DNA of 64,000 bases from Haematomicrobium sanguinis DSM 21259 (GTDB lineage: Bacteria; Actinomycetota; Actinomycetes; Actinomycetales; Micrococcaceae), in the NCBI RefSeq assembly GCF_000688395.1, contig NZ_JIAG01000005.1:62001-126000 (forward strand). The letters run 5' to 3'. Of this stretch, positions 1-64,000 are shown one piece after another; position 1 is the stretch's first letter, and every line of letters begins with the position of its first letter. Both the position numbers and the translations under genes were made by a program. The notes under the pieces are model-generated. The model was not told the origin of the DNA. It did not search any database and saw only the letters and a program-made list of their open reading frames with translations.

Positions 1-2895
1 TTCCATAGGGCTCGCCAAGTCAAGCTTCATGGTCACAACGTTGACCTCGCTTCCTTGCTTTCTCATGGTGGTTTGTTCAGGATTCCTCGACCGCGCCCTT
101 CCGAGATAGTTGAACTCAACGCCCTCGGCGTCATCCTTCTTCGCAAAAAGATGAATCTTTACCGAATTGTTCGCGATGGGCTGTATTTCATCGCTCGCCA
201 GCACTCTAGGTGTGCGCGTGTACCACTGCATTGTAGATGTGTCCAAAAGCTCATCCGGATACTTAGTGCTTTCGGAAACATCTTCGCCCTTGTGATACGT
301 CACAAAAATAGGACACGTTTGCGAGACGAGGTCAACCTTGTATCCATAGATCGTGCTGTATTGGTTTGTTTGCCAATTGAGCATGCGACACACGTCTTTT
401 CGCGAGTACCGATCGCCCAGCCTTAGCTCACCGCTCCAGCTTCCGCGATGTCGGGCCAGATGCAACCCAGTTTCAACAACATCGTCAACGTGATCTCGAA
501 ACAACTGAGATTCGCGATACAAATCCGACACTCGAGGATTGAGTTTGAGCTGGGGTCCCTCTCGAACCGCCCACGGACGATCGCCAAACTTTTTGCGCTC
601 AGCGCTAGTAAAGAACTCGAGGGTTAGCAGTCTCTCAGCCGACGCCACTGTTGCTGCGTCATAATTACACCCAAATTTCTTGAACAATTCAATTATTTCT
701 GCCGATCCGATCGATCCGTTATCAATTAAATAGCGAAGCAAGAGCAATTCATGCGGGCGCTTGCCATTCAATAGCTCCGAAGAAAGCATCGTCAGTAACC
801 CCGACTCGATTGTCCCGGGCAAATCGTTCTCAGATTTGAATGCAACCGTAAGTGACCAATAGTTATCCTTAGCTGTGGCCATCACGACTGGATCTACCGT
901 ATCGAACCGGGCGAAGTCCAATAGTGTAGGCGGTCGGTTGAGACGGTTTCTTAGATCTGTGAATGCCGCCTTAAGATTCTTTAGGCTGTCAAGCTTAACG
1001 CTAGCCAAAGATTTCAACACGCGCTCGCGCGAAATCTGATCAAAGTTGACACTCGAAAGACCAGCGATGGCACCTGTGTCGTCAACTTTGATCAGTTTTT
1101 GACGGATAACGTCTCTACTGAGGGAGCTATCTCCCAATAATGCTATTGGGATCAGATAATTATTTGCGTAATTACCGATAAAATCTATCACCCTAAGATG
1201 ATCCTTGCCACGCGCCCTTCGCAGACCACGGCCCAATTGTTGCGTGAAGATTATGCTCGATTGCGTTTGACGTAGCATGACAATCTGATTGATTGACGGA
1301 ACATCGATGCCTTCATTAAAGATGTCAACTGTGAGAATATAGTCAAGCTCACCGCGTTCTAACTCCGCTACAACCGACTCGCGCACCTCAATCGAGTCAC
1401 CGCCGTTAAGGTTTTTTGTTCGCAACTGATTGCCGTGAACGACCCTTTCATTAAGCAGGTGCGAAAGTTCCGCGGCTTCATCATTTCGGCTACAGAAGAT
1501 CAGCCCCTTGACCTTCCCCGGTTGACCATACTTTTGAATAGCACTAATTATATGATCAATTCGGCCCCCGCTCGATAGGCGGGCCAGATCAGCGGTCTCC
1601 CCGACCGTTTCCCCGTGTGCGTCGACGTAGTCTGTCACGCCGAAGTAATGGAATGGCACCAACATCTCGGCTTCTAGTGCTGCTTGAAGCCGAATTTCGT
1701 AAGGAACGTTGTAGTCGAAAAGCTCGTAGATGTTGAACCCATCCGTGCGTTCAGGAGTGGCCGTCAAGCCCAACATAAACTTCGGCTCGAAGTGGTCCAT
1801 CAGTCTGCGATACGACTCAGCGCCCGAACGGTGCACCTCATCGATAATTATGTAATCAAAAGTAGCCGGATCGATCCCTTCAAGCGTGCCGGTCTGCGTA
1901 AGTGTCTGCACAGTGGCAAATACGTACTTCTTGTCGATCTCTCGAGTCGCGCCGACAAATTTGCCGAAATGATCCAATGGCGCATTCAAAACGTCTTTGT
2001 AGGCCACGATCGCTTTATCTAATATCTGCTCTCGATGGACGACGAACAGAAGCTTCCCAAGATCTGCCTTCCGGACATCAAGTGCGGAGAGTATCGTTTT
2101 TCCCGTGCCGGTTGCCGAGATGACCACGGCCCGACGTTCTCCCTGATCGCGAACCTTTTGTATTTCCTCCAAAGCATCAGCTTGCATTTGGTTTGGAGCA
2201 ATAAAATGTCTTTCCGACAGTTCATCTGTAATTGTCTCAAGTGGCGATACATCATCTAGTCCTGAGATGCCCGTGGAGAATGCACGCCGACTGCCCATGA
2301 GGCGGGCATTTGTTTGATAATGAAGACGGTATGCATCTATCCAGTTAGGAGTAAGGGAGTTGGATTTTTCAATTTGCTTCTGTATTGCACGCTTTATTTG
2401 AGTAACAATATCGCCACCTGGCAGTGCGGAGAACCTCAAGTTCCATTCCTGATTGCGCAGTAACGCCTTGGAAGTCAGATTGGAACTACCCACGATCGCG
2501 GTGGTGGACGCGGATTGATGGAATAGATAGCCCTTGGGATGGAACCCGCGGTTTGGATCTTCATGAACCCAAACCGTTACATTTTTTAATTCCAAAAGCT
2601 CCTGGAACATATCCGGAGAATTGAAGTCCAGATACGTGGAGGTAACGATAGTTCCTGTTCCCGAATAGTCCAGTAGAGCTTGCTTTAGAAGGGCAAGCGC
2701 GTCAGGAGTTATGAAGGCGACTGAGAAGATGAACGTGTTTGAGCGACGGAGTTCGTGGCGAATCGCCCAAAGCATCGTATTTTCATCTTCGTTAGAGATG
2801 AGAACTGGGTGGTAGACCTGTTCAGCGTGGGTTGAACCATCCAAGAACCCGAACTTTGTGTCCGCTTGGATGAGCTTTTCGAGTCCAGAAGTCAT
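1..2895 (-). CDS. PLD-nuclease / DEAD-box helicase / DUF3427 protein (3' end off the window)
   Basis: I translated this frame directly; it is open from the ATG at 2895 to the left edge, so the C-terminus is missing. An N-terminal phospholipase-D-type nuclease motif reads HPKGYLFH followed by VGSSNLTSKAL (about residues 110-140). A superfamily 2 helicase core follows with Walker A SATGTGKT and a DEVH Walker B (IIDEVHRSG). The last visible part (IHLFAKKDDAEGVEFNYLG) matches the DUF3427 domain. Proteins with this order act on DNA and are often found in defence islands. The start overlaps the NUDIX stop as ATGA, so translation is probably coupled. The region is visibly AT-richer than the CRISPR locus beside it, which suggests horizontal acquisition. 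Domain identity is well supported; the antiviral role is inference. Confidence 0.85.
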   Translation of the reverse strand, partial: MTSGLEKLIQADTKFGFLDGSTHAEQVYHPVLISNEDENTMLWAIRHELRRSNTFIFSVAFITPDALALLKQALLDYSGTGTIVTSTYLDFNSPDMFQELLELKNVTVWVHEDPNRGFHPKGYLFHQSASTTAIVGSSNLTSKALLRNQEWNLRFSALPGGDIVTQIKRAIQKQIEKSNSLTPNWIDAYRLHYQTNARLMGSRRAFSTGISGLDDVSPLETITDELSERHFIAPNQMQADALEEIQKVRDQGERRAVVISATGTGKTILSALDVRKADLGKLLFVVHREQILDKAIVAYKDVLNAPLDHFGKFVGATREIDKKYVFATVQTLTQTGTLEGIDPATFDYIIIDEVHRSGAESYRRLMDHFEPKFMLGLTATPERTDGFNIYELFDYNVPYEIRLQAALEAEMLVPFHYFGVTDYVDAHGETVGETADLARLSSGGRIDHIISAIQKYGQPGKVKGLIFCSRNDEAAELSHLLNERVVHGNQLRTKNLNGGDSIEVRESVVAELERGELDYILTVDIFNEGIDVPSINQIVMLRQTQSSIIFTQQLGRGLRRARGKDHLRVIDFIGNYANNYLIPIALLGDSSLSRDVIRQKLIKVDDTGAIAGLSSVNFDQISRERVLKSLASVKLDSLKNLKAAFTDLRNRLNRPPTLLDFARFDTVDPVVMATAKDNYWSLTVAFKSENDLPGTIESGLLTMLSSELLNGKRPHELLLLRYLIDNGSIGSAEIIELFKKFGCNYDAATVASAERLLTLEFFTSAERKKFGDRPWAVREGPQLKLNPRVSDLYRESQLFRDHVDDVVETGLHLARHRGSWSGELRLGDRYSRKDVCRMLNWQTNQYSTIYGYKVDLVSQTCPIFVTYHKGEDVSESTKYPDELLDTSTMQWYTRTPRVLASDEIQPIANNSVKIHLFAKKDDAEGVEFNYLGRARSRNPEQTTMRKQGSEVNVVTMKLDLASPME

Positions 2896-3341
2896 AAAGA
2901 CGTGTCGATAAGTTTATCGACGGCTGGAATGTCTGCCGGCGCCCATTCAACCTGGAGCAACTCTGATGGGGTTAGCCACTTGATATCTTGATGCTCCGTA
3001 AGTTCTGGCTCTCCGGAGACCAAGGTACAGAAGTAAGTGGTTAGTACAACCGTTCCAAACTCATAGTCGTGTTCTGTGGTTTCAAGGCGCTCGCCAATCT
3101 CTGCTACACAGTTCAACTCTTCTTGAAGCTCCCGAGCTAGCGCCTCCTTAGACGACTCACCAGATTCAATCTTGCCGCCCGGAAATTCCCACAAGCCACC
3201 CAAAGAAGAGTTGCTACCACGTTGGGCCGCTAGAATTTTTCCGTCTCTCACTAACACGGCTCCAACCACGTCTATTCGTCGTGTCACCTTGGTTTCGAAC
3301 GCTAAGGTATCGGCTGGAGGCATTTCTGAGTGTTCCATCAA
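2892..3341 (-). CDS. NUDIX (MutT-like) NTP pyrophosphohydrolase
   Basis: A 149-residue protein with a complete Nudix box: GGKIESGESSKEALARELQEEL, conforming to GX5EX7REUXEEXGU. The preceding segment (VVGAVLVRDGKILAAQRG) and LGGLWEFPGG are typical of MutT-type enzymes that hydrolyse oxidised or modified nucleoside triphosphates. The start is given at the first Met of MMEHSEM; the second Met is equally possible. Its stop overlaps the start of the downstream helicase by four bases, and it lies 104 bases after the stop of the DUF2075 gene. Sitting between two helicases, and with a second nucleotide hydrolase at the head of the cassette, it may modify the nucleotide pool or remove a nucleotide signal during infection. 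That role is inference. Confidence 0.9.
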   Translation of the reverse strand: MMEHSEMPPADTLAFETKVTRRIDVVGAVLVRDGKILAAQRGSNSSLGGLWEFPGGKIESGESSKEALARELQEELNCVAEIGERLETTEHDYEFGTVVLTTYFCTLVSGEPELTEHQDIKWLTPSELLQVEWAPADIPAVDKLIDTSL

Positions 3342-3445
3342 TATGCAGCATACCGGTCACCGCGGCAACAGTCCCCTTAGGACTTGAATCGAATTCCACG
3401 CTGTGATTAGGCCCGACATCGCGGAATGACGTCAGGCCTACATGT

Positions 3446-5182
3446 TTACTGTCCGAAGTAATTTCGTAGGTAGCTACGCAGGTCTGCATCCGCGACGAAA
3501 ACATATGTGCCTAAAATCCCGCGAGTTAGTAGGACTGCGTAGATGTTCTGGACGTAACTCAGCAACTGCTCATCTGTGTAGTTGATGCCACGTTTTTTGT
3601 TGTTCTCCTTGCCCTTCGTGTCGAAGTAGGAAGCCCGGTCGAAACGCGTTGACTGGGTGGAGGTGTCGTACTTGAGATCATTGCCGATGATGACGCCAGC
3701 GTAGTTGAGGTCGTAGCCCTGTACAGTATGGATCGAACCTACTTCATATTCTGAACCTTTGGCGTTGATCCAGTCCTTATCGGTTGAGTTCCATCGAAGT
3801 TGCAGACCATCCAACTCAATGTCGAATGCTTGCTTGTCCTTCTTTGATTTCCAGGGCCAGGCGTAACCTGCGACGAGTCGAGCGAGTCCGTGTTCTTGGT
3901 TTCGCGCGAGAATCTCGCCTTGCATCGCGGAAAGGTTGTCGAAGAACCGTAGGTCGTACCCCGGGAAATGTTCAGGAGCTCTCGTCGGCTTGCCAGCCAG
4001 CACGTCCCGAACGTAGCCAACGTAGTCTTGTTCGGCTTTTACTCGCATTTGGGTACGTAGCGGGTAGATAGCACCGCTTTCCGTAGCTCCCGCAAGGATT
4101 GAAGAAGTAACCTCATCTGGAAGATCAGCCGGCCGAACACTTTGTCCCGTGTCCAGCATGAGGATCACGTGCCTGCTCTGTTGCGTAATCCAATCTAGCT
4201 GGGTGAGTTCAAGACGGTCCGCTTCAGAAGCTTCAGGGAAGAGTTTTCTCGAGATTTCGGAGAATTTCTGGTTCATGCCAGCTGAGGACTGATTCGCCAC
4301 TTGGCCGAGACGATGGGCCTCGTCGACGATGAGGATGTCAAACCTTTCAGTGCGCTCGCCAACGTCAAACGGAGACAGAACCATCTCCTCTTTGAGTCCC
4401 GGCGTCCGCTTGAAAACCCGTTTGACGGACAGCCGGAGTGACTGCTGCGGGATGACAAAACCAATCTTCCGGTTTTCCAAAAGCTTTGGGTGACCTGGCG
4501 TAAAGAAGTCGGTGAATATGGAGTCACTGTCTAGAGGTTCCTGTTGGTCGTAATCCCTGATGTCCTCTAGGAGTTTGATGAGATAAATTGCAACGATCGT
4601 TTTGCCAGTGCCAGGGTTGCCTTGCACGATTGAAAGACTATTGGCCTCTAGCTCCAAGTTCCTGAATAGTCCCTCAAGGATGTCTTCAACTGCGGCTGCT
4701 TGATCCATGTTGAGCGCTTTAAACGGCGAGAGCTTGAAGAGATCACTGTTGATAATTTCTGGGATGGAGCGCGTGAAAAGGTCTTCATTGAGGCGGAGGT
4801 ACTCGAATACCTCTTTGAAAGTCTGCCGGTAAGCCGCACGGTCGAAGTAGTCTGCGTCAACGATGCCTTCGTTCCGGTTGAGCACTTGGAATTTGCCGTC
4901 GCCGGCAAACATGCTTATTAAGTAGGACTCAAGATCCAGACAAGCGGATTTATTAAACTTATCGCCGAGAACTACACGGACCCACTCTAGGTCCTTCTTT
5001 TCGGCAGTTTCCAGATGCTGACGCATCCGGACCTCCGCGTTGAGTGACTCGCCCACGTAGACGCTTTCACCGTTGTTCATCACATAGACGACGGGCCAAT
5101 TGCGGTGTTTCGCATTGGTGGCACCCCAAACGACGACTTCATCCTTTGTGAATGGAAACCTCTCTAACCTAAAGCCGGTCAT
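3446..5182 (-). CDS. GIY-YIG-like nuclease fused to DUF2075 (SF1-type) helicase
   Basis: 578 residues. The N-terminus carries a GIY-YIG-like signature (VVYVMNNGESVYVGES, about residues 31-46), followed by an alpha-helical linker. The middle and C-terminal parts form the DUF2075 ATPase: Walker A GNPGTGKT (about 188), Walker B LIVDEAHR, and a late GSIHTVQGYDLNYAGVIIG motif typical of this helicase group. The gene starts inside the 3' end of the MazG-like gene (14-base overlap at 5169-5182), so the two are cotranscribed. A nuclease-helicase beside nucleotide hydrolases suggests a DNA-targeting defence effector. The domain call is strong; the biological role is not established by sequence. Confidence 0.85.
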   Translation of the reverse strand: MTGFRLERFPFTKDEVVVWGATNAKHRNWPVVYVMNNGESVYVGESLNAEVRMRQHLETAEKKDLEWVRVVLGDKFNKSACLDLESYLISMFAGDGKFQVLNRNEGIVDADYFDRAAYRQTFKEVFEYLRLNEDLFTRSIPEIINSDLFKLSPFKALNMDQAAAVEDILEGLFRNLELEANSLSIVQGNPGTGKTIVAIYLIKLLEDIRDYDQQEPLDSDSIFTDFFTPGHPKLLENRKIGFVIPQQSLRLSVKRVFKRTPGLKEEMVLSPFDVGERTERFDILIVDEAHRLGQVANQSSAGMNQKFSEISRKLFPEASEADRLELTQLDWITQQSRHVILMLDTGQSVRPADLPDEVTSSILAGATESGAIYPLRTQMRVKAEQDYVGYVRDVLAGKPTRAPEHFPGYDLRFFDNLSAMQGEILARNQEHGLARLVAGYAWPWKSKKDKQAFDIELDGLQLRWNSTDKDWINAKGSEYEVGSIHTVQGYDLNYAGVIIGNDLKYDTSTQSTRFDRASYFDTKGKENNKKRGINYTDEQLLSYVQNIYAVLLTRGILGTYVFVADADLRSYLRNYFGQ

Positions 5183-5486
5183 ATTTGACGCTCCGGCCCT
5201 TGGACTTTTCTATTGGGTATTTCTGGCGAGTGTGTTCCAGTTTCTCAAGGACCAGAGTTTCAGGATCGGATCCCAGCCGGTCTGCAAGGAGATAGCAATA
5301 TGTCAGCACGTCGGCGAGCTCTTCCTTCGCACTGTCGAGATCACTCTCGTCCCACTGGAAGCACTCGAGCAGTTCACCAGCCTCGATACTGATGCTCTTC
5401 GCGAGATTCTCCGGACTGTGAAACTGCGACCAATCACGCTCTTCAGTGAAGGCTCGAAGAGTCGCCGTTGCTTGGCTGACTTGCAT
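5169..5486 (-). CDS. MazG-like nucleotide pyrophosphohydrolase
   Basis: 105 residues from the ATG at 5486 (MQVSQATATLRAF). An upstream in-frame ATG at 5513 exists, but family members start near the MQVSQ position. The fold signature is the all-alpha MazG/dUTPase-type metal site: EAGELLECFQW followed by AKEELADVLTYCYLL (ExxE and ExxD). These enzymes convert (d)NTPs to monophosphates. It is the first gene of the minus-strand cassette and overlaps the next gene by 14 bases. Free-standing MazG-like enzymes in defence cassettes are thought to deplete or police nucleotides; here that is inference from context. Confidence 0.85.
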   Translation of the reverse strand: MQVSQATATLRAFTEERDWSQFHSPENLAKSISIEAGELLECFQWDESDLDSAKEELADVLTYCYLLADRLGSDPETLVLEKLEHTRQKYPIEKSKGRSVKYDRL

Positions 5487-5796
5487 GATTTGAGGGTAGC
5501 AGTGCAAACGCATCTTTGGCGGTGGGCCCCTTCAGGTAGTAGTGAAAGGCACCCAACAAAGCTGGGCACTCATTAACCATCCCTATAGCATGACTAAACA
5601 TCTTAGGCCTGAACGAAAGCCTGACGGGCCCACCGCACAACAAGATTCTAACTCGAGGTCGGCCGAATCCTAGTAACTAAGGTTTTTTGTCATCCTAGAG
5701 CATATTCGGCTTTTCTGGAGAAATCTCTTGACTTCACTCCCGCTTGGCGCCAGCATAGTCCTAACATAGCCGCAACCACCGACAAGGACCACCAAA
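5487..5796. promoter_or_regulatory. Divergent intergenic region between the helicase cassette and the cas operon
   Basis: This 310-base stretch separates the minus-strand MazG gene from plus-strand csb1 and must hold both promoters. A candidate plus-strand -35 is TTGACT at 5728-5733, with a weak -10-like CATAGT at 5754-5759; the spacing of 20 bases is long, so the match is poor. A ribosome-binding site AAGGA lies at about 5784, upstream of the csb1 ATG at 5797. A 27-codon ORF at about 5590-5673 has no supporting signal and is not called. Confidence 0.4.
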
Positions 5797-7023
5797 ATGC
5801 CAACCCAAGAAACCCTCACCCTCGATCTCCTGAACCAAGCCTCGCGCCCCGGCGGCCCGAGCGCTCTCACCGCCACCACTCACCTCGCCCCAGCCGGCGG
5901 CGAGCAGTCGCTCGTCGCACCCGCGAAATACACGGCGCGCGGCCAAGACGGCTCCGTGTATCTTTACGAGGACCGCTACCTCAACGGTGAGCTCAAGCGC
6001 ACCGTCCTAATAGACGCCCGCACGTCCGTTGCCAATCGCATGGAAGACGCCCTCAACCTTGCCATCCATGACGGTCACGAACTCCTCGAGAAGCTCCCCC
6101 GGGTTGCCGTGGAATACCCCGGCGCCGACGGCCAAGAAGCCATCACCCTGACCGACACGGACCTACCGCACCGCCTATTCGATGCCCACCTACGCCTGGC
6201 CACCAAAGACGGCCAGCCCGTCACTGCAACCGAGCAGTACCGCAATGCCCGCAACGCCACCCCAGGCAACGCGAAAGCTCTGTTGGACCTCAGCCCCATC
6301 AGCATCCTTTTCGGCAGTTGGGACTCCACCCGCAAATCCAACCAAGTGCGTTTCCCCTCGGCCATTGTCGGCGAAATTATTGGCGTCATCGGCGACCGGC
6401 AAGACGAGGCAGCACCAACCAAGCGCTCCGGCGCGCGTATCGACCCCGTTGGCGCGAAAATCCAAGTCAAACCGGAAGCCGCCCGCGAAATCGCTGAGAC
6501 TCAAAAGGCTGAAATCTCGGAAAAACAGTACAAAAAACTCACCGGCAAGCGCACCGACGACAAGAACGTTTCTGGCGCCGAACTCGGTCTCGGCGCAATC
6601 CCACCCAGCAGTGAAGCCCTCGACGGTATAGCCACCAGCGACATCATCCGCACCTACGTCCTCAGCTTCTCCACGCTCCGCCGCCTCCGCTTCGGCACCG
6701 GCCCCGACGGGGACGCCGCCATCCGCGCCCTCCTCGCCGCTCTCGCCATCAACGCCATGGTCCGCAATGACAGCGAACTGAACATCCGCGCCAACTGCCA
6801 CCTTGTCGAAACCGAAGAACCACAAATCACCTTGGACCTCCGCCACGGCAACAGCGCAACCATCAAGCCACTCACCATCGAAGACGCCGACCAGCTCCTC
6901 CAGGACGCCTACAACCAGGCCAAGGACAAGGCAGACATCGAGTGGAACGGCCAGGTTTTCACCGTCCAGGGCAACCCAGCGATCACGGCCAACGCCAGCG
7001 ACCAGGAAGATCAGGCCGAATAG
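5797..7023 (+). CDS. csb1: Type I-G CRISPR Cascade backbone protein Csb1 (Cas7)
   Basis: 408 residues; recognised as the Csb1/GSU0053 family, the Cas7-type subunit that multimerises along the crRNA in type I-G (formerly I-U) complexes. Family-like stretches include the region around SPISILFGSWDSTRK and the Arg-rich STLRRLRFG near residue 295. It is the first gene of a tight cas operon and is followed one base later by csb2. The start is supported by an AAGGA ribosome-binding site. A 282-codon ORF exists on the opposite strand but is only a GC-bias shadow. Confidence 0.85.
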   Translation: MPTQETLTLDLLNQASRPGGPSALTATTHLAPAGGEQSLVAPAKYTARGQDGSVYLYEDRYLNGELKRTVLIDARTSVANRMEDALNLAIHDGHELLEKLPRVAVEYPGADGQEAITLTDTDLPHRLFDAHLRLATKDGQPVTATEQYRNARNATPGNAKALLDLSPISILFGSWDSTRKSNQVRFPSAIVGEIIGVIGDRQDEAAPTKRSGARIDPVGAKIQVKPEAAREIAETQKAEISEKQYKKLTGKRTDDKNVSGAELGLGAIPPSSEALDGIATSDIIRTYVLSFSTLRRLRFGTGPDGDAAIRALLAALAINAMVRNDSELNIRANCHLVETEEPQITLDLRHGNSATIKPLTIEDADQLLQDAYNQAKDKADIEWNGQVFTVQGNPAITANASDQEDQAE

Positions 7024-7024
7024 C

Positions 7025-8725
7025 ATGCCGTTCGCCATCTCTGCCGACTTCCGGCTCGGCTACTACCAGGGCCGCAACGCCGAAGGCGTCCCAGAACGCT
7101 ACCCGACGCCGCTCCGCCTGCACGCCGCGCTGACCGCCGCTGCCTACGGGCAAACCGAAACCGAGGATCTCCCCGCCCCAGTAGCCCAGGCCCTCCGGTG
7201 GCTCGAGGAGAACCCGCCTGACGCCGTCGTGCTTCCGCAAAGCCAACCGAGCTGGGAGCGGAATCCGCGCAACGCCTACCGCGAGAAGAGCCTCATCAAG
7301 GCGGATAAACGCAGCACCAACCCGTCCAAGAAGAACCCCGAACTCGCGAGTCGCCTCAGCGCGCTCAACGGTCCAGTCCAATGGTGGTGGACCGCCGCAC
7401 CCGACCCCGAAACGGCGGAAACCCTGGACGAACTCTGCTTTGAGACCCCCTACCTCGGCGAGGTCTCTTCGCCCGTTCGCCTCAACACCACTACTGAGGA
7501 CACGCTTCCGGACCATGCCATGCCTCGCCTCGACGGGCTGCCCGTCGGTAAGGGTGACCGCCCCACCTTCGAGGTGCCGGTACCTGGCCGCCTCGAGGAC
7601 CTCCAGGGGCACCACTCTGCGCTTCACCCGGCAAAGACCCCGACAGAAAAGTCCGACCAGCCAGGCAGCAACGAGAGCGAGAACCTTGCGGCATATACCC
7701 GCGAGCACATCGCGCGCGTCACCTATGACGCGCCAAGCCTGAACAAAATTGCAGTTCCCTGGGACGCCGGATACCTCCTTCCCGTGGTGTCAAAGAGGAA
7801 CGACGGCGTGTCCCCCTGGCAACCGCGCGGGCGCGACTTTGTTGCCTGGTGCGTGGCAGTTCACCGTGCACTTGTGAAGAGGATTGGGTTCGGGGCACCG
7901 CCTCTCGTCACGGGAAAGTACTCGAGCGTGCGGCTCGGCGAGTCAACGGACCGGAGCCCGAGCGACCAGAACCAACCCCACCTATTACCTATGCCTGCCA
8001 ATCGCCTCGCGATCCAAGTCATTCCTCCGGGGCTCCCACTGCAATCGGAGTGGGCCGAAGCGATGCCAAACGGAGGGTTCCTTCTCATGGTCCCGAGTGA
8101 CGCCGCCGACAACGACCCAGAAAGCGTGGCCCAGGTGGCGGACGCGACGCAGCACGTAAAGGAGATTTACCAAAGGCACCTCGGTTCGGTGCGGCTAGGC
8201 GCACCAGTTGCCGTTGACCTTCGCGAGTTTTGGACGCCACCAGCACCCGGTTTCCAGCGCACCTGGGAACCGACGCCGGTCATGGTGGCAGAGTCACGCA
8301 TCCGCCGACGCAAGGATGGCTCGCGCCCCTGGACCGCCACCGACGCGCTTGCCCTGGCCCTGGGGTACGTGTGGCGAGACAGGGCGGCCGAGTCGCTCCG
8401 CGGTGACATTAGTTATGACGCGCTTGCACAGGGCGTCCTCGACGGTGCGCTCGGTGAGAACGTTCGGGTTGAGAATGCTCGCCGCGTCCACCCTCATTCA
8501 ATGGCGGACTATGTGCACAAGATTCACAAGGACAATCTTGCGACGGCCCTTACCGCTTCGTTCACCCTAGATGGCTTGCTGCCCAGCACCGCTGCCGCGG
8601 CGATCGGCCAGTCACGGCATCTTGGCGGGGGAATGTTGTACCCGGTCGATCGGCCGTCCTATCTCGCGGACGGCCTCTACAGTCGCGAGACTAGCAACGT
8701 TCACCAAGGCGGCGAGCGCGCATGA
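7025..8725 (+). CDS. csb2: Type I-G Csb2 (Cas5-Cas6 fusion-type subunit)
   Basis: 566 residues from the ATG at 7025, one base after the csb1 stop. The N-terminus MPFAISADFRLGYYQG and the following PTPLRLHAALTAAAYG are characteristic of the Csb2/GSU0054 family. In this family a Cas5-like half caps the crRNA 5' end and a Cas6-like half is proposed to process pre-crRNA. No separate cas6 is present in the locus, which fits this role. The stop overlaps the cas3 start (ATGA at 8722-8725). The catalytic residue of the Cas6-like part cannot be assigned by eye. Confidence 0.8.
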   Translation: MPFAISADFRLGYYQGRNAEGVPERYPTPLRLHAALTAAAYGQTETEDLPAPVAQALRWLEENPPDAVVLPQSQPSWERNPRNAYREKSLIKADKRSTNPSKKNPELASRLSALNGPVQWWWTAAPDPETAETLDELCFETPYLGEVSSPVRLNTTTEDTLPDHAMPRLDGLPVGKGDRPTFEVPVPGRLEDLQGHHSALHPAKTPTEKSDQPGSNESENLAAYTREHIARVTYDAPSLNKIAVPWDAGYLLPVVSKRNDGVSPWQPRGRDFVAWCVAVHRALVKRIGFGAPPLVTGKYSSVRLGESTDRSPSDQNQPHLLPMPANRLAIQVIPPGLPLQSEWAEAMPNGGFLLMVPSDAADNDPESVAQVADATQHVKEIYQRHLGSVRLGAPVAVDLREFWTPPAPGFQRTWEPTPVMVAESRIRRRKDGSRPWTATDALALALGYVWRDRAAESLRGDISYDALAQGVLDGALGENVRVENARRVHPHSMADYVHKIHKDNLATALTASFTLDGLLPSTAAAAIGQSRHLGGGMLYPVDRPSYLADGLYSRETSNVHQGGERA

Positions 8726-11718
8726 TAAAAACCTCCGAACTCGCCGACCAATTCACGCAGTTCTACTCGGCGGTACATCCTGGACGCGAACCGTATCAAT
8801 GGCAATTGCGCTTGCTCGACGCCGTGGCCAACTCGGGCCAATGGCCCGAACTCATCGAAGCACCGACGGGCGCCGGCAAGACGAGCGTGATCGACGTCCA
8901 CATCTTCCTCAACGCCATTGCTGACTCTCTCCCACACCCGATCCCGCGACGCATCGCACTCGTAGTTGGGCGCCGCGCGCTCGTGGACAGTCAGTACGAC
9001 TATTCCGTCCGCTTGCTGCACAAGCTGGACCCAAGCGCGCCCCGAGACAAAGAGCTACCCCGCCCTCAGATTCTCGACACCGTCTGGGAGGGGCTTGCTA
9101 CCCGAGCAGGAAAGAATCCGGGGACGGCCCTTTCGCCAGGAGAACTTCTCCATCTGGACTATGTTCGCGGCGGCGGTTCCGACGTCTCGCGAGTGGGTCG
9201 ATGGAGCATCGACCCACTCGCCACAACCCTCTACTTCATGACTCCGGACATGTTTGGGAGCCAACTGCTCTTCAACGGCTATGCCGTTGCCCGCACGGCA
9301 CGCCCCATTGCCGCGGCGCTACTCGCCTTCGACACGGTCGCCGTCATCGATGAGGCGCACATGAACCAGCAGTTGGTGATCACAGCACGGCGAGTGCCCG
9401 AAATCGACGCCGACGCCGAAGAACGGTTACCGATCCTGCCACTTCAGGTTGTCACCAGCACCGCGACACCTACCAGACGCCAATCTGCCCTCGGCACCAC
9501 CGGCTCGATTACGGTCCACGAGGGCGACTTCGCACAAGACACCGCGCTCGCCAACCGCATGAACGCCGCCAAATCGATCGGCCTGGAAGAGGTCGAGGGC
9601 AAACTCGAGGACAAGAAGGTCATCAAGCGCATCATCGATCTTGCGTTAGACCTTGAATCCGAGGGCACCACAGAGCGACCCGTGGGCATCATGGTCAACT
9701 CACCGAAAACAGCGGTAGCGATTTCCCGCGCACTCAAGAATGAACTTGGCGGCGACAGCGAAGCGACCGTCGCCACCATTATTGGCCGCATGCGTCCCTT
9801 TGACCGCAAACAGTATGTGCTTGGTGAGGACGGAAGCATCCGTATTGGCGGACCGGAGGGAACACCGGCTCGCTTTGTCGTGGCCACGCAAACCCTCGAA
9901 GTCGGAGTCGACATCGACCTCGAAGCTCTGATCACCGAACTCGCACCCGCCAACGCACTCATTCAACGAGCGGGCCGTGTCAACCGCATGGGGGCCCGCA
10001 ACTCCGGACCCATTCACGTCCTGGTATCGCCGCTGAGCAAACGCGACGAACGCACCGGCGTGTACTTCACTCAGGATCTTGAACGCACCCGGGACTGGCT
10101 GGCAGATATCACCGTCGAAAGCCCGGATTTCAGCCCGTGGCGCATCACCCAAGAACTAGAAACACTCAAGCAGACCAAGGCGACTGACGCGCTCGGGGCG
10201 ACCACGCGCCGTCGTGCATTTCAACGCCCGGAGTGGGCGGACGCCGAATTCTGGTCCATCACCTCCGAGCAAACCTTCGCGAGCAGTGCGGTCACCGGCG
10301 CGCCGGCAAACCTGGACCTCTGGCTGAGCGACGGGTTCGATTCCACCCCGGAAATCGCGGTGGCGATCCGTCGATTGCCGCGTCAAGAACACCTCGCAAT
10401 TCAATATTTGCAGGCCGCGCCCATCGAGGCGGAGGAAGTCATGCCGGTTACTCTCGGCACGGCACGCACGGTGCTCAAAGAGTGGCTGAGTGCTAAGACG
10501 ACAGATGGGCACCACCCGGTGCGTGCCTTCCGCATCGACGCCGACGGCAACACCGAAGTGCTCCGTCCAGGCAGCCTGAACGATCGCAGCGTGACACCAC
10601 TGCGCCCGAGCGACACCGTAGTTGTGGACGTCTACGCGCCGCTCTTCGCGGACAAGGTAATGCTCTGGGGCGGGCGCGACTCGCTACCGGACGTTTCCTC
10701 AGGTTCACGCGGGACTTCCGCGGTTATCACCGCGGTCGCTTCACTTGCCGAACCGCGTGACAAAGACAGGAGTACGACGGCGGAGCTCGCCCCATTCGCG
10801 ATTCCTACCAAGGAATGGCAAGAGTTGGCGCGGACTTTTGAGCCCGAAGCGACGGCGAGTTGGGCCGAGGATTACGACGGTTGGGACGCGCTCATGACCT
10901 GGGTTGATGGGTTACCAAACGGTGTAGGAGAGGTGTTGCAAGAGTTCGTACGGACCGCCGATGATGGGACGTCGGTTGACGTTTTCACGGACAATGATGA
11001 GTTGGTTCTCATCGTGCGCAAGCCTGATGCGGATGTGCTTGATGAGTCCGAACGCGAGGTGGTTACGCGACGTGGCCCCAAGGAGTATGTGCTCTTGGAC
11101 GATCACCAAAGAGACGTCGCCGAGCGTGCCCGGTCGATTGCAGAGCGTCTGGGGTTGCCCGACTGGGTCCAGGACACGGTGTACCGCGCGGGGCTGTTGC
11201 ATGACGAAGGCAAACGCGACGCGCGGTTCCAGTCAATGCTCGCGGTTGCTGACTGGAAAGCACGGAAGTCGCGCACCGAGCAAGGCGACGAGTGGAAAGA
11301 TCTGGCCAAGAGCCGATTCCGCTCGCGCGCCCGAGAGCAACAATTCCGGAGTTTGAACGGGTTGAACGCGTGGCGTCACGAACAGCTCTCCGCTGCGGTA
11401 GCGTGGACCGTTCAAGCCGATGCTGCCCATGCTGACGCCGTGACCAGACTTGTGGGCACCTCGCACGGGTACGGTCGATGGTCCTTTGCCGATGGAGTCG
11501 CGCGGTTGATGCCACGGGCAGACTATTTGCCTGAAGCACCCCGGATCAATGGTGCCGAACGCGCTCAAGTGGGGGACGCCGCCGTCGTGCTCTTTGAGGA
11601 AGGCGAATGGGAGGCACTTATGGAGCGCACCAACCGGCAATTTGGGCTGTGGGGCATCGCGTTTTTGGAGGCGCTCCTGCGGCTGGCGGATCAGCAGATT
11701 TCGGCGGAGGGGCGGTAA
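8722..11718 (+). CDS. cas3: Cas3 helicase-nuclease with C-terminal HD domain (type I-G)
   Basis: 998 residues. The N-terminal SF2 helicase has Walker A APTGAGKT (residues 47-54), DEAH at about 210-213 and the SAT-like segment VVTSTATPT; a helicase C domain follows, with QRAGRVNRMG. The HD nuclease is at the C-terminus: GLLHDEGKRDARFQ (His-Asp at about 827-828), preceded by DDHQRDV and followed by RHEQLSAAV and SHGYGR. This C-terminal HD order is the type I-G arrangement, the reverse of classic HD-first Cas3. The enzyme is recruited to target-bound Cascade to nick and degrade DNA. All main catalytic motifs look intact, so the locus is probably capable of interference. Confidence 0.92.
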   Translation: MIKTSELADQFTQFYSAVHPGREPYQWQLRLLDAVANSGQWPELIEAPTGAGKTSVIDVHIFLNAIADSLPHPIPRRIALVVGRRALVDSQYDYSVRLLHKLDPSAPRDKELPRPQILDTVWEGLATRAGKNPGTALSPGELLHLDYVRGGGSDVSRVGRWSIDPLATTLYFMTPDMFGSQLLFNGYAVARTARPIAAALLAFDTVAVIDEAHMNQQLVITARRVPEIDADAEERLPILPLQVVTSTATPTRRQSALGTTGSITVHEGDFAQDTALANRMNAAKSIGLEEVEGKLEDKKVIKRIIDLALDLESEGTTERPVGIMVNSPKTAVAISRALKNELGGDSEATVATIIGRMRPFDRKQYVLGEDGSIRIGGPEGTPARFVVATQTLEVGVDIDLEALITELAPANALIQRAGRVNRMGARNSGPIHVLVSPLSKRDERTGVYFTQDLERTRDWLADITVESPDFSPWRITQELETLKQTKATDALGATTRRRAFQRPEWADAEFWSITSEQTFASSAVTGAPANLDLWLSDGFDSTPEIAVAIRRLPRQEHLAIQYLQAAPIEAEEVMPVTLGTARTVLKEWLSAKTTDGHHPVRAFRIDADGNTEVLRPGSLNDRSVTPLRPSDTVVVDVYAPLFADKVMLWGGRDSLPDVSSGSRGTSAVITAVASLAEPRDKDRSTTAELAPFAIPTKEWQELARTFEPEATASWAEDYDGWDALMTWVDGLPNGVGEVLQEFVRTADDGTSVDVFTDNDELVLIVRKPDADVLDESEREVVTRRGPKEYVLLDDHQRDVAERARSIAERLGLPDWVQDTVYRAGLLHDEGKRDARFQSMLAVADWKARKSRTEQGDEWKDLAKSRFRSRAREQQFRSLNGLNAWRHEQLSAAVAWTVQADAAHADAVTRLVGTSHGYGRWSFADGVARLMPRADYLPEAPRINGAERAQVGDAAVVLFEEGEWEALMERTNRQFGLWGIAFLEALLRLADQQISAEGR

Positions 11719-11720
11719 CG

Positions 11721-12791
11721 GTGATTATTCAGGGTGATTATCGCGATGCGTTGGTGCAGTTCACCGCACTTGGGCTCGCGGCGATTATCGAGAACGAATT
11801 GGGTGCGCGATCGCGTATTCAGTGGTTGGATCAGATGCGCGTGTCGGTCACGACTCTGGATGTCCTCAGTGATGAGGAGATGGCGGACGCGGTGCTGCGG
11901 CATGCGACGGCCCGAGCAGAGGATTCCTGGGTGACTGCTGTGGCGGCACTCGGCACTGCTGCGCGTTCACCGTTTAGTCCGCGGGTGGGCGCTCTCGCGG
12001 CCGAGGACTGGCAGCCGTGGCACGATGTCCGCGAGGCCGAGATTGACGATGTTTCGGCCGACGATGTGCTGGATTTGCGTTTCATTTCTGCGCTGGGCGA
12101 GCCGTCCTATTGGGCGGAGGATCCGGCAGTGTCGACTCAGATCAATTCCGGGGCAAGCCTGTGGGAAATGAAGACACGCAACCGTGGCGAGGAATTTGTG
12201 CAAAACCGGTTGGCATTGTTGGCACGTGCCGTGGCGGGTCGTTCGGCTTCTGAGGTTCTCGCTGGTCTTCTTGGAACGTCGATTCTTGACGAGGTCGGTA
12301 AGAACGCCGGGGATAGCCGCACGCCGACCGGGCTGCGGGCACCAAGCCGAACGGATAATGCGCGTGCGTGGTGTGCGATGTGGGGGATCTCGAATTTCCC
12401 GGTGCGGCCGGTGGTTTCGGGAGACGGGTTTCGGGCCTCAAAGGTTGCTGGAGCGTTCCGGGCCGGCAAATCTGCCTGGTTCTATCTTCCGGTTTTCCTC
12501 GGGCCCGATGATGGGCCTCCGGTGTCACTTGCCCGGTACCGGGCTGTTGCGCGAAGTGCCGCTCTTGCTGACCTGGCCTGGGATACTGTGCGAGTTGCAG
12601 GCGAGGCGGCTGGTGAGCAGCGCAAGGAATCTCAACGATTTACCGAAGCGGAACTGAAATCGGCCGAAACTTGGGCTCGGGCGCACGGCGTGGGAGGACT
12701 GATGTACTTCCGCCGGTTCGTCAGCGATAACCCGAATGCACCCGAGTTTTGGGCCGAACCGGGTCGGTTTGTCGGGGTGGGGGCGGTCTGA
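11721..12791 (+). CDS. csb3: Type I-G Csb3 (Cas8-like subunit)
   Basis: 356 residues if translation starts at the GTG at 11721, two bases after the cas3 stop, with GGAGG just upstream (11706-11710). Longer in-frame starts would sit inside cas3. The protein resembles the Csb3/GSU0052 group (VQFTALGLAAIIEN near the start, WAMWGISNF-like core, GLMYFRRFVSDNPN near the end). Csb3 is assigned as the small Cas8 equivalent of type I-G. This family is divergent, so the call rests mainly on operon position between cas3 and cas4-cas1 plus weak motif recall. It is followed one base later by cas4-cas1. Confidence 0.7.
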   Translation: MIIQGDYRDALVQFTALGLAAIIENELGARSRIQWLDQMRVSVTTLDVLSDEEMADAVLRHATARAEDSWVTAVAALGTAARSPFSPRVGALAAEDWQPWHDVREAEIDDVSADDVLDLRFISALGEPSYWAEDPAVSTQINSGASLWEMKTRNRGEEFVQNRLALLARAVAGRSASEVLAGLLGTSILDEVGKNAGDSRTPTGLRAPSRTDNARAWCAMWGISNFPVRPVVSGDGFRASKVAGAFRAGKSAWFYLPVFLGPDDGPPVSLARYRAVARSAALADLAWDTVRVAGEAAGEQRKESQRFTEAELKSAETWARAHGVGGLMYFRRFVSDNPNAPEFWAEPGRFVGVGAV

Positions 12792-12792
12792 C

Positions 12793-14400
12793 ATGGCGTC
12801 TGATTCTGAGGTACCCATCAGGGAGCCGATCCCGATTAGTCTGGTTGCGCACTGGCAATTCTGTCCGCGGCGCGCCTGGCTAGAGGCCGCTGGGGAAAAG
12901 ACCGATACCGCCCAAATGCAGATCGGAACCTCCCAACATAGAGGAACCGACGACCCAAAAACGGAACGTGCTGGCGAGTTCAAAGCTATAGATCTGGCGC
13001 ACAAAGGATGGGGTGTCAGCGGTCGGTCAGACACGTTGGTCGAGGCTCCGGATGGATTAATTGTTCGCGAGTACAAAGCGACCCCGGTAAAGCGCCGCGC
13101 TGAGGTCACCGACGCAATGCGTGTTCAGCTTGCACTTCAGGCAGCCAGTTTGCGGGAAATGGGCCACGATGTCGCCGGAACAGAAGTCTTTTTCACAAGT
13201 CACCATCGGACGGTTCCTGTTGAGCTAGACGACGATGACTATCGGCAAGCCGAACTGGCAGTCGGTCAGACCCGCCAGGTTGTTGATTCTGCCGAGGCAC
13301 CCGAGCCGCTGGAGGACAGCCCCAAGTGCACTCGGTGCTCTCACGCCACCGTGTGTCTTCCGGATGAGCGGAAGCTACAGTCGGTGGAACGGCGAATTGT
13401 GGTCTCCGATCCTGACAACCAGATTGTTTACCTCGGTACACCGGGGTCTCGTGCGTCAACCCGTCAAGGCCAGATGATCGTCACCAAGGGTGAAGAAACG
13501 TTGGCTAAAATTCCGATGGAAAAGATTCAGGGACTGCAGGTCCAGGGGAATATTGATCTTTCGAGCGGTCTCATTCGCGAGCTATTGTGGCGCAATATTT
13601 CGGTGGTCTGGGCCAGTGGAACCGGCCGGATGTATGGCTGGGCTCAGTCTTCATATGGACCTAATGGTCTGCAGCGGGCCAGGCAACATGTAGCCTCGCA
13701 GGAAGGTCGGCTCGGTCTGGCGCGTGAGTTTATTGCCTCCAAGATTTCTAACCAGGCCACCCAACTTCGCCGCGCGGGCGTCGAAAGCGATGTTGTTGTG
13801 CGTCTTCGGGAAGTCCAGAAGCTGGTTACCGGCGCCCAGCGATGGCAAGACATTATTGGTCTTGAGGGTGAGGCCGCGTCGTTGTACTTTTCCAATTGGC
13901 CGACGCTCTTGAAGCCGCGTGAGAGGGAACGCTGGGCGTGGAGTGGACGCTCGGGAAGGCCCGCGACAGACCCCATTAATGCGCTACTGAATTATGTCTA
14001 TGGTGCGTTGACCTCAGACGCCGTGCGCGCCATCATTTCGTGCGGCTTGGATCCACATGCAGGGTTCCTTCACAGTAGCGGGCGGAATAAGCCCGCTCTC
14101 GCGCTTGATCTCATGGAAGAGTTCCGTGCGCCTGTAGGTGATTCTGTGGTGCAAACGGTAATCAACAATCGCGAAGTCGATCCAAACGATTTTGACGGAA
14201 GGCTTGGAACCTGGCGCATGAATGACAAGGCTCGGAAAGCGCTGATGTCCGGCTATGAGCGACGGATGCAAACTGAGTTTCGCCATCCCATTTTCGGTTA
14301 TAGCGTCACCTGGCGACGAGCGTTAGAGATACAGGCGAGGCAGGTGCTCGGATTCTTGGACGGAACGCAGTCCGAGTACCGAGGAATTAGAGTTCGATGA
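12793..14400 (+). CDS. cas4-cas1: Cas4-Cas1 fusion, adaptation nuclease and integrase
   Basis: 535 residues from the ATG at 12793. The N-terminal Cas4 half has the four iron-sulphur cysteines, C24 (FCPRRAWLE) and C179/C182/C188 (CTRCSHATVC), plus RecB-type nuclease residues in GRSD and EYKA. The C-terminal Cas1 half has the metal ligands E360 (GLEGEAASLYF), H427 (GFLH) and the acidic end of LALDLMEEFR. Such fusions are a hallmark of type I-G loci and couple PAM selection and prespacer trimming to integration. The ATG of cas2 overlaps its stop (ATGA). All expected catalytic residues are visible. Confidence 0.95.
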   Translation: MASDSEVPIREPIPISLVAHWQFCPRRAWLEAAGEKTDTAQMQIGTSQHRGTDDPKTERAGEFKAIDLAHKGWGVSGRSDTLVEAPDGLIVREYKATPVKRRAEVTDAMRVQLALQAASLREMGHDVAGTEVFFTSHHRTVPVELDDDDYRQAELAVGQTRQVVDSAEAPEPLEDSPKCTRCSHATVCLPDERKLQSVERRIVVSDPDNQIVYLGTPGSRASTRQGQMIVTKGEETLAKIPMEKIQGLQVQGNIDLSSGLIRELLWRNISVVWASGTGRMYGWAQSSYGPNGLQRARQHVASQEGRLGLAREFIASKISNQATQLRRAGVESDVVVRLREVQKLVTGAQRWQDIIGLEGEAASLYFSNWPTLLKPRERERWAWSGRSGRPATDPINALLNYVYGALTSDAVRAIISCGLDPHAGFLHSSGRNKPALALDLMEEFRAPVGDSVVQTVINNREVDPNDFDGRLGTWRMNDKARKALMSGYERRMQTEFRHPIFGYSVTWRRALEIQARQVLGFLDGTQSEYRGIRVR

Positions 14401-14693
14401 GCGAATCGCCTCGCCGATATCTAATCGCATATGACATCAAGGACGACAAAAGGCGTTCAAAAGTGGCCACGTACCTGCAGTCATTTGGCGACAGAATTCA
14501 GTACAGTGTGTTCATCATTGATGTTCGGCCGTCACGTCTTGTGCGTGTCGACGACGAACTCAAAAACAGAATCAAGCTCTCCGAGGATCGAATTTTGATC
14601 TGTAATCTCGGTTTGGTTGGAAGCATCACACGTGATGTCTTCAGGTTCATTGGCAACTCCAAAGAGATTGAAGAGGGCCCGATAGTTCTCTGA
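14397..14693 (+). CDS. cas2: Cas2 adaptation protein
   Basis: 98 residues, typical Cas2 length. The N-terminal strand RYLIAYDIKDDKRR carries the conserved metal-binding Asp, and the ferredoxin-like core SFGDRIQYSVFIIDV follows. Cas2 forms the central dimer of the Cas1-Cas2 integrase. It overlaps cas4-cas1 by four bases and is the last gene before the array; the leader begins right after its stop. Confidence 0.95.
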   Translation: MSESPRRYLIAYDIKDDKRRSKVATYLQSFGDRIQYSVFIIDVRPSRLVRVDDELKNRIKLSEDRILICNLGLVGSITRDVFRFIGNSKEIEEGPIVL

Positions 14694-14877
14694 ATGTGCC
14701 CGCGAGAGGTTCGTCGAGCAGAAAAAGCCGCGGACCCCTCGCGCGCCTGTTTGGCGCGAATTTTCACGGCTCGAAGTGGATTCCCGGCCGCGCGGCGATT
14801 CGAACGCTTTCGAACACCGAAGGACCTCTCGCAACGAGCCCAAACACAAGCGCCAATACTGGGCTATATTGGAGACA
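14694..14877 (+). promoter_or_regulatory. CRISPR leader
   Basis: These 184 bases lie between the cas2 stop and the first repeat. A -10-like TATATT at 14865-14870 sits 7 bases before repeat 1, placing transcription start at or just inside the first repeat; no clear -35 is seen. The repeats nearest this side are all identical and those far from it are decayed, which is the polarity expected if new spacers enter here. No ORF is supported. Confidence 0.65.
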
Positions 14878-16234
14878 GTGGCCGCCGACTATTCGGTGGC
14901 CCTTCATTGAGGTCCGCAGAACGTCCGGGACTCGATCACCCGCAACATGGTGGCCGCCGACTATTCGGTGGCCCTTCATTGAGGTGGCGTCAACCAGTCT
15001 GTAAGCCCCGTGGAAAATAACCGTGGCCGCCGACTATTCGGTGGCCCTTCATTGAGGTACCCAGACACAAGGCACCGCCAACGGTTCGGCTGATAAGTGG
15101 CCGCCGACTATTCGGTGGCCCTTCATTGAGGTCAGTCGAAAGACACCCCCGAAAACACAAGGAAAAACCGGGGTGGCCGCCGACTATTCGGTGGCCCTTC
15201 ATTGAGGTTCGTTCACCAAAAACGGGCTACCGCAAACCGTCAAGTGGCCGCCGACTATTCGGTGGCCCTTCATTGAGGTTCGCACGCCGGGCGGGCGCAT
15301 GTTCTTTACTGTGATCGGTGGCCGCCGACTATTCGGTGGCCCTTCATTGAGGTAGCACTAACGCTCTGGTCCAAAGAAATTCTTACCACGTGGCCGCCGA
15401 CTATTCGGTGGCCCTTCATTGAGGTTCGGTGACGTTCCCGGGCGTCGTGGTCAACCAGCCTCGTGGCCGCCGACTATTCGGTGGCCCTTCATTGAGGTTC
15501 GTAAAACTCCGGTGCCTGTTCTTCCATCACTAAAGTGGCCGCCGACTATTCGGTGGCCCTTCATTGAGGTGCGTGTACGTTGCTCCGTGGCGTTGCTCAT
15601 CCATAGTGGCCGCCGACTATTCGGTGGCCCTTCATTGAGGTGCCGTGGACATGAAAGCCCGGCTCGCCCAAGCATGGGAAGTGGCCGCCGACTATTCGGT
15701 GGCCCTTCATTGAGGTGTGTGGCAGAAGTTCGTCAGCGGTGTGGACGCGATCGTGGCCGCCGACTATTCGGTGGCCCTTCATTGAGGTGCGACCTCCACG
15801 AGCGTGGTGCAGTACGCCGCGCTGCCTAAGGTGGCCGCCGACTCTTCGGTGGCCATTCATTGAGGCCCGAAAACGCCGTGGTCAATGGCACCGTTCGCGA
15901 GTGGCCGCCTACTCTTCAGTGGCCTTTCATTGAGGCATTGGCTATTGAGCGTAGAATCGAACTACATGTAGATGTGGCTGCCAACTCTTCGGTGGCCTTT
16001 CATTGAGGCTGGAGACAAAGAACCCGCCGGGGTTAACTCCATCACCTAAACGTGACCGCCGACTCTTCGGTGGACTTTCATTGTGGCACGGCGTGCACTG
16101 TTGCCATTGAGTTTCGCGACCAGGTGAGGCCGCCGGCTCTTCGGCGGACTTGCATAGAGGCATCATGTTCCGCCACGGCGCCGTGTCGCGCCAGCCGTGT
16201 GGCAGCCAACTATTCGGTGGCCTTTCATTGATCC
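14878..16234 (+). CRISPR. CRISPR array, 19 repeats of 36 nt and 18 spacers, type I-G
   Basis: Repeats 1-13 (first at 14878-14913, thirteenth at 15753-15788) are identical 36-mers starting GTGGCCGCCGACTATTCGG and ending TTCATTGAGGT. They contain a hairpin, GGCCGCCGA / TCGGTGGCC, with a CTAT loop and one G-U pair. Repeats 14-19 start at 15831, 15901, 15974, 16052, 16126 and 16199 and carry increasing changes: ACTCTT in the loop, final T to C, and loss of the 3' end in the last. Spacers are 34-42 nt. Spacers 11 (15642-15680) and 12 (15717-15752) read through as open frames, as phage coding sequence would. Leader side is the cas2 side. Confidence 0.98.
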
Positions 16235-16280
16235 CCTAAATCACATGGGCACGCTACCCCTTCAATTTGAGGAGCATGAC

Positions 16281-16505
16281 ATGAAGGAACTTGACTTAGA
16301 AGGTCACTGGCCCGAGTTATTGGACAGTCTCGATGATAAAGCACGTCACGAAGTCCGCCAGATCTTGGCCGCGAACTGGCACGAGGGCTGGGTCCCCAAC
16401 AGTGCGGATGTTGCCGAGATTGTCAAAACAATTCGCGGTGACCTTAGCGTCGACGAGCAACTTCACTCTGAGAGTGCCACTAACTCTAGTACGCTTTCAG
16501 ACTAA
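16281..16505 (+). CDS. VbhA-like antitoxin of a Fic system
   Basis: 74 residues from the ATG at 16281, which has GAGGAG seven bases upstream; an earlier in-frame ATG at 16197 lies in the last decayed CRISPR repeat and is rejected. The core ANWHEGWVPNSADVAEI followed by IRGDLSVDE resembles the VbhA antitoxin domain. In class I Fic antitoxins the inhibitory motif is [S/T]xxxE[G/N]; here it reads ANWHEG, with the Glu kept and the first residue changed to Ala. The stop overlaps the following Fic start (TAATG), the usual coupling of such pairs. The partner toxin is truncated, so this may be an orphan antitoxin. Confidence 0.7.
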   Translation: MKELDLEGHWPELLDSLDDKARHEVRQILAANWHEGWVPNSADVAEIVKTIRGDLSVDEQLHSESATNSSTLSD

Positions 16506-16786
16506 TGCCGGACGTCTTTGAAACTTGGGATTCGTATTTCATTCCGAGTACTTCCACGCTGAAGAACCTACCCGGAATCACTGACCACGATGAACTTCGC
16601 GATTGGGAGTTTAAGGCGTCGGCAGTCCGTCGTGTCGAGCTTTATCTCCACCCAGAACTTGTCGCTCGATCCTGGGATGGGGCGCATGTGCAAGCGATAC
16701 ACGCGCAACTTTTCCAAGACGTCTATGAATGGGCGCGGCAATCGTGCACCATGTATACGCCCAAAGGACACAGGACGCGAAGCTGA
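16505..16786 (+). pseudogene. Fic toxin, N-terminal fragment
   Basis: 93 residues that match the N-terminal part of Fic AMP-transferases of the VbhT group: VFETWDSYFIPSTSTLKNL, then WEFKASAVRRVELYLHPEL and HAQLFQDVYEWA. The frame stops shortly after VYEWA, well before the catalytic HxFx(D/E)GNGR loop. That motif is not seen in the next 250 bases in any frame, so the toxin is inactive. It directly follows the antitoxin. The truncation sits just beyond the decayed end of the CRISPR array. Confidence 0.75.
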
Positions 16787-17032
16787 CAGAGTCGACCCAG
16801 AAACCTGGATTAACGCCAGCCAGTATTCTCGCCCCGACCTGCACGGATACCACCCAAACATTGATTCGCTCTTGCCTGTTTTCTACGCCATTACGTCGAA
16901 ACGTCAAGGCGCTTAGCCCAAAGCACCCCAACCCAAACGCAACCCTGCGCGCCCAAGGCGAGCATCGCCGTCGTGCATCAAATTGCCCACCGATATTGCC
17001 CCAACGCGCAAAGATAAGGAAGACTCACAACC
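16787..17032. other. Non-coding remnant downstream of the Fic fragment
   Basis: No gene is supported in these 246 bases. A short open stretch in another frame (WINASQYSRPDLHG, ending at 16916) has no recognisable homology and could be scrambled Fic-locus DNA. It contains GCATCGCCGTCGTGC at 16962-16976, part of a small dispersed repeat also found at 28258. A ribosome-binding site AAGGAAG precedes the next gene. Confidence 0.4.
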
Positions 17033-17860
17033 ATGCGCCCGCGGTTGAAAGAACTCTCCGAAATCGTCCTGCCGCTCTTGGAACCACTCCCCAACGAGCC
17101 ACCCAAGAAGAACACAGCGGCGGAAGTCCAGCGCCGCATGACGGAGGCGCTGTCATGGTTGGAACGGGCCGCGGATGACCGCTGGAGCTTCAAGAAACTC
17201 GGCTTGGCCACCCCGGACGACAGCGAACTTCATATCACCTCAAGCCACGCGCTCGAGCGGGCGGCGCGCCTTTTCACCGAAACGCCCGATCCCACGGGCG
17301 CGATCGAGGACCTCTATAACGGCTTCGTTGAACTGAATGTTCGGTCCTACGAGCCGTTCGCCGATGACATAGACGGGCGCATGGTCGCTGATTGGTTCCT
17401 CGATTACCAGCTCGCCAGCACTCATGTGTTCCTCAAGTTGGACCCGGTCGCGTATGAGCGCGCTCTCGGCGCCGACGGGCTCAAGCGAATTCGAGAGCGC
17501 GTCGAGGAATTATGCGCACATCAGCATGCGCCGGAAGAGCCCGGCACGGGTCTCCGCCGCACCGTCGAGCGTTTGCTCGTGACCTGGCTCGACCAACGCC
17601 TGGCCGTCCTGGACGCCGACCACGCCACCATGTTTGACCTCGAATGGCAGGCGTACCGCGCCGCAAAACGGTGGTTGCGGCTCACGGAGTACCACCATCC
17701 CGAGGACGCCGAAGCCACGGCACGGCGCATCTTCCAACGCTGGCCCAACTCACACACGGGTTGCGATCTTTACCTTTTCGCCGAGATCGCGGACATTCGC
17801 CGCGAGTTCAAGCAGCGCCGGCAGCTCATGGCGGAAATTATTGCGGCAGATTTACCGTAG
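17033..17860 (+). CDS. Hypothetical alpha-helical protein
   Basis: 275 residues, not recognised. Composition is rich in Ala, Leu, Arg and Glu, with no signal peptide or membrane segment, so a soluble, mostly helical protein is expected. The C-terminal half (TEYHHPEDAEATARRIFQRWPNS, then FAEIADIRREFKQRRQ) looks like helical repeats. The start is supported by AAGGAAG upstream. The gene ends just before a strong hairpin terminator and converges on the tetR gene. Codon use and protein-like composition argue that it is real; no function is proposed. Confidence 0.7.
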   Translation: MRPRLKELSEIVLPLLEPLPNEPPKKNTAAEVQRRMTEALSWLERAADDRWSFKKLGLATPDDSELHITSSHALERAARLFTETPDPTGAIEDLYNGFVELNVRSYEPFADDIDGRMVADWFLDYQLASTHVFLKLDPVAYERALGADGLKRIRERVEELCAHQHAPEEPGTGLRRTVERLLVTWLDQRLAVLDADHATMFDLEWQAYRAAKRWLRLTEYHHPEDAEATARRIFQRWPNSHTGCDLYLFAEIADIRREFKQRRQLMAEIIAADLP

Positions 17861-17896
17861 CCTTGGCGAGCGCCGCTGAGGTGCCGATCGGCGAGG

Positions 17897-17952
17897 AAGG
17901 AGGCGTCGCCGTCGTACCTTGCCCAGAAGAACGACGGCGATGCCTCCTTTTT
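17897..17952. terminator. Strong bidirectional-looking hairpin terminator
   Basis: Arms at 17897-17915 and 17931-17949 pair over 19 bases with a single G-T wobble, around a 15-base loop, and are followed by a T run ending at 17952. It lies between convergent genes (17033-17860 plus, tetR minus), where one structure can end both transcripts. The right arm contains the ACGACGGCGATG core that recurs elsewhere in the window. Confidence 0.9.
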
Positions 17953-17960
17953 GCCGGTTC

Positions 17961-18551
17961 TCACCGTGCAAACAGCGCGTCAACCGACGTCACGTAAGCA
18001 TCCATGTCGAAGGAATCGATGAGCGCGCGCTGAAGGAGCATGCCTTGCGATAGCGATAGTACGAGCGGCGCGTTCTTCTTGGCCCAGGCCTTTGCCGCGC
18101 GCGGGCTCAGACCCAATTCCGACTCCGCCCAGGGCGCTAGAACGGTGGAGACCGACGTTCGGAACGCCGTAAACACTTCCGTGACGAGCTCTCGCACCTC
18201 GGGGTCATTTGCGGCTTCGCCCCACAAATGCACGACCAGTCGCGGATCAATACCGGCGCTGATGACACCTTCGCCAAGAATGCGCAGGACTCCGCCCGGG
18301 GTGACCAGACTTTGTGACGCGACGGCGTTGAGCTCGCCGATCCGCCCATCCATGACGCGCCGAGCCGCGGCGATGGCAAGCTCCTGCTTGCCCGAAAAGT
18401 AGACATAGATCGCGCCGGCGGACAGGCCAGACTCAGCCACGATGTCCGCCATCGTCGCCGAACGCATCCCACGCTTGAGGAAACACCGTAGCGCGGCATC
18501 GAGGATCTGGGTTCGGACTCTCTCTTTATGTTCTTCGGTCACTTTTGGCAT
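17961..18551 (-). CDS. TetR-family transcriptional repressor
   Basis: 196 residues from the ATG at 18551, preceded by AGGAG; an upstream ATG at 18572 lacks such a site. The N-terminal DNA-binding domain is classic: ILDAALRCFLKRGMRSATM, DIVAESGLSAGAIYVYFSGK, a TetR helix-turn-helix. The C-terminal ligand domain is divergent. The gene is divergent from the membrane protein gene at 18637, with a palindrome in the 85-base gap. It most likely represses that gene and itself; the inducer is unknown. Confidence 0.9.
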   Translation of the reverse strand: MPKVTEEHKERVRTQILDAALRCFLKRGMRSATMADIVAESGLSAGAIYVYFSGKQELAIAAARRVMDGRIGELNAVASQSLVTPGGVLRILGEGVISAGIDPRLVVHLWGEAANDPEVRELVTEVFTAFRTSVSTVLAPWAESELGLSPRAAKAWAKKNAPLVLSLSQGMLLQRALIDSFDMDAYVTSVDALFAR

Positions 18552-18592
18552 CTGCACTTCTCCTATCACCACAGCGTATGCTACAACTATAC

Positions 18593-18606
18593 CGAATGAA
18601 CATTCG
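18593..18606. promoter_or_regulatory. Putative TetR operator
   Basis: CGAATGAACATTCG has six-base inverted arms (CGAATG/CATTCG) around AA and lies midway between the divergent tetR and membrane-protein starts. Size and placement fit an autoregulatory TetR operator. Binding is inferred. Confidence 0.6.
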
Positions 18607-18636
18607 TTTTTATTTGTTGAGCAACAGGAGCCTCAC

Positions 18637-19809
18637 ATGCCTTCACATCGAGCAACCCCAGACTCGGCCGGCCTTCCGAGTGCCGAAGCGACGCAAAGCG
18701 ACACCGCCGCGCACCATACTCCTCATGCGCCGCACACTCCGTGGCCCAAGTCCGCGGTCCTTGGCGTCATCTTGTCAATTGCGGTCTCGATTGTGGTCCT
18801 CGCATTCTCGTGGCCCGCCGTCACGGCCGAGCCGAAGGACCTTCCCGTCGCGATTAGCGGGCCCAGCCAGATGGTGGATCAGGTCAAGACGGGGATTGAG
18901 GGACAGTCCGAGGCGGCTCTCAAACTCCAGGAGGTTTCCGATCGCGAGGCCGCAATAAACCAGATCGAGCAACGCGAGGCATACGGCGCGATCATCTTGG
19001 GTGAGAAACCAGAAGTGTTGACCTCCTCCGCGGCGAGCACCGTGACCAATCAGATGCTGACCCAACTTCGCGGCACCCTCGAGCAAAACCTTCAACAGGC
19101 GGCCGCCGTGCAGGCTCAAGCCGCAGGCGTCCCCGCACCCACCGTGACCGTGGAGTTGACCGACGTGGTGCCACTTGTCGAGGATGATCCGCGCGGCGCC
19201 GCCTTCACCGCGGCTTCCTTTCCTTTGGTCATCGGCGGCCTGATCGGCGGCATCGGTATCACTTTCGCGGTTGCCGGCGCGTGGCGGCGCGTTGTTGCGT
19301 TGCTGGTGTACGCGAGTGTCGCAGGCGTCGCGATCGCAGGCATCATGCAAGGCTGGTTCCACGTCCTCGGCGGAAACTACTTTGCCATCGCCGGTACGTT
19401 CGCGTTGACGCTGCTTGCGATGGGAACGGTGATCGTCGGGTTTGCGTCCATCTTTGGCCGCGCGGGGATCTCGGTTGGCCCAGTCCTCTTCATGCTCATC
19501 GGTAACCCGATCTCCGCTGCGACCTTCCCGCGCGAGTTCTACCCCGCACCGTGGGGGGATATCGGCCAGTATCTCCCGCCGGGCGCTGGCGTGACCTTGC
19601 TGCGAGACGCGTCCTATTTCCCAGACGCGAATCTCGCCTGGCCGACCCTCACCCTCGTTGCCTGGGCAGTTGGCGGACTGATCCTGGTGGTCATTGGGCA
19701 CTTCCGCGATCAAGGGCGTTTCGCGATTGAAGAGAACCCCGAGGACGCCGCCGCGACCCACGCCGTCACCAATGGGCCCAGCCGCTCCGCTCCCAACGCC
19801 GCCGTATAA
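18637..19809 (+). CDS. ABC-2/YhgE-like multi-pass membrane protein
   Basis: 390 residues from the ATG at 18637, with AGGAG at 18626-18630. One hydrophobic segment near residues 38-58 is followed by a large extracytoplasmic region of about 170 residues rich in Gln and Ala. A C-terminal block of about five membrane helices follows (PLVIGGLIGGIGITFAVAGA onward, ending GGLILVVIGHF). This layout matches the YhgE/Pip or DUF3533-like branch of ABC-2 membrane proteins, which are often under TetR control and linked to efflux or envelope stress. No ATPase partner is adjacent. The substrate is unknown. Confidence 0.7.
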   Translation: MPSHRATPDSAGLPSAEATQSDTAAHHTPHAPHTPWPKSAVLGVILSIAVSIVVLAFSWPAVTAEPKDLPVAISGPSQMVDQVKTGIEGQSEAALKLQEVSDREAAINQIEQREAYGAIILGEKPEVLTSSAASTVTNQMLTQLRGTLEQNLQQAAAVQAQAAGVPAPTVTVELTDVVPLVEDDPRGAAFTAASFPLVIGGLIGGIGITFAVAGAWRRVVALLVYASVAGVAIAGIMQGWFHVLGGNYFAIAGTFALTLLAMGTVIVGFASIFGRAGISVGPVLFMLIGNPISAATFPREFYPAPWGDIGQYLPPGAGVTLLRDASYFPDANLAWPTLTLVAWAVGGLILVVIGHFRDQGRFAIEENPEDAAATHAVTNGPSRSAPNAAV

Positions 19810-19944
19810 ATCCCCCACCACGTCTACCCGCGAGTTGCCACGTCCGACGCTTATGGCGCGCCCATTCGCGTTGGACGTGGCGACTCGCGGTCTGGGTGCG
19901 GGCGAATAGGATTGGTGAATCGCACTTTTGAGGGAGAACTGGAC

Positions 19945-20664
19945 ATGGCAGACGGCAACCGGCCCGCGCGCACAGTGGCCAAAGAGGTCAAGGCAGCGAA
20001 GTGGCTGTCCGAGCGCAGGCGCATTCTCGCCTCTGCAATAATCGCGCTAGTTCTCGGCTCGGTCGTGGTTCTTCCGCTGAGTTCGCTGCCGCCGGGGATC
20101 GCGGTGCTGGATGCCAGCGTGCTGGTGTTACTGGCGTACGTCACGTGCTACTTGGTGATCACCTGCGTTGCCTTTTCTCAGGCGTCGCCGGCGCAAATCC
20201 GCAAGTGGGCGACGCGCGATCACCGCGGCACCTTCTTGCAACGCTACGTGCTTGGGGCGGCGCCGGGGCCGGGCGTTTCGGTGTTTTTCTCGGTCACGGC
20301 CCTCGGGATCGCCATGATTTGGATGCCCGGGATTGGCGGGACGTCGCTACCGGAACACGTACGAGTCGCGATTGCGGCGGCGCTCATTGCGGTCGCGTGG
20401 GTATCAATTGTGGTGTCCTTCGCAGTGACCTTTCACGCCGACGACATCTTGGAGCGCGGCAAGGCACTGGACTTTCCGGAAACGCCAGACCCGAAGTGGA
20501 GCGACTACGTCTACTTCGCAATGGCCGTCATGACCACCTTCGGCACCACCGATGTCAGCGTCACCTCCCGGGAAATGCGGCTAACAGTGACGGTCAACGC
20601 GGTACTCGCGTTTGTGTTCAACACGGTGACGGTGGCAGCGGTGGTTTCTGCGCTGTTGGGTTGA
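19945..20664 (+). CDS. DUF1345 membrane protein
   Basis: 239 residues from the ATG at 19945, preceded by AGGGAG; the longer frame opens with a TTG at 19912 and is less likely. Several hydrophobic helices are visible ([38 protein letters not shown], a pair around residues 110-160, and a C-terminal one). The C-terminal [18 protein letters not shown] followed by [18 protein letters not shown] is the DUF1345 signature. Function is unknown. It converges on the RibD-like reductase gene, and the 157-bp inverted-repeat element fills the gap. Confidence 0.8.
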
Positions 20665-20682
20665 GCGCGTCTCGGGCCGAAT

Positions 20683-20839
20683 TAGCCCACATTGGAACAC
20701 GCTGTTCAGCATTTCAGCCCCGCATAGTGCGCGCGGAACCGGCGGCCGGCCACGTTCGCCCTAGTCAGCGACCTATGGAGAGTTCGAGCGATCCGGGGCG
20801 GCGTCTAAGCGGGGCTGAAATGCCGACGAATGTGGGCTA
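20683..20839. repeat. Nested inverted-repeat element, copy 1
   Basis: Outer arms TAGCCCACATT (20683-20693) and AATGTGGGCTA (20829-20839) enclose inner perfect arms GCATTTCAGCCCCGC (20709-20723) and its complement (20809-20823). A second, clearly related copy lies at 28417-28574, with conserved flanking CTCGGGCC on the left and GAT on the right. The right outer arm supplies the stop codon of the reductase gene. It could be a MITE-like element, a structured RNA or a bidirectional terminator. Confidence 0.85.
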
Positions 20840-21505
20840 GATTGACCCACGGTCCCCCGCACCATCAGATTTCCGGTTCCACAACTGGTGCACGCGCCCC
20901 TCGCCAGTGCCCACAAAAGCCTCAATGTCGAAGCGCTCCTGGATTCCGCCGAGCCCCTCCCACAGAGACGTCCCTCCGCCCAGCACTACCGGAACAGTCA
21001 CCGTGTGCATCATGTCAACGAGATCCGCCGCGAGGAACTCCCGCACCGAACTCGGGCCGCCACCAAGGCGCACATCCAACCCGCCCGCGGCGTCCTTTGC
21101 CAACTGCAACGCTTCCTCCGGCGACGCATCCACAAAATAGAACACCGTCCCGTTCGCGAACTCAATCGGTTCGCGCGGATGGTTCGTCAGCACAAAGACC
21201 GGCGTCTTGAATGGCGGCTCATCGCCCCACCAGCCGCGCCAACCGTCGTCCGTCCACGGCCCCGACTGCGGCCCGAACTTCCGGCGCCCCATGATCTCGG
21301 CACCAATATTCTGCCCCCACAGCGTCGTGAGTGTGCGGTCCAAGGTGAGCGGCACATCGATATCGCCGACGCCGTGAATGAACCGCCCGTCGAACCCGGA
21401 AAACAGCGCGCTGGCCTCCCCGATCGGCTTCTCGAAAGTGACCTCGGTCCCCGCAGAGTAGCCGTCAATCGAGACGAACATATTGTGAATGCGAACCTTG
21501 GACAT
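20837..21505 (-). CDS. Dihydrofolate-reductase-like (RibD C-terminal domain) protein
   Basis: 222 residues from the ATG at 21505, which has GGGAG just upstream. The fold signature is seen in VRIHNMFVSIDGYSAG at the N-terminus, AEIMGRRKFG, PVFVLTNHPREP, and DVRLGGGPSSVREFL with VPVVLGGGTSLWEGL near the end, as in RibD/DHFR-like NADPH reductases. Actinobacterial members of this group often lack a known substrate. The last codons and the TAG stop lie in the arm of the repeat element, so the natural C-terminus may have been altered by its insertion. Confidence 0.85.
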   Translation of the reverse strand: MSKVRIHNMFVSIDGYSAGTEVTFEKPIGEASALFSGFDGRFIHGVGDIDVPLTLDRTLTTLWGQNIGAEIMGRRKFGPQSGPWTDDGWRGWWGDEPPFKTPVFVLTNHPREPIEFANGTVFYFVDASPEEALQLAKDAAGGLDVRLGGGPSSVREFLAADLVDMMHTVTVPVVLGGGTSLWEGLGGIQERFDIEAFVGTGEGRVHQLWNRKSDGAGDRGSI

Positions 21506-21621
21506 GACTCGTCTCCCACCGTCCGATATTCCTGCCTGCCACGACTCTAGGCGAGGCGCGGCGCCCATGGCGAGCATCGCCGTCGAACTTCACTGGCCTA
21601 ACCTACCGCCATGACCCGCCC

Positions 21622-22488
21622 CTACTTAATCGATCCGCGCGTGACCCCGGAAATCACCCAGCGCTGCGAGAAAATGTAGACGATCAGTAGCGGCGCCATA
21701 GCCATCAGGTAGGACGCGAACGCCACCGGATAATCGGTGTTGTATTGCCCCTGGAACACGTACTGCGCCAGCGGAAGCGTCCGCGCACCAGGATCGGTCA
21801 GGATGACGAGCGGCATAATGAAGTCATTCCACGCCCACACGCAGGTGAGGATGCCGACGGTCGCGTTCATAGGCCCAAGGAGCGGAAACACCACCCGCCA
21901 AAACACGCGCCACGTTGACGCGCCGTCTACACGTGCGGCCTCCTCGAGTTCGATCGGGATCGACCGGATGAACGCCGTATAGATGAACACGTTCAGCGAC
22001 AGACCATAGATCGTGTACAGGATGATCAGGCCGGCTTGATTATCTAGCCCGAGCAGCGCGGTCTGCTTCACCAGCGGAAGCATAATGATCGGAAACGGCA
22101 CAAACAGCGCGGCGAGAAAATAAAAATACGCGGCCTTGAACGTGCGTCGGTGCAGGTTCCGGGCGAGCGCGTACGCAACAACCGAACTCGTCAGTAGCGT
22201 CAAAATCACCGCGCCGACCGTGATCAGCCCCGTGTTGACGAGCGCCTGCGGGAACGCGGTGCGCTGCCACGCGTCGGCGAAATTTTCCCAGCGGATCGGC
22301 CACGGGAGCTCAAACCCGTTGCCTTCGGCCAGCTGCGCGGGGGTTTTCAACGCTACCGCAACGGCAAGGTAGAGCGGCAGAATCACGGTCAGGCTGCACA
22401 CCGCGATCAAGGCGGTGGCCCACCAGTTGATTTTTCGGGTGTCGGTATCGGCGGGCGCAATCGCCGGCCTCGTGGCAACGGTACTCAT
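21622..22488 (-). CDS. ABC sugar permease, MalG-type
   Basis: 288 residues with six predicted membrane helices. The cytoplasmic EAA loop reads PIELEEAARVDGASTWRVFW, the coupling motif for the ATPase in carbohydrate (CUT1) importers. It is the last gene of the galactoside operon and begins immediately after the stop of the MalF-type gene. No ATPase gene is in the operon; such systems commonly share a MsiK-type ATPase encoded elsewhere. The likely substrate, given the operon's alpha-galactosidase, is an alpha-galactoside such as raffinose or melibiose. Confidence 0.9.
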   Translation of the reverse strand: MSTVATRPAIAPADTDTRKINWWATALIAVCSLTVILPLYLAVAVALKTPAQLAEGNGFELPWPIRWENFADAWQRTAFPQALVNTGLITVGAVILTLLTSSVVAYALARNLHRRTFKAAYFYFLAALFVPFPIIMLPLVKQTALLGLDNQAGLIILYTIYGLSLNVFIYTAFIRSIPIELEEAARVDGASTWRVFWRVVFPLLGPMNATVGILTCVWAWNDFIMPLVILTDPGARTLPLAQYVFQGQYNTDYPVAFASYLMAMAPLLIVYIFSQRWVISGVTRGSIK

Positions 22489-23385
22489 TTACATATCCGC
22501 CTCTCTGCGTTGCAGAACTCGGAATTGAAGTAGCGAAACGACGGTGATGACAATGAAAAACACCACCGCGTTTGCGGTTTGATAGGCGAACTCGCCACCG
22601 GAAAATCCGCCGCGGAAAATCAGCATCGTGACGGATTCGGTGGAAGTGCCAGGCCCTCCGTTGGTGAGCGCGATAATCGGGTCAAAGACCTGCAGAAAAT
22701 TCTTCAAGCTCAGCACCACATTGATCGTGAAGAACGCGCTGATCAGGGGAAACGTGATGGAACGGAACTGCCGGGCGGGCTTGGCGCCGTCCAGGGACGC
22801 CGCCTCATACAGCTCGCCGGGGATGGTTTGCAGGCCCGCCAGGTAGATGATGATGGCAAAGGCGCAGGCCTGCCACACGGCCAGAATGACGACGGCGATC
22901 CACGCCAAATCGGGATTCGTCAAGATATTTTCTTGAATCACCGGGATAGACGAAAAAATCTTGGGTAGCGAGTTTGAAAAAATAAATTGAAAAACGTACC
23001 CGACCACCAGAATCGCCAGGATGTACGGGACAAAGTAGATGCCGCGGAAGAAGTTTCGTGCGCGGATCTTCGCGTTGAGCCCCAGCGCAATCGCGAGCGA
23101 GATGACGTTTGTCAGGATCGTCGCGGTGATTGCGAACAGGAAGGAGAAGCCGTATGCCGCCAGAACGCGGTCGTCGCGGAAGAGGTTAACGTAGTTTGCG
23201 ATGCCGACCAGGTTCCACTCTCCGTAACCGGCATAGTTGGTGAAACTGAAGAAGACGCCGGCAAGCATCGGGACCGTGTGGAAAGCGGCGAAGGCGATGA
23301 TCGCGGGCCAGATCATCCAGTAGTAGGCGGCGCCCGCGCGCTTTTGCTTTGGCTTCGCAGGTTGAATAGTGGCGGTGACGGCCAT
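22489..23385 (-). CDS. ABC sugar permease, MalF-type
   Basis: 298 residues, six predicted membrane helices, with the EAA-loop motif GELYEAASLDGAKPARQF and the typical C-terminal LTNGGPGTSTESVTMLIF of MalF-like CUT1 permeases. It starts one base after the stop of the solute-binding-protein gene and is followed directly by the MalG-type gene. It forms the heterodimeric channel with that partner. Sugar specificity is inferred from the neighbouring alpha-galactosidase. Confidence 0.9.
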   Translation of the reverse strand: MAVTATIQPAKPKQKRAGAAYYWMIWPAIIAFAAFHTVPMLAGVFFSFTNYAGYGEWNLVGIANYVNLFRDDRVLAAYGFSFLFAITATILTNVISLAIALGLNAKIRARNFFRGIYFVPYILAILVVGYVFQFIFSNSLPKIFSSIPVIQENILTNPDLAWIAVVILAVWQACAFAIIIYLAGLQTIPGELYEAASLDGAKPARQFRSITFPLISAFFTINVVLSLKNFLQVFDPIIALTNGGPGTSTESVTMLIFRGGFSGGEFAYQTANAVVFFIVITVVSLLQFRVLQRREADM

Positions 23386-23386
23386 C

Positions 23387-24691
23387 TCAACCCTCCGTCA
23401 CGGGGATCGTGCGGGCGGCGACCTTGCGCCACTCATTGTCCAAGGTGTTCATGGCTTGTTCTCCATTTCCGTCGAAGACGGCCTGCTGAATAATGCCGGT
23501 CAGCGGTATGGCCGGCGGGATCTGGTGGTCAATGAACCCGGTAATCTTGTTCGCCTCGAAATACGGTGCCACCGATTGCAACGCCGGATCGTCGCTGAGA
23601 GCGGCGCCTTGGACCGAGGGGAACACGGTCTGGGCCGCCGCAAACTGCTCAATAATGTCTCGACGGAACAGGAAGTTGATGAAGGTAAGGGCGGCCTCTT
23701 GCTTGGCACCGTTCTTCGGCATCGTGACGACCACGTCCACACCGGAAACTAGGACCCGATCCGCAGGGTCGCTTGGCACCGGATAGGGAAAAATCGCGGC
23801 GTCGATGTCCGGATTAATGTTTTTCACCGGGCTCAGCGCCCAGATGCCCTGCATCAGCATCGCCACGTTGCCGTTCGCGAAGAGCGCGCTGCCGTCATCG
23901 TAGGTTGCGCCGCGGAACCCGTCTTGGGCGTAACCGTAGAGTTGCGCTTGCTTCGCCATCGCATCCGGGAAGTCCTTCGAGAAGGACACCGGGGAGCTCG
24001 GACCAACGTTCTCCCCCTCCGCGCGCATTTTGTCGAAGAAGCCGTCTTGCGCCGCATACGCGCCAATCGCGTTCCAGGACGGCATGACGGTCCAACTATC
24101 CGCAAGCGTCCCGGCAAATGGGGTGACACCGGCAGCCTGGAGCTTCTCACAAATCTCGATCAGTTCGTCCCAGGTTTCCGGCGGCTGGAGACCTCGCTCG
24201 GCGAAGATCGCCCGGTTATAGATGATCCCGTTCGCGTTGTTCGTGTAGCCAAGCCCATTGACCTCCCCGTCCTTACTGCCCAGCGCCGCGAGAATGTTTT
24301 GGACATTGGGATCGAGCGTGCCGGTGACGGCATCTGCGGCAAAGTCGTGAAAGACCCCGGCCTTGGCCAGTTGCCCGTAGGAGCCGTTTCCGTTCAAGGT
24401 AATGACGTCCGGCGCGCGATCCTTCACCAGCAGAGTGCGAATCGCCGTTTCGGCGTCGGCAACTTGATTCTGAATGACCCGGATGTTCGGGTTCTCCTGG
24501 TGAAACTGATCGATCAGTTTCTGGAAATCTTCGAGCGCTTCCCCTTTGTACTGGAAGAAGTTGAGGGTGGTTTGGCCGTTGCTGTCCGTGGCGGCCGGAT
24601 TGCTGCAACTCGCCAGTGACGTTGCGAGCGCGGCCGTGAGCGCGGACATACCGGTTGCGGCGAGGAAGGACCGCCGTGTCGGCTGTCTCAT
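23387..24691 (-). CDS. Extracellular sugar-binding lipoprotein
   Basis: 434 residues. The N-terminus has a twin-arginine-like TRRSFLAATG start and a lipobox ending ATSLASC, so it is exported and lipid-anchored. The mature part matches family 1 solute-binding proteins (LNFFQYKGEALEDFQKLIDQF, NGNGSYGQLAKAGVFHDF, WDELIEICEKLQAAGVTPFAG). It delivers the sugar to the two downstream permeases. Its start overlaps the stop of the alpha-galactosidase gene as ATGA. Confidence 0.92.
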   Translation of the reverse strand: MRQPTRRSFLAATGMSALTAALATSLASCSNPAATDSNGQTTLNFFQYKGEALEDFQKLIDQFHQENPNIRVIQNQVADAETAIRTLLVKDRAPDVITLNGNGSYGQLAKAGVFHDFAADAVTGTLDPNVQNILAALGSKDGEVNGLGYTNNANGIIYNRAIFAERGLQPPETWDELIEICEKLQAAGVTPFAGTLADSWTVMPSWNAIGAYAAQDGFFDKMRAEGENVGPSSPVSFSKDFPDAMAKQAQLYGYAQDGFRGATYDDGSALFANGNVAMLMQGIWALSPVKNINPDIDAAIFPYPVPSDPADRVLVSGVDVVVTMPKNGAKQEAALTFINFLFRRDIIEQFAAAQTVFPSVQGAALSDDPALQSVAPYFEANKITGFIDHQIPPAIPLTGIIQQAVFDGNGEQAMNTLDNEWRKVAARTIPVTEG

Positions 24692-26880
24692 ATGCGCCTC
24701 CTTGCGCTAGAAAGGGTGGCCTCGCCGCGAAGCTCGATCACGGTGGCCTGTTGCGGATTTTGCACCGGAGGACGAATCCCGGCGAGCGCCAATTGCCGCC
24801 CGGTGAGCACGGTGTCGCCGTGCGCCCATTCGAGCGGTGACTGCGCGGGGTTCTGCACGGGCCCTCCCGGAGTGGCGATAGTGACGGTGTAGGACCGCTC
24901 CGGGTCAAGTCCCGGGATACGGACGCGTCCAGTTGGTGAGGCAACCACGGTCCGCGGTTGCGTGATGGTAAAGAACGCTTGGTGTTTTTGATGGTCGACG
25001 ACGCCGCGAACGTCTAGTCCCTGATCTATGCCAGCGGAGTCGGCGTGAATGATGGTGCCGGTGGCGACAAGTTTCCGGACGCGTTTGGCGAGGCGAACCC
25101 AGTCCGCGACACGCTGTTTTTCATCCTCGGTCACGGTTGTGAGATCCCATTCGATGCCGAAGTGCCCCAAGAGCGCCACCGCACCGGAGAGGTTGAGGTC
25201 TACCGTTCGCCCGGTGGAATGCACGTGCGGTGTGGTCAGGTGCATGCCCATCATCTCGGGTGGGACAACGACCCCTGTGTACTTCTGATTGTCCAAGCGC
25301 TCGATCGGATCGAGACTGTCACTGGTCCAGATCCGGTCGGTGCGATCGAGAATCCCGAGGTCGACCCGCGCTCCGCCACTCGCGCAGCTTTCGATTTCCA
25401 GTCCGGGGTGGGCGGCCTTGATTTCGTCGATGAGGCGGTAGACGGCAAGGACGTTTGCGTGTGTTTGGGCGTGGCCGCCCGCGCCGTTGCCGGCGTCAAC
25501 AAGATCGCGGTTGTGGTCCCATTTGAGGTAACCGATGGGATATTCGTTGAGCAGCGCGTGGAGCCGTTCGGCGACGTACGCGTAAGCGTGAGGGTTGGAC
25601 AGGTCGAGTACCTGTTGTTGGCGAGCCTCCGGTGGAAGTTCGCGCCGGCCGCGCAGGATCCAATCGGGATGCTCTCGGGCGAGGTCGCTATCGGGGTTGA
25701 CCATTTCGGGTTCAACCCACAGCCCAAACTCCAAACCGAGTGCGGTGACGTGATTGGTGAGCGGATGGAGTCCGTCGGGCCACACCGTGTCGTCGACGTA
25801 CCAGTCGCCGAGTCCCGCAGTGTCATCCCGGCGGCCGCGGAACCAACCGTCGTCAAGGACGAATCGTTCCACACCGACTTCGGCCGCGGTGTCAGCGAGC
25901 GCCGTGAGTGTAGTGAGGTCGTGGTCAAAGTAGACGGCTTCCCAGGTATTGAGCGTCACCGGCCGTGGTTTGCCCGGGTGCTGTGGGCGGGCGCGCCACT
26001 CCTCATGAAAGCGTGCCGAAAGTTCATTGAGACCGTTCCCCCAGGAGGCGATTGCCCAAGGGGACATGATTTCTTCCCCCGGCTGCAAAATAATCTCACC
26101 CGGTTGGTACAGTTCTGCAGCCCAGAGGAAGTTGTCTCCCGTGTTGGTGCGCTCCGCGGCCACGCGGTGGTTGCCGCTCCAGGCGAGGTGGACCGCGTGC
26201 ACCTGCCCCGATTCGAAGCCGAACCCCGGTGTACCTGCGGCGAGGAAGAGTGTGCCGTCCGCGCCGGGGCGGCCGCGACGGCTTTCCCGCAGATGCGTGC
26301 CGAAAGTGAGTTCGTGACGTTGCGGAGTTCGCTCTTTGAGATGGCGCCCCGTGGTGTCCAGGATTTCGGTGGCGTCCCAGGGAAGAGGGAACGTAAGGTT
26401 CAGGGTCTGGAGGGTGAATGGCGTTTCCCCCACGTTGCGCACTGTTGCTCGCTGGTGGAGCAGACCATACTGTCCGAGCCTCATTTCGACCTGCAGTTCC
26501 AGATCGGCCTCGTGGTCTTGATAGTCAAGGTGAATCCTGTCTTCGGTATCCCCCGCCGCGACTTCGGTTCCAGTCAGGACGAAGTGGAGTGCAAAGTTTG
26601 CGCCAATGCGGTGGCCCTCGACCGTTGGCGTGCCCAGCCAACCGTTCGAGGGCGTGGAGACAATGCCCAAATAGGGGCTCTGATCGAGTCCACCGGAAAC
26701 ACGCTGCCGCTTGTTGGCCGCAATGAGCGAGTGGAGCTCCAGTTGACCAACGTTCCCGAGGTCCTGACCCCAATAGGCGATCGATGGGTTATCGGCTAGG
26801 TCAAGGACAACGCTTGTGCCTCCCCGCCGAAGGTGGATGAGGCCTTGGGTTGTGTGATCCTCGTTGATGCGTTCTGGCAT
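24688..26880 (-). CDS. Alpha-galactosidase, GH36
   Basis: 730 residues, full-length for bacterial GH36. Conserved landmarks are RFVLDDGWFRGRRDD (about 340), YLKWDHNRDL with the nucleophile Asp (about 451-459), ESCASGGARVDLG, and TSDSLDP with the acid/base Asp (about 517-523). The enzyme hydrolyses terminal alpha-1,6-galactose from raffinose-family sugars or melibiose. There is no signal peptide, so it works in the cytosol on imported sugar. It is the first gene of the operon with the ABC importer and is divergent from the ROK repressor, with a palindrome in the gap. Confidence 0.95.
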   Translation of the reverse strand: MPERINEDHTTQGLIHLRRGGTSVVLDLADNPSIAYWGQDLGNVGQLELHSLIAANKRQRVSGGLDQSPYLGIVSTPSNGWLGTPTVEGHRIGANFALHFVLTGTEVAAGDTEDRIHLDYQDHEADLELQVEMRLGQYGLLHQRATVRNVGETPFTLQTLNLTFPLPWDATEILDTTGRHLKERTPQRHELTFGTHLRESRRGRPGADGTLFLAAGTPGFGFESGQVHAVHLAWSGNHRVAAERTNTGDNFLWAAELYQPGEIILQPGEEIMSPWAIASWGNGLNELSARFHEEWRARPQHPGKPRPVTLNTWEAVYFDHDLTTLTALADTAAEVGVERFVLDDGWFRGRRDDTAGLGDWYVDDTVWPDGLHPLTNHVTALGLEFGLWVEPEMVNPDSDLAREHPDWILRGRRELPPEARQQQVLDLSNPHAYAYVAERLHALLNEYPIGYLKWDHNRDLVDAGNGAGGHAQTHANVLAVYRLIDEIKAAHPGLEIESCASGGARVDLGILDRTDRIWTSDSLDPIERLDNQKYTGVVVPPEMMGMHLTTPHVHSTGRTVDLNLSGAVALLGHFGIEWDLTTVTEDEKQRVADWVRLAKRVRKLVATGTIIHADSAGIDQGLDVRGVVDHQKHQAFFTITQPRTVVASPTGRVRIPGLDPERSYTVTIATPGGPVQNPAQSPLEWAHGDTVLTGRQLALAGIRPPVQNPQQATVIELRGEATLSSARRRI

Positions 26881-26883
26881 GTA

Positions 26884-26904
26884 TTAGTTTTAGCACGGAA
26901 CTAA
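26884..26904. promoter_or_regulatory. Putative ROK repressor operator
   Basis: TTAGTT (26884-26889) and AACTAA (26899-26904) form an inverted repeat with a 9-base spacer. It starts four bases upstream of the alpha-galactosidase ATG, in the gap facing the ROK gene. Steric control of the galactoside operon by the ROK protein is inferred. Confidence 0.55.
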
Positions 26905-27055
26905 TTAGGCGTCTAGAGTTAATTTTTTGAGCTCATTGCCGCAAACGATCCCGGTTCTTGGTTTTCTTGTGGAAGCAATCCCGGTTCTGGCACACTGGAA
27001 GTTGTCGCTTGCGCCCGCAAGCCGAGTAAAAGAACTTCTGACCCGGAGGGCGAGC

Positions 27056-28168
27056 ATGGACAGCGAAACCGCGCTGGCTCAGTCCGTGTTGATCCACGGC
27101 CCCATTTCGCGAAGTGACCTCACCCGGCGGCTCGATCTATCTCCCGCGAGCCTGACCCGGCTGGCAAAGCCGCTGCTGGATCGGGGCCTTCTCGTGGAAC
27201 TCGGTGAAGTGGCCGACGGCTCGGTCGGTCGACGCTCCCGCCCGCTGGATGTCGCCAAAAACGTCGGGTCCTTCATTGGAATCAAGCTCACCGGGGATCG
27301 GCTCTATGCGGTTCACACCAATGTTAGGGCGCAACCCCTAGGTTCACGATCGCATCCGATCAAGGACGCCAGTCCCGACGGCGTCGTAAAACTGATTGAG
27401 AAAACGATTGGCGAGTTGAAGGCAGAGGATCTGGTCGGTCTCGGCGTTTCGCTCGGGGGAACGGTCCGCGATGGCATCGTGGAGAACGCGCCGTTCTTAG
27501 GGTGGCAAAACGTCCCCTTCGCAGAGCTCCTGACATCCAATATTTCCGGTCCCGTCGCCATCGAGAACGATTTGATTGCCCTCGCCGAAGCCGAGCGCTG
27601 GTTTGGGATCGGTAAGGATTTGCCGGGGTTTGTTGTTGTGACAATTGGCGCTGGCGTCGGATACGCGCTTGTCGTTAACGGTGAAACAGTAGTGACCCCG
27701 GACGCAGGAACCGGAACCGGCGGCCATATTCCGCTCAGCAGTGACGGTTCGGTCTGCCCGGATGGACACCGCGGATGCTCCCGCGCGCTCCTGACCTCGC
27801 CGGCTATTTCGAACCAGGTTTCCGCCGCGCTGGGCCGACCTGTGAGCTACGAGGAAGCGCTCAAGCTGGCCGCCGATGGCGATCCGGCCGCGCGCACGAT
27901 CATCGACGATGCTGCCGACGCGCTGGGAACATTTTTTGCACTGGCCGCGAACTTCACACTGCAGTCCTCCATCGTCCTCGCAGGCGAAGGCGTAGGCCTG
28001 TACCTACGAAATCGGGATCGGGTCTCGGCAAGAGTTGACCAACTACGCTCTACATCTGCCAAGCCCGTCACGGTCCAAGTCGACGAATCGGGCTTCGACG
28101 CTTGGGCCCGCGGCGCCGCCACTATCGCCATCCAGTCCGCATTGCACCAACTCCCCACTCAAAAATAG
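27056..28168 (+). CDS. ROK-family transcriptional repressor
   Basis: 370 residues if started at the ATG at 27056, which has GGAGGG five bases upstream. A longer frame opens with TTG at 26927, but its extra 43 residues do not look like the family. The N-terminal winged helix is ISRSDLTRRLDLSPASLTRLAKPLLDRGLL. The ROK sugar-kinase-like domain has LGVSLGGTVRDG, VTIGAGVGYALV and a zinc-type cluster CPDGHRGCSRALL. These proteins usually sense a sugar and release DNA. Its divergent position points to control of the alpha-galactoside operon. Confidence 0.9.
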   Translation: MDSETALAQSVLIHGPISRSDLTRRLDLSPASLTRLAKPLLDRGLLVELGEVADGSVGRRSRPLDVAKNVGSFIGIKLTGDRLYAVHTNVRAQPLGSRSHPIKDASPDGVVKLIEKTIGELKAEDLVGLGVSLGGTVRDGIVENAPFLGWQNVPFAELLTSNISGPVAIENDLIALAEAERWFGIGKDLPGFVVVTIGAGVGYALVVNGETVVTPDAGTGTGGHIPLSSDGSVCPDGHRGCSRALLTSPAISNQVSAALGRPVSYEEALKLAADGDPAARTIIDDAADALGTFFALAANFTLQSSIVLAGEGVGLYLRNRDRVSARVDQLRSTSAKPVTVQVDESGFDAWARGAATIAIQSALHQLPTQK

Positions 28169-28682
28169 TGTTCTGCGATGCGGCGCGCCCGCGACAGTTG
28201 GGGGGGTCTCTTCGGATTGGCTGGCGATAAACCCCCAAGGGGCAATCTGGTGAGGATCATCGCCGTCGTGCATCTTTAGAGCTACACGGTGGCGGTAGTC
28301 GCTTGCGTTGCTAGGAGCGCGAGGCGGCCCGCGGACGGGGGCCCAAGTTCGGCGCGTAGATAAGGAGCGCGTGGCCCGGTTCGGCACCGATGGGTCCGGT
28401 GCGCCTCGGGCCAAGTTAGCCCACATTGGACGCTTTCGCTCGGCATTTCAGCCCCGCATACAGCGCGCGGCACCGGCGGATGCCACGTTTGGCCTAGTCA
28501 GCGGCCTGTGCGCAGCTCGAGCACCCGCGGAACCTCGTCTTATGCGGGGCTGAAATGCTGACCGATGTGGGCTAGATGTTGCGCGACCTGATGAGGTTGG
28601 TGACACAGTTGGGCCGCCAAAGGGGCGATGAGTTCACATCCGACGGGAACGTTCGCATACGTAGCCCACTAAGTATGATGAT
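28169..28682. other. Gene-free stretch between the ROK gene and the IS481 remnant
   Basis: No coding sequence is supported here. It holds CATCGCCGTCGTGCATC at 28258-28274, identical to 16963-16979. It also holds the second copy of the nested inverted-repeat element (28417-28574). A G-run at 28198-28206 can pair with CCCCCAA at 28232-28238 over seven bases but lacks a T tract. Confidence 0.6.
28417..28574. repeat. Nested inverted-repeat element, copy 2
   Basis: Outer arms TAGCCCACATTGG (28417-28429) and CCGATGTGGGCTA (28562-28574) pair with one mismatch. Inner arms GCATTTCAGCCCCGCATA (28443-28460) and its exact complement (28541-28558) give an 18-bp perfect stem. Interior blocks such as GCGCGCGG, ACCGGCGG and CCTAGTCAGCG are shared with copy 1 at 20683-20839, in the same orientation. 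Confidence 0.85.
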
Positions 28683-29169
28683 GTGTCCAAGTCAAAAGTC
28701 ATCATTCTCAGCGTCGCACAACAAGGCCTCTCCAAAACAGAAGTCGCCACCAAATTCGGCGTCTCACGCAGATGGGTACAAAAACTCGTCGACCGCTACA
28801 ACTGTGGCGGACTCGAGGTCCCCACCACAACCCACGCCAAACCACCCCTCAACTGCGCGAGCACATCATCTGAGGTTGACCCCAAAGCCATACCCCCGCA
28901 AACTCGCCACCACGCACTACCGCATACGCTTCGACAAAGTCACCAAAGACGGCAAACTCACCCTCGGACACGCCGGCAAACTCCACCAACTCGGCATCGG
29001 AGCACGATGGGCAAGAACCCCCGCCCTCATGCTCATCGACAACAACACCGTCACCGTTCTCCACCAAGACACAGGCGAAATACTCTCCACCAACACCATC
29101 AACGAACACACAAACTACTGGCGCAACAACGAAAGAGAGCCCGGCCGATGGCCAGGCTCTCAAACGTGA
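28683..29169 (+). pseudogene. IS481-family transposase remnant
   Basis: The frame from the GTG at 28683 gives the N-terminal helix-turn-helix of IS481 transposases (ILSVAQQGLSKTEVATKFGV, SRRWVQKLVDRY). It then jumps to a second frame encoding the family's C-terminal end (HYRIRFDKVTKDGKLTLGHA, LHQLGIGARWA, LMLIDNNTVTVL, DTGEIL). The catalytic DDE core between them is absent, so there is a large internal deletion plus a frameshift. GTGAACTATGTCGCG and GTGAACGATGTCTCG just after it resemble IS481 ends. It marks the left edge of the island. Confidence 0.8.
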
Positions 29170-29188
29170 ACTATGTCGCGACTCATAC

Positions 29189-29662
29189 GTGAACGATGTC
29201 TCGACTCATCACATTGTGGGGCTCCTAAAGACTTACTGCAATCAAGACGAGACAGTCCGCCAACTCGGCGGCCTGGTGACAGAAGCCCGAGGTCAGATCA
29301 GAGGTGTCGCGCCGCGAGGCGCGCCGCTGCCTCCGCGACCGGCGCGTAAAGGGAAGCACCTGCCTATTGAAACGGAGCGAGCGATCGTGGCCGAGTACCA
29401 GGCAGGGCAGACGATGAAAGCGATTGCCGCGAAGCACGGCATTCATCGCGCCACGGTCAGCGAGGTACTCGATAGGACGGGCGCGGCGAAGCGCCCGAAG
29501 GGCATGAGTCCGAGCCAAGTCGACATGGCTGCTCGTCTCTACGAATCCGGCCTATCGCTCGCCAACGTCGGCGCGCAGCTCGGGTTCGATGCCACCACGA
29601 TCCGCACGATGCTCTTGCGACATGGTGTAGTTACACGGGATAGTCACGGTCGAGAAAGATGA
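29189..29662 (+). CDS. Small protein with two helix-turn-helix repeats
   Basis: 157 residues from the GTG at 29189, although the first ten or so codons lie in an IS481-type end and the true start may be later. Two homeodomain-like HTH units are visible: AIVAEYQAGQTMKAIAAKHG with IHRATVSEVLDRTG, and AARLYESGLSLANVGAQLG with FDATTIRTMLLRHGV, ending DSHGRER. Such Hin-like HTH proteins are common next to recombinases and in actinobacterial mobile elements. It may be the DNA-binding tail of a recombinase or a separate regulator. It sits at the island edge and converges on the Abi gene. Confidence 0.6.
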   Translation: MNDVSTHHIVGLLKTYCNQDETVRQLGGLVTEARGQIRGVAPRGAPLPPRPARKGKHLPIETERAIVAEYQAGQTMKAIAAKHGIHRATVSEVLDRTGAAKRPKGMSPSQVDMAARLYESGLSLANVGAQLGFDATTIRTMLLRHGVVTRDSHGRER

Positions 29663-29665
29663 CTT

Positions 29666-30481
29666 TCACGATGATGATTGCCGTCGCCACGGCGCCGCGG
29701 TATCGCCATACGTGTCCAGAACGATCTCGCACCAGGTACGCCCTGCGTTCACCGCGAGGCGTGCGTGTCTGGCGGTCAAATTGGATGCACGCGTACGCCC
29801 GTGCCCGCTTCCTTCGGCGTTGCGTAGCTCGGTGATCCCAATGGCGATACCCTTGACCCCGCCGAGCACCTTCTTGATCGCTGCTGAGCTGTCGATGGCG
29901 GCGCTCACACCGGACGCCGACAGGCCGAGTGCCTCCTGAGTTTGGCTGAGCAGGGCAGGGAGGTCAGCATCCTTAGCGACCGTCTTCCCCAGGTGCTCAA
30001 GCACTGTCTTCGCCGTGGCCTCGATCAACTCCTTCACCGCGCCGACCACGCCGGCAGGATCGGAGTCGAGCAGCAGCTCAATACGCCGGAAAGCGTCGCG
30101 GATACCCGAAGCGTCGCGCAGGCCGTCGAGCCCAGACAGCGAGGAAAGCGCGCCGCCGACCAGCGTGATCTTGCGGCTCGCGTCGACCGAGAAGCCGTCG
30201 ACTTCGAGCACGCGAGTGAACGGAGTGATGTCGTCACCGCCAAACTCGATGAGGAAACTCTCGTAGACGCGGAGGACACGACGAATGTGTTCAAGGCTTG
30301 CCCAGTCAACGGATGCCTCGTACTCGGCCCAGAGCGTGACGCGCTGGCCGCCAAGTAATGTGGTTGTCCCCGGAGCGAAGCCTTCGGCTTGCCATATGCG
30401 ATCGATCTCCCGGAGCACCATGCGCTGCGAGACGGCGTCGCGGAAGACTCCGCGCACTCTGCCGGTGATGAGGTCAGTCAT
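29666..30481 (-). CDS. Abortive-infection-like protein (Abi_C domain)
   Basis: 271 residues. The C-terminal half matches the Abi_C family: DPAGVVGAVKELIEATAKTVLEHL, then LRNAEGSGHGRT and ASNLTARHARLAVNAG, a conserved pattern of helices with a GxGHGR core. The N-terminal part is unassigned. It is the last gene of the seven-gene defence operon and overlaps qatD by eight bases, so it is translated with it. The domain suggests growth arrest or cell death on infection; whether it works with QatABCD or alone cannot be told. Confidence 0.75.
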   Translation of the reverse strand: MTDLITGRVRGVFRDAVSQRMVLREIDRIWQAEGFAPGTTTLLGGQRVTLWAEYEASVDWASLEHIRRVLRVYESFLIEFGGDDITPFTRVLEVDGFSVDASRKITLVGGALSSLSGLDGLRDASGIRDAFRRIELLLDSDPAGVVGAVKELIEATAKTVLEHLGKTVAKDADLPALLSQTQEALGLSASGVSAAIDSSAAIKKVLGGVKGIAIGITELRNAEGSGHGRTRASNLTARHARLAVNAGRTWCEIVLDTYGDTAAPWRRQSSS

Positions 30482-31286
30482 GTATCACACCGCGAAGGGT
30501 TTCTTGCCAGTCCGTATTTAGGCGATCCATGACACCAACACTTTGAACAAGCCGTGCGAAGTTTCGCCAGAAGTGTGTGCGCATCTCCAACCGATCGACG
30601 CCTTCTCGTGCAGCGAGCCGACGCTCGACTTCGTCCACGCCGCCAGGCTGACGGGCACCTCGGGTGCGACGGTCTCCATACGGGTGATCTGTCTCGGACA
30701 GTATGCGGCTGCGTGGGATCATGCGAACGGTCTCTTCTGAGGACATCATCGCCGGCGGCAGAGAGAAGTAGCACCCGAGCCGGATGGCTTCCTCGGTCAG
30801 TTCAGCGCCACCCGTCCACCAGTGAAGGATCACGCCGTCGACTGGCGTCCGATGAAGTTCGCGCAAGACGCGCAGATGAGCACCTGCACTGTGAACGCTC
30901 ACCAGCCGCGGGTGTTGCTGCAGCACCCGCAGCACCGAGCGGAAGGTGTCGAGCTGAAGTTCGATCGGCACACGGCTCGTTCCATCGAGTCCTACTTCTC
31001 CGACGAGTGCCGTGCTCTGGATCGCTTTCTCGAATGCTTCGACAGCGAACGCCTTGTTCGCTCGCACTAGGCCAGGATGCACGCCGACGCCCCACAGAGT
31101 TCGGATGTCACGCCGTTCCCGAACGAGCTCGAACTCATCGAGCGACCGAGTCATCGCAAACACGAATGCTCCGAGCTGGCGGAGATCGCGCTCAGAAATA
31201 TTGGCGTCAACGTGTGCGTGCGTGTCGAGCGGCGGTGGAACTTTCAAAGCGAGAGGCTCCTCAACTCTTCTCGCCCACGACGACAA
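30474..31286 (-). CDS. qatD: QatD, TatD-like metal-dependent DNase of the Qat system
   Basis: 270 residues. TatD-family metal ligands are present: DTHAHVD (H23, H25), VGEVGLDG and ILSETDHPYGDR. In QatABCD anti-phage systems QatD is the TatD-like nuclease. The given ATG at 31286 lies 43 bases inside qatC, and a later start just before the DTHAHVD segment cannot be excluded. It overlaps the Abi-like gene by eight bases at its 3' end. Confidence 0.88.
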   Translation of the reverse strand: MSSWARRVEEPLALKVPPPLDTHAHVDANISERDLRQLGAFVFAMTRSLDEFELVRERRDIRTLWGVGVHPGLVRANKAFAVEAFEKAIQSTALVGEVGLDGTSRVPIELQLDTFRSVLRVLQQHPRLVSVHSAGAHLRVLRELHRTPVDGVILHWWTGGAELTEEAIRLGCYFSLPPAMMSSEETVRMIPRSRILSETDHPYGDRRTRGARQPGGVDEVERRLAAREGVDRLEMRTHFWRNFARLVQSVGVMDRLNTDWQETLRGVIHD

Positions 31287-32536
31287 AGCTCATTCACCTC
31301 TGCCAGAGATACTCCAGACGGGAGCTGCAGCCGGGCGAGGTCAGACTCCCCGAAAGGCTCGCGCAGGAAATCCCGCATCGCTGGAATGACACTCTTGTCT
31401 GCCACCCAGGCGGTCTGCTTCGCTCCGCTCGGGACAAGGTAGGTGGTGGTGTCCGCTACGCCGGAAGCGGCGAATGACGCTCGCCGGAGCACGCAACCGA
31501 AGCAGACACCGCAAGCTACCTTCGGCGAAATTCCGTATGTCTTCGCTCCCGTGTGCGAACACGACGATGTCTCGCTGAGGAATGCGCTTGCCACTTCAAC
31601 GCCGAAGGCGTCTCGCACTTGTGCGAACATCTCACCCTTGGTGATGTTCGCGTAGGGATTTACCAGATCGCTGTGCGCCCCGACGCTGTCGAGAAGCGAG
31701 ATTAGATCACCGAGGAACTTCGGATGTGTCGTCTTGGTCGATAAGCTGCCACGACGACTTCTGGACAGCGGCGGGTTGATCGAGGCATACCCATTCTCAG
31801 GAATCCAGAGCGGAATCTTGTTCACGGATGCGACGGCCAGACCGAGAGCGATGAAGAGAAACGAGCGCGACCGGGACGAGTTTTCCCGACCGTATGAAGT
31901 GCCTGACGGCGACCGCCGTCCACGCGCGAGATGCACCTTGACGTGGTCCGCCTGCGTACCGGGGGCCAGCCGTTCGATCTCCTTGGCGATCCGCGTCTGC
32001 AGCGGCGACAGGGTGGGTGACGCCCAGTGGGAGACCAGAATTTGCTTCTCGTCTCGTGTGGCAAGCTCACGGGCAGAGAGCAATGCTCCTGCAGCCGAGT
32101 CCGCACCGCCGCTGAGGAGAACGACTCGCTTGGCGTCTATCCCGATCGTGCCAATCTGCTCCGGGTTACCTGTCCGCCTTTGGAAGGCGAAGTGCCAGAT
32201 ATCTCCCGTAAGAAACCCAAGGAGGCGCTCCAGGTCAATCCTGACATCGTTCCAGGGCGTCATTGCGAGCACGTCGACGGTGAGGGAGATGTCGCGCTGG
32301 TTCCATCTCGACAGACTCCCGGAGCGACTTGCCGAACGGTCGGCGGCCAGAACAGCGGCAGCGATGCGAACCAGATCGATGTTCCGATTGTTGACCGCTC
32401 CAAAGTCGCCAAGGAGCGGCCCGATGCTGGCCTTGAAGTAGTTAGTAGATGCCTTGCCGTGCCAATAGAAGGTCTTGTCGACGTCTGGCGTCGCCGGGTC
32501 GGGAACGGGTGCGACGGTGAGCTCGTACTCGAACAT
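31244..32536 (-). CDS. qatC: QatC, QueC-like ATP pyrophosphatase of the Qat system
   Basis: 430 residues. The PP-loop SGGADS is at 142-147 (RVVLLSGGADSAAGAL), and a QueC-like zinc cluster occurs later (ETSSCSHTG..., VACGVCFGCVLRR). QueC makes preQ0; in the Qat system the QueC-like protein is thought to modify a protein or nucleic acid partner. It starts two bases after the qatB stop, confirming the operon. Family assignment rests on the PP-loop, the cysteine cluster and gene order. Confidence 0.88.
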   Translation of the reverse strand: MFEYELTVAPVPDPATPDVDKTFYWHGKASTNYFKASIGPLLGDFGAVNNRNIDLVRIAAAVLAADRSASRSGSLSRWNQRDISLTVDVLAMTPWNDVRIDLERLLGFLTGDIWHFAFQRRTGNPEQIGTIGIDAKRVVLLSGGADSAAGALLSARELATRDEKQILVSHWASPTLSPLQTRIAKEIERLAPGTQADHVKVHLARGRRSPSGTSYGRENSSRSRSFLFIALGLAVASVNKIPLWIPENGYASINPPLSRSRRGSLSTKTTHPKFLGDLISLLDSVGAHSDLVNPYANITKGEMFAQVRDAFGVEVASAFLSETSSCSHTGAKTYGISPKVACGVCFGCVLRRASFAASGVADTTTYLVPSGAKQTAWVADKSVIPAMRDFLREPFGESDLARLQLPSGVSLAEVNELCRRGREELRSLSL

Positions 32537-32538
32537 GG

Positions 32539-33297
32539 CTACTCGCCGCTCCTTCGATACGTCCGGCGCAGGAACCGCAACCCACGTTCGATCGCCGCGT
32601 CGATCGCCTCCTGAGATGCACCACGCTCCGAGAGGTTCGCCCGCGCCGCGAGATGCTGACTCGCCTCGTAGACGTCATCGACAAACTCCTCTCGGGTAAC
32701 CGCATCCTGTGAGGTGAACTCGCCGGACTCCGAGAGAAAGATCTCTGCGATCATAAGCCCGATCGCATGCTCTGCCGTCGCCGCTGCGTCCGGCAACGTC
32801 GCGTTCTGCTCGGGGTCGAGCATCCAATCAAGAAGCCGTCCAGCAATGTCACGCTGTTCTTCATTCGGGATGTCGCTGCTCGTCTGCGCCTCGCAAACCA
32901 CATCGAGGATGCTGCGAACCATCTCGGCACGTGTTGGCAACGCCGAGAGCTTGTCGAAGTCGAGGCCGGCCTTGGCGAGTGTCTCGCGATCACCCTCGCG
33001 GAACGCGCGCGCGAGGTTGGCAGCGCGACCAGCGGTTGCCGCATAGACGCGCGCATCGCGCCGTGGAGAACTCTGCTTGCGTCCGCCACCCAATGTGCCG
33101 CCGCCAGCTGTACCTCCGCCTCCGCCCCCGGATGAGCGACGCGGAAAGACCGGAATCTTGAGTGCCTGAGCGACGACCCTCTCGGGGATGGGCGTCTTGG
33201 CGGTGTCGGTTTGGCTTTGCGCCCACTGGTCAACACCATCTCGGAGCACGCGCGAGACTTTGCTCGTCGAGCCCTTGTACGACGAGCTCGTACCCAT
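32539..33297 (-). CDS. qatB: QatB
   Basis: 252 residues. The N-terminus MGTSSSYKGSTSKVSRVL and a glycine-rich linker (RRSSGGGGGGTAGGGTLGGG, about residues 54-73) are typical of QatB, which has no well-defined enzymatic domain. The rest is helical. It lies between qatA and qatC with two-base gaps on both sides. QatB has been proposed as the target of QatC modification; this is known-family inference, not visible here. Confidence 0.85.
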   Translation of the reverse strand: MGTSSSYKGSTSKVSRVLRDGVDQWAQSQTDTAKTPIPERVVAQALKIPVFPRRSSGGGGGGTAGGGTLGGGRKQSSPRRDARVYAATAGRAANLARAFREGDRETLAKAGLDFDKLSALPTRAEMVRSILDVVCEAQTSSDIPNEEQRDIAGRLLDWMLDPEQNATLPDAAATAEHAIGLMIAEIFLSESGEFTSQDAVTREEFVDDVYEASQHLAARANLSERGASQEAIDAAIERGLRFLRRTYRRSGE

Positions 33298-33299
33298 AC

Positions 33300-35222
33300 T
33301 TAGATGCCCTCCTTGGCAGCTGCGACTGCTTCAACCAGTTCGGGCTTGCCACTCGCGTCGGCCATAGCGGTCAGCTGCTCCACGATCTCTTGTGGATCGT
33401 CAGCTTGGAGCTGAGCCAGACCACCGACCTTGAGGTCGGTCGGCTTGATTCGCTTGAGAGCCGCAACGACGGCCGACACAGCACCTGACTGCACTCGCGC
33501 AATACGCAACATGGCAACCACGCCCGCCGACTGCTTCTGCGGATCGTCGACGATGACACCGCCGATGTGATTGATCAGGAGATTTGCTTCCGCAGATTGC
33601 AAGCTCCGCAGCATATCTTCGGTAACACGTCGCGCCTCCGACGGCGACCGCGACAGAAGTTGCGTCGCGATATCCCGGATGGACTCGGGGAGTCCTTCCG
33701 ATGCGAGGAACACGCTCTTGAAGCTCGCAGCAAACACCAGATAGGGCGCGATGTCCTTCTTGGCGAGCGGCGGCGAGAGACGCGCCCAACGGATCAGCGC
33801 CTCGCTGAAACGCGGTTTGGATTCCTCCGCCTTGGCGCTCCTCCTGCTTGACGTTACGGCATCGTCAGCGCCCTCGACTGTCTCGGCGCTCACCGACACG
33901 GACTCGTCCGCCGACGGTTGCGCCGCGTCATCGTCCTCTTCTGCTGAAGGCGTGCCAGCCTGCACCTCAAGTGCGGCCATGTTCTGCCGCAAGGTCTGCT
34001 CGCGCAACCACCCGGTGACCTCTTTGAACTCGGTCGGAAAGTACTGTTCCAGCACCATAAGCTTGGCAATCGTCGCAGCGTCAAGCATGATCCCGCGGCG
34101 GGCGGCAATGCTGAGGCGCACCGACAGATCGTTAAGGAACCGCTTGATGCGCCGCGGGTTGCCCTTGGTCTTCTCATGCACAATCGGGCGAATGCGGGCG
34201 GCATTATTGCGCTGTTCGACGAAGGCATCCTTCTGAAGCGATGCGACTGTTTCGAGCGCAACCGCTCCTCGGCGCGCCTCCGACACATCCGCGACAATCT
34301 GGGCGTACTCATCCGGCTCGACCAGGGAGCGAATCTGAAGAAGCACAAGATACGCCTCAGCGTCGAAGTCCGAGAGCGCCGGCACCGGGACGGATGTCTG
34401 CACGATCTTGTGCAAGTAGAGCTGCGCCGGCGTCTCCTCGCCTGCGCTTGCCTCGGGAGCAGTCGGATACCGAGTTGCGATGGCGTCCGCCACTCGCTCC
34501 TCGTCCGCAGCGATGACAAAGGACATCTTCGGCACCGACAAGAACAGACGGATGGTCTCCAAGGTCTCTACGACCGTGTCCGGCAGGCAGCGATCAAGAT
34601 CATCGACGAGCACGACAACGTTGCGGATCTGCTTCAGATCTTCCGACTTGAGCAGGTCACGGAACTCGGTACGGAACTGCACCATGTCCGTTATCGGCTC
34701 CGGGTTTTCCTTGCCTTCTTCTTGCTTCGGTTTGACAAGCTCAAGCACACCGTCGAGAGACGGAAGCGTCACCGTAATTGCAGACTTCGCGGCGAGCTTG
34801 ATGGCCTTCGTCCAGTCGATGCGCTTAAGGAGCCGCTGGACTATCGCCTTTGACTTTGCGCCCGTGCCCTCAGCCGGAAGCGCCGCTTCGAGTTCGGCCA
34901 GAATCTCGCCGATTAAGGACTCTTTGATCCCCAGCTGCGGGTCATACTTCCACGGGTCGGTCTCGATAACGATGCGGGAGGGCAGGTCTTCGCCTTCGAC
35001 ACGCAGTTGCTGCGCAATTAGGCGCAGCACCGAGGTCTTGCCACTACCCCAGCTGCCAGACAGCCCCAGCGCGATCGGGTCGAGACGCGGATCGAGCAAG
35101 GCATCAACCACCGTTGAAGCGACAGCGTCAAACGAAAGAAGATCGACGTCCGTTGGTTCGTCAAGGAACAGTGGGTACGACGCATCCACCGTTGTTGCTC
35201 CATCTGCTATGTACTCACTCAC
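33300..35222 (-). CDS. qatA: QatA, KAP-family P-loop NTPase of the Qat system
   Basis: 640 residues. KAP NTPase motifs are clear: Walker A GSWGSGKT (residues 56-63) and Walker B NVVVLVDDLDRC. KAP proteins usually sense or transduce a signal; in Qat defence QatA is the ATPase subunit. A charged, Ser-rich region near residues 440-470 (AEEDDDAAQPSADESVSVSA) may be a flexible linker. The start overlaps the stop of the type III restriction subunit as ATGA, so Qat is translationally coupled to the restriction system. Confidence 0.9.
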   Translation of the reverse strand: MSEYIADGATTVDASYPLFLDEPTDVDLLSFDAVASTVVDALLDPRLDPIALGLSGSWGSGKTSVLRLIAQQLRVEGEDLPSRIVIETDPWKYDPQLGIKESLIGEILAELEAALPAEGTGAKSKAIVQRLLKRIDWTKAIKLAAKSAITVTLPSLDGVLELVKPKQEEGKENPEPITDMVQFRTEFRDLLKSEDLKQIRNVVVLVDDLDRCLPDTVVETLETIRLFLSVPKMSFVIAADEERVADAIATRYPTAPEASAGEETPAQLYLHKIVQTSVPVPALSDFDAEAYLVLLQIRSLVEPDEYAQIVADVSEARRGAVALETVASLQKDAFVEQRNNAARIRPIVHEKTKGNPRRIKRFLNDLSVRLSIAARRGIMLDAATIAKLMVLEQYFPTEFKEVTGWLREQTLRQNMAALEVQAGTPSAEEDDDAAQPSADESVSVSAETVEGADDAVTSSRRSAKAEESKPRFSEALIRWARLSPPLAKKDIAPYLVFAASFKSVFLASEGLPESIRDIATQLLSRSPSEARRVTEDMLRSLQSAEANLLINHIGGVIVDDPQKQSAGVVAMLRIARVQSGAVSAVVAALKRIKPTDLKVGGLAQLQADDPQEIVEQLTAMADASGKPELVEAVAAAKEGI

Positions 35223-38008
35223 GAGTCACGACCTCCATCGCCGCTTCCTCCGACAAGCAGCCCGGCCTTGTCGGTCGTGTAGTTGTAGTCGACCGGCCCG
35301 ATCGGTGCGGCGTCGAAGTGGTGTTCCGCGAAGCGGATGCGCATTGCCTCGTCCCAGTCGAGGTCGTCGAGGTTGCGCGTGTCCTTGGTTTCACGGATGA
35401 GGTAGAGCCGCTGAGTGCCGTTCTCGTCGTAGACGATGGCCCAGTCCGGCGAGTACTCACCGACCGGCGTGCGCACACGGAAGCGGCGCGGCAGCTTGAT
35501 GAACAGCTTGACGTGCTCGCGATTGTTCTCCAGCTGCGCGGCGAAGGCGCGCTCGACGTGGCTGTCGTAGTCGACGTGGTCGTAAAGGTTCGCGCCGCCC
35601 TCGGGCGCAGCGATGACGCCGTTCTTCGGGTCGGGGTTGCCGGGCAGTGGCTGCGGCGGGTTCTTGGATTCGACTTCGAGGAAAACGACCTCGGCATCCC
35701 ACCACTCGGTTTCATCGATGGGCTCGTAGCTGATACCGCGAACCATCTGCTCGATCGTTTCGATGCGGATGGCGTTCGCCACGATCCGCGCCCAGCGGTC
35801 AGGATCGTCGAGGACGTGCCGGGCGTAGTCGCGGTCGGGATAGTTCAGGATCTCGCGCACGATCCCGGCCAGGGTCGGTCGGGTGAGCTGGAGGGGGAAC
35901 TTGCCGTACTGCAGCTGATCCTCGATGAGCTGCACGACGTCAGGCAGCCGCTGGCCCACGACGACGATGCGTTCGCCGCGCGACTCGGCCACCGCAGAAT
36001 CTGCTGTGATGACGTGCCCCTCGTCGTCGTAGACGAGATCGGCGGACTGCACGACGTTGGCGCGGCGCTCGATGAACTCCAGGTCGGCCAGGTGCTCGGA
36101 CGCCGCAACCACGATGCAGAGCGCTTCCGGCTCAACGGTGACACGGTAGCGCGCCTTGTAGCGGATGCGCTTCCACAGCTCGGCGAACTCGGGGCTCTCG
36201 AACAGGGCAGGGCGTCGGCGGACGATGACCTCGTTGTCGGCATTGTCGACCTCGGGGCCAGCCTCGCCGGAGCCACCACCAGAAGCGATGTACTCGGCAT
36301 TCAGACCGTCGCGGAACTCCGTAAAAGACTCGTCCACGATGAGGGTCAGCCGGTTGATCGCCGGGTCCATGACACGGTGACCGTTCTGGTCAACCGGCAA
36401 ACGCAGACCACGGCCGATCTGCTGGCGACGCTCCAACTCCGAGCGGGTGTGACGCAGGAAGCCGACCTGGAAGACGTTCGGGTTGTCCCAGCCCTCCTTG
36501 AGCGCAGAGTGAGAGAAGATGAACGCGCGCGGGTTGGCGCGATCGAGAATGAGTTCCTTGTTGGCGATGATCTCCTGGTACGCCCGCGCCTCCAGCTCGG
36601 CATCCGACGCCCGGCCAGACGTGTCCTTCAGGATTCCCGTCTTGGTCGACGGGAAGTACGCGACCCGCAGCTCAGCCGGGTTGGGCATCTCGCTCTCGAG
36701 ATAGCCGGCGCGCAGCCACTCCTCGCGGAACAGTTCGTCGAACATCCCAGGCAGCATGGCTTCGTCACCGGCGTAGTCGGCCACGCGTTCCACGAAGAAC
36801 AGTGACAGCACCTTGACGCCACGGTTCATCGAGTCGATCTGCCCCTGACGGGCCAGGTGCGTTCGAATCGTGTGGCGGATCTGGTCACGCCAGACAGCCT
36901 CAGCATCGACGCCGGTCTCAGTGCCCGCCTGCACGACGAGGCCGTTCTCGAAGATCACCCGGTCTGGCTTGCGCTCGATGCTGTCGACAACCAGGCCGCG
37001 GTACTGCGGCAGACTGCCGGACTCCTCGAACAGATCGGTGCCGTTCTGCAGCACCACCGGCACCCGCTTACCACCGGCCTTGTCGATAACGGCCTCAGCC
37101 ATCAGGCGCTTGCGGACACTCCGAAGCTTGTCGAGACGGACGTAGGGCTTACCGTCCTCACCCGCGACGATGCCCTTGACCGACACCCGCTTGACCAGGC
37201 CCGCCTCGGACGCCTGCTTCGGGCCAAGCCGATGCACGAGGTTGAACGGCTCCTTATGCGTTGCGCTATAGCGCAGTGCCACCAGCGGGTTCAGGGTGGC
37301 AATCGCCTGTCGGCGCAGCGGCGTCGCCATGTTCTGCGGCTCATCGATCAGGACGACCGGGCGAGCCTTGGCGATCTGCTGCACGCCGCTGAGCGAGTCA
37401 CCCCACAGCTGCGGCTGCTCCGCACTGGCGTAGAGCGTGTTCGTGTCCGGCTTGTCGAGCGCCTGCACGCTGGCGACCAGGAACTGCACCGTGCCCGACG
37501 GCTCGGTGAAGTCGTTCAGCGCCGAGTTCTCCCCGAGCACACCCCACTTGTACGGGACGCCGGGATACTTCAGTCGAAAGTGCTCTTCGGTCTGCTCGAA
37601 CGTCTTCACCACACCCGCACGGATCGCGATCGAGTGCACCAGGATCACGAACTTCCGCAACCCATACAGCTCCGCCAGACGCAGCGCCGTCGAGATGTAG
37701 ACATACGTCTTGCCCGTGCCGGTCTCCATCTCGACGGAGAAGTTCGGGAACTCGCGGTCGGTGCCCTCGAGATCTGTCTCCGCAAGCAGCTCCAGCTGCG
37801 TCTGCGGTTCGACAGCCTCGCGGGAGGTGATCGTCCTCAGGTTGTCGGTAAGAACGGAGTGTTCCAGCGTGAAGCCCGCGTGACCCTCCGCGCCAGGCGC
37901 CTGCCCAGCAAGCGCATCGCGCGGCGGCACCAGGGCACCCTCAAACAGGTCGACCACCGCAGAAACGGCGGCCGACTGGTGCGGCTGATCGTCAAAGCGA
38001 AACTTCAC
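35219..38008 (-). CDS. res: Type III restriction enzyme, Res subunit
   Basis: 929 residues, normal for Res. The start KFRFDDQPHQSAAVSAVVDLF, Walker A METGTGKT (about 95-101), Walker B VLIDEPQNM and the helicase VI-like RRQQIGRGLRLPVDQ show the SF2 translocase. A PD-(D/E)XK nuclease is at the C-terminus (YSPDWAIVYD, LYLIRETKDT). With Mod it cuts DNA after two sites in opposite orientation interact. It overlaps mod by 17 bases upstream and qatA by four bases downstream. Confidence 0.95.
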   Translation of the reverse strand: MKFRFDDQPHQSAAVSAVVDLFEGALVPPRDALAGQAPGAEGHAGFTLEHSVLTDNLRTITSREAVEPQTQLELLAETDLEGTDREFPNFSVEMETGTGKTYVYISTALRLAELYGLRKFVILVHSIAIRAGVVKTFEQTEEHFRLKYPGVPYKWGVLGENSALNDFTEPSGTVQFLVASVQALDKPDTNTLYASAEQPQLWGDSLSGVQQIAKARPVVLIDEPQNMATPLRRQAIATLNPLVALRYSATHKEPFNLVHRLGPKQASEAGLVKRVSVKGIVAGEDGKPYVRLDKLRSVRKRLMAEAVIDKAGGKRVPVVLQNGTDLFEESGSLPQYRGLVVDSIERKPDRVIFENGLVVQAGTETGVDAEAVWRDQIRHTIRTHLARQGQIDSMNRGVKVLSLFFVERVADYAGDEAMLPGMFDELFREEWLRAGYLESEMPNPAELRVAYFPSTKTGILKDTSGRASDAELEARAYQEIIANKELILDRANPRAFIFSHSALKEGWDNPNVFQVGFLRHTRSELERRQQIGRGLRLPVDQNGHRVMDPAINRLTLIVDESFTEFRDGLNAEYIASGGGSGEAGPEVDNADNEVIVRRRPALFESPEFAELWKRIRYKARYRVTVEPEALCIVVAASEHLADLEFIERRANVVQSADLVYDDEGHVITADSAVAESRGERIVVVGQRLPDVVQLIEDQLQYGKFPLQLTRPTLAGIVREILNYPDRDYARHVLDDPDRWARIVANAIRIETIEQMVRGISYEPIDETEWWDAEVVFLEVESKNPPQPLPGNPDPKNGVIAAPEGGANLYDHVDYDSHVERAFAAQLENNREHVKLFIKLPRRFRVRTPVGEYSPDWAIVYDENGTQRLYLIRETKDTRNLDDLDWDEAMRIRFAEHHFDAAPIGPVDYNYTTDKAGLLVGGSGDGGRDS

Positions 38009-39971
38009 GAGGCACCCGCTCCAGAAGAATCAGCTTTGACTGCAACCGCGGCGCCAATGTCAGCGTCACCGAGTCCTCGACCTGGTCGCCACGAAGAATC
38101 AGGGTGTCGTCATCACTCAGGCCCAGCGCATCGGCCGTCGCCAGCGAGAACGCGTCGAGCGAGATCAGAAGACGACCCGACGTGCTCTTGCCGTCGGCGG
38201 GAGTGAACTCGTAGACCGTCACGCCGCCAACGTCGTGCGTCGTTACTCGCGCGTCGAGCTTCGTGCCGGTGGCCTTGAGCGCCACCTCCCATGCCACGTC
38301 GAGCGGCTTCGCACCATCAACCACCGGAGCACCGGCCGTGTGGTCGAGCACCTGCGTCAGGTAGCCCTGTCCGGTCATCTCTGGCATCGCGAACAGCGGC
38401 TTCTCGATGACGAGGTTCGTTGGACGCGTGCGGAAGATCCGGAAGCCCAGCTGCGGAGCATCGAGCGTCTCCTCCTGCAGCGAGGCAGCCGCACGGCGAA
38501 GGCGCTCAACCGTCACCTCGAAGATCGTCTCGTACCCGGCCTCGAGCGCGTTCTTACCCGACTCCTCAGACGCATCCGGCTTCTCCGGCACCTGCACCAA
38601 AATCCAGTGCCGCGTCTTGCCATCCTTCGGGTTCTGCTCCCACACCGCCTGGCCGGTCGAGCCTGAGCCCGCGAAGAAGTCCAGGATCAGGTCGCCGTCG
38701 TCGGTGATCGCGTGGAAGAGACGAGCGAGCACATCGGTGCTCTTCGGATCGTCGAAGACCTTGGCACCCATGAGCTTGTTGAGCGCGCCAGAGGCTGCGC
38801 GGCGGTCTCGGTAGAAGACAGATGCGGGCGCCCACTCCTCGTGCTCAGTCAGGTAACGCTTGACTTGAATACGCTTCTCTTTCGAGTCTGGGTATAGCAG
38901 GCGGCCTTCGGCATCAAGACGCTCCATCGCTGCAAGCTCATAGCGCCAACCGTTCTTCGGCACCGCATAGCCCTTCCACTCAAAGGTGAGATTGGGCCGA
39001 GGGTTCGGGCTGGCGATATCCCCGGGGAAGAACACGCCCCGTTGATCGATCGTGTTGTAATGTGCGTGAGCCTTCGAGGGATCTTCGTCCGCGAGCGACT
39101 TGTACCAGTCGCGGAGGCCTGCGGTCATGGCCTCATAGTCTTCGCCGAACTCCGCACGGAGTTCCTTTACCTTGGTGTAGATCGGCTCGAGACCCTCCTT
39201 GCGTTCCCGCCAGCGAATGTCGTTCGCTTTGAGGTACGAGCGGTCACGGGCATAGACAAGGACGTAGTCCTGACCGCCACCAGTCAGCTTCGCGTCACCC
39301 TTACGGGCGCCGCGCCAGGTCATCATGTCGACGAAGTTCTCTGCGCCGAACACGGCGTCGAGCAGGAGGCGCAGGTGGTGCACCTCGTTGTTGTCGATGG
39401 ACACGAGGATCACGCCGTCGCGGCGCAGCAGGTGACGAGCCAGCGCAAGGCGTGGGAACATCATGGTCAGCCACGGGGCGTGCTTGCGGCCGCCGGTCTC
39501 GATCCGGCTGGTCGTGGCATTGCCCTGGTCGTCGACCTGGCCGGTCTCCTCAAGGTACTGACGCTCGGGCACTGCGAAGTCGTCGTTGTAGGTGAAGGTA
39601 TCGCCCGTGTTGTAGGGCGGGTCGATGTAGATCAGCTTGACGGCGCGCGAGTAGCCGTTCTTCAGGAGCTTGAGCACCTGCAGGTTGTCGCCCTCGATCA
39701 GGACGTCGCTAGCATCCGACCAGTGCAGGGACGCATCCTCGTCGGGCACGAGCGTCGCCGTGGTCGGGACGCGCGCGTCCTGGCGCGCCCGCTCGATCCC
39801 GGGCCAACTGAAGGAGAAGGCAGGCTTCGACTCGCCATCGAGACCGAGCGCACCGAGCAGTGCATCCCGGTCAAGCTCCCCATCCAGGAAGGCGCTCGGG
39901 ACAAGGTCGCGGAGCTGGGCGAGCAGATCAGCCTGGCCGTCAGCAGTCTCGTCCGGCACCGACGGGGTCAT
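37992..39971 (-). CDS. mod: Type III DNA methyltransferase, Mod subunit
   Basis: 659 residues. The catalytic motif DPPYNTG (117-123) precedes the SAM-binding motif FFAGSGST (about 431-438), the beta-class order expected for type III N6-adenine methylases. The region between them holds the target recognition domain. The start has a strong AGGAGGT site. It heads the seven-gene operon mod-res-qatA-qatB-qatC-qatD-abi. Methylation protects the host, and Mod is required for Res cleavage. The recognition sequence cannot be predicted by eye. Confidence 0.95.
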   Translation of the reverse strand: MTPSVPDETADGQADLLAQLRDLVPSAFLDGELDRDALLGALGLDGESKPAFSFSWPGIERARQDARVPTTATLVPDEDASLHWSDASDVLIEGDNLQVLKLLKNGYSRAVKLIYIDPPYNTGDTFTYNDDFAVPERQYLEETGQVDDQGNATTSRIETGGRKHAPWLTMMFPRLALARHLLRRDGVILVSIDNNEVHHLRLLLDAVFGAENFVDMMTWRGARKGDAKLTGGGQDYVLVYARDRSYLKANDIRWRERKEGLEPIYTKVKELRAEFGEDYEAMTAGLRDWYKSLADEDPSKAHAHYNTIDQRGVFFPGDIASPNPRPNLTFEWKGYAVPKNGWRYELAAMERLDAEGRLLYPDSKEKRIQVKRYLTEHEEWAPASVFYRDRRAASGALNKLMGAKVFDDPKSTDVLARLFHAITDDGDLILDFFAGSGSTGQAVWEQNPKDGKTRHWILVQVPEKPDASEESGKNALEAGYETIFEVTVERLRRAAASLQEETLDAPQLGFRIFRTRPTNLVIEKPLFAMPEMTGQGYLTQVLDHTAGAPVVDGAKPLDVAWEVALKATGTKLDARVTTHDVGGVTVYEFTPADGKSTSGRLLISLDAFSLATADALGLSDDDTLILRGDQVEDSVTLTLAPRLQSKLILLERVPREVSL

Positions 39972-40305
39972 CGGGTGACCTCCTGGCGATGGACGTCACG
40001 GTTACGCCTAGTGCTGCTGGGGCCGTGCGACCACCTGGTGCTGAACGTTGTCATGCTGTGCTGGTTCTCCTCCGCGCTGAGGCGCGTCTTAAGTTGTGCT
40101 CATAGTGCCGTGTCCTACGGTACCGGCGGTCTCCGACACGCTAGGGTGCCGCGCCGCTCGGGCGGGTCGGGGTGTCGCAGGCGGGAGCCGGACGGCTCGA
40201 CCGGGACGCTGCGATCTACCTTCTATTCTCTCATAATCCGCAATTTGCCGGAATAGGAATATCGCAAAGCGAGAGATAAATGCCTGACGAGAGGCGCTTT
40301 CAGTA
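39972..40305. other. Divergent intergenic region upstream of mod
   Basis: This stretch lies between the defence operon (minus) and the glycosyltransferase operon (plus). The part next to mod is GC-rich; the part after about 40225 is AT-rich. No convincing -35/-10 pair was found for mod, whose promoter must nevertheless be here. No ORF is supported. Confidence 0.4.
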
Positions 40306-40334
40306 TTGCCTCAGCAAGTAATTCATGGTATATT
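40306..40334 (+). promoter_or_regulatory. Promoter of the leader ORF / glycosyltransferase operon
   Basis: TTGCCT (40306-40311) and TATATT (40329-40334) are separated by 17 bases, a good sigma-70-type match in an AT-rich patch. The predicted start of transcription, near 40341, is only about five bases before the leader ORF, so that ORF would be nearly leaderless. Confidence 0.65.
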
Positions 40335-40345
40335 CCGGAGCAGTA

Positions 40346-40429
40346 ATGCGTCTGGCTTTCCATCACACCGCCTTCAAGCCCTTTTGCACCCTCGCTGTTC
40401 GAGGGGGTGACTTCGGAGCCTTCGCGTAA
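40346..40429 (+). CDS. Putative 27-residue leader peptide coupled to the glycosyltransferase
   Basis: An ATG right after the promoter opens a 27-codon frame (MRLAFHHTAFKPF... ending GDFGAFA) whose TAA overlaps the glycosyltransferase ATG as TAATG. The 13-mer GTAATGCGTCTGG occurs both at this start (40343-40355) and at the next start (40426-40438), so both proteins begin MRL. A small hairpin CCCTCG/CGAGGG (40389-40405) lies inside the ORF. A regulatory leader is plausible, but there is no homology support. Confidence 0.45.
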   Translation: MRLAFHHTAFKPFCTLAVRGGDFGAFA

Positions 40430-41901
40430 TGCGTCTGGTGCCGGATCTCTCGCCAGTCGGCTGGTTCCTGTTCGGAGCGATGGTGCTCCTGATCTTCACC
40501 TATCTCTATTTCTGGTGGATGGTGATCAAGGCCAGCGCTCACAAGCATGTCTCTCGTGAGAAGGTCACCAACCGGACGCTCACCGCGTCCCTCGCTCACG
40601 CGAAGCGCAAGGGGAACACGCATCGCTTCCTGATCCAGATCACCACCAAGGGCGGTGCGCTCTCCGTCGTCCAGCGTGGCATCGACAACGTTCTCGCTGG
40701 CGTCGCCCGCTATCCGGTGCTGCAGAAGGTCGTTTGGGTGGAGATCATCACCGAGGATGCCGACGAGGTCGCCGCACTCCAGACCCGCTACCGCAACGCC
40801 GTCATCCCGGTGACGCCGTACCTGCTGCCCACGAGCTACCGCACACCGAAGGACACCCGTCTCAAGGCTCGCGCGCTGGAGTACATGGTCGAGCAGCACC
40901 GCGCCACCCCGACGGATTCCTACGTCGTCCACTATGACGAGGAGTCCGTCTTCACGCCCGACAACCTCGCGCGTCTCGTGCATCGGCTGAGTCGTCATCC
41001 GGTCGGGATATCGGAGGGCATGATCTCCTATGGTCTGGACTGGAACGAGACGACGCTGCTGAACAAGGCGATGGAGTCGAATCGTCCCTTCGGCTGCCAC
41101 GAGTGCTACTCCGTGATGACCAGCCCGCCGCCGATGCATCTGCACGGCTCGAACCTCGTCGTTCGTCAGGATCTGGAGAACCAGATCGGCTGGGACATCG
41201 GCAACCTCGACGGCTCCGCTCTGATCGCGGAAGACCTCGTCTTCGGCCTCGCTGCCTATCTCAAGTTCGGGAAGGACGTGTTCGGGTGGCATCACACCGA
41301 GATGATCGAGCAGCCGCCGTTCACGTTGAAGGCCGCCTACAAGCAGCGTGAACGCTGGGTGTTCGGCGCGATGCAGGCCCTCGCGCACATCCGGCAGCAG
41401 TCCGACTGGATGCGCCTTTCGCGGAAGGATCGCTGGCACATCAACGTCGTCATCCGCCTGCGTGTGCTGACCTACGCGCTCGGCTTCCCGGTCTCGTTGC
41501 TCGCGCTGGGCTCCAACGTTGTCATCCTGCTCATCCTCGCCGCTGAAGCCATCCGGGAGGGAACCATCACGGTCGTCGCGCCCGAGCTGACCGTCTACGG
41601 CATCATCACCTCGATCGGGCTCGTCCTCTGGATAGCGGGCACGCAGCTCGGCCTGTTCTACAACCTCCGCTACACCGGAATGACCCGTCTGCAGAAGCTC
41701 CGCGACCACGTCCTCGTACTCGTCGTCACGCCGTTCGCCGGTGTCATTGACACTGCCGGCCCACTCGTGGCCGTCCTGAAATGGCTCGCGGGCATCCGTG
41801 AGGTGGCGTGGAAGCCGACCCCGAAGCTCGCCGTGGAGCCGAAACAGCAACCTAAGCGCGTCGCTGCCGCCGAAGTAGCAGCAGGAGAAAAAGCAGCATG
41901 A
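40429..41901 (+). CDS. Membrane glycosyltransferase, family 2 type
   Basis: 490 residues. An N-terminal membrane helix (WFLFGAMVLLIFTYLYFWWM) is followed by a cytosolic GT2-like domain with VHYDEESVF (DxD-like), AEDLVFGLAAY (the ED base) and YKQRERWVFGA (Q/RxxRW acceptor motif). Two or more C-terminal helices follow (LTYALGFPVSLLALGSNVVIL, ITSIGLVLWIAGTQLGLF). This is the layout of processive polysaccharide synthases, close to Egh-like beta-mannosyl/glucosyltransferases. The product is unknown. It is coupled to the leader ORF upstream and overlaps the next gene by four bases. Confidence 0.8.
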   Translation: MRLVPDLSPVGWFLFGAMVLLIFTYLYFWWMVIKASAHKHVSREKVTNRTLTASLAHAKRKGNTHRFLIQITTKGGALSVVQRGIDNVLAGVARYPVLQKVVWVEIITEDADEVAALQTRYRNAVIPVTPYLLPTSYRTPKDTRLKARALEYMVEQHRATPTDSYVVHYDEESVFTPDNLARLVHRLSRHPVGISEGMISYGLDWNETTLLNKAMESNRPFGCHECYSVMTSPPPMHLHGSNLVVRQDLENQIGWDIGNLDGSALIAEDLVFGLAAYLKFGKDVFGWHHTEMIEQPPFTLKAAYKQRERWVFGAMQALAHIRQQSDWMRLSRKDRWHINVVIRLRVLTYALGFPVSLLALGSNVVILLILAAEAIREGTITVVAPELTVYGIITSIGLVLWIAGTQLGLFYNLRYTGMTRLQKLRDHVLVLVVTPFAGVIDTAGPLVAVLKWLAGIREVAWKPTPKLAVEPKQQPKRVAAAEVAAGEKAA

Positions 41902-42578
41902 GCAGTTACCACCAGCAACGAGAAGCCCGCAGCCGGATCGTCTTCACCGTCCTGATCATCGCCGTCACTGTCGGCATTACCTATGGCCTCATCCGCCTCA
42001 CCCTGCCAAGCCTCACCGGCCAGACCACGACCACGAAGAACGACTCCACCTCCCAGACCGCCGAAAAGCAGGAAGAGGAGAAGGATCTGCCTCGCGGCGA
42101 CGCCAAGCGTGTTGCCGACCTCGACCGCCTCGCCGCAGCACTCAAGACCTACAAAGAACAGCACGGCGGGTATCCGATCAGCACCGGTACCTGCGCGGGC
42201 GGCAGCTTCGACAGCGACGCCGACCTCGGCTTCCTCGCCGACCTCGAACGCGAAGCCGTCATCGACGCCATCCCACGCGACCCGGCAGGCGTTGCCAAGA
42301 TCACCAAAGCAGGGCAGGACAACGAGGCGACCAGCACTGAGGACTGCGACACCATGTACGGCGCGAAGCACTACCTCTACTACTCCAACGGCACCAAGTT
42401 CGCCCTCATCGCCAGCGTCGACGACGCCGACGCCATCCCCGACGACGCCGCAGGCGTCTACCTCGCAGAAGGCGACCGCGAATGGTTCGACGGCTCAGCC
42501 CTCATCGCTGACTGGCACTGGAGCCGCAACGTCTACATCGTCAGCAACCAGAAGCTCGCAGAAGTAACGAAGAAGTAG
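41898..42578 (+). CDS. Single-pass membrane protein of unknown function, partner of the glycosyltransferase
   Basis: 226 residues. One N-terminal membrane anchor (IVFTVLIIAVTVGITYGLI) is followed by an acidic Thr/Ser/Lys/Glu-rich linker. A globular part (DLDRLAAALKTYKEQHGGYPIS with Cys residues in STGTCAGG and EDCDTMYG) resembles the extracytoplasmic part of type II secretion pseudopilins: a helix, then a Gly-Tyr-Pro motif and a YYSNGTKFAL strand. The two Cys may form a disulphide outside the cell. It overlaps the glycosyltransferase stop by four bases (ATGA), so the pair is probably one functional unit. No function is known. Confidence 0.65.
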   Translation: MSSYHQQREARSRIVFTVLIIAVTVGITYGLIRLTLPSLTGQTTTTKNDSTSQTAEKQEEEKDLPRGDAKRVADLDRLAAALKTYKEQHGGYPISTGTCAGGSFDSDADLGFLADLEREAVIDAIPRDPAGVAKITKAGQDNEATSTEDCDTMYGAKHYLYYSNGTKFALIASVDDADAIPDDAAGVYLAEGDREWFDGSALIADWHWSRNVYIVSNQKLAEVTKK

Positions 42579-42633
42579 TCCGCGTCTGTAGAAGAGGCTG
42601 CACGGTCAGGGACGCTCGACGAATCAGGTCAGC

Positions 42634-43941
42634 TCACGCTTCGATTGCTTCAGCTGGAAACACCACGACGGAGCCGTCACGGCCCCGCTCGATCTCGATT
42701 ACCACGTCAGCATGGCTCCCAACCGAGTCGAGACTGCTGCTGAGGCCCTTGAGCCTGTACGCGGCAGTGAGCAACTTGTCGACGTCGGATGGCGCATAGT
42801 GCACCTTCTTCAGCAGACCGCTCGGACGCTTGAGCTCGAGCGAGGAGAGACGTAGCAACACGCCATTGATGCTCGATTCGAGATCATTCAGTCGCTGCTC
42901 GTCGCTGCGCAGCTCGCTCAGGAACGACTTGAACGGGTTGCCGGTACCGTCGAGCTGCGCGTGCTCGACCGCCTGCAGCACCAGGACACGACGCTTCAGG
43001 GCGATGGCCAGCCTCGCGGTCTCCAGGTGCGCGCTGAAGGCACCGTTCTCATCCGTGATACCGGGGAAGGCTTCCGTCAGAGCAGTCAGCTCCACGGGCC
43101 CTTCCGGGAGTTCAGTGAGTGCGTCCTGCCATTTCTTGAGCCTGGTACGGACAGCGGCAATTGCGGTACTGATCTCGTGTGACGCGGAGTCCAGCCCGAG
43201 CGACTGCCCGATCTTGCCCTGATCGAGCAGCACTGAGGTGGCCTTGTCGATCGCATCCCGGCAGCCGTCGAGCCGGTTGCGTTCCTGCTCCAGCTTGTCG
43301 TCGTGCAGTTGCTCGAGCAGGTCGGTGATCCGCTCGATAGCTTTCTGGCGCTGGTGGTCGGCGTAGGCACTCGCACCGACGGCGACAGCCATCAGAACGA
43401 GCGGCGCTGCGACGGTCAACGCTCCGGCTCCCGCGAGGCCGACGCCCGCAGTTGCCGCAGCGCCGGTGGTCGCGCCCGCGCCAGACACAGGGACGAATGT
43501 CGCCTTGGAGACAATCCCCGTCGAGTCGCGGAGCGCGCTGTAAACACCGCCCGAGACGGCCTTGGATGCCATCGGCTTCACGAGACCCTTGCTCACCTGC
43601 GAGGCGACCTTCGCCGGCACCACCATGCGGTAGAGCACTTCTCCCGAAGCAGCCACGTCAACCTTGGCTGGGGCCGATCGTGCCGTCTGCGTGACGAGCT
43701 GCGAGAGCTGCTGGGCAAGCGGACTGCTCGCATGCAGCGCGATTCCGCCAGCCGAATCACGGCGCCGCTCGATCGGGTGCATCTCCAGCGTCGCGATGGG
43801 TGCCTGCGCGAAGGTTGCGAGCGCGGTGCGCAGGTCGGCGAGCCGCTCGGGAGTCATCTCCGCATCACCCACGAGACCTGGAACCGTCACTGCCTCGGTG
43901 GAGAGTGTCCACACGGGCACGAGCGCGTTATCGTCAGCCAT
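42634..43941 (-). CDS. Hypothetical protein with central hydrophobic segment and coiled coil
   Basis: 435 residues from the ATG at 43941 (GGAGCGAG just upstream); an earlier ATG at 43971 lacks such a site. A Gly/Ala-rich hydrophobic stretch (GAGALTVAAPLVLMAVAVGASAY, roughly 165-190) is followed by long charged helices likely to form coiled coils (ERITDLLEQLHDDKLEQERN). It is not recognised. The layout of an N-terminal globular part, a glycine-rich hydrophobic hairpin and a coiled coil recalls membrane-acting accessory proteins of mobile elements. It converges on the glycosyltransferase pair and is the last of a run of minus-strand unknown genes. Confidence 0.65.
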   Translation of the reverse strand: MADDNALVPVWTLSTEAVTVPGLVGDAEMTPERLADLRTALATFAQAPIATLEMHPIERRRDSAGGIALHASSPLAQQLSQLVTQTARSAPAKVDVAASGEVLYRMVVPAKVASQVSKGLVKPMASKAVSGGVYSALRDSTGIVSKATFVPVSGAGATTGAAATAGVGLAGAGALTVAAPLVLMAVAVGASAYADHQRQKAIERITDLLEQLHDDKLEQERNRLDGCRDAIDKATSVLLDQGKIGQSLGLDSASHEISTAIAAVRTRLKKWQDALTELPEGPVELTALTEAFPGITDENGAFSAHLETARLAIALKRRVLVLQAVEHAQLDGTGNPFKSFLSELRSDEQRLNDLESSINGVLLRLSSLELKRPSGLLKKVHYAPSDVDKLLTAAYRLKGLSSSLDSVGSHADVVIEIERGRDGSVVVFPAEAIEA

Positions 43942-44162
43942 ATCTCGCTCCTGCCGCCACGAGTCCCGCACCTCGGGCGGCGCGCATCTCTCTCGGTAGC
44001 AATTCTACTTCGCGGAACCGACACGCCCCTGATGCTCACCGAAGATGGGCGACGGCGTCACGCGCCGGAGAAACGAGAACTAAGAAGAATGGCGGCACCC
44101 GCCGAGCGAGAGCGCATCGCTCTCAAACTCGGTCGGATGCCGCCAAGGGCACGACAGGTCAA

Positions 44163-44759
44163 TCAGTCGATCGGGGGTAGGGCATCCATGAGGATCTGCA
44201 TGCGCCGGGGAAGCTCCACGGCGGATATGACTCTCACGTTGACCGCGTCAGTCCACCGCTCGCGGAACACCACTGCCCATGCGGCGGCTGAGAAGTAGTC
44301 CTCGTGTCGCATCACACTGAGGCACCAGCACGGGTCGCCATGTTTGAGTGGCAGCAGGATGCTGGACAGCTTGCCGTCCGACCCGCTGGGCGCTGAGGTA
44401 CCGCCCATCTGAATGGCCACCGCATATTCGCTGGTACCCGTGAGCAGATCGAAGATCTCCTCCGGCACGTCGGTGCTCTCACCGTTCTCATCGAGTGCGC
44501 CGACGATCACGGCGTTGCCGACGAGCATCGCCTGATGCGCGCCGGGGACATGGAACCACCACAGGAACGAGGCCCTGGAATTGAACGGCAGGCGCCGCAG
44601 CAACCCCTCCTCGTTGACGTAGATGGTGATGCCGAGGCTGGGTACGTCGACCGCCTCGATCCAGCCGTCCACGGCTGTCTGGTAGTCGTCGAGCGTCGCG
44701 AACTCGCGTTGTTCGAGCGGCTCACTCTCATCGACCGGGACATAGATTCCCTTGACCAT
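44163..44759 (-). CDS. DUF3846-containing protein
   Basis: 198 residues from the ATG at 44759, which has AAGGAGG upstream; the longer frame from 44912 is rejected. The N-terminal half (VDGWIEAVDVPSLGITIYVN then EEGLLRRLPFN) matches DUF3846, a small domain common on actinobacterial phages and conjugative elements. The C-terminal half is unassigned. It is part of a minus-strand series of accessory genes, each with its own strong ribosome-binding site. Function is unknown. Confidence 0.7.
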   Translation of the reverse strand: MVKGIYVPVDESEPLEQREFATLDDYQTAVDGWIEAVDVPSLGITIYVNEEGLLRRLPFNSRASFLWWFHVPGAHQAMLVGNAVIVGALDENGESTDVPEEIFDLLTGTSEYAVAIQMGGTSAPSGSDGKLSSILLPLKHGDPCWCLSVMRHEDYFSAAAWAVVFRERWTDAVNVRVISAVELPRRMQILMDALPPID

Positions 44760-44930
44760 GATTCGCCTCCTTCGTGCGAGCGACCGGGAACCGAGATGGT
44801 TCCTGCTGCGGCCGCATGACACGGACGAGCCCGACATCGTGACGAGTGCAGAGTGATGCGGCGGCGGCCAGCCCGGAGGAGAGCGGGGAAGCTCTCGACT
44901 CCGGGCGGCCACCGCTGCATTGTGGGGTGA

Positions 44931-45263
44931 TCAGGCGCCGGAGGAAGCCGATGCCTGCTTGGTGGTGCGAGCCGATACCTTGGTGTCCTTGCCTCCAAGG
45001 ACGGCGTTGATCGCGTTGCGCTTCGTCTCGGCGTCGCGCTCGATCTCGGCTCGCACTTGCTCAGCCCGCTTGAGCACCGCAGGGTCGGACTTGGACTGCT
45101 CGACCCAGTGCTCCAGCGCGATCCGAGTCTCCTCGGTCACGCTGCGCTCGTTGAGCAGGGCAAGGACTTCGAGCTGGGCTCGAGTATCCTCACTGGTGCG
45201 CACCGACAGCACCTTGTAGGCGGCGCTGCCGTATGCCGACGTAGCGGGTGTCTGCTCGCTCAT
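44931..45263 (-). CDS. Hypothetical small charged protein
   Basis: 110 residues from the ATG at 45263, with AAGGAGG upstream. The sequence VLSVRTSEDTRAQLEVLALL followed by NERSVTEETRIALEHWVEQS resembles the ribbon-helix-helix/CopG-like or plasmid accessory fold: one strand, then two helices. The C-terminal half is a charged helix. A DNA-binding or antitoxin-like role is possible, but no family was firmly recognised. Confidence 0.6.
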   Translation of the reverse strand: MSEQTPATSAYGSAAYKVLSVRTSEDTRAQLEVLALLNERSVTEETRIALEHWVEQSKSDPAVLKRAEQVRAEIERDAETKRNAINAVLGGKDTKVSARTTKQASASSGA

Positions 45264-45409
45264 GGCGAGACCTCCTTCATGCGTGCGGCCCGCGATCCTG
45301 GATGGATCACGTTCAAGCCGCATGGCAGGAACGAGGTGATCGCTGATTATGACGGGAATCTATATCGAGTCAATGGTCCGTTCGGGACGTTGTAAAAACT
45401 ACGGCACGA

Positions 45410-46369
45410 TCACAAACGCTCCTCCGCATGCGGAAGCAGTGGTCTGGCGTTCGAGAACAGCACCATCTTCAGCCCGGCGTTCTTACTGCCGTTGTCGGTG
45501 AAGATCCTGACGAGCTTGTCCATCACCGGCCAGTAGATTCCCTGGCCGTAGTCGTAGAGCGATGGCTTCTGCGCCTTGATGCGGAACCGCACCAAGCATT
45601 CGCCCCCAGGCGCGTATGAGCCGAGCGAGTAGTAGCCGAAGCGGTCAGAGTCGGGCGTGAAGGTCTTCCATGCGCCGCCGGTCTTGCTGTTGCAGATCTC
45701 GATGGTGTTGCCGTAGTAGTGGAATGCCTTCGGCAGGCGGAGGAGTTCGAGCCGGACGTTGTCTTGCTGCACGCTGCCCGTGTTCTTGTAGCGCACGCGT
45801 AGCTCGATCACATCGCCGGGTTCCAACTCCATCCGCTCCCGGTAGGGCTCCTGCACATCCTCACCTGGCATATATGGGCGCGCTTCCAGGGCCAATGTGA
45901 AGTCCGGTTTGTCGAGGACGAAGTCGAACGTCACAAAGGTAAGCGAGTCCTGCTCGGGTGGCAGCAGTCCGTCGGTTTTGCCGTCGATCCCAATGGACGC
46001 GCCTTCAGCCTTGAAGAGTGCGTGGGCGTCCAGCGGCGCCTGGCGCTGCGCACCTCTGCTCGACCATAGCGTGGCCGAATTCGGGACGATGCGCAGTGCC
46101 ACGCTCGGATCGGGTGAGGGCAGGGCGATAACGCTCGAGTCCCAGATGAGTGTGTGTTCGGTGTTGTCCGCGCGTATCTCGGCCGTCAGGCGCGCCGATC
46201 CGGTGAAGCGGCCCTCGCCCTTGACGCGCACACGCACGTTTGTCGCGATGGCATCGGTGTACGTCGGGTCGGCGTCGTTGCTGACCCAGATCATGCCTCG
46301 GTAGATCCGGCCTGGTTCAACGACGACGTGCGGGGTCGGGATCGTCAGCAGATCACCAGCCTCGCTCAC
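45410..46369 (-). CDS. Hypothetical beta-rich protein with DUF11-like domain
   Basis: 319 residues with no signal peptide. Strand-rich composition and the segment LEPGDVIELRVRYKNTGSVQ followed by VRLELLRLPKAFHYYGNTI resemble DUF11/COG1361-type immunoglobulin-like repeats normally found on surface proteins. Here it appears cytosolic, which is unusual. It overlaps the upstream gene by four bases (46366-46369), so the two form a translationally coupled pair of unknown function inside the island. Confidence 0.6.
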   Translation of the reverse strand: MSEAGDLLTIPTPHVVVEPGRIYRGMIWVSNDADPTYTDAIATNVRVRVKGEGRFTGSARLTAEIRADNTEHTLIWDSSVIALPSPDPSVALRIVPNSATLWSSRGAQRQAPLDAHALFKAEGASIGIDGKTDGLLPPEQDSLTFVTFDFVLDKPDFTLALEARPYMPGEDVQEPYRERMELEPGDVIELRVRYKNTGSVQQDNVRLELLRLPKAFHYYGNTIEICNSKTGGAWKTFTPDSDRFGYYSLGSYAPGGECLVRFRIKAQKPSLYDYGQGIYWPVMDKLVRIFTDNGSKNAGLKMVLFSNARPLLPHAEERL

Positions 46370-47094
46370 CTCCCGATGCGGAAGAAGTTCGTGCTGTCGC
46401 CAAGCTGCGGGTGATCGTCGCGCGAGTTCAGCACCGGATGGTCTGGTCGAAGAGCGTCCAGCCAGGTGTTGCGCGGCGGCCCCCAGCCTCCTGCGGCGGC
46501 AGGCATGAAGCGGCCCTCGGAGCCGTCCGCGCGTTCATGCTCGTACTGTTTCCAGAGCTTGCGCATCGCGGACTTCGAATCGAGCAGGGCGACGAGTTCG
46601 TTGCGGAGCGTATTCACGACCAGGGTGCGGTACTTGCCGCCTCTGCGGAACGTATTGCGTGAGGTCGCGAAGCCCGCAGCGATCCCCGCCAGTGCTCCAC
46701 GGGCGCTCTTCGAACGAACAAGGAACTCCTCAGGCGACTCCCCGCTATCGGGAGTGGTGCCTGCGCTCCTCAGGAAGATCTTCCAGGTGCGCCCCTTGAG
46801 TGCTTCTTCCAGCGCCGTGTCGTCGTAGTCGCCTAAGACAAGCAGGTGGCGGGCAGCGATGAGCGCCTCGACGTGTTCCGGCCTCTTCGGCGCCGTCCGC
46901 ACGAGGTGGGCGATGAGGAACCAGGCGAAGCCGGGATCGTTGAGCACGCCACCACCTGAGGCCTCTCGAGCGCGCGCAGCAGCGAGCCGGTTGAGGGTCT
47001 CCATCCCGCTGGTGTCGCGGGGCAACTCCTCGGCGTCGAAGAGCAGGGCTTCCAGCTCATCACGAAGCGCTGCACTATCAGGGGCGGAGACCAT
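46366..47094 (-). CDS. Hypothetical protein, first gene of an unknown pair
   Basis: 242 residues, mainly helical, with no recognisable family. The middle contains SARGALAGIAAGFATSRNTF and the end an Asn/Asp-rich tail (HPVLNSRDDHPQLGDSTNFF). No membrane segment or signal peptide is seen. It is coupled to the DUF11-like gene by an ATGA overlap. Its start lies just left of the consensus promoter at 47112-47140 that fires the opposite way, so the two transcription units are divergent. Effector or immunity functions are possible for such island pairs, but nothing in the sequence decides it. Confidence 0.6.
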   Translation of the reverse strand: MVSAPDSAALRDELEALLFDAEELPRDTSGMETLNRLAAARAREASGGGVLNDPGFAWFLIAHLVRTAPKRPEHVEALIAARHLLVLGDYDDTALEEALKGRTWKIFLRSAGTTPDSGESPEEFLVRSKSARGALAGIAAGFATSRNTFRRGGKYRTLVVNTLRNELVALLDSKSAMRKLWKQYEHERADGSEGRFMPAAAGGWGPPRNTWLDALRPDHPVLNSRDDHPQLGDSTNFFRIGR

Positions 47095-47111
47095 ACGCTA
47101 ATTATCAGGCA

Positions 47112-47140
47112 TTGACAAATGGTTGCGATTACTTTATAAT
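47112..47140 (+). promoter_or_regulatory. Perfect-consensus sigma-70-type promoter
   Basis: TTGACA (47112-47117), a 17-base spacer, and TATAAT (47135-47140) match the bacterial consensus exactly, unusual in this GC-rich background. The downstream gene starts at 47179 with GGGAGG as ribosome-binding site. The AT-rich patch also separates it from the divergent unit starting at 47094. Confidence 0.85.
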
Positions 47141-47178
47141 ACGCTCCGGGTTGGCCCCCAATTGAAGGGAGGCCACCT

Positions 47179-47745
47179 ATGGCCCATCACTATTCCATCC
47201 ATTATGTCCCGACGGTGCGCGGCGCCGTCATCGGATTCGACCACTTCACGCGCGACACCGAATACGTCGCCGTGGCGCTCGAATCCCTCGACGTTCTGGA
47301 CGGCCGGGCTCCGAGCTGCACGCTCGACCTGGTCTATCTGTGGCTGGTCGCTTCCACGACCTCCGACTATGACCGCGAGGAGTTCCTCAACCAGGGGAAA
47401 GCCTCGCAAGCGATGCCGTTCTACCTGTACTGCGAGACCTACGAAATGTTCCTGCAGGCAGCGCTCGTCATCAGCGACGCATGGTCGAACGGCGTGTTCA
47501 ACCGTTCGCTCCTCGCCTCAGAGTTCCCGGGAATCGTGACAGCGTTCCCCGCAGCTCCGGCACCTGAGGAGCCCACGCTCTTCGGCATGCCATTCGCGAA
47601 GGTCTTCGACACGTTCGACACCCGCGCAGGCAACGTCGACTACGACCACCCGGTGCTCCAGCGTGAGATCTTCGAGCGCTACCACGCCGAAGGGATTGCC
47701 CGCAAGCGCCCGTGGCACGACGCCTACACGCGCGAAACGACGTAG
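47179..47745 (+). CDS. Hypothetical acidic protein of the mobile element
   Basis: 188 residues, acidic, no membrane segment. It begins MAHHYSIHYVPTVRGAVIGF and has a helical middle (LDLVYLWLVASTTSDYDREE). It is not recognised. It is driven by the perfect-consensus promoter just upstream and closed by a clean hairpin terminator at 47791, so it is a single-gene, probably highly expressed unit. In mobile elements such genes often encode anti-restriction or entry-exclusion proteins; the acidic composition would suit a DNA mimic, but this is speculation. Confidence 0.6.
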   Translation: MAHHYSIHYVPTVRGAVIGFDHFTRDTEYVAVALESLDVLDGRAPSCTLDLVYLWLVASTTSDYDREEFLNQGKASQAMPFYLYCETYEMFLQAALVISDAWSNGVFNRSLLASEFPGIVTAFPAAPAPEEPTLFGMPFAKVFDTFDTRAGNVDYDHPVLQREIFERYHAEGIARKRPWHDAYTRETT

Positions 47746-47790
47746 CCAGCGACTCCGGTCGCAACCACCAGATACACAACTGGGCCACCC

Positions 47791-47818
47791 GCCCGCACTC
47801 AACCGAGTGCGGGCTTTT
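47791..47818 (+). terminator. Rho-independent terminator
   Basis: GCCCGCACTC (47791-47800), loop AACC, GAGTGCGGGC (47805-47814), then TTTT: a perfect 10-bp stem with a U tract. It ends the transcript of the gene at 47179-47745. Confidence 0.92.
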
Positions 47819-47847
47819 CCATGCCCTGAACAGCCCATTCACGCTCC

Positions 47848-47889
47848 GTACAGCCCTGTACAAGACCTCGAATGCTGTACCGCCTGTAC
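47848..47889. promoter_or_regulatory. Cluster of CTGTAC sites, putative operator
   Basis: A perfect palindrome GTACAGCCCTGTAC (47848-47861) is followed by two direct CTGTAC half-sites at 47875-47880 and 47884-47889, nine bases apart. It sits in the gap between a terminator and the next operon (first gene at 47964), an expected place for a transfer-operon repressor. Confidence 0.6.
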
Positions 47890-47963
47890 CGGGTTCCACT
47901 TGATCTCGTCACCGCCGGACCCGCACTCGGGTTCCGGCTCTTCCTCTCTCGAAAGGAGACGAG

Positions 47964-48653
47964 ATGGATCATCGCAACCCGCCGCCACTCGGCTTCAGCG
48001 CACGCACCGACGCCTCCATTGCAGCCCAACTCCTGCGCTCTGTCGCCGTCGACCTGGCCGTCCGCGTGGATCAGCGCCTGCCCGGCACCGCGGAGACGGT
48101 TCGCCGCCGTGTCGTCGTCTGCGGCGACGGCGATCACATCGTCGGTTTGCTCGGCAGCTACGCATCCTCGGCCTGGCATCTTGCGGGCGAGTCCTTCGAC
48201 AAGCTCACCATCGCGCTGCGCCACTCAGCCCATCAAGACCTCGACCCGGTGCTCTACGCGCTTGGCATCGTCTCGACACTCACGCACGAGCTGGCGCACG
48301 CCATCACCCACCTCTACGGCATCGCGGGAACGACCGGCCCGGGCCGTATCCGGCACACCGAGGACTTCGCGGCTGTCGCCATCCGGCTTGGGCTCCGTGT
48401 CGTGCGTCGCCCGGAGCATCCCGCCGTCGTCTTCACCCCGGGTCTGTCCGAGCAGGGCAGGACGGACTACGCCGACCTCATCCAACGCGTCGCCCAAGCC
48501 CAGCTGCACCGAACCACCGGCACCGGCTACGCCGGCCCGGCTCGCTTCCACGACCTGATCGACGCCGCTCTCGCAGCTGACCCGTCGCTCGGGAAGACCA
48601 ATTCCTCCACGCCGGCGAGCACGGCGTCTCCGTCTTCTCTCTTCTCCCGCTAA
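47964..48653 (+). CDS. Putative zinc metallopeptidase-like protein of the element
   Basis: 229 residues from the ATG at 47964 with GAAAGGAG upstream. The motif LTHELAHAITHLYG contains an HExxH-type zinc site (HELAH), with acidic residues later (RHTEDFAAVAIRLGL) that could complete it. The rest is not recognised. No signal peptide is seen. It opens a plus-strand operon of small element genes. HELAH motifs in mobile elements can belong to ImmA-like anti-repressor proteases or SprT-like enzymes; neither is certain here. Confidence 0.6.
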   Translation: MDHRNPPPLGFSARTDASIAAQLLRSVAVDLAVRVDQRLPGTAETVRRRVVVCGDGDHIVGLLGSYASSAWHLAGESFDKLTIALRHSAHQDLDPVLYALGIVSTLTHELAHAITHLYGIAGTTGPGRIRHTEDFAAVAIRLGLRVVRRPEHPAVVFTPGLSEQGRTDYADLIQRVAQAQLHRTTGTGYAGPARFHDLIDAALAADPSLGKTNSSTPASTASPSSLFSR

Positions 48654-48669
48654 CGAAAGGAATCCCACC

Positions 48670-48996
48670 ATGTCCGCACTCATCCCCTCCCAGAACCACA
48701 CCCCAGCCGGTGGCCTGTTCAGCATCTCGCCTGGTGCGGCCGCTGAGCGTCGCCAGAGCAACGCGCTGGCCCGGCAGACCCGTCAGGAGATCGAGCAGAT
48801 CACCTCCCGGGTCGAGGTCGAAGCCACCGCCGAAAGCGCCCGCGCCTTCCTCGTCTCCCACGCGCTCACGAACGTCGCCACCCTCGTCACCCAGGCCGAA
48901 GCCCACATGAAGGTCGCCCCGGCAGGCGGGCAGTTCTACGAGCAGCTCATCGCCTCCTACGCCATCTCGGCCGGACAACGCATCGCGAGGCTCTGA
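48670..48996 (+). CDS. Hypothetical protein of the mobile element
   Basis: 108 residues, preceded by AAAGGAA. It is helical, with a charged central region (RRQSNALARQTRQEIEQITS) and an Ala-rich C-terminal half (AFLVSHALTNVATLVTQAEA). Small proteins of this kind are common next to transfer genes in actinobacterial elements; no function is known. It ends one base before the next gene, so they are cotranscribed. Confidence 0.65.
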   Translation: MSALIPSQNHTPAGGLFSISPGAAAERRQSNALARQTRQEIEQITSRVEVEATAESARAFLVSHALTNVATLVTQAEAHMKVAPAGGQFYEQLIASYAISAGQRIARL

Positions 48997-48997
48997 C

Positions 48998-49300
48998 ATG
49001 AACGCCGACACCCTGTGGCACGGCATCAGCATGGGCTTCACCCTCGTCGGACTCACACTCCTCACGCTCGCACTCGTCCTGATCGCCCAGCTGCTTATCG
49101 AGGCCGCCACGGCGTGGTTCGCGCGTCGACGTCAGGCACGCATCGCGGCGATCGAGGCCGAACTCGACCAGAAGCAGGAACAGCTGCGCCGCACCATCCT
49201 GAACCTCGCCGCGCAGCTCGCCGCCGAACGCGACATGGTCTCCCGGGAGATGGCGTGCCAGGCGTCCCTCACATCCCGGAAGACCCCGCCGACGACCTGA
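48998..49300 (+). CDS. Small membrane protein with coiled-coil tail
   Basis: 100 residues. One strong membrane helix (GFTLVGLTLLTLALVLIAQLL) is followed by a basic stretch (FARRRQARIAAIEAELDQKQ) and a coiled-coil-like helix. It starts one base after the previous stop. The topology (short outside N-terminus, one helix, cytosolic coiled coil) suits an accessory component of a DNA-transfer apparatus, but it could equally be an exclusion protein. It is not recognised as a named family. Confidence 0.6.
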   Translation: MNADTLWHGISMGFTLVGLTLLTLALVLIAQLLIEAATAWFARRRQARIAAIEAELDQKQEQLRRTILNLAAQLAAERDMVSREMACQASLTSRKTPPTT

Positions 49301-49403
49301 CCGCCAGGCAACGGGAGGGCGGCGCCTTCTCGTCCTCCCGTTGCCGATTCCACAACAACGGAAAACGCTGCCACTCGCGCCGCTATTCGACCTCTGTAAC
49401 CCG

Positions 49404-49459
49404 TGATCCATTCGGTGATCCGTTCGGGACGCCGTGAAATGCACAACACCCCGAACGGA
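49404..49459. repeat. Iteron-like 12-bp repeats with an inverted repeat, locus 1
   Basis: TGATCCATTCGG (49404-49415) and TGATCCGTTCGG (49416-49427) are tandem 12-mers. The second also forms an inverted repeat TCCGTTCGGG/CCCGAACGGA (49419-49428 and 49450-49459) around 21 bases. Related tandem units occur at 53089-53124 beside the replication gene, and a single TCCGTTCGGGACG occurs at about 45378-45390. Confidence 0.7.
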
Positions 49460-49558
49460 CCATTGACGAATTCATCCCGACCCTCCATAAACGTCCATCC
49501 GCCGCTCGTGAAGCCTGAACCGCTTCAGCAAATTCGGGCGGAGAAAGGAGCCAATTTC

Positions 49559-50230
49559 ATGTCCATCACAACAACCAACGAGGCCGGTGACCACGTCCGC
49601 GATAAGGAGCAGGCCGAGCGGCTCAGGCGCTTCGGCACCACGAAGAGGATCAAGGTCTGGTACGCCGACCCGCCGTGGGATATCGCGCAGACGGGGAAAC
49701 GTGGGGCGATCCAGCATTACGACCTCATGACTCTGGAGCGCATCAAGGCGATGGGGCCGCTGATCCGAGAGCTGTCCGACGACAATGCGACGCTGCTCAT
49801 GTGGGTCACCAACGCCGCCCTCCCGGAAGGCATCGAGGTGCTCAGGAGCTGGGGCTTCACCTACAAGTCGCACGCTGCCTGGGACAAGTACTACATGGGC
49901 CTGGGTTCCTACTTCCGTTCCAGCCACGAGACGCTGCTGCACGGCGTCCGGGGTAAGGCGCCGTTCAAGTTCCACGGTCAGCGCTCGACGCTGCTGTTCC
50001 CGCGTACCGAGCACAGCAGGAAGCCCGACGAGATGATCCCGCTCATCGAGCGGCTCCTCGACGGGCCGTACGCGGAACTCTTCGCGAGGCGTCGTCCGAA
50101 CTCCCGCTCCGACTGGTCGATCTGGGGCAACGAGTGTGAGAGCGACTTCATGCTGCCGGGATTCCCGGTGCCGAGCGACGCCAAGTTCCGCCGTGCGCGG
50201 CCCACCGATGGAGGGGCCGGTGATGCCTGA
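49559..50230 (+). CDS. MT-A70-family adenine methyltransferase
   Basis: 223 residues from the ATG at 49559 (AAAGGAG upstream); an earlier in-frame ATG at 49403 runs through the repeat region and is rejected. The catalytic motif is DPPW (37-40, in VWYADPPWDI), with MLWVTN-like and SSHETLLHGVRG segments typical of MT-A70 DNA N6-adenine methylases. Mobile elements use them against host restriction or for replication control. The stop overlaps the start of the next small gene by one base. Confidence 0.9.
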   Translation: MSITTTNEAGDHVRDKEQAERLRRFGTTKRIKVWYADPPWDIAQTGKRGAIQHYDLMTLERIKAMGPLIRELSDDNATLLMWVTNAALPEGIEVLRSWGFTYKSHAAWDKYYMGLGSYFRSSHETLLHGVRGKAPFKFHGQRSTLLFPRTEHSRKPDEMIPLIERLLDGPYAELFARRRPNSRSDWSIWGNECESDFMLPGFPVPSDAKFRRARPTDGGAGDA

Positions 50231-50454
50231 TGTTCTCCACATCCAAGCAGCCCGGCAAAGGCGACAAGGAGCCGGCCACGGTGGTCTCGCGCATCCTCGG
50301 GTTCTGCTTCGCCGTGCTGCTCGGCGTGATCATGCTGACGCTCGCACTGGAGCTGCTCGCTGCGATCTGGGGCTGGTTGCTGCTGGTCGCCGGGATCGTC
50401 GCCTTCGCGTGGATCGTGGCCGTCCTGTACCGCCGCTGGCGGGATCGCTGGTGA
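50230..50454 (+). CDS. Small two-helix membrane protein
   Basis: 74 residues, two membrane helices (ILGFCFAVLLGVIMLTLALE and AIWGWLLLVAGIVAFAWIVA) and a short basic C-terminus (YRRWRDRW). It starts on the last base of the methylase stop codon. It may belong to the transfer machinery, but no family is assigned. Confidence 0.65.
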   Translation: MFSTSKQPGKGDKEPATVVSRILGFCFAVLLGVIMLTLALELLAAIWGWLLLVAGIVAFAWIVAVLYRRWRDRW

Positions 50455-50507
50455 AAAGCATGTCCACGTTCACCTCAGTCGAAACGTTGTGGAATACACA
50501 ATCCCTC

Positions 50508-50536
50508 TTGACAAAGGAAATTGAATACTTCGTAAT
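50508..50536 (+). promoter_or_regulatory. Promoter upstream of the transfer ATPase operon
   Basis: TTGACA (50508-50513), 17-base spacer, CGTAAT (50531-50536) in an AT-rich patch. It would drive the genes from 50633 to 53033. A 58-codon ORF from 50460 that overlaps this promoter and ends in ATGA is possible but unsupported. Confidence 0.6.
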
Positions 50537-50632
50537 CATCCGAAACCCGCGTCAAGCGGAATCCGCACGACCTTCTGCGACTGCACGTAGCAAACGTAAT
50601 TCGGCGACTCGCCGGAAGGAGGTGTGCGCCAA

Positions 50633-50857
50633 ATGAGTCGGAAATCTCAACGCCGCTACCGCAAACGTCCCGATCGCAGGGTCTGGGTCTTTAGCGAGCT
50701 GAACCATGATCTGCGTCCTGAGCAGATCGCGAACATTCTCACCGCCGCAGGCCTCGAACAGGCCCGCCTCGAAGCGGAAGCCGCCCACGAGCACGAACGG
50801 CAGCACACCCGCCACGACTCGGCGGGAACGGCCACGAAGGAGGTGCCCGATGCCTGA
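50633..50857 (+). CDS. Small basic protein ahead of the transfer ATPase
   Basis: 74 residues from the ATG at 50633 with AAGGAGGTG upstream. The N-terminus is very basic (SRKSQRRYRKRPDRRVWVFS). A short helical part follows (LRPEQIANILTAAGLEQARL). Its stop overlaps the next start by eight bases, so it is coupled to the TraD/VirD4-like ATPase. The size and charge suit a DNA-binding adaptor of that ATPase; this is inference. Confidence 0.65.
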   Translation: MSRKSQRRYRKRPDRRVWVFSELNHDLRPEQIANILTAAGLEQARLEAEAAHEHERQHTRHDSAGTATKEVPDA

Positions 50858-53033
50858 GCAGATCCACTACACGAGGCTGCTGCCCGGCATGGAGCTGACC
50901 TCGCAGCAGGTGCAGCGCCTCCTCGAGCGGTTGAGCACACCGGAGTCGCCCCGTCCCCTGGTCTTCGAGACCTGGGCGAGCGACGACGGCATCGCCTACC
51001 TGGTCGGGCGAGCAGAGCCTGGCAAGCCGACCGTTCGCACGCTGCTTCGCACCCATCTACCGGAGTCACGCACGCTCCGGGCATCCCGCCCCGACGCGCC
51101 GGAACGCGTGGCCCGTCTCAAGCTGACACCGAAAGCGATGCCGCTGCGGGACGACGCCACCGCGAATGTGCTGCACGGCATCTACAGCGTGCTCGACGGA
51201 CGGCGGAAGGGCGAGACGATCGCGCTCCAGGTGGTGCTCGGCCGTGCCCGCAGGCCCGCCGTAGTGCCGAGCAAGATCCTCGACCCGAGCACCTCCATAC
51301 CCGAACTGCTGCTGCGCGGAGCGGGATCGGCTCCGTCCGAGACCCGTCGCCGGGTTGCGCAGCACGCAGCTCAAGCCCGGATCGACGTGACGGTGCGCAT
51401 CGGCGTGACCGCTGCCGTACCGGAACGACGTCAGCAAATCCGTGGCCAGTTCCTCTCCGCGCTCGAACAGCTCGAAGCGCCCGGTGCACGGCTGTCACTG
51501 GTGAGCGAGTCCCCATCGAGGTGGGAGCAGGCGACCCTCAGGTGGAGTTCGCTGCCGCTCACCGCATCACAGCTCACCGGGGTTATCTGCTGGCCCGTCG
51601 ACGAGCTGGAGCTTCCCGGCCTGCCACCCCGGCACCCGAAGCTCATCCCACCACCAAGCGCCGTCACGGACACGGTGTCGGTGTTCGCCAGCAGCACCGC
51701 GCCAGGGGCCGAGAAGCGCATCGGGATGACGCCAGAGGGGCGTCTGCTCCACACCGCCATCACAGGCGGGACCGGGTCAGGCAAGAGCGAAATCTTCGCG
51801 CACCTCGCACTCTCAGACATCAAGTCAGGGCGCCCTCTGGTGCTGATTGAGCCGAAGCGGCAACTGGTCGACGCCATCGTCGCCCGCGCCCCGAAGGACG
51901 CCGCCGGGCGGATCGTGGTGATCGACGCGGCGGAAGAGAACCCAGTCGGCTTCAACCCCTTGGATATCGGGGAGCGTGATCCCGGCCCGGTCGTCGATGG
52001 CATCCTCGAAGTCCTCAAAACCGTCTTCACCGACGGGTGGGGGCCGAGAACCGAAGACCTCATGCTCGCAGGTCTCCTCACCCTCGTCGCTGACGGGCAA
52101 CGACGAGGCATCCCGCACACCCTGCTCGACCTCCCGATGCTGCTCTCCGACGACGGCTACCGCAGGAGCGTCATCGGGGCGGTGGCGGACGACCCGATCC
52201 TGGCTGGCTACTGGGCGACGTTCAACGAGCTATCCCCGGCGAACCGGGCGAACATCGTGGCGGCGCCACTGAACAAGCTCCGCAAGTACGTGCTGCGCAA
52301 GAACATCGCCGCCGTGCTCGGGCAGGCACAGCCAAAGATCCGCATCCGGGACATCTGGCGCGACCCGGAACCGAAGGCGGTGCTTGTCCCGCTGAACGAC
52401 GCCCTCATCGGGCCTGGGGCCTCCCAGCTGCTCGGCGGATTGATCGTCGCGGAAGCATGGCTTGCGACCCAGGAGCGCGCCGCCGAAGACAACCCGCGCT
52501 CACGTCCCGGGTTCGTCTTCATCGACGAGGTACAGCGCTACCTGCACCTGCCGACCAGTATCGACGATGCCCTCGCGACCAGCCGAAGCTACGGCGTCGG
52601 CTGGCACCTCGCCTTCCAGGGACGCGGCCAGGTACCCGCGAAGCTCGCCGATGCCATCGAGCTGAACGCCCGCAACCAGGTCACGTTCGCGGCCAGTCCG
52701 AAGGACGCGAGCGTCCTGGCCAAGACGACGACGAAGCTGAAGGCCGACGACTTCCAGGAACTTGACCGCTTCCACATCTATTGCAACCTCGTCACGGACG
52801 GCGCACCGGCCGGTTGGTTCTCCGCGAAGACGGAGCCGCCCGCACCGGACTCCGGCCATGCCGACGAGATCCGCGCCGCCTACCGTGACCGATTCGCAGG
52901 CGACAGCGCAGCTCCTGCTCGTACCGAACGCTCGTCAGCGCCGAGGAATGCGGCTCCTTCGCCAGTCGATGCATCGCTGACCACGGGCGAGGTACCTGCG
53001 GTGCGTTCGCACCAACGGAGGAGACGGTCATGA
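50850..53033 (+). CDS. TraD/VirD4-like coupling ATPase (FtsK/HerA superfamily)
   Basis: 727 residues from the ATG at 50850, with GAAGGAGG upstream. Walker A is GGTGSGKSE (about 307-315), followed by VLIEPKRQLVDAIVARAPKD, and Walker B is GFVFIDEVQR (about 552-561). The segment ATSRSYGVGWHLAFQGRGQ is the conserved sensor region of TraG/TraD-type coupling proteins, which pump DNA to a conjugation pore. No N-terminal membrane helices are visible, so it may rely on the adjacent small membrane proteins. It is the best marker that the island is, or was, transferable. Confidence 0.85.
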   Translation: MPEQIHYTRLLPGMELTSQQVQRLLERLSTPESPRPLVFETWASDDGIAYLVGRAEPGKPTVRTLLRTHLPESRTLRASRPDAPERVARLKLTPKAMPLRDDATANVLHGIYSVLDGRRKGETIALQVVLGRARRPAVVPSKILDPSTSIPELLLRGAGSAPSETRRRVAQHAAQARIDVTVRIGVTAAVPERRQQIRGQFLSALEQLEAPGARLSLVSESPSRWEQATLRWSSLPLTASQLTGVICWPVDELELPGLPPRHPKLIPPPSAVTDTVSVFASSTAPGAEKRIGMTPEGRLLHTAITGGTGSGKSEIFAHLALSDIKSGRPLVLIEPKRQLVDAIVARAPKDAAGRIVVIDAAEENPVGFNPLDIGERDPGPVVDGILEVLKTVFTDGWGPRTEDLMLAGLLTLVADGQRRGIPHTLLDLPMLLSDDGYRRSVIGAVADDPILAGYWATFNELSPANRANIVAAPLNKLRKYVLRKNIAAVLGQAQPKIRIRDIWRDPEPKAVLVPLNDALIGPGASQLLGGLIVAEAWLATQERAAEDNPRSRPGFVFIDEVQRYLHLPTSIDDALATSRSYGVGWHLAFQGRGQVPAKLADAIELNARNQVTFAASPKDASVLAKTTTKLKADDFQELDRFHIYCNLVTDGAPAGWFSAKTEPPAPDSGHADEIRAAYRDRFAGDSAAPARTERSSAPRNAAPSPVDASLTTGEVPAVRSHQRRRRS

Positions 53034-53088
53034 CGACATTGGCGACGTTCACGAAAGGCATGAGTAGGCGTTCGAGCAGTGTCGTTCC

Positions 53089-53124
53089 TGATCCATTCCG
53101 TGATCCGTTCGATGCTCCGTTCGT
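53089..53124. repeat. Iteron-like 12-bp tandem repeats, locus 2
   Basis: Three units TGATCCATTCCG, TGATCCGTTCGA and TGCTCCGTTCGT lie head to tail, 144 bases before the replication-relaxation gene. The same first two units occur at 49404-49427. Tandem 12-mers beside a replication initiator-type gene suggest an origin or an autoregulatory site. Confidence 0.65.
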
Positions 53125-53268
53125 TCTGCTGAAGCGTCCCCCTGTTCGCCACTGTTGCGGCGTTCCTCGCCCGAACTGGGATGGGACTCCCGCTCAATCG
53201 AGCGGCGCGCGGGGGCACCACAAAGGCCAGCCGCTCCCGGGCCTCTGGAGGCTGCAGGGAGGTGTTGC

Positions 53269-54126
53269 ATGACACCGCGCACGCCCTACAAGATCGGGGA
53301 ACTCCTGTTGCAGCTGACCGACCGCGACCTACGGATTCTTGAAGGCCTCGAACAGTTCCGCCTGCTCGATACCCGGCTCATCCAGCGCCTTCAGTTCCCG
53401 GTCGGCACACTGCCGGACGGGCAGCCGGGATTCGCCACGCAGGCCACGGCGACCCGGCTCACGCTGCGGGTACTGCACCGCCTGGAGGGGCACGGCCTGG
53501 TCGCCCGTGTCGGCCGCCGTGTGGGCGGACACGGCCGCGGTTCGGGCCAGACCGTATGGCAGCTGGCTTCGGCCGGAGAACGCCTCCTCCGCGCCCGACG
53601 CGGCGAGACCGGCAGGCGGCGCTACGTCGACCCCGGTGCCGGGTTCCTGGCCCACACCCTCGCGGTTGCTCGGTACGCCGCAACCCTCCGCGAAAAGGCA
53701 CAATCTGACGGCTTCGACATCCTTGAACTGCAGACCGAGCCTGCATCGTGGCGGTCGTTTCAGGCCGCGCAGGGCGGGGCGCTCACCCTCAAGCCTGATC
53801 TCGCCGTGGTGACCGCTGATGCTGAGAGCGAGACGCACAGCTTCGTCGAGATCGACCGCGACACCGAGCACCTGCCCGCCGTGCTGCGCAAGTCCGGGCT
53901 CTACCAGCGCTACTGGGAATCCGGCACCGAGCAGGCGAAGAACGAGGGATTGTTCCCGCTCGTCGTCTGGACAACCCCAAGCACGGAGCGCGCCGACAAG
54001 ATCCGGTGCGCCATCCAGGAAGACCGCCGCCTCAACGCCGCGCTCTTCCATGCCGCCACCACCGAGCAGTCGCTCGCCGTGGTCGCCCCCTACACATCAC
54101 CTAATCCGAAAGGAGGTTCATTATGA
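53269..54126 (+). CDS. Replication-relaxation family protein
   Basis: 285 residues from the ATG at 53269 (GGGAGGTG upstream). The N-terminal winged-helix part (LLLQLTDRDLRILEGLEQFR, LLDTRLIQRLQF) and ATATRLTLRVLHRLEGHGLV, then VWQLASAGERLL and the central FLAHTLAVARYAATL, match the replication-relaxation family, thought to act in plasmid or ICE replication or relaxation. A conserved acidic core (LKPDLAVV, THSFVEIDRDTEHL) resembles a nuclease-like fold. It overlaps the next gene by four bases. Confidence 0.85.
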   Translation: MTPRTPYKIGELLLQLTDRDLRILEGLEQFRLLDTRLIQRLQFPVGTLPDGQPGFATQATATRLTLRVLHRLEGHGLVARVGRRVGGHGRGSGQTVWQLASAGERLLRARRGETGRRRYVDPGAGFLAHTLAVARYAATLREKAQSDGFDILELQTEPASWRSFQAAQGGALTLKPDLAVVTADAESETHSFVEIDRDTEHLPAVLRKSGLYQRYWESGTEQAKNEGLFPLVVWTTPSTERADKIRCAIQEDRRLNAALFHAATTEQSLAVVAPYTSPNPKGGSL

Positions 54127-54434
54127 CTTCACCAACAACAACTTCACCATCAACCGCTCGCAACAAGGCCGCGGCGACTACCCGGACGCGACGAGCGGTA
54201 GAGAACATGCTCGCGCTTGACAGGGAAGCCCTTCAGGTCGCGTTCGCCCGGACGGTCGCAGCGATGCTGCATGACGGCCCCGGCACCGCGCTTGAACATT
54301 TGGCCTTCACCGGGGAACTGGATGCCGAGGCTCTCCTGGACGAGCTCGACCGGGTCGAGGTGCCCTTCGAGGAGGAGGCGTGGGTCGATGCCCTCGCACG
54401 CTATGTGCTGTTCACCAGTGGAGGGCGGTCATGA
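54123..54434 (+). CDS. Hypothetical protein of the element
   Basis: 103 residues with a Ser/Thr-rich disordered N-terminus and an acidic helical C-terminal half (LEHLAFTGELDAEALLDELD). AAAGGAGG precedes it inside the upstream gene's 3' end, which it overlaps by four bases. Its stop overlaps the next start (ATGA). It is part of a tight operon with the replication-relaxation gene. Function is unknown. Confidence 0.7.
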   Translation: MTSPTTTSPSTARNKAAATTRTRRAVENMLALDREALQVAFARTVAAMLHDGPGTALEHLAFTGELDAEALLDELDRVEVPFEEEAWVDALARYVLFTSGGRS

Positions 54435-54877
54435 ACGAGTTCAACTATCCCGCACCGCCACCAGACCAGATACCGGGCGAAAAAGACGAGCGCGCCAAGG
54501 CTGCTCGCTACTGCGACGAAGCCGCCACGCTCTACCGCACGCATCTGCAGTCGGTCGAACACGCAGCAGAGGCGCTGGAGCCGTTCACCGAATCCTGGCT
54601 CGACTTCGAAACCCGCTACGCGGGCAGTTTCGAGGGGCGCCTGGCGTTCGTCGAGCACGTCGCGCACGAGCTCGGCTGGTTCCAGACCATCCACACGATG
54701 ACCACCCACATGGGCATCCCACTCGCCGCTGTACGGCTCGACCATGCCGCGATCTACGACTATCTCAGCCGCTACTTCCACATCTTCGACACCCCCGAAG
54801 GCATGCTGCACGTGTTCACCCGGGACGGCATCAAGCCGATGACCGCCGACATCTCCTGGAAGGGAGGACGGTTGTGA
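54431..54877 (+). CDS. Hypothetical protein of the element
   Basis: 148 residues from the ATG at 54431, coupled to both neighbours by overlapping stop/start codons. The N-terminus is Pro-rich; the rest is helical with several His residues (FVEHVAHELGWFQTIHTMTT). No family was recognised. The size, position and coupling suggest a subunit of a replication or transfer complex. Its stop shares one base with the next start. Confidence 0.65.
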   Translation: MNEFNYPAPPPDQIPGEKDERAKAARYCDEAATLYRTHLQSVEHAAEALEPFTESWLDFETRYAGSFEGRLAFVEHVAHELGWFQTIHTMTTHMGIPLAAVRLDHAAIYDYLSRYFHIFDTPEGMLHVFTRDGIKPMTADISWKGGRL

Positions 54878-55740
54878 TGAACGAACGACACCTCCCGACA
54901 CCGGGGCAGGGTGAACAACTTTCTTGCTCACCCGACCGACCAGGCATGCCTCGTCCTGTACAAGAAAGTGGAACACCCGACTGGCGACGCTACGAGGTCG
55001 CCGCGCGCCGCTTCGGTGAACTCATCGCCTCCGGCATCACCGAGGCGATAGCTGAGAAGCGGGACGTCGACCGAGGAACGGCCCGCTGCATCGCACACGT
55101 TCTGGGCCGCAGTCTCGGTCGCCACAGTGCACTGGCGGACTTCGCCCGCACCGGCGAGGGCGACTACGAGACCCTGCGTGAGGAATACCTCCGCCTGCAC
55201 AACGATGACGGCGTCGCTGCGTCGACGCAGGAACTCATCGACTGGCTCGGCACCCACCTCATCCGCCAGCAGCACCCCGATGCAAGGTCAACGACTTACG
55301 TCGAGAGCTACCCGCCCCGGCTGGACAACATCCTCGTCCCGACCGGCGTCGAGGTGGGCGACTGGTACCTGCGCGTCAACATCCCCGGCATCTACAGCGC
55401 GAAAGACATCCACGAGTTGACCGAGACCCTTGCGGAGCTCGCTGTCGACAAGGATGCAGCGCTGCGTGCCTACCTCTGCCTGCCGGATACCAACGCGATG
55501 AGCGGCGACATCATGGAGGACTTCCACTCGCACTATCTCGGGGTCTTCACGACCACGCAGGAAGCGATCCACGAGCTTGCCGAGGTGGAGGAACGCGAAC
55601 GCGATGTCTTCACCTACGCCGAGGACCGCCGTCTCGTCATCGAGCAGATGAACCCCGACTACGAGGCACTCCGCGAAGAAGTCGCGGACGCCTTCGACCT
55701 TGTCGAGGAGGAGGGCCGGGTCTATGTCTTCCACAAATAG
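54877..55740 (+). CDS. Hypothetical protein, last gene of the replication operon
   Basis: 287 residues from the ATG at 54877; a much longer frame from 54217 only overlaps the two upstream genes. The first 40 residues are Pro/Gly-rich. A helical part (WRRYEVAARRFGELIASGIT) follows, and the acidic C-terminal half (LAEVEERERDVFTYAEDRRL) suggests a soluble regulator or a DNA mimic. No recognised domain. It ends 261 bases before the recombinase gene. Confidence 0.65.
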   Translation: MNERHLPTPGQGEQLSCSPDRPGMPRPVQESGTPDWRRYEVAARRFGELIASGITEAIAEKRDVDRGTARCIAHVLGRSLGRHSALADFARTGEGDYETLREEYLRLHNDDGVAASTQELIDWLGTHLIRQQHPDARSTTYVESYPPRLDNILVPTGVEVGDWYLRVNIPGIYSAKDIHELTETLAELAVDKDAALRAYLCLPDTNAMSGDIMEDFHSHYLGVFTTTQEAIHELAEVEERERDVFTYAEDRRLVIEQMNPDYEALREEVADAFDLVEEEGRVYVFHK

Positions 55741-56001
55741 CCGAGCCGTCTCCCGTCGTGATGGGGCGGTGTTCTCGGAGGGCAGACGGAAAGCGATGCG
55801 GAATAGTCAACAGCGGCAAAAAGCCTGGTCAGGCGAGGTAAAATGGGGAGGTAAACGGAGAACGCAGCCGATGGCAATTCCTGCTTCGGGCTTGCGCCCC
55901 GGCCCGATCAATCTCGGGGCGCCGCTCCCACATCACCGCTCTCTCGAAACGCGAGGCTCTGCTCGCGTCCGGGGGCTGCTCTCACCGGAAGGAGGGCAGT
56001 C

Positions 56002-57924
56002 ATGAGCCTGCCTGATACCGACCTCGCGCCGTTCGCCTTCGACGGGATGCCGCCCGCGCTCGCCCCGGTCGAGGAGGAGGACGACGCCCGCACCGATGAG
56101 GGCATGGTCTCGTCGCTGCCGACCGGAGCGGTCGACGCACCACCGGGTAGCCGCGCGGTCATCTACCTGCGTGTGTCATCCAAGGGGCAGGTGAACACCG
56201 ACTACGACCCTGAAGGCATCTCCATCCCAGCGCAGCGCATCTCCTGCCAGCGCAAAGCCGAAGCGCTCGGGCTGACGATTGTGCACGAGTACATTGAGCC
56301 GGGCCGGTCAGCAACGGAGATGACCAAGCGCGTCGCCTTCCAGGAGATGCTCGAACGTATCCGCCGCGACCGCGACGTGGACTACGTCATCGTCTACAAG
56401 CTCTCCCGCTTCGCCCGTAACCGCACCGATGACGCGATCGTCATGGCCGATCTGCAGAAACGCGGAGTCACCCTGATCTCCGCGACCGAGCAGATCGACG
56501 CCACTCCGGTCGGGCAGCTCATGCATGGCATCCTCGCCGCGTTCAACGAATACCGCTCCCGCGAAGACGGGGCAGACATCGCCTACAAGATGAGCCAGAA
56601 GGCCAAGAACGGCGGCACCCTCGGCCGCGCACCCATCGGGTATCTCAACGTCACCGAGAACATCGACGGGCGCAAGATCAACACCGTCAAGGTCGATCCC
56701 GAACGCGCACCGTTCGTGAAGCTCGCCTTCGAGCTGTACGCCACACGCGACAAGACGTTCCAGGACATCGCAGACGAACTCACCGACCGGGGCCTACGCA
56801 CCCGGCCCACCCAGCGGCGCCCGGCCGGGCCGATCTCCGACTCGAAGATCCAGCAGATGCTCCGCGACCGCTACTACCTCGGAGAAGTCCGCTACAAGGG
56901 CGAGAGCTACCCCGGCCGGCACGAGCCGCTCATCTCCGAGGATCTGTTCAACCAGGTACAACAGCTCACGGACGAACGCGGCTACGCCCGCGAACGCCGT
57001 AAACGGCACGACCATTACCTCAAGGGCACCATCTGGTGCGGGCAGTGCCGCCTCGAACAGCACGTCAACCGCCGCATGATCCTCATGCGCACCACCGGCA
57101 GGCACGGCAACGCCGACTACGGCTACTTCTTCTGCCGAGGCGTGCAAGACCACGTCTGCGACGCCCCATACTCCTCAATCGACCGCGTCGAGGACGCCGT
57201 CGCCGAGCACTACAAGACCATCCGCCTCAGCCCCGCCTTCGTCACCGCCGTGCGCAACCACATCGAATCCGCGCTCAACGACCAGGTCGCCGCGCAGCAA
57301 CTGCTCCGCAAGAACCTCGAAGACCAACTCGCACAGCTCACCGTCAAAGAAGACAACCTCCTCGACCTCGCCGCCGATAACTCGCTCCCGCAAGAACGCA
57401 TCCGCCAGCGCCTGCGCGACATCGCCCGTGACCGGCAACGCGTGACCGAGCAACTCAGCCAGGTACACGGCGACCTCTCCAGCGGTCGAGCGTTCCTCGA
57501 CGCGCATCTGAACCTGCTCGAGAACCCCTACGAGCTGTACCTCCACGCCAGTGAAGTGACCCGACGCAAGCTCAACCAGGCGATCTTCGCCCACGTCTAC
57601 GTCGCTCACGACGAAGTCATCGGCGACGACATCCGCTCTCCGCTACGGGAACTTCTCGCCGCCGAACGCGGCTGGGAAGCCCTCACAGCGGGCGCAACAC
57701 CCGAGGCCGCCCGCGCCGCCACCCAAGCCGCGACAGCGCGCCACAGCGGCCCAGAAACGCCAAAAACCGCCCCGAAGGGCGGCCTGGCCGAACTAACAAA
57801 CCTCTGGCTTGACCTGCCTGGCGGCGTTTACGAGGACGCCAATTGCAGTAAGCCTCTTATGGTGGAGCTAAGGAGAATCGAACTCCTGACCTTTTCATTG
57901 CGAACGAAACGCTCTACCAACTGA
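56002..57924 (+). CDS. Large serine recombinase (integrase) whose 3' end runs into tRNA-Ala
   Basis: 640 residues. The resolvase domain has the nucleophile in YLRVSSKGQ (Ser at about 59) and KLSRFARNRTDDAIVM. A Recombinase domain follows (FQDIADELTDRGLRTRPTQR, IQQMLRDRYYLGEVRYKGES), then a zinc ribbon (WCGQCRLEQHV, FFCRGVQDHVCD) and a coiled coil. The final 21 residues (VELRRIELLTFSLRTKRSTN) are read from the antisense strand of the tRNA gene, so in the excised form the C-terminus must differ. It has GGAAGGAGG upstream. It is the likely integrase of the island. Confidence 0.92.
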   Translation: MSLPDTDLAPFAFDGMPPALAPVEEEDDARTDEGMVSSLPTGAVDAPPGSRAVIYLRVSSKGQVNTDYDPEGISIPAQRISCQRKAEALGLTIVHEYIEPGRSATEMTKRVAFQEMLERIRRDRDVDYVIVYKLSRFARNRTDDAIVMADLQKRGVTLISATEQIDATPVGQLMHGILAAFNEYRSREDGADIAYKMSQKAKNGGTLGRAPIGYLNVTENIDGRKINTVKVDPERAPFVKLAFELYATRDKTFQDIADELTDRGLRTRPTQRRPAGPISDSKIQQMLRDRYYLGEVRYKGESYPGRHEPLISEDLFNQVQQLTDERGYARERRKRHDHYLKGTIWCGQCRLEQHVNRRMILMRTTGRHGNADYGYFFCRGVQDHVCDAPYSSIDRVEDAVAEHYKTIRLSPAFVTAVRNHIESALNDQVAAQQLLRKNLEDQLAQLTVKEDNLLDLAADNSLPQERIRQRLRDIARDRQRVTEQLSQVHGDLSSGRAFLDAHLNLLENPYELYLHASEVTRRKLNQAIFAHVYVAHDEVIGDDIRSPLRELLAAERGWEALTAGATPEAARAATQAATARHSGPETPKTAPKGGLAELTNLWLDLPGGVYEDANCSKPLMVELRRIELLTFSLRTKRSTN

Positions 57925-57935
57925 GCTATAGCCCC
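57860..57935 (-). tRNA. tRNA-Ala (anticodon CGC)
   Basis: The minus strand folds into a full cloverleaf: acceptor GGGGCTA/TAGCTCC with the G3-U70 wobble that marks alanine tRNAs, D arm GCTC/GAGC, anticodon stem TTTCG/TGAAA with loop TTCGCAA (anticodon CGC), T arm AGGAG/CTCCT, and encoded CCA (76 nt with CCA). Its 3' end faces the island, the usual insertion point for tRNA-targeting elements. Confidence 0.95.
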
Positions 57936-58131
57936 GCGCCAATTCCGGTATCCACCACAAGGGCATCACCAAGAACCAACCACACCACTTTAGCAACATT
58001 CGCGCCCGAGTTGTTCCCGGCTCCCGCCACACAGGCGAGGCGCGCCGAAAACCCAGCCACTCGCCGTCGTCCATCGCATAAAACCGGTGGCAAAAATTGG
58101 CAACCCGCCCTACCGCAATACATCGGATGTT

Positions 58132-58137
58132 TATACA
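58132..58137 (+). promoter_or_regulatory. -10 element of a probably leaderless promoter
   Basis: TATACA ends eight bases before the fucosidase ATG at 58146, so transcription would begin at or next to the start codon. No ribosome-binding site precedes that ATG, which supports a leaderless mRNA. No clear -35 is seen. Confidence 0.5.
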
Positions 58138-58145
58138 CTGGCCGA

Positions 58146-59516
58146 ATGGCCGCCAAAGAATCCGCCCTGCCCGAATCCCCGCAGCTCGAACCCGACGCCC
58201 CCACCCAGCAGCACGCCAACCAAAACACCGACCAACAAGCCAACCTCGCCTGGTTCCGCGAGGCCCGCTTCGGCATGTTCATCCACTTCGGCCTCTACAG
58301 CGTCCTCGGCCAGCACGAGTGGGCACTGCAAACCCAGGGCATCCCCTTCCCCGCCTACGAGGCGCTCCGAGCGAACTTCCGCCCCACCCCGGACACCATC
58401 CAATCCTGGGTCGACCTCGCGAAAACATCGGGCCAAAAGTACATCGTGCTCACCGCCAAACACCACGACGGTTTCAGCCTCTGGGACACCCAGTACACCG
58501 ACTACAACAGCCTCAATTCGGCCGCCAATCTTGACGTCGTCAAGGAATTCACCGACCGCGCCCGCGCCGCCGGCCTCAAGGTCGGACTCTATTACTCGCC
58601 CGCGGACTGGCACCACCCGGACATCGTCCCCGCCTCCCGCGTCGGCACCCCGGAAGAGCAGCCCACCGACCAACAAGCCCTCGAGCGATTCCGCGAATTT
58701 TCCCACGGCCAGGTCCGCGAACTGCTCACTAATTACGGCCAAATCGACGTGCTCTGGTATGACGGCATCCACCCGCTCAACCCCGAGCAATACCGCGCCG
58801 AAGAACTCGACGCCATGGTCCGGCAGCTCCAACCCCGCATACTCACCAACAACCGCGGCGGCGTCCCCGGGGACTTCTCCACCCCCGAGGGCACGATTGA
58901 CCCGGCCGCACCCGGCCGCGGCTGGGAAACGTGCATGACCCTCGGCGGCGCCTGGGGCTACGACGCCTCCAACCCGCCCGGCAAAACCAGCTATGACGTC
59001 ATCCGCGACCTCGCCGATTGCGCCGCCGGTGACGGCAACTACCTGCTCAACATCGGCCCGCGCGGCGACGGCACCGTCCCGGAGGACCAGGCCCGCACAC
59101 TCACCGACGCCGGCGCCTGGCTCGCGCGCAACGGCGAGGCCATCTACGGCACCCGCGGCGATAACTTTTCCTTCCACAACTACCTGAAGTACACGCGCCG
59201 CGGCACCACGCTGTACGTGATCGTGCACCGGTGGCCCATGCACGACGGCGTTGCCTCCTTTCCCACGGACGCTCACCTTCCAGCCACCACCATTAATATC
59301 GGCGGCTTCTCCGGCACCGTGAAGAGCGCAGCATTTCTGGATGGGACACCCATTGATTTTCACCAGGACGAGTTGGCGCTGCGCCTCACCGGCCTGCCTC
59401 AGGACGCGCCGGATCCGATCGCTACGGTCATCAAGATCGAGTGCGAAGAGCCGCCAATGATCAACCATTTCCCACTGGCGCGCACCCGTCACCGGTTCGG
59501 CGTCAACGCTCTCTGA
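58146..59516 (+). CDS. Alpha-L-fucosidase, GH29
   Basis: 456 residues from the ATG at 58146; the longer frame from 58011 includes the intergenic region. GH29 landmarks are FREARFGMFIHFGLYSVLG, YIVLTAKHHDGFSLW, GLYYSPADWHHPD, and IDVLWYDG with the nucleophile Asp (about 205). The C-terminal part is a beta domain. No signal peptide is seen, so it acts on imported fucosylated sugars or is released. It stands alone beside the tRNA and overlaps the 3' end of the kinase gene by 28 bases, in convergent orientation. Confidence 0.93.
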   Translation: MAAKESALPESPQLEPDAPTQQHANQNTDQQANLAWFREARFGMFIHFGLYSVLGQHEWALQTQGIPFPAYEALRANFRPTPDTIQSWVDLAKTSGQKYIVLTAKHHDGFSLWDTQYTDYNSLNSAANLDVVKEFTDRARAAGLKVGLYYSPADWHHPDIVPASRVGTPEEQPTDQQALERFREFSHGQVRELLTNYGQIDVLWYDGIHPLNPEQYRAEELDAMVRQLQPRILTNNRGGVPGDFSTPEGTIDPAAPGRGWETCMTLGGAWGYDASNPPGKTSYDVIRDLADCAAGDGNYLLNIGPRGDGTVPEDQARTLTDAGAWLARNGEAIYGTRGDNFSFHNYLKYTRRGTTLYVIVHRWPMHDGVASFPTDAHLPATTINIGGFSGTVKSAAFLDGTPIDFHQDELALRLTGLPQDAPDPIATVIKIECEEPPMINHFPLARTRHRFGVNAL

Positions 59517-60799
59517 CCGGTGGACTGCTGACCTACACCGGACTTGGCACGTGGACCGCGGGGGAGTGTCATCATGACCGTCCACGTGCGCACACCGGAG
59601 ACGCCTTTCTGGTCCATCCGGCCAGGGGGCGACAGCCGCGTCTTCACCGACCCGTCCAATGCAACCGCGCGCTCGCGCAGTCCAAGCAAACCGTAGCCGG
59701 AATCGCCGATCCCATGGTTCGTGCTCTCGCTCGGAACCACCCCGTTCATCGACGTGATGGTCGTGTCCGCGTCGGTGGCGTTGAGCACAAAGGAAACGGG
59801 AACTTTCGGGGCGGCATGCTTGAGAACATTAGTGACGCATTCACGGATAAAGCGTTGCAGTGTCGGTCTGTGCGCCATGGGTATCGCGTCGATCTCGCCC
59901 TCAATGGTGACCTCGGAAGCGATCCCGTATCCAGCAAGTGCACTCACCGCATTATCCAGCTCCTCATCGAGACGGACATTGGCAAGCGAGTCCGCCGAGC
60001 GCGCTTCCCCGGACTCTTCCCTCATGGTGGCAAGGAGGTTTCGCAAATCGGCGAGGGCGGTACGGGATACGTTCCCAATGTCGTGCAATTCTTCCTGCAG
60101 CGCATCAACCGATTGGTTACGCTCCCCCACTCGCGCGCGCACCGCGATGATGGTCAGGTGATGTGCAATGACGTCATGGAGTTCGCGTGCCAGTTCGCTC
60201 TTGTGCGCGTTGATGGCATGTTCTCGTGACAGCTCTTCGGCAGAAAGGCGCTGACGGGAGTCCCGCTCCCGCACCGAAATGATGCGGCAGCTCAGCCCGA
60301 TAAACACCGCGATAAGCCAGATCAGTCCATACACCGGGACGAAGTCCACCAGGCTGACTTCGTTGAACGTAGGCCAACCGAACATCCATGCCAGATACGC
60401 CAAGGAAATCGGTATCAGGCTGATCAGCGGCGCCACATAACAGGCCAAAAGCAGGAAGACCGGGAGCAAAAAGGCATAGGCCCCCGGCGAGGTAAAGCTG
60501 AAGAGCACGGCGCACTCAAGGACAAACGGGATCCATGCGAACCCCGGGCGCACCGCCAAACACAGGAAACCCGCAAACTCGAGGACCAGGTAGACCACGG
60601 TCCACGGCAAGGAATCAAACTGCGCGTCACTCTCATTCGCAACGCGCACGATCGCCAATAGTAATTGCAGTGCCGCCAGCGCGATCAGGACGCCCTTGAG
60701 CCGCCCGCCGACCGGTTGCTTAGAGGCAAACCCAGGCGGAAACCTTAGCGACTTCTTGAGCGTGCGTATCGAGTCAGGGTCTATTTGGGGCACAGCCAC
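59489..60799 (-). CDS. Membrane sensor histidine kinase (NarL/DesK type)
   Basis: 436 residues from a GTG at 60799. About five or six membrane helices (residues 35-175) form the sensor part with little extracellular sequence. The dimerisation/phosphoacceptor motif is SELARELHDVIAHHL (H208), followed by an HATPase with RECVTNVLKHA (N324) and GYGLLGLRERA. It starts 19 bases inside the 3' end of the secreted-peptide gene, so the two are translated together. The divergent LuxR-type regulator at 61198 is the likely partner. The signal may be the peptide; that is inference from the gene order. Confidence 0.93.
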   Translation of the reverse strand: MAVPQIDPDSIRTLKKSLRFPPGFASKQPVGGRLKGVLIALAALQLLLAIVRVANESDAQFDSLPWTVVYLVLEFAGFLCLAVRPGFAWIPFVLECAVLFSFTSPGAYAFLLPVFLLLACYVAPLISLIPISLAYLAWMFGWPTFNEVSLVDFVPVYGLIWLIAVFIGLSCRIISVRERDSRQRLSAEELSREHAINAHKSELARELHDVIAHHLTIIAVRARVGERNQSVDALQEELHDIGNVSRTALADLRNLLATMREESGEARSADSLANVRLDEELDNAVSALAGYGIASEVTIEGEIDAIPMAHRPTLQRFIRECVTNVLKHAAPKVPVSFVLNATDADTTITSMNGVVPSESTNHGIGDSGYGLLGLRERAVALDGSVKTRLSPPGRMDQKGVSGVRTWTVMMTLPRGPRAKSGVGQQSTGQRALTPNR

Positions 60800-60975
60800 C
60801 CTGCGAGCTTACAAAACATGTCACGCATGTCCATAGGCACAGCAACGCTGGACGCGCTGACCTGATCACCCGACACTCCGCCCGAGCCGCGGGCGTCCGG
60901 TGCCATAGGGGTGCTGGTGGCCAGCCCTGCGCTGAGAACGGTTACTGCCAAGGCAACTTTGACGGTGGTGGTCAT
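60781..60975 (-). CDS. Small secreted peptide precursor, cotranscribed with the kinase
   Basis: 64 residues from the ATG at 60975, with AAGG seven to ten bases upstream. A signal peptide (TVKVALAVTVLSAGLATSTP) is followed by a Gly/Ser-rich spacer and a C-terminal segment MRDMFCKLAGWLCPK with two cysteines six residues apart (C55, C62). The stop lies inside the kinase gene. Small exported precursors linked to kinases can be pheromones or kinase-modulating peptides. No family was recognised and the role is a hypothesis. An upstream in-frame ATG at 61044 is less likely. Confidence 0.6.
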   Translation of the reverse strand: MTTTVKVALAVTVLSAGLATSTPMAPDARGSGGVSGDQVSASSVAVPMDMRDMFCKLAGWLCPK

Positions 60976-61117
60976 GAATCTCAACCTTCTGATTGGACGG
61001 CAATCGTAGGCGTCGTGGCAACGCCTATCAACAGACTTCCGCATCGAGAAGCGAACACGAAATACCTTTGCATAACTGCGAACTCATCCTTTTGGATGAT
61101 TGATAGACCGTGACGAC

Positions 61118-61165
61118 CCCGTTTTGGCCTGCGTAGGCTGGAAAACGGGACGCGCCCTGGGGCGC
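61118..61165. promoter_or_regulatory. Two palindromes between the peptide/kinase operon and the response regulator
   Basis: CCCGTTTT (61118-61125) and AAAACGGG (61142-61149) are inverted around an inner GCCT/AGGC. Three bases on, GCGCCC/GGGCGC (61152-61165) forms a second palindrome. They lie just upstream of the regulator ATG at 61198 and within the divergent gap, a plausible binding site for the regulator. Confidence 0.55.
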
Positions 61166-61197
61166 AGGCCAAAGAACAACGAGGATGTGAAAAGAGC

Positions 61198-61881
61198 ATG
61201 GCACCAGTCAGCGTCCTAATAGTGGAGGACGAGGCTCTCATTCGACATGCATTGCGGGTCTTCGTGGAACGCGATCCAGAATTGCACGTGGTCGGCGAGG
61301 CCGGCGACGGCACCACCGCGATCGCGCAAGCCAGAGCCCTCAAGCCGGACGTGATCTTGATGGATCTGCAACTCCCGCGGATCAATGGGATCGAAGCGAC
61401 GCGCGCCATCCTGGAGACTCTTCCGGAAACCCGCATCCTCGTTTTGACGGCCTTCCTCACCAATGACTTTGTCATCCCTGCCCTCCAAGCTGGCGCCGCG
61501 GGTTACCTCGTCAAGGATGAAGAACCCGAAGTCATTACCAGGGCCATCCACACGATTGTGCGCAACGAGTGTGTCGCGAGCCCTTCGGTGGCAGGTCAAC
61601 TTGTCGCGCACGTGCAAGAAAGCCCCGGTGATTGGGTTGCCGACCAACAGCAAAGCAAACTTAATGGGCTCAGCGCGGCCGAGGTCGAGGTCCTAGATCT
61701 CCTCTGCCAGGGGAAGAGCAATCGGGAAATCGCCAAAGAGCTTTCATTGTCAGAGCCCACCATCAAGCTCCGTCTCTCCCACATTATGGACAAGCTTGGT
61801 GCCCGCGACCGGGTGCAGGTGGTCGTGCACGCGTACCAGAACGGATTGGTTACCCCTCCGCAGGCAATGCAGGGGACGTGA
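61198..61881 (+). CDS. LuxR-type (NarL family) response regulator
   Basis: 227 residues. The receiver domain has VEDEALIRH, the phospho-acceptor Asp56 in VILMDLQLPRINGIEA, LVLTAF and the Lys in YLVKDEE. The C-terminal LuxR helix-turn-helix reads LSAAEVEVLDLLCQGKSNRE followed by IAKELSLSEPTIKLRLSHIM. It pairs with the divergent kinase. Its 3' end overlaps the ABC ATPase gene by 32 bases in convergent orientation; that transporter is a candidate target. Confidence 0.95.
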   Translation: MAPVSVLIVEDEALIRHALRVFVERDPELHVVGEAGDGTTAIAQARALKPDVILMDLQLPRINGIEATRAILETLPETRILVLTAFLTNDFVIPALQAGAAGYLVKDEEPEVITRAIHTIVRNECVASPSVAGQLVAHVQESPGDWVADQQQSKLNGLSAAEVEVLDLLCQGKSNREIAKELSLSEPTIKLRLSHIMDKLGARDRVQVVVHAYQNGLVTPPQAMQGT

Positions 61882-62569
61882 CGCCGTTCCCCGACGTCGC
61901 GGCAGCAAGATCAAAGACCTTCGCCCCGAGGGACAACACTCCATCCGCAGGTGGCCCCTGCTCGTGGTGGGTATAGATAACCGTCGCACCCTCGTGTGCC
62001 CAAGCCCTCATTTCCCCGCTCAGTACTTCAGCCGATCCCGCGTCTAGCCCGTTGAAGGGCTCATCTAGGAGATAGACCACGCCGGCCCCGGGGTCACCAC
62101 GGAACAAGCCACCAAACCCCCCTCCTCCTCCGCTGTTCATCGTATTCAAAATAATGTTGGCCTTTTGCCGATTACCGGCGGACAACTCCGCCACCACAAC
62201 GTCCACAAATGGCGTGAGCCGATATTGTTCAATCCGGGATTCCAGGCGATGCGCGCTCTCGGGACGTATATGCCCAAACAGCGCCACATGCTGACTCACG
62301 GTGAGCTCGGGAAAGAGCGGCGGCTCAGCAGGGACAAAGCGCACCCGACCTCTTACCGCCCCCGAGGCCGGGTCGGCCCCAGCAACACACAGCTCACCGG
62401 CAAAGGGTGCCACCAGCCCCGCGCACATCGAAAGAAAGAGTGACTTGCCGCAACCATTTGCCCCCACAATCTGCGTCAGCCCACCAGCGGCATCGAAATT
62501 TAGACCAGTAAATATTCTTTTGTGTCCGTATCCTGCCGCGAGTGCTCGCGCGGTAACACCTTCTGACAT
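61850..62569 (-). CDS. ABC transporter ATP-binding protein
   Basis: 239 residues from the ATG at 62569. Walker A is GANGCGKS, the Q-loop region is RFVPAEPPLFPELTVSQHVA, the signature is LSAGNRQKANIIL (a variant of LSGGQ), Walker B is YLLDEPFNGLD, and the switch His is in IYTHHEQ. A Gly-rich insertion (NSGGGGGFGGLFRGD) before Walker B is unusual. The gene overlaps the 3' end of the permease gene by 70 bases. The substrate is unknown; export of the nearby peptide or self-protection are possible. Confidence 0.9.
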   Translation of the reverse strand: MSEGVTARALAAGYGHKRIFTGLNFDAAGGLTQIVGANGCGKSLFLSMCAGLVAPFAGELCVAGADPASGAVRGRVRFVPAEPPLFPELTVSQHVALFGHIRPESAHRLESRIEQYRLTPFVDVVVAELSAGNRQKANIILNTMNSGGGGGFGGLFRGDPGAGVVYLLDEPFNGLDAGSAEVLSGEMRAWAHEGATVIYTHHEQGPPADGVLSLGAKVFDLAAATSGNGVTSPALPAEG

Positions 62570-64000
62570 GGACTCATTACCTTTCGTAGTTCCCGAACGT
62601 TCAGCCACAACAACACTGGCAATGGAGCGAGCACCAGTATCGCGGCCGGTCCCGGCAAAAACACAAGCGACTGCGACGCCATGATGAGCACTGGCCCCAA
62701 GATCACACCCACCAATCCCGGCTGCACGCTTCCATCCGCTTCTCGCATCGGCCGCGGGTCCCATAATGCCGCCAACTGCATGGCAAGGACCGCGATCGCC
62801 GGTGCCACCACCGAAAACACCACTGCCTCCCACCGCTGAATCAGAACGGCCATGCCAAGAAGCAGCGGGATCAGCACCAGGTAGGCCGCCCACAAATAGC
62901 CGCCCCAGAAGGTCCACCCAATGCTGGCGATCGAGTCCCCCGCCCGCCAACGCCACCGTGCTGCTGCAAGCCTTGCGCGGATTCCAATGGAGACGCCCAA
63001 CATCGTGGCCACCAGCACACAGCACAGCGCGCTGAAGCTCACAAAATATCCGACAAGATCCCCGTCAAAGATGGAAATCCACGCGCCGCCGCCCGCGACG
63101 AGAACACCGATGCTCAAACCAAGAACCAACCAACCACAAGCCGAAAGCGCCCGGAAGAGCCCGCGCGACGCGACCGCACCGCCCAGGGAGCTCAGGTTAA
63201 AAATCGTGGCCATGAACCGCAGGCGCCACCAAATTTCGAGCCACCCCCGGCTCGGCACGGGCCCAAGCTTCAGCCCTTTCGGGGCCTCCGCACAGTCGGC
63301 AGGCAGAAATCTAGTTGCCCTGATCGTGGCACGCCGCGAACCTAAGAGACAGATCGCGCCAAGAAGCAGGGCGGACGCGCAGGCGATCGCAAGCAGCGTC
63401 CCCGCACCCTCAAGCCACCGCGAAATTTCCGTGATCGGAAGTCCACCTTCTCGAATGCGTCGCCATAGAAGCACGACGGCGATGCCTCCTGATGCCCCAC
63501 AGCTCGCCACAAGTGCGGCCCGCCAAGGCGAACACACAAATCCACGGCGGGTCACGCGGGGCGGCAGGCTACGCGCGCACACGTAGCAGCATAGGGTTCC
63601 GGTGCCGAGTAGCAAGGGGACAATAAACCAACTCGAAGGATCGATAGCGAGGATGGCGCCGAGCGCCAGAGCCCACAGCGGCAGTGTTTTCAGCAATTGC
63701 GGAAAGATCACGCGTTGCGTTATCACCGCAGATATCGGGATCCATGCGTGGCGCAGGACGCGCCGATCCTCACTGATCCAGAGTCTGCACCGCGGTCCTG
63801 GCGCGGCTCCCACAAGAACAATGCCCACAGTCAGAATGACGAGCATCGGATAGAGGAAACCGTACAACTTCGGCCCATTGTCCACGTCCAGCAATGACCA
63901 CAGGTCCTGGGCGTGGGAACTCAACCACAGTGTCCCTCCAAAACCAACAATGGTCGCCGCCGGCAGTACCAGCGCATAGAGCGCAGAAGCGATGACAAGA
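62500..64000 (-). CDS. ABC transporter permease (5' end off the window)
   Basis: The frame is open to the right edge (reading LVIASALYALVLPAATIVGF upstream of the first in-window start at 63924), so the N-terminus is missing and the TTG at 63924 is probably not the start. At least ten membrane helices are visible in about 500 residues. It has no clear family motif beyond ABC-2-like permeases and is followed by its ATPase with a 70-base overlap. The C-terminal tail (SPCQKVLPREHSRQDTDTKE) is hydrophilic. Confidence 0.8.
   Translation of the reverse strand, partial: LVIASALYALVLPAATIVGFGGTLWLSSHAQDLWSLLDVDNGPKLYGFLYPMLVILTVGIVLVGAAPGPRCRLWISEDRRVLRHAWIPISAVITQRVIFPQLLKTLPLWALALGAILAIDPSSWFIVPLLLGTGTLCCYVCARSLPPRVTRRGFVCSPWRAALVASCGASGGIAVVLLWRRIREGGLPITEISRWLEGAGTLLAIACASALLLGAICLLGSRRATIRATRFLPADCAEAPKGLKLGPVPSRGWLEIWWRLRFMATIFNLSSLGGAVASRGLFRALSACGWLVLGLSIGVLVAGGGAWISIFDGDLVGYFVSFSALCCVLVATMLGVSIGIRARLAAARWRWRAGDSIASIGWTFWGGYLWAAYLVLIPLLLGMAVLIQRWEAVVFSVVAPAIAVLAMQLAALWDPRPMREADGSVQPGLVGVILGPVLIMASQSLVFLPGPAAILVLAPLPVLLWLNVRELRKVMSPCQKVLPREHSRQDTDTKEYLLV

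Follow-up and report, generated by a model that had tools for sequence, protein, structure and literature searches.

Why does one inverted-repeat element occur twice, with its stems kept and its loops changed, within 8 kb of the Haematomicrobium sanguinis DSM 21259 genome, and is it best read as a mobile element, a recombination site or a structured RNA? We addressed this question for a stretch of 64,000 nucleotides (the window, which here means the whole stretch of DNA that was analysed), and followed the element through the rest of the draft genome and through the genomes of relatives.

The two copies in the window

A preliminary description of the window had reported two copies of a nested inverted repeat with perfect inner arms, additional outer arms and conserved interior blocks. 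The features on which the present analysis is based are as follows.

20709..20823, + strand: type-A element copy 1, 115 bp arm to arm, with arms at 20709-20723 and 20809-20823
20752..20771, + strand: core of copy 1, ACGTTCGCCCTAGTCAGCGA, which resembles the IS1634 left-end motif
20683..20693, + strand: outer left arm of copy 1, TAGCCCACATT, which resembles the type-C arm
20829..20839, - strand: outer right arm of copy 1; CTA at 20837-20839 serves the RibD_C gene as its TAG stop
20646..20842, + strand: part of copy 1 common to copy 2 in a permissive alignment
28443..28558, + strand: type-A element copy 2, 116 bp arm to arm, with arms at 28443-28457 and 28544-28558
28485..28504, + strand: core of copy 2, ACGTTTGGCCTAGTCAGCGG, located with the IS1634 motif matrix
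28417..28429, + strand: outer left arm of copy 2, TAGCCCACATTGG
28562..28574, - strand: outer right arm of copy 2, 92% complementary to the left one
28380..28577, + strand: part of copy 2 common to copy 1 in the permissive alignment

Both copies are present as described, matching each other in blastn at 79% identity over 157 bp (E 2.2e-29) and at 81% identity when compared arm to arm. The 15-bp inner-arm word GCATTTCAGCCCCGC is exact at all four places, outer arms of 11-13 bp occur in both copies, and the alignment contains interior blocks common to the two. The outer arms of copy 1 sit inside a longer 80% match. In the permissive alignment, 158 of 203 columns are identical, and the homology runs 37 bp past the left outer arm and only 3 bp past the right one.

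A family of elements with one core and several arm types

The count of two copies, correct for the window, underestimates the genome total: H. sanguinis holds at least 12 members, window copies included, spread over seven contigs (C1, C2, C4, C5, C8, C10 and C17) and comprising six type-A, four B-like and two type-C elements. Allowing up to two mismatches, the inner-arm word occurs 22 times in the genome, and 12 of these occurrences pair up at distances of 114-116 bp to give six elements. The six are the type-A members: the two window copies on C5, one element on C2, two on C8 and one on C10. A covariance model built from the six type-A copies (R1), which recovers those copies by construction, also finds an element at C4:40414-40523 (E 2.2e-4) whose arms differ from type A. 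A core search followed by an arm search assigned type B, with arms around TGCACAACTTTGA, to the C4 element, to C8:98277 and to a diverged element at C8:55871, and type C, with arms TAGCCCAC, to two elements on C1, the tips of which are uncertain. The three arm types GCATTTCAGCCCCGC, TGCACAACTTTGA and TAGCCCAC share one off-centre core near ACGTTTGCCCTAGTCAGCG, and within each type the arms still pair even though their sequences differ between types.

A second model (R2), consisting of the arms and cores of 12 elements joined by N spacers, adds C17:64627-64742, which R1 had matched at E 3.3. Copies 1 and 2 score 70.7 and 64.9 bits with R2, each being itself part of the model. C8a and C1a stayed below the cut-off in the R2 scan, and C8b and C10 were recovered in part; these members are counted from the arm and core searches. 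The counts leave aside three own-genome R1 matches with E 4 to 8 (L069-L071) as well as two alignments (A3 and A5) that misaligned the arm types, and the R1 matches L066 (own genome), L072, L074 and L076 were dropped because they have no core.

The check proposed with the preliminary description, a search for further copies in the same and in related genomes, yielded additional members in both; the first ground for refutation named there, a lack of such copies, thereby falls away. Three other genomes of the same family hold seven elements: three in G007 (Arthrobacter sp. CAU 1506, Micrococcaceae), two in G074 and two in G093. When R1 was run over 148 genomes (own included), six genomes matched, of which G093 (two loci) and G007 (one) were kept; matches in G073, G114 and G116 lacked the core on inspection. 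R2, run over 296 genomes (own included) at E <=0.05, returned the own genome, G007 (three), G074 (two) and G093 (one), so that G007 and G093a were found again by a model from whose building they had been excluded; G093b comes from the R1 scan and is absent from the R2 scan. Blastn with copy 1 had no match outside the own genome among 59 genomes of the relatives set (own included) and none among plasmids, and a search of viral contigs with an arm-plus-core pattern found none. By eye, the left half of the G007:C7 element (L198:1441-1560) is partly duplicated in tandem.

The collection comprises 19 elements from the own genome and three relatives, all of them gene-less inverted repeats of 93-126 bp arm to arm. 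The most alike pairs, C1a/C1b (91% identity) and G074a/b (88%), each lie within 1.5 kb, which makes local duplication as likely as transposition for both.

Spacing between core and arms

In addition to the common core, the elements share a stepped geometry. With 19-nt arms, brought into register by eye at [A/T]GC[C/A]C (the G007 elements shifted by 1-3 bp between settings), the spacers of the 19 elements measure 12-15 or 23-25 bp to the left of the core and 23, 33-35 or 44 bp to its right; copy 1 has 24 and 33 bp, copy 2 has 23 and 35 bp. Type-B arms occur with a left spacer of 13 bp, or of 24 bp in C17. The steps of 10-11 bp equal about one helical turn, and the arm-to-arm lengths (93-94, 104-108, 114-118 and 126 bp) are close to 9, 10, 11 and 12 turns of 10.5 bp. 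In a test that let each cluster fall anywhere, the chance of such a helical arrangement was 0.075 for the left and 0.008 for the right spacers. The helical spacing is suggestive rather than proof, because the register was set by eye and the classes share descent. DNA looping between the ends suggests itself as a natural cause of the stepped spacers; a 1994 study of IS50 reportedly found transposition to depend on length and twist. Helical periodicity was not found in the literature on miniature inverted-repeat elements and transposon length within a limited collection of papers.

The core and the left ends of IS1634 insertion sequences

Through the core word we came upon an insertion sequence of 1682 bp in genome G162, which has the ends CCTGAGTTGCACAC and encodes a DDE transposase of the IS1634 family (NCBIfam NF033559, 398.5 bits). 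It carries a near-identical core 42 bp from its tip and is flanked by a perfect 54-bp target duplication. This sequence (L152) was left out of the tests since it had been picked by its core. Among 12 other IS1634 left ends, those with tips judged clear, roughly half have a motif like GCGTTTGTGCTGGT at about the same place.

A matrix derived from the 19 element cores puts its best site at offset 40-43 in five of these 12 ends; of 1000 column-shuffled matrices, none did as well in that register and 20 did so in any register. The ends came from two sets. From one, nine of 14 loci, L152 among them, were used at first; L158 and L162 were dropped as near copies, and L155, L164 and L165 had been dropped without good reason. 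From the second, four of 15 loci were used, the rest being copies or having no clear end. With the latter three of the first set restored, six of 15 ends have the best site in register (shuffles: 0/1000 there, 13/1000 in any register), the remaining nine have it elsewhere, and the score sum was reached by 5 of 1000 column-shuffled matrices. The left spacers of 23-25 bp predict an offset of 42-44, and the IS1634 matches lie at 41-43.

In the reverse direction, we scanned 14 of the 19 elements with a matrix built on six IS1634 ends. The core came out on top, in the same orientation, in 11 of them; this is the weaker test, since the six motif rows were picked by eye. The core of copy 1 ranks first of 192 positions (shuffle chance 0.046) and that of copy 2 first of 194 (0.0015). 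Lower ranks were obtained for C8a (14), C8b (5) and G093b (9), and the rank-1 score was reached by 22% of shuffles for C1a and 33% for G093a. As far as sequence comparison goes, the core both resembles the left-end motif present in part of the IS1634 family and keeps its register.

The arms follow IS1634 less closely. Excerpts of a published account give the end consensus of the family as C-----YT (PMC2266710); three of eight type-B ends fit it in the chosen register (B1 left, B2 left and C17 right) and no type-A end does; the likeness to IS1634 ends is only loose for the arms of types A and C. Moreover, NF033559 has no match at E <= 1e-10 in the own genome (G000), and the same search found no IS1634 transposase in G007 and G074 (G093 lay outside the set searched), and for this reason no resident partner is seen. 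Collapsed repeats in the 27-contig draft could hide a transposase. A plasmid search with 40 bases of the G162 insertion sequence gave no match, and one IS1634 relative was found among viral contigs.

These observations bear on an alternative to which we assign a small share of the probability, namely that the elements are MITE-like derivatives of another DDE transposase and that the likeness of their core to IS1634 is convergence or chance. The failure to find an IS1634 gene in the three element-bearing genomes, the divergent arms of types A and C and the nine of 15 ends without the motif in register all fit such a history. Against it, the motif, where present, sits in the register predicted from the elements, and the G162 insertion sequence bears the core almost letter for letter. 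We consider an origin related to IS1634 the better account.

The core word outside the family

A 14-mer of the core occurs in 56 of 395 genomes, with 11 control matches. We fetched 30 of the places; 16 of them share one site in genus g32, and further ones coincide at sites in g23 and g31. Element-like arms are present at just one of the 30, in G007 (L139), so the core was rejected as a widespread motif of its own. At the g32 site, L116 reached a score of 10 (shuffle maximum 7) through words of that site and not through element arms. Among five contig matches, L110 alone, the same place as in G007, shows arms that pair across the core. In one viral contig (L212) the core falls inside a long reading frame and looks like chance.

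Several of these places are of interest in their own right. The 16 genomes of genus g32 (L114-L129) carry TTTSCCCTAGTCAG at one common site beside TTATCCACA and TGTGGA words that resemble DnaA boxes. The same word follows an intact tRNA-Leu gene in L132 and, in L130, L133, L134 and L138, a stretch like a tRNA-Leu 3' end in which no tRNA was called; these may possibly be old attachment sites or tRNA terminators. In Kocuria atrinae (L108:4600-4700) the core itself forms the arm of a palindrome of about 20 bp per arm, adjoining a UvrA-like gene (both by eye).

Exact core words lie beside tRNA-Leu or tRNA-like 3' ends and at the start of an integrase-like ORF (L111, by eye), which would fit elements that serve a tyrosine recombinase as attachment sites or as recombination sites of the integron type. 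However, those sites have no arms above shuffles, and inspection by eye of the genes next to the elements revealed no integrase. We regard this origin as very improbable.

Neighbouring genes and a possible role as RNA

The genes around the two window copies are the following.

20837..21577, - strand: RibD_C-domain reductase gene (PF01872, E 1.1e-10), with its stop codon inside the element
19912..20664, + strand: DUF1345 gene (PF07077), the convergent neighbour of copy 1
26927..28168, + strand: ROK-family gene (PF00480) upstream of copy 2
28683..29192, + strand: ORF with an HTH_23 domain (PF13384) adjoining copy 2

Pfam was run on ten window and neighbour ORFs, with gene bounds from a simple ORF caller; PurM, MFS and sulfatase were named by Pfam, and pheS, pheT, purF and dapA from translations by eye. 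Copy 1 lies between the convergent RibD_C and DUF1345 genes and supplies the TAG stop (20837-20839) to the former, on the minus strand, in agreement with the preliminary description. Copy 2 had been placed after the ROK gene, beside an IS481 remnant. It does follow the ROK gene, at 249 bp, whereas the adjoining ORF matches HTH_23 with no IS481 assignment; it is possibly a transposase remnant.

Elsewhere, elements lie at gene ends in C4, in C8 (after pheT and after the sulfatase gene), in C1 (after purF) and in C17, as copy 1 does, and upstream of genes in C2 and before pheS, dapA and purM. In the C17 element (L209:1501-1616) both convergent ORFs end with stop codons inside the element. Stop codons of adjoining genes thus fall within arms in both copy 1 and the C17 element, so that later reuse of the elements is partly established; a terminator role is only a guess.

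Two neighbourhoods are noted here. In C1, an MFS transporter gene (L143:4912-6550) located between purF (by eye) and purM is flanked by two type-C elements in direct orientation, which share sequence past their arms, as might follow from insertion or duplication of the whole segment in one piece. A small ORF with matches to DUF559/MTES_1575 endonuclease-like proteins (L147:11183-11842) lies between two type-A elements, and between pheT and the sulfatase gene.

The stems might alternatively be kept for RNA folding, as in a structured RNA or a bidirectional terminator. Both window copies fold better than all of 200 shuffles (z -4.6 for copy 1, -6.4 for copy 2), several elements separate convergent genes, and stop codons fall inside two of them. 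Nevertheless, no Rfam family reached the gathering score for the elements when the window and copy 1 were scanned, the Rfam match beside copy 1 is at chance level only, and copy 1 contains no T-run terminator inside, with one weak site outside. The sole match at gathering score in the window is a tRNA gene on the minus strand (57863-57935). Weak covariation, spacers that step by turns of DNA and the several copies upstream of genes also argue against this reading, which we hold to be improbable.

The covariation in question was measured on the six type-A copies, where one of 15 arm pairs has changed on both sides, 11 never vary, and the score was reached by 40 of 500 shuffles. The proposal that the stems are under selection is accordingly weakened for type A and retains the observation that the arms differ between types and yet pair; such pairing would also follow from ends that evolve with a transposase.

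Evidence for and against recent movement

Recent mobility, the other possibility raised for the window copies, is not supported: the copies are 79-81% alike, and neither a clear target duplication nor, in the draft genome, an IS1634 transposase was found. No clear target duplication was found among the 19 elements, and the script applied to 14 of them did find that of a control insertion sequence; the best candidate is a low-complexity 23/28 match at C2.

Palindromic, mostly intergenic elements with no target duplication also recall REP/REPIN sequences, which are moved by a Y1 (RAYT) transposase. The draft genome differs in having no Y1_Tnp match in a search that matched 5 of 14 control genomes, and we give this origin hardly any weight.

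Discussion

By combining covariance models with arm and core searches, we defined a family of short, gene-less inverted repeats in Micrococcaceae that share one core and have stepped spacers. In our judgement these are probably old MITE-like, non-autonomous elements related to IS1634, now relics, some of which have been reused as gene ends. Two inverted arms, about 19 bp long, delimit each element, and a core placed closer to the left arm appears to be the counterpart of a subterminal motif that some members of the IS1634 family carry. Both arms and the left core would have been bound by a DDE transposase of the IS1634 type acting in trans. As the short DNA between the arms had to loop, mainly lengths of whole turns (about 9, 10, 11 and 12) would have been mobilised, and the remaining interior would have drifted. 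We infer transposase binding, looping and past transposition from these patterns, and the identity of the transposase is the least certain step. An autonomous partner would be expected to carry the ends GCATTTCAGCCCC or CAATTTCTGCACAACTTTGA, with the core 23-24 bp past a 19-bp arm.

Compared with IS1634 (formerly IS1549), the elements share the left-end motif located 41-43 bp from the tip in part of that family, with the same geometry in those that have a 23-25 bp left spacer; they differ in having no transposase gene, in their length (93-126 bp versus about 1.66-2.04 kb) and in the diverged arms A and C. Bacterial MITEs are likewise short and gene-less, with terminal inverted repeats, several dispersed copies and interior drift. 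Distinct here are the single core with different arms, the spacer steps by helical turns, and the lack of a clear target duplication and of a partner insertion sequence found in the genome. ERIC-type enterobacterial sequences are imperfect palindromes of about 120 bp between genes, similar by description to the present intergenic palindromes, in another host group.

Miniature elements linked to IS1634 are not new as a kind, since they are already listed for two archaeal Methanosarcina species in a published table (15-23 copies of 247-249 bp with assigned IS1634-family parents; PMC3852290). As described there, those elements resemble ours in being gene-less and in their inverted repeats (18-20 bp), in contrast to the 93-126 bp length, the Micrococcaceae hosts, the several arm types around one core and the stepped spacers found here. 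Papers on Cardinium and Microcystis MITEs name IS1634 and, in the portions consulted, do not tie the MITEs to it (PMC9769881, PMC11448079). No report of miniature inverted repeats in Micrococcaceae was found in a limited collection of papers, and the covariance models built here find such elements in genomes of this family.

According to excerpts of the account cited above for the end consensus, long and variable duplications are reported for IS1549 and IS1634, with no model proposed (PMC2266710). We put forward, as a tentative idea that is more doubtful than the relic interpretation itself, that the core may serve IS1634-type transposases as a second docking site, present on one side only, and that the elements may form a natural length series of closable loops. 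If this is true, the length series would have preserved, through evolution, the geometry of a transposase that is poorly understood and whose target duplications are long and variable, and gene-less relics in Micrococcaceae genomes would reveal both the recognition of the IS1634 left end and how tightly DNA can loop.
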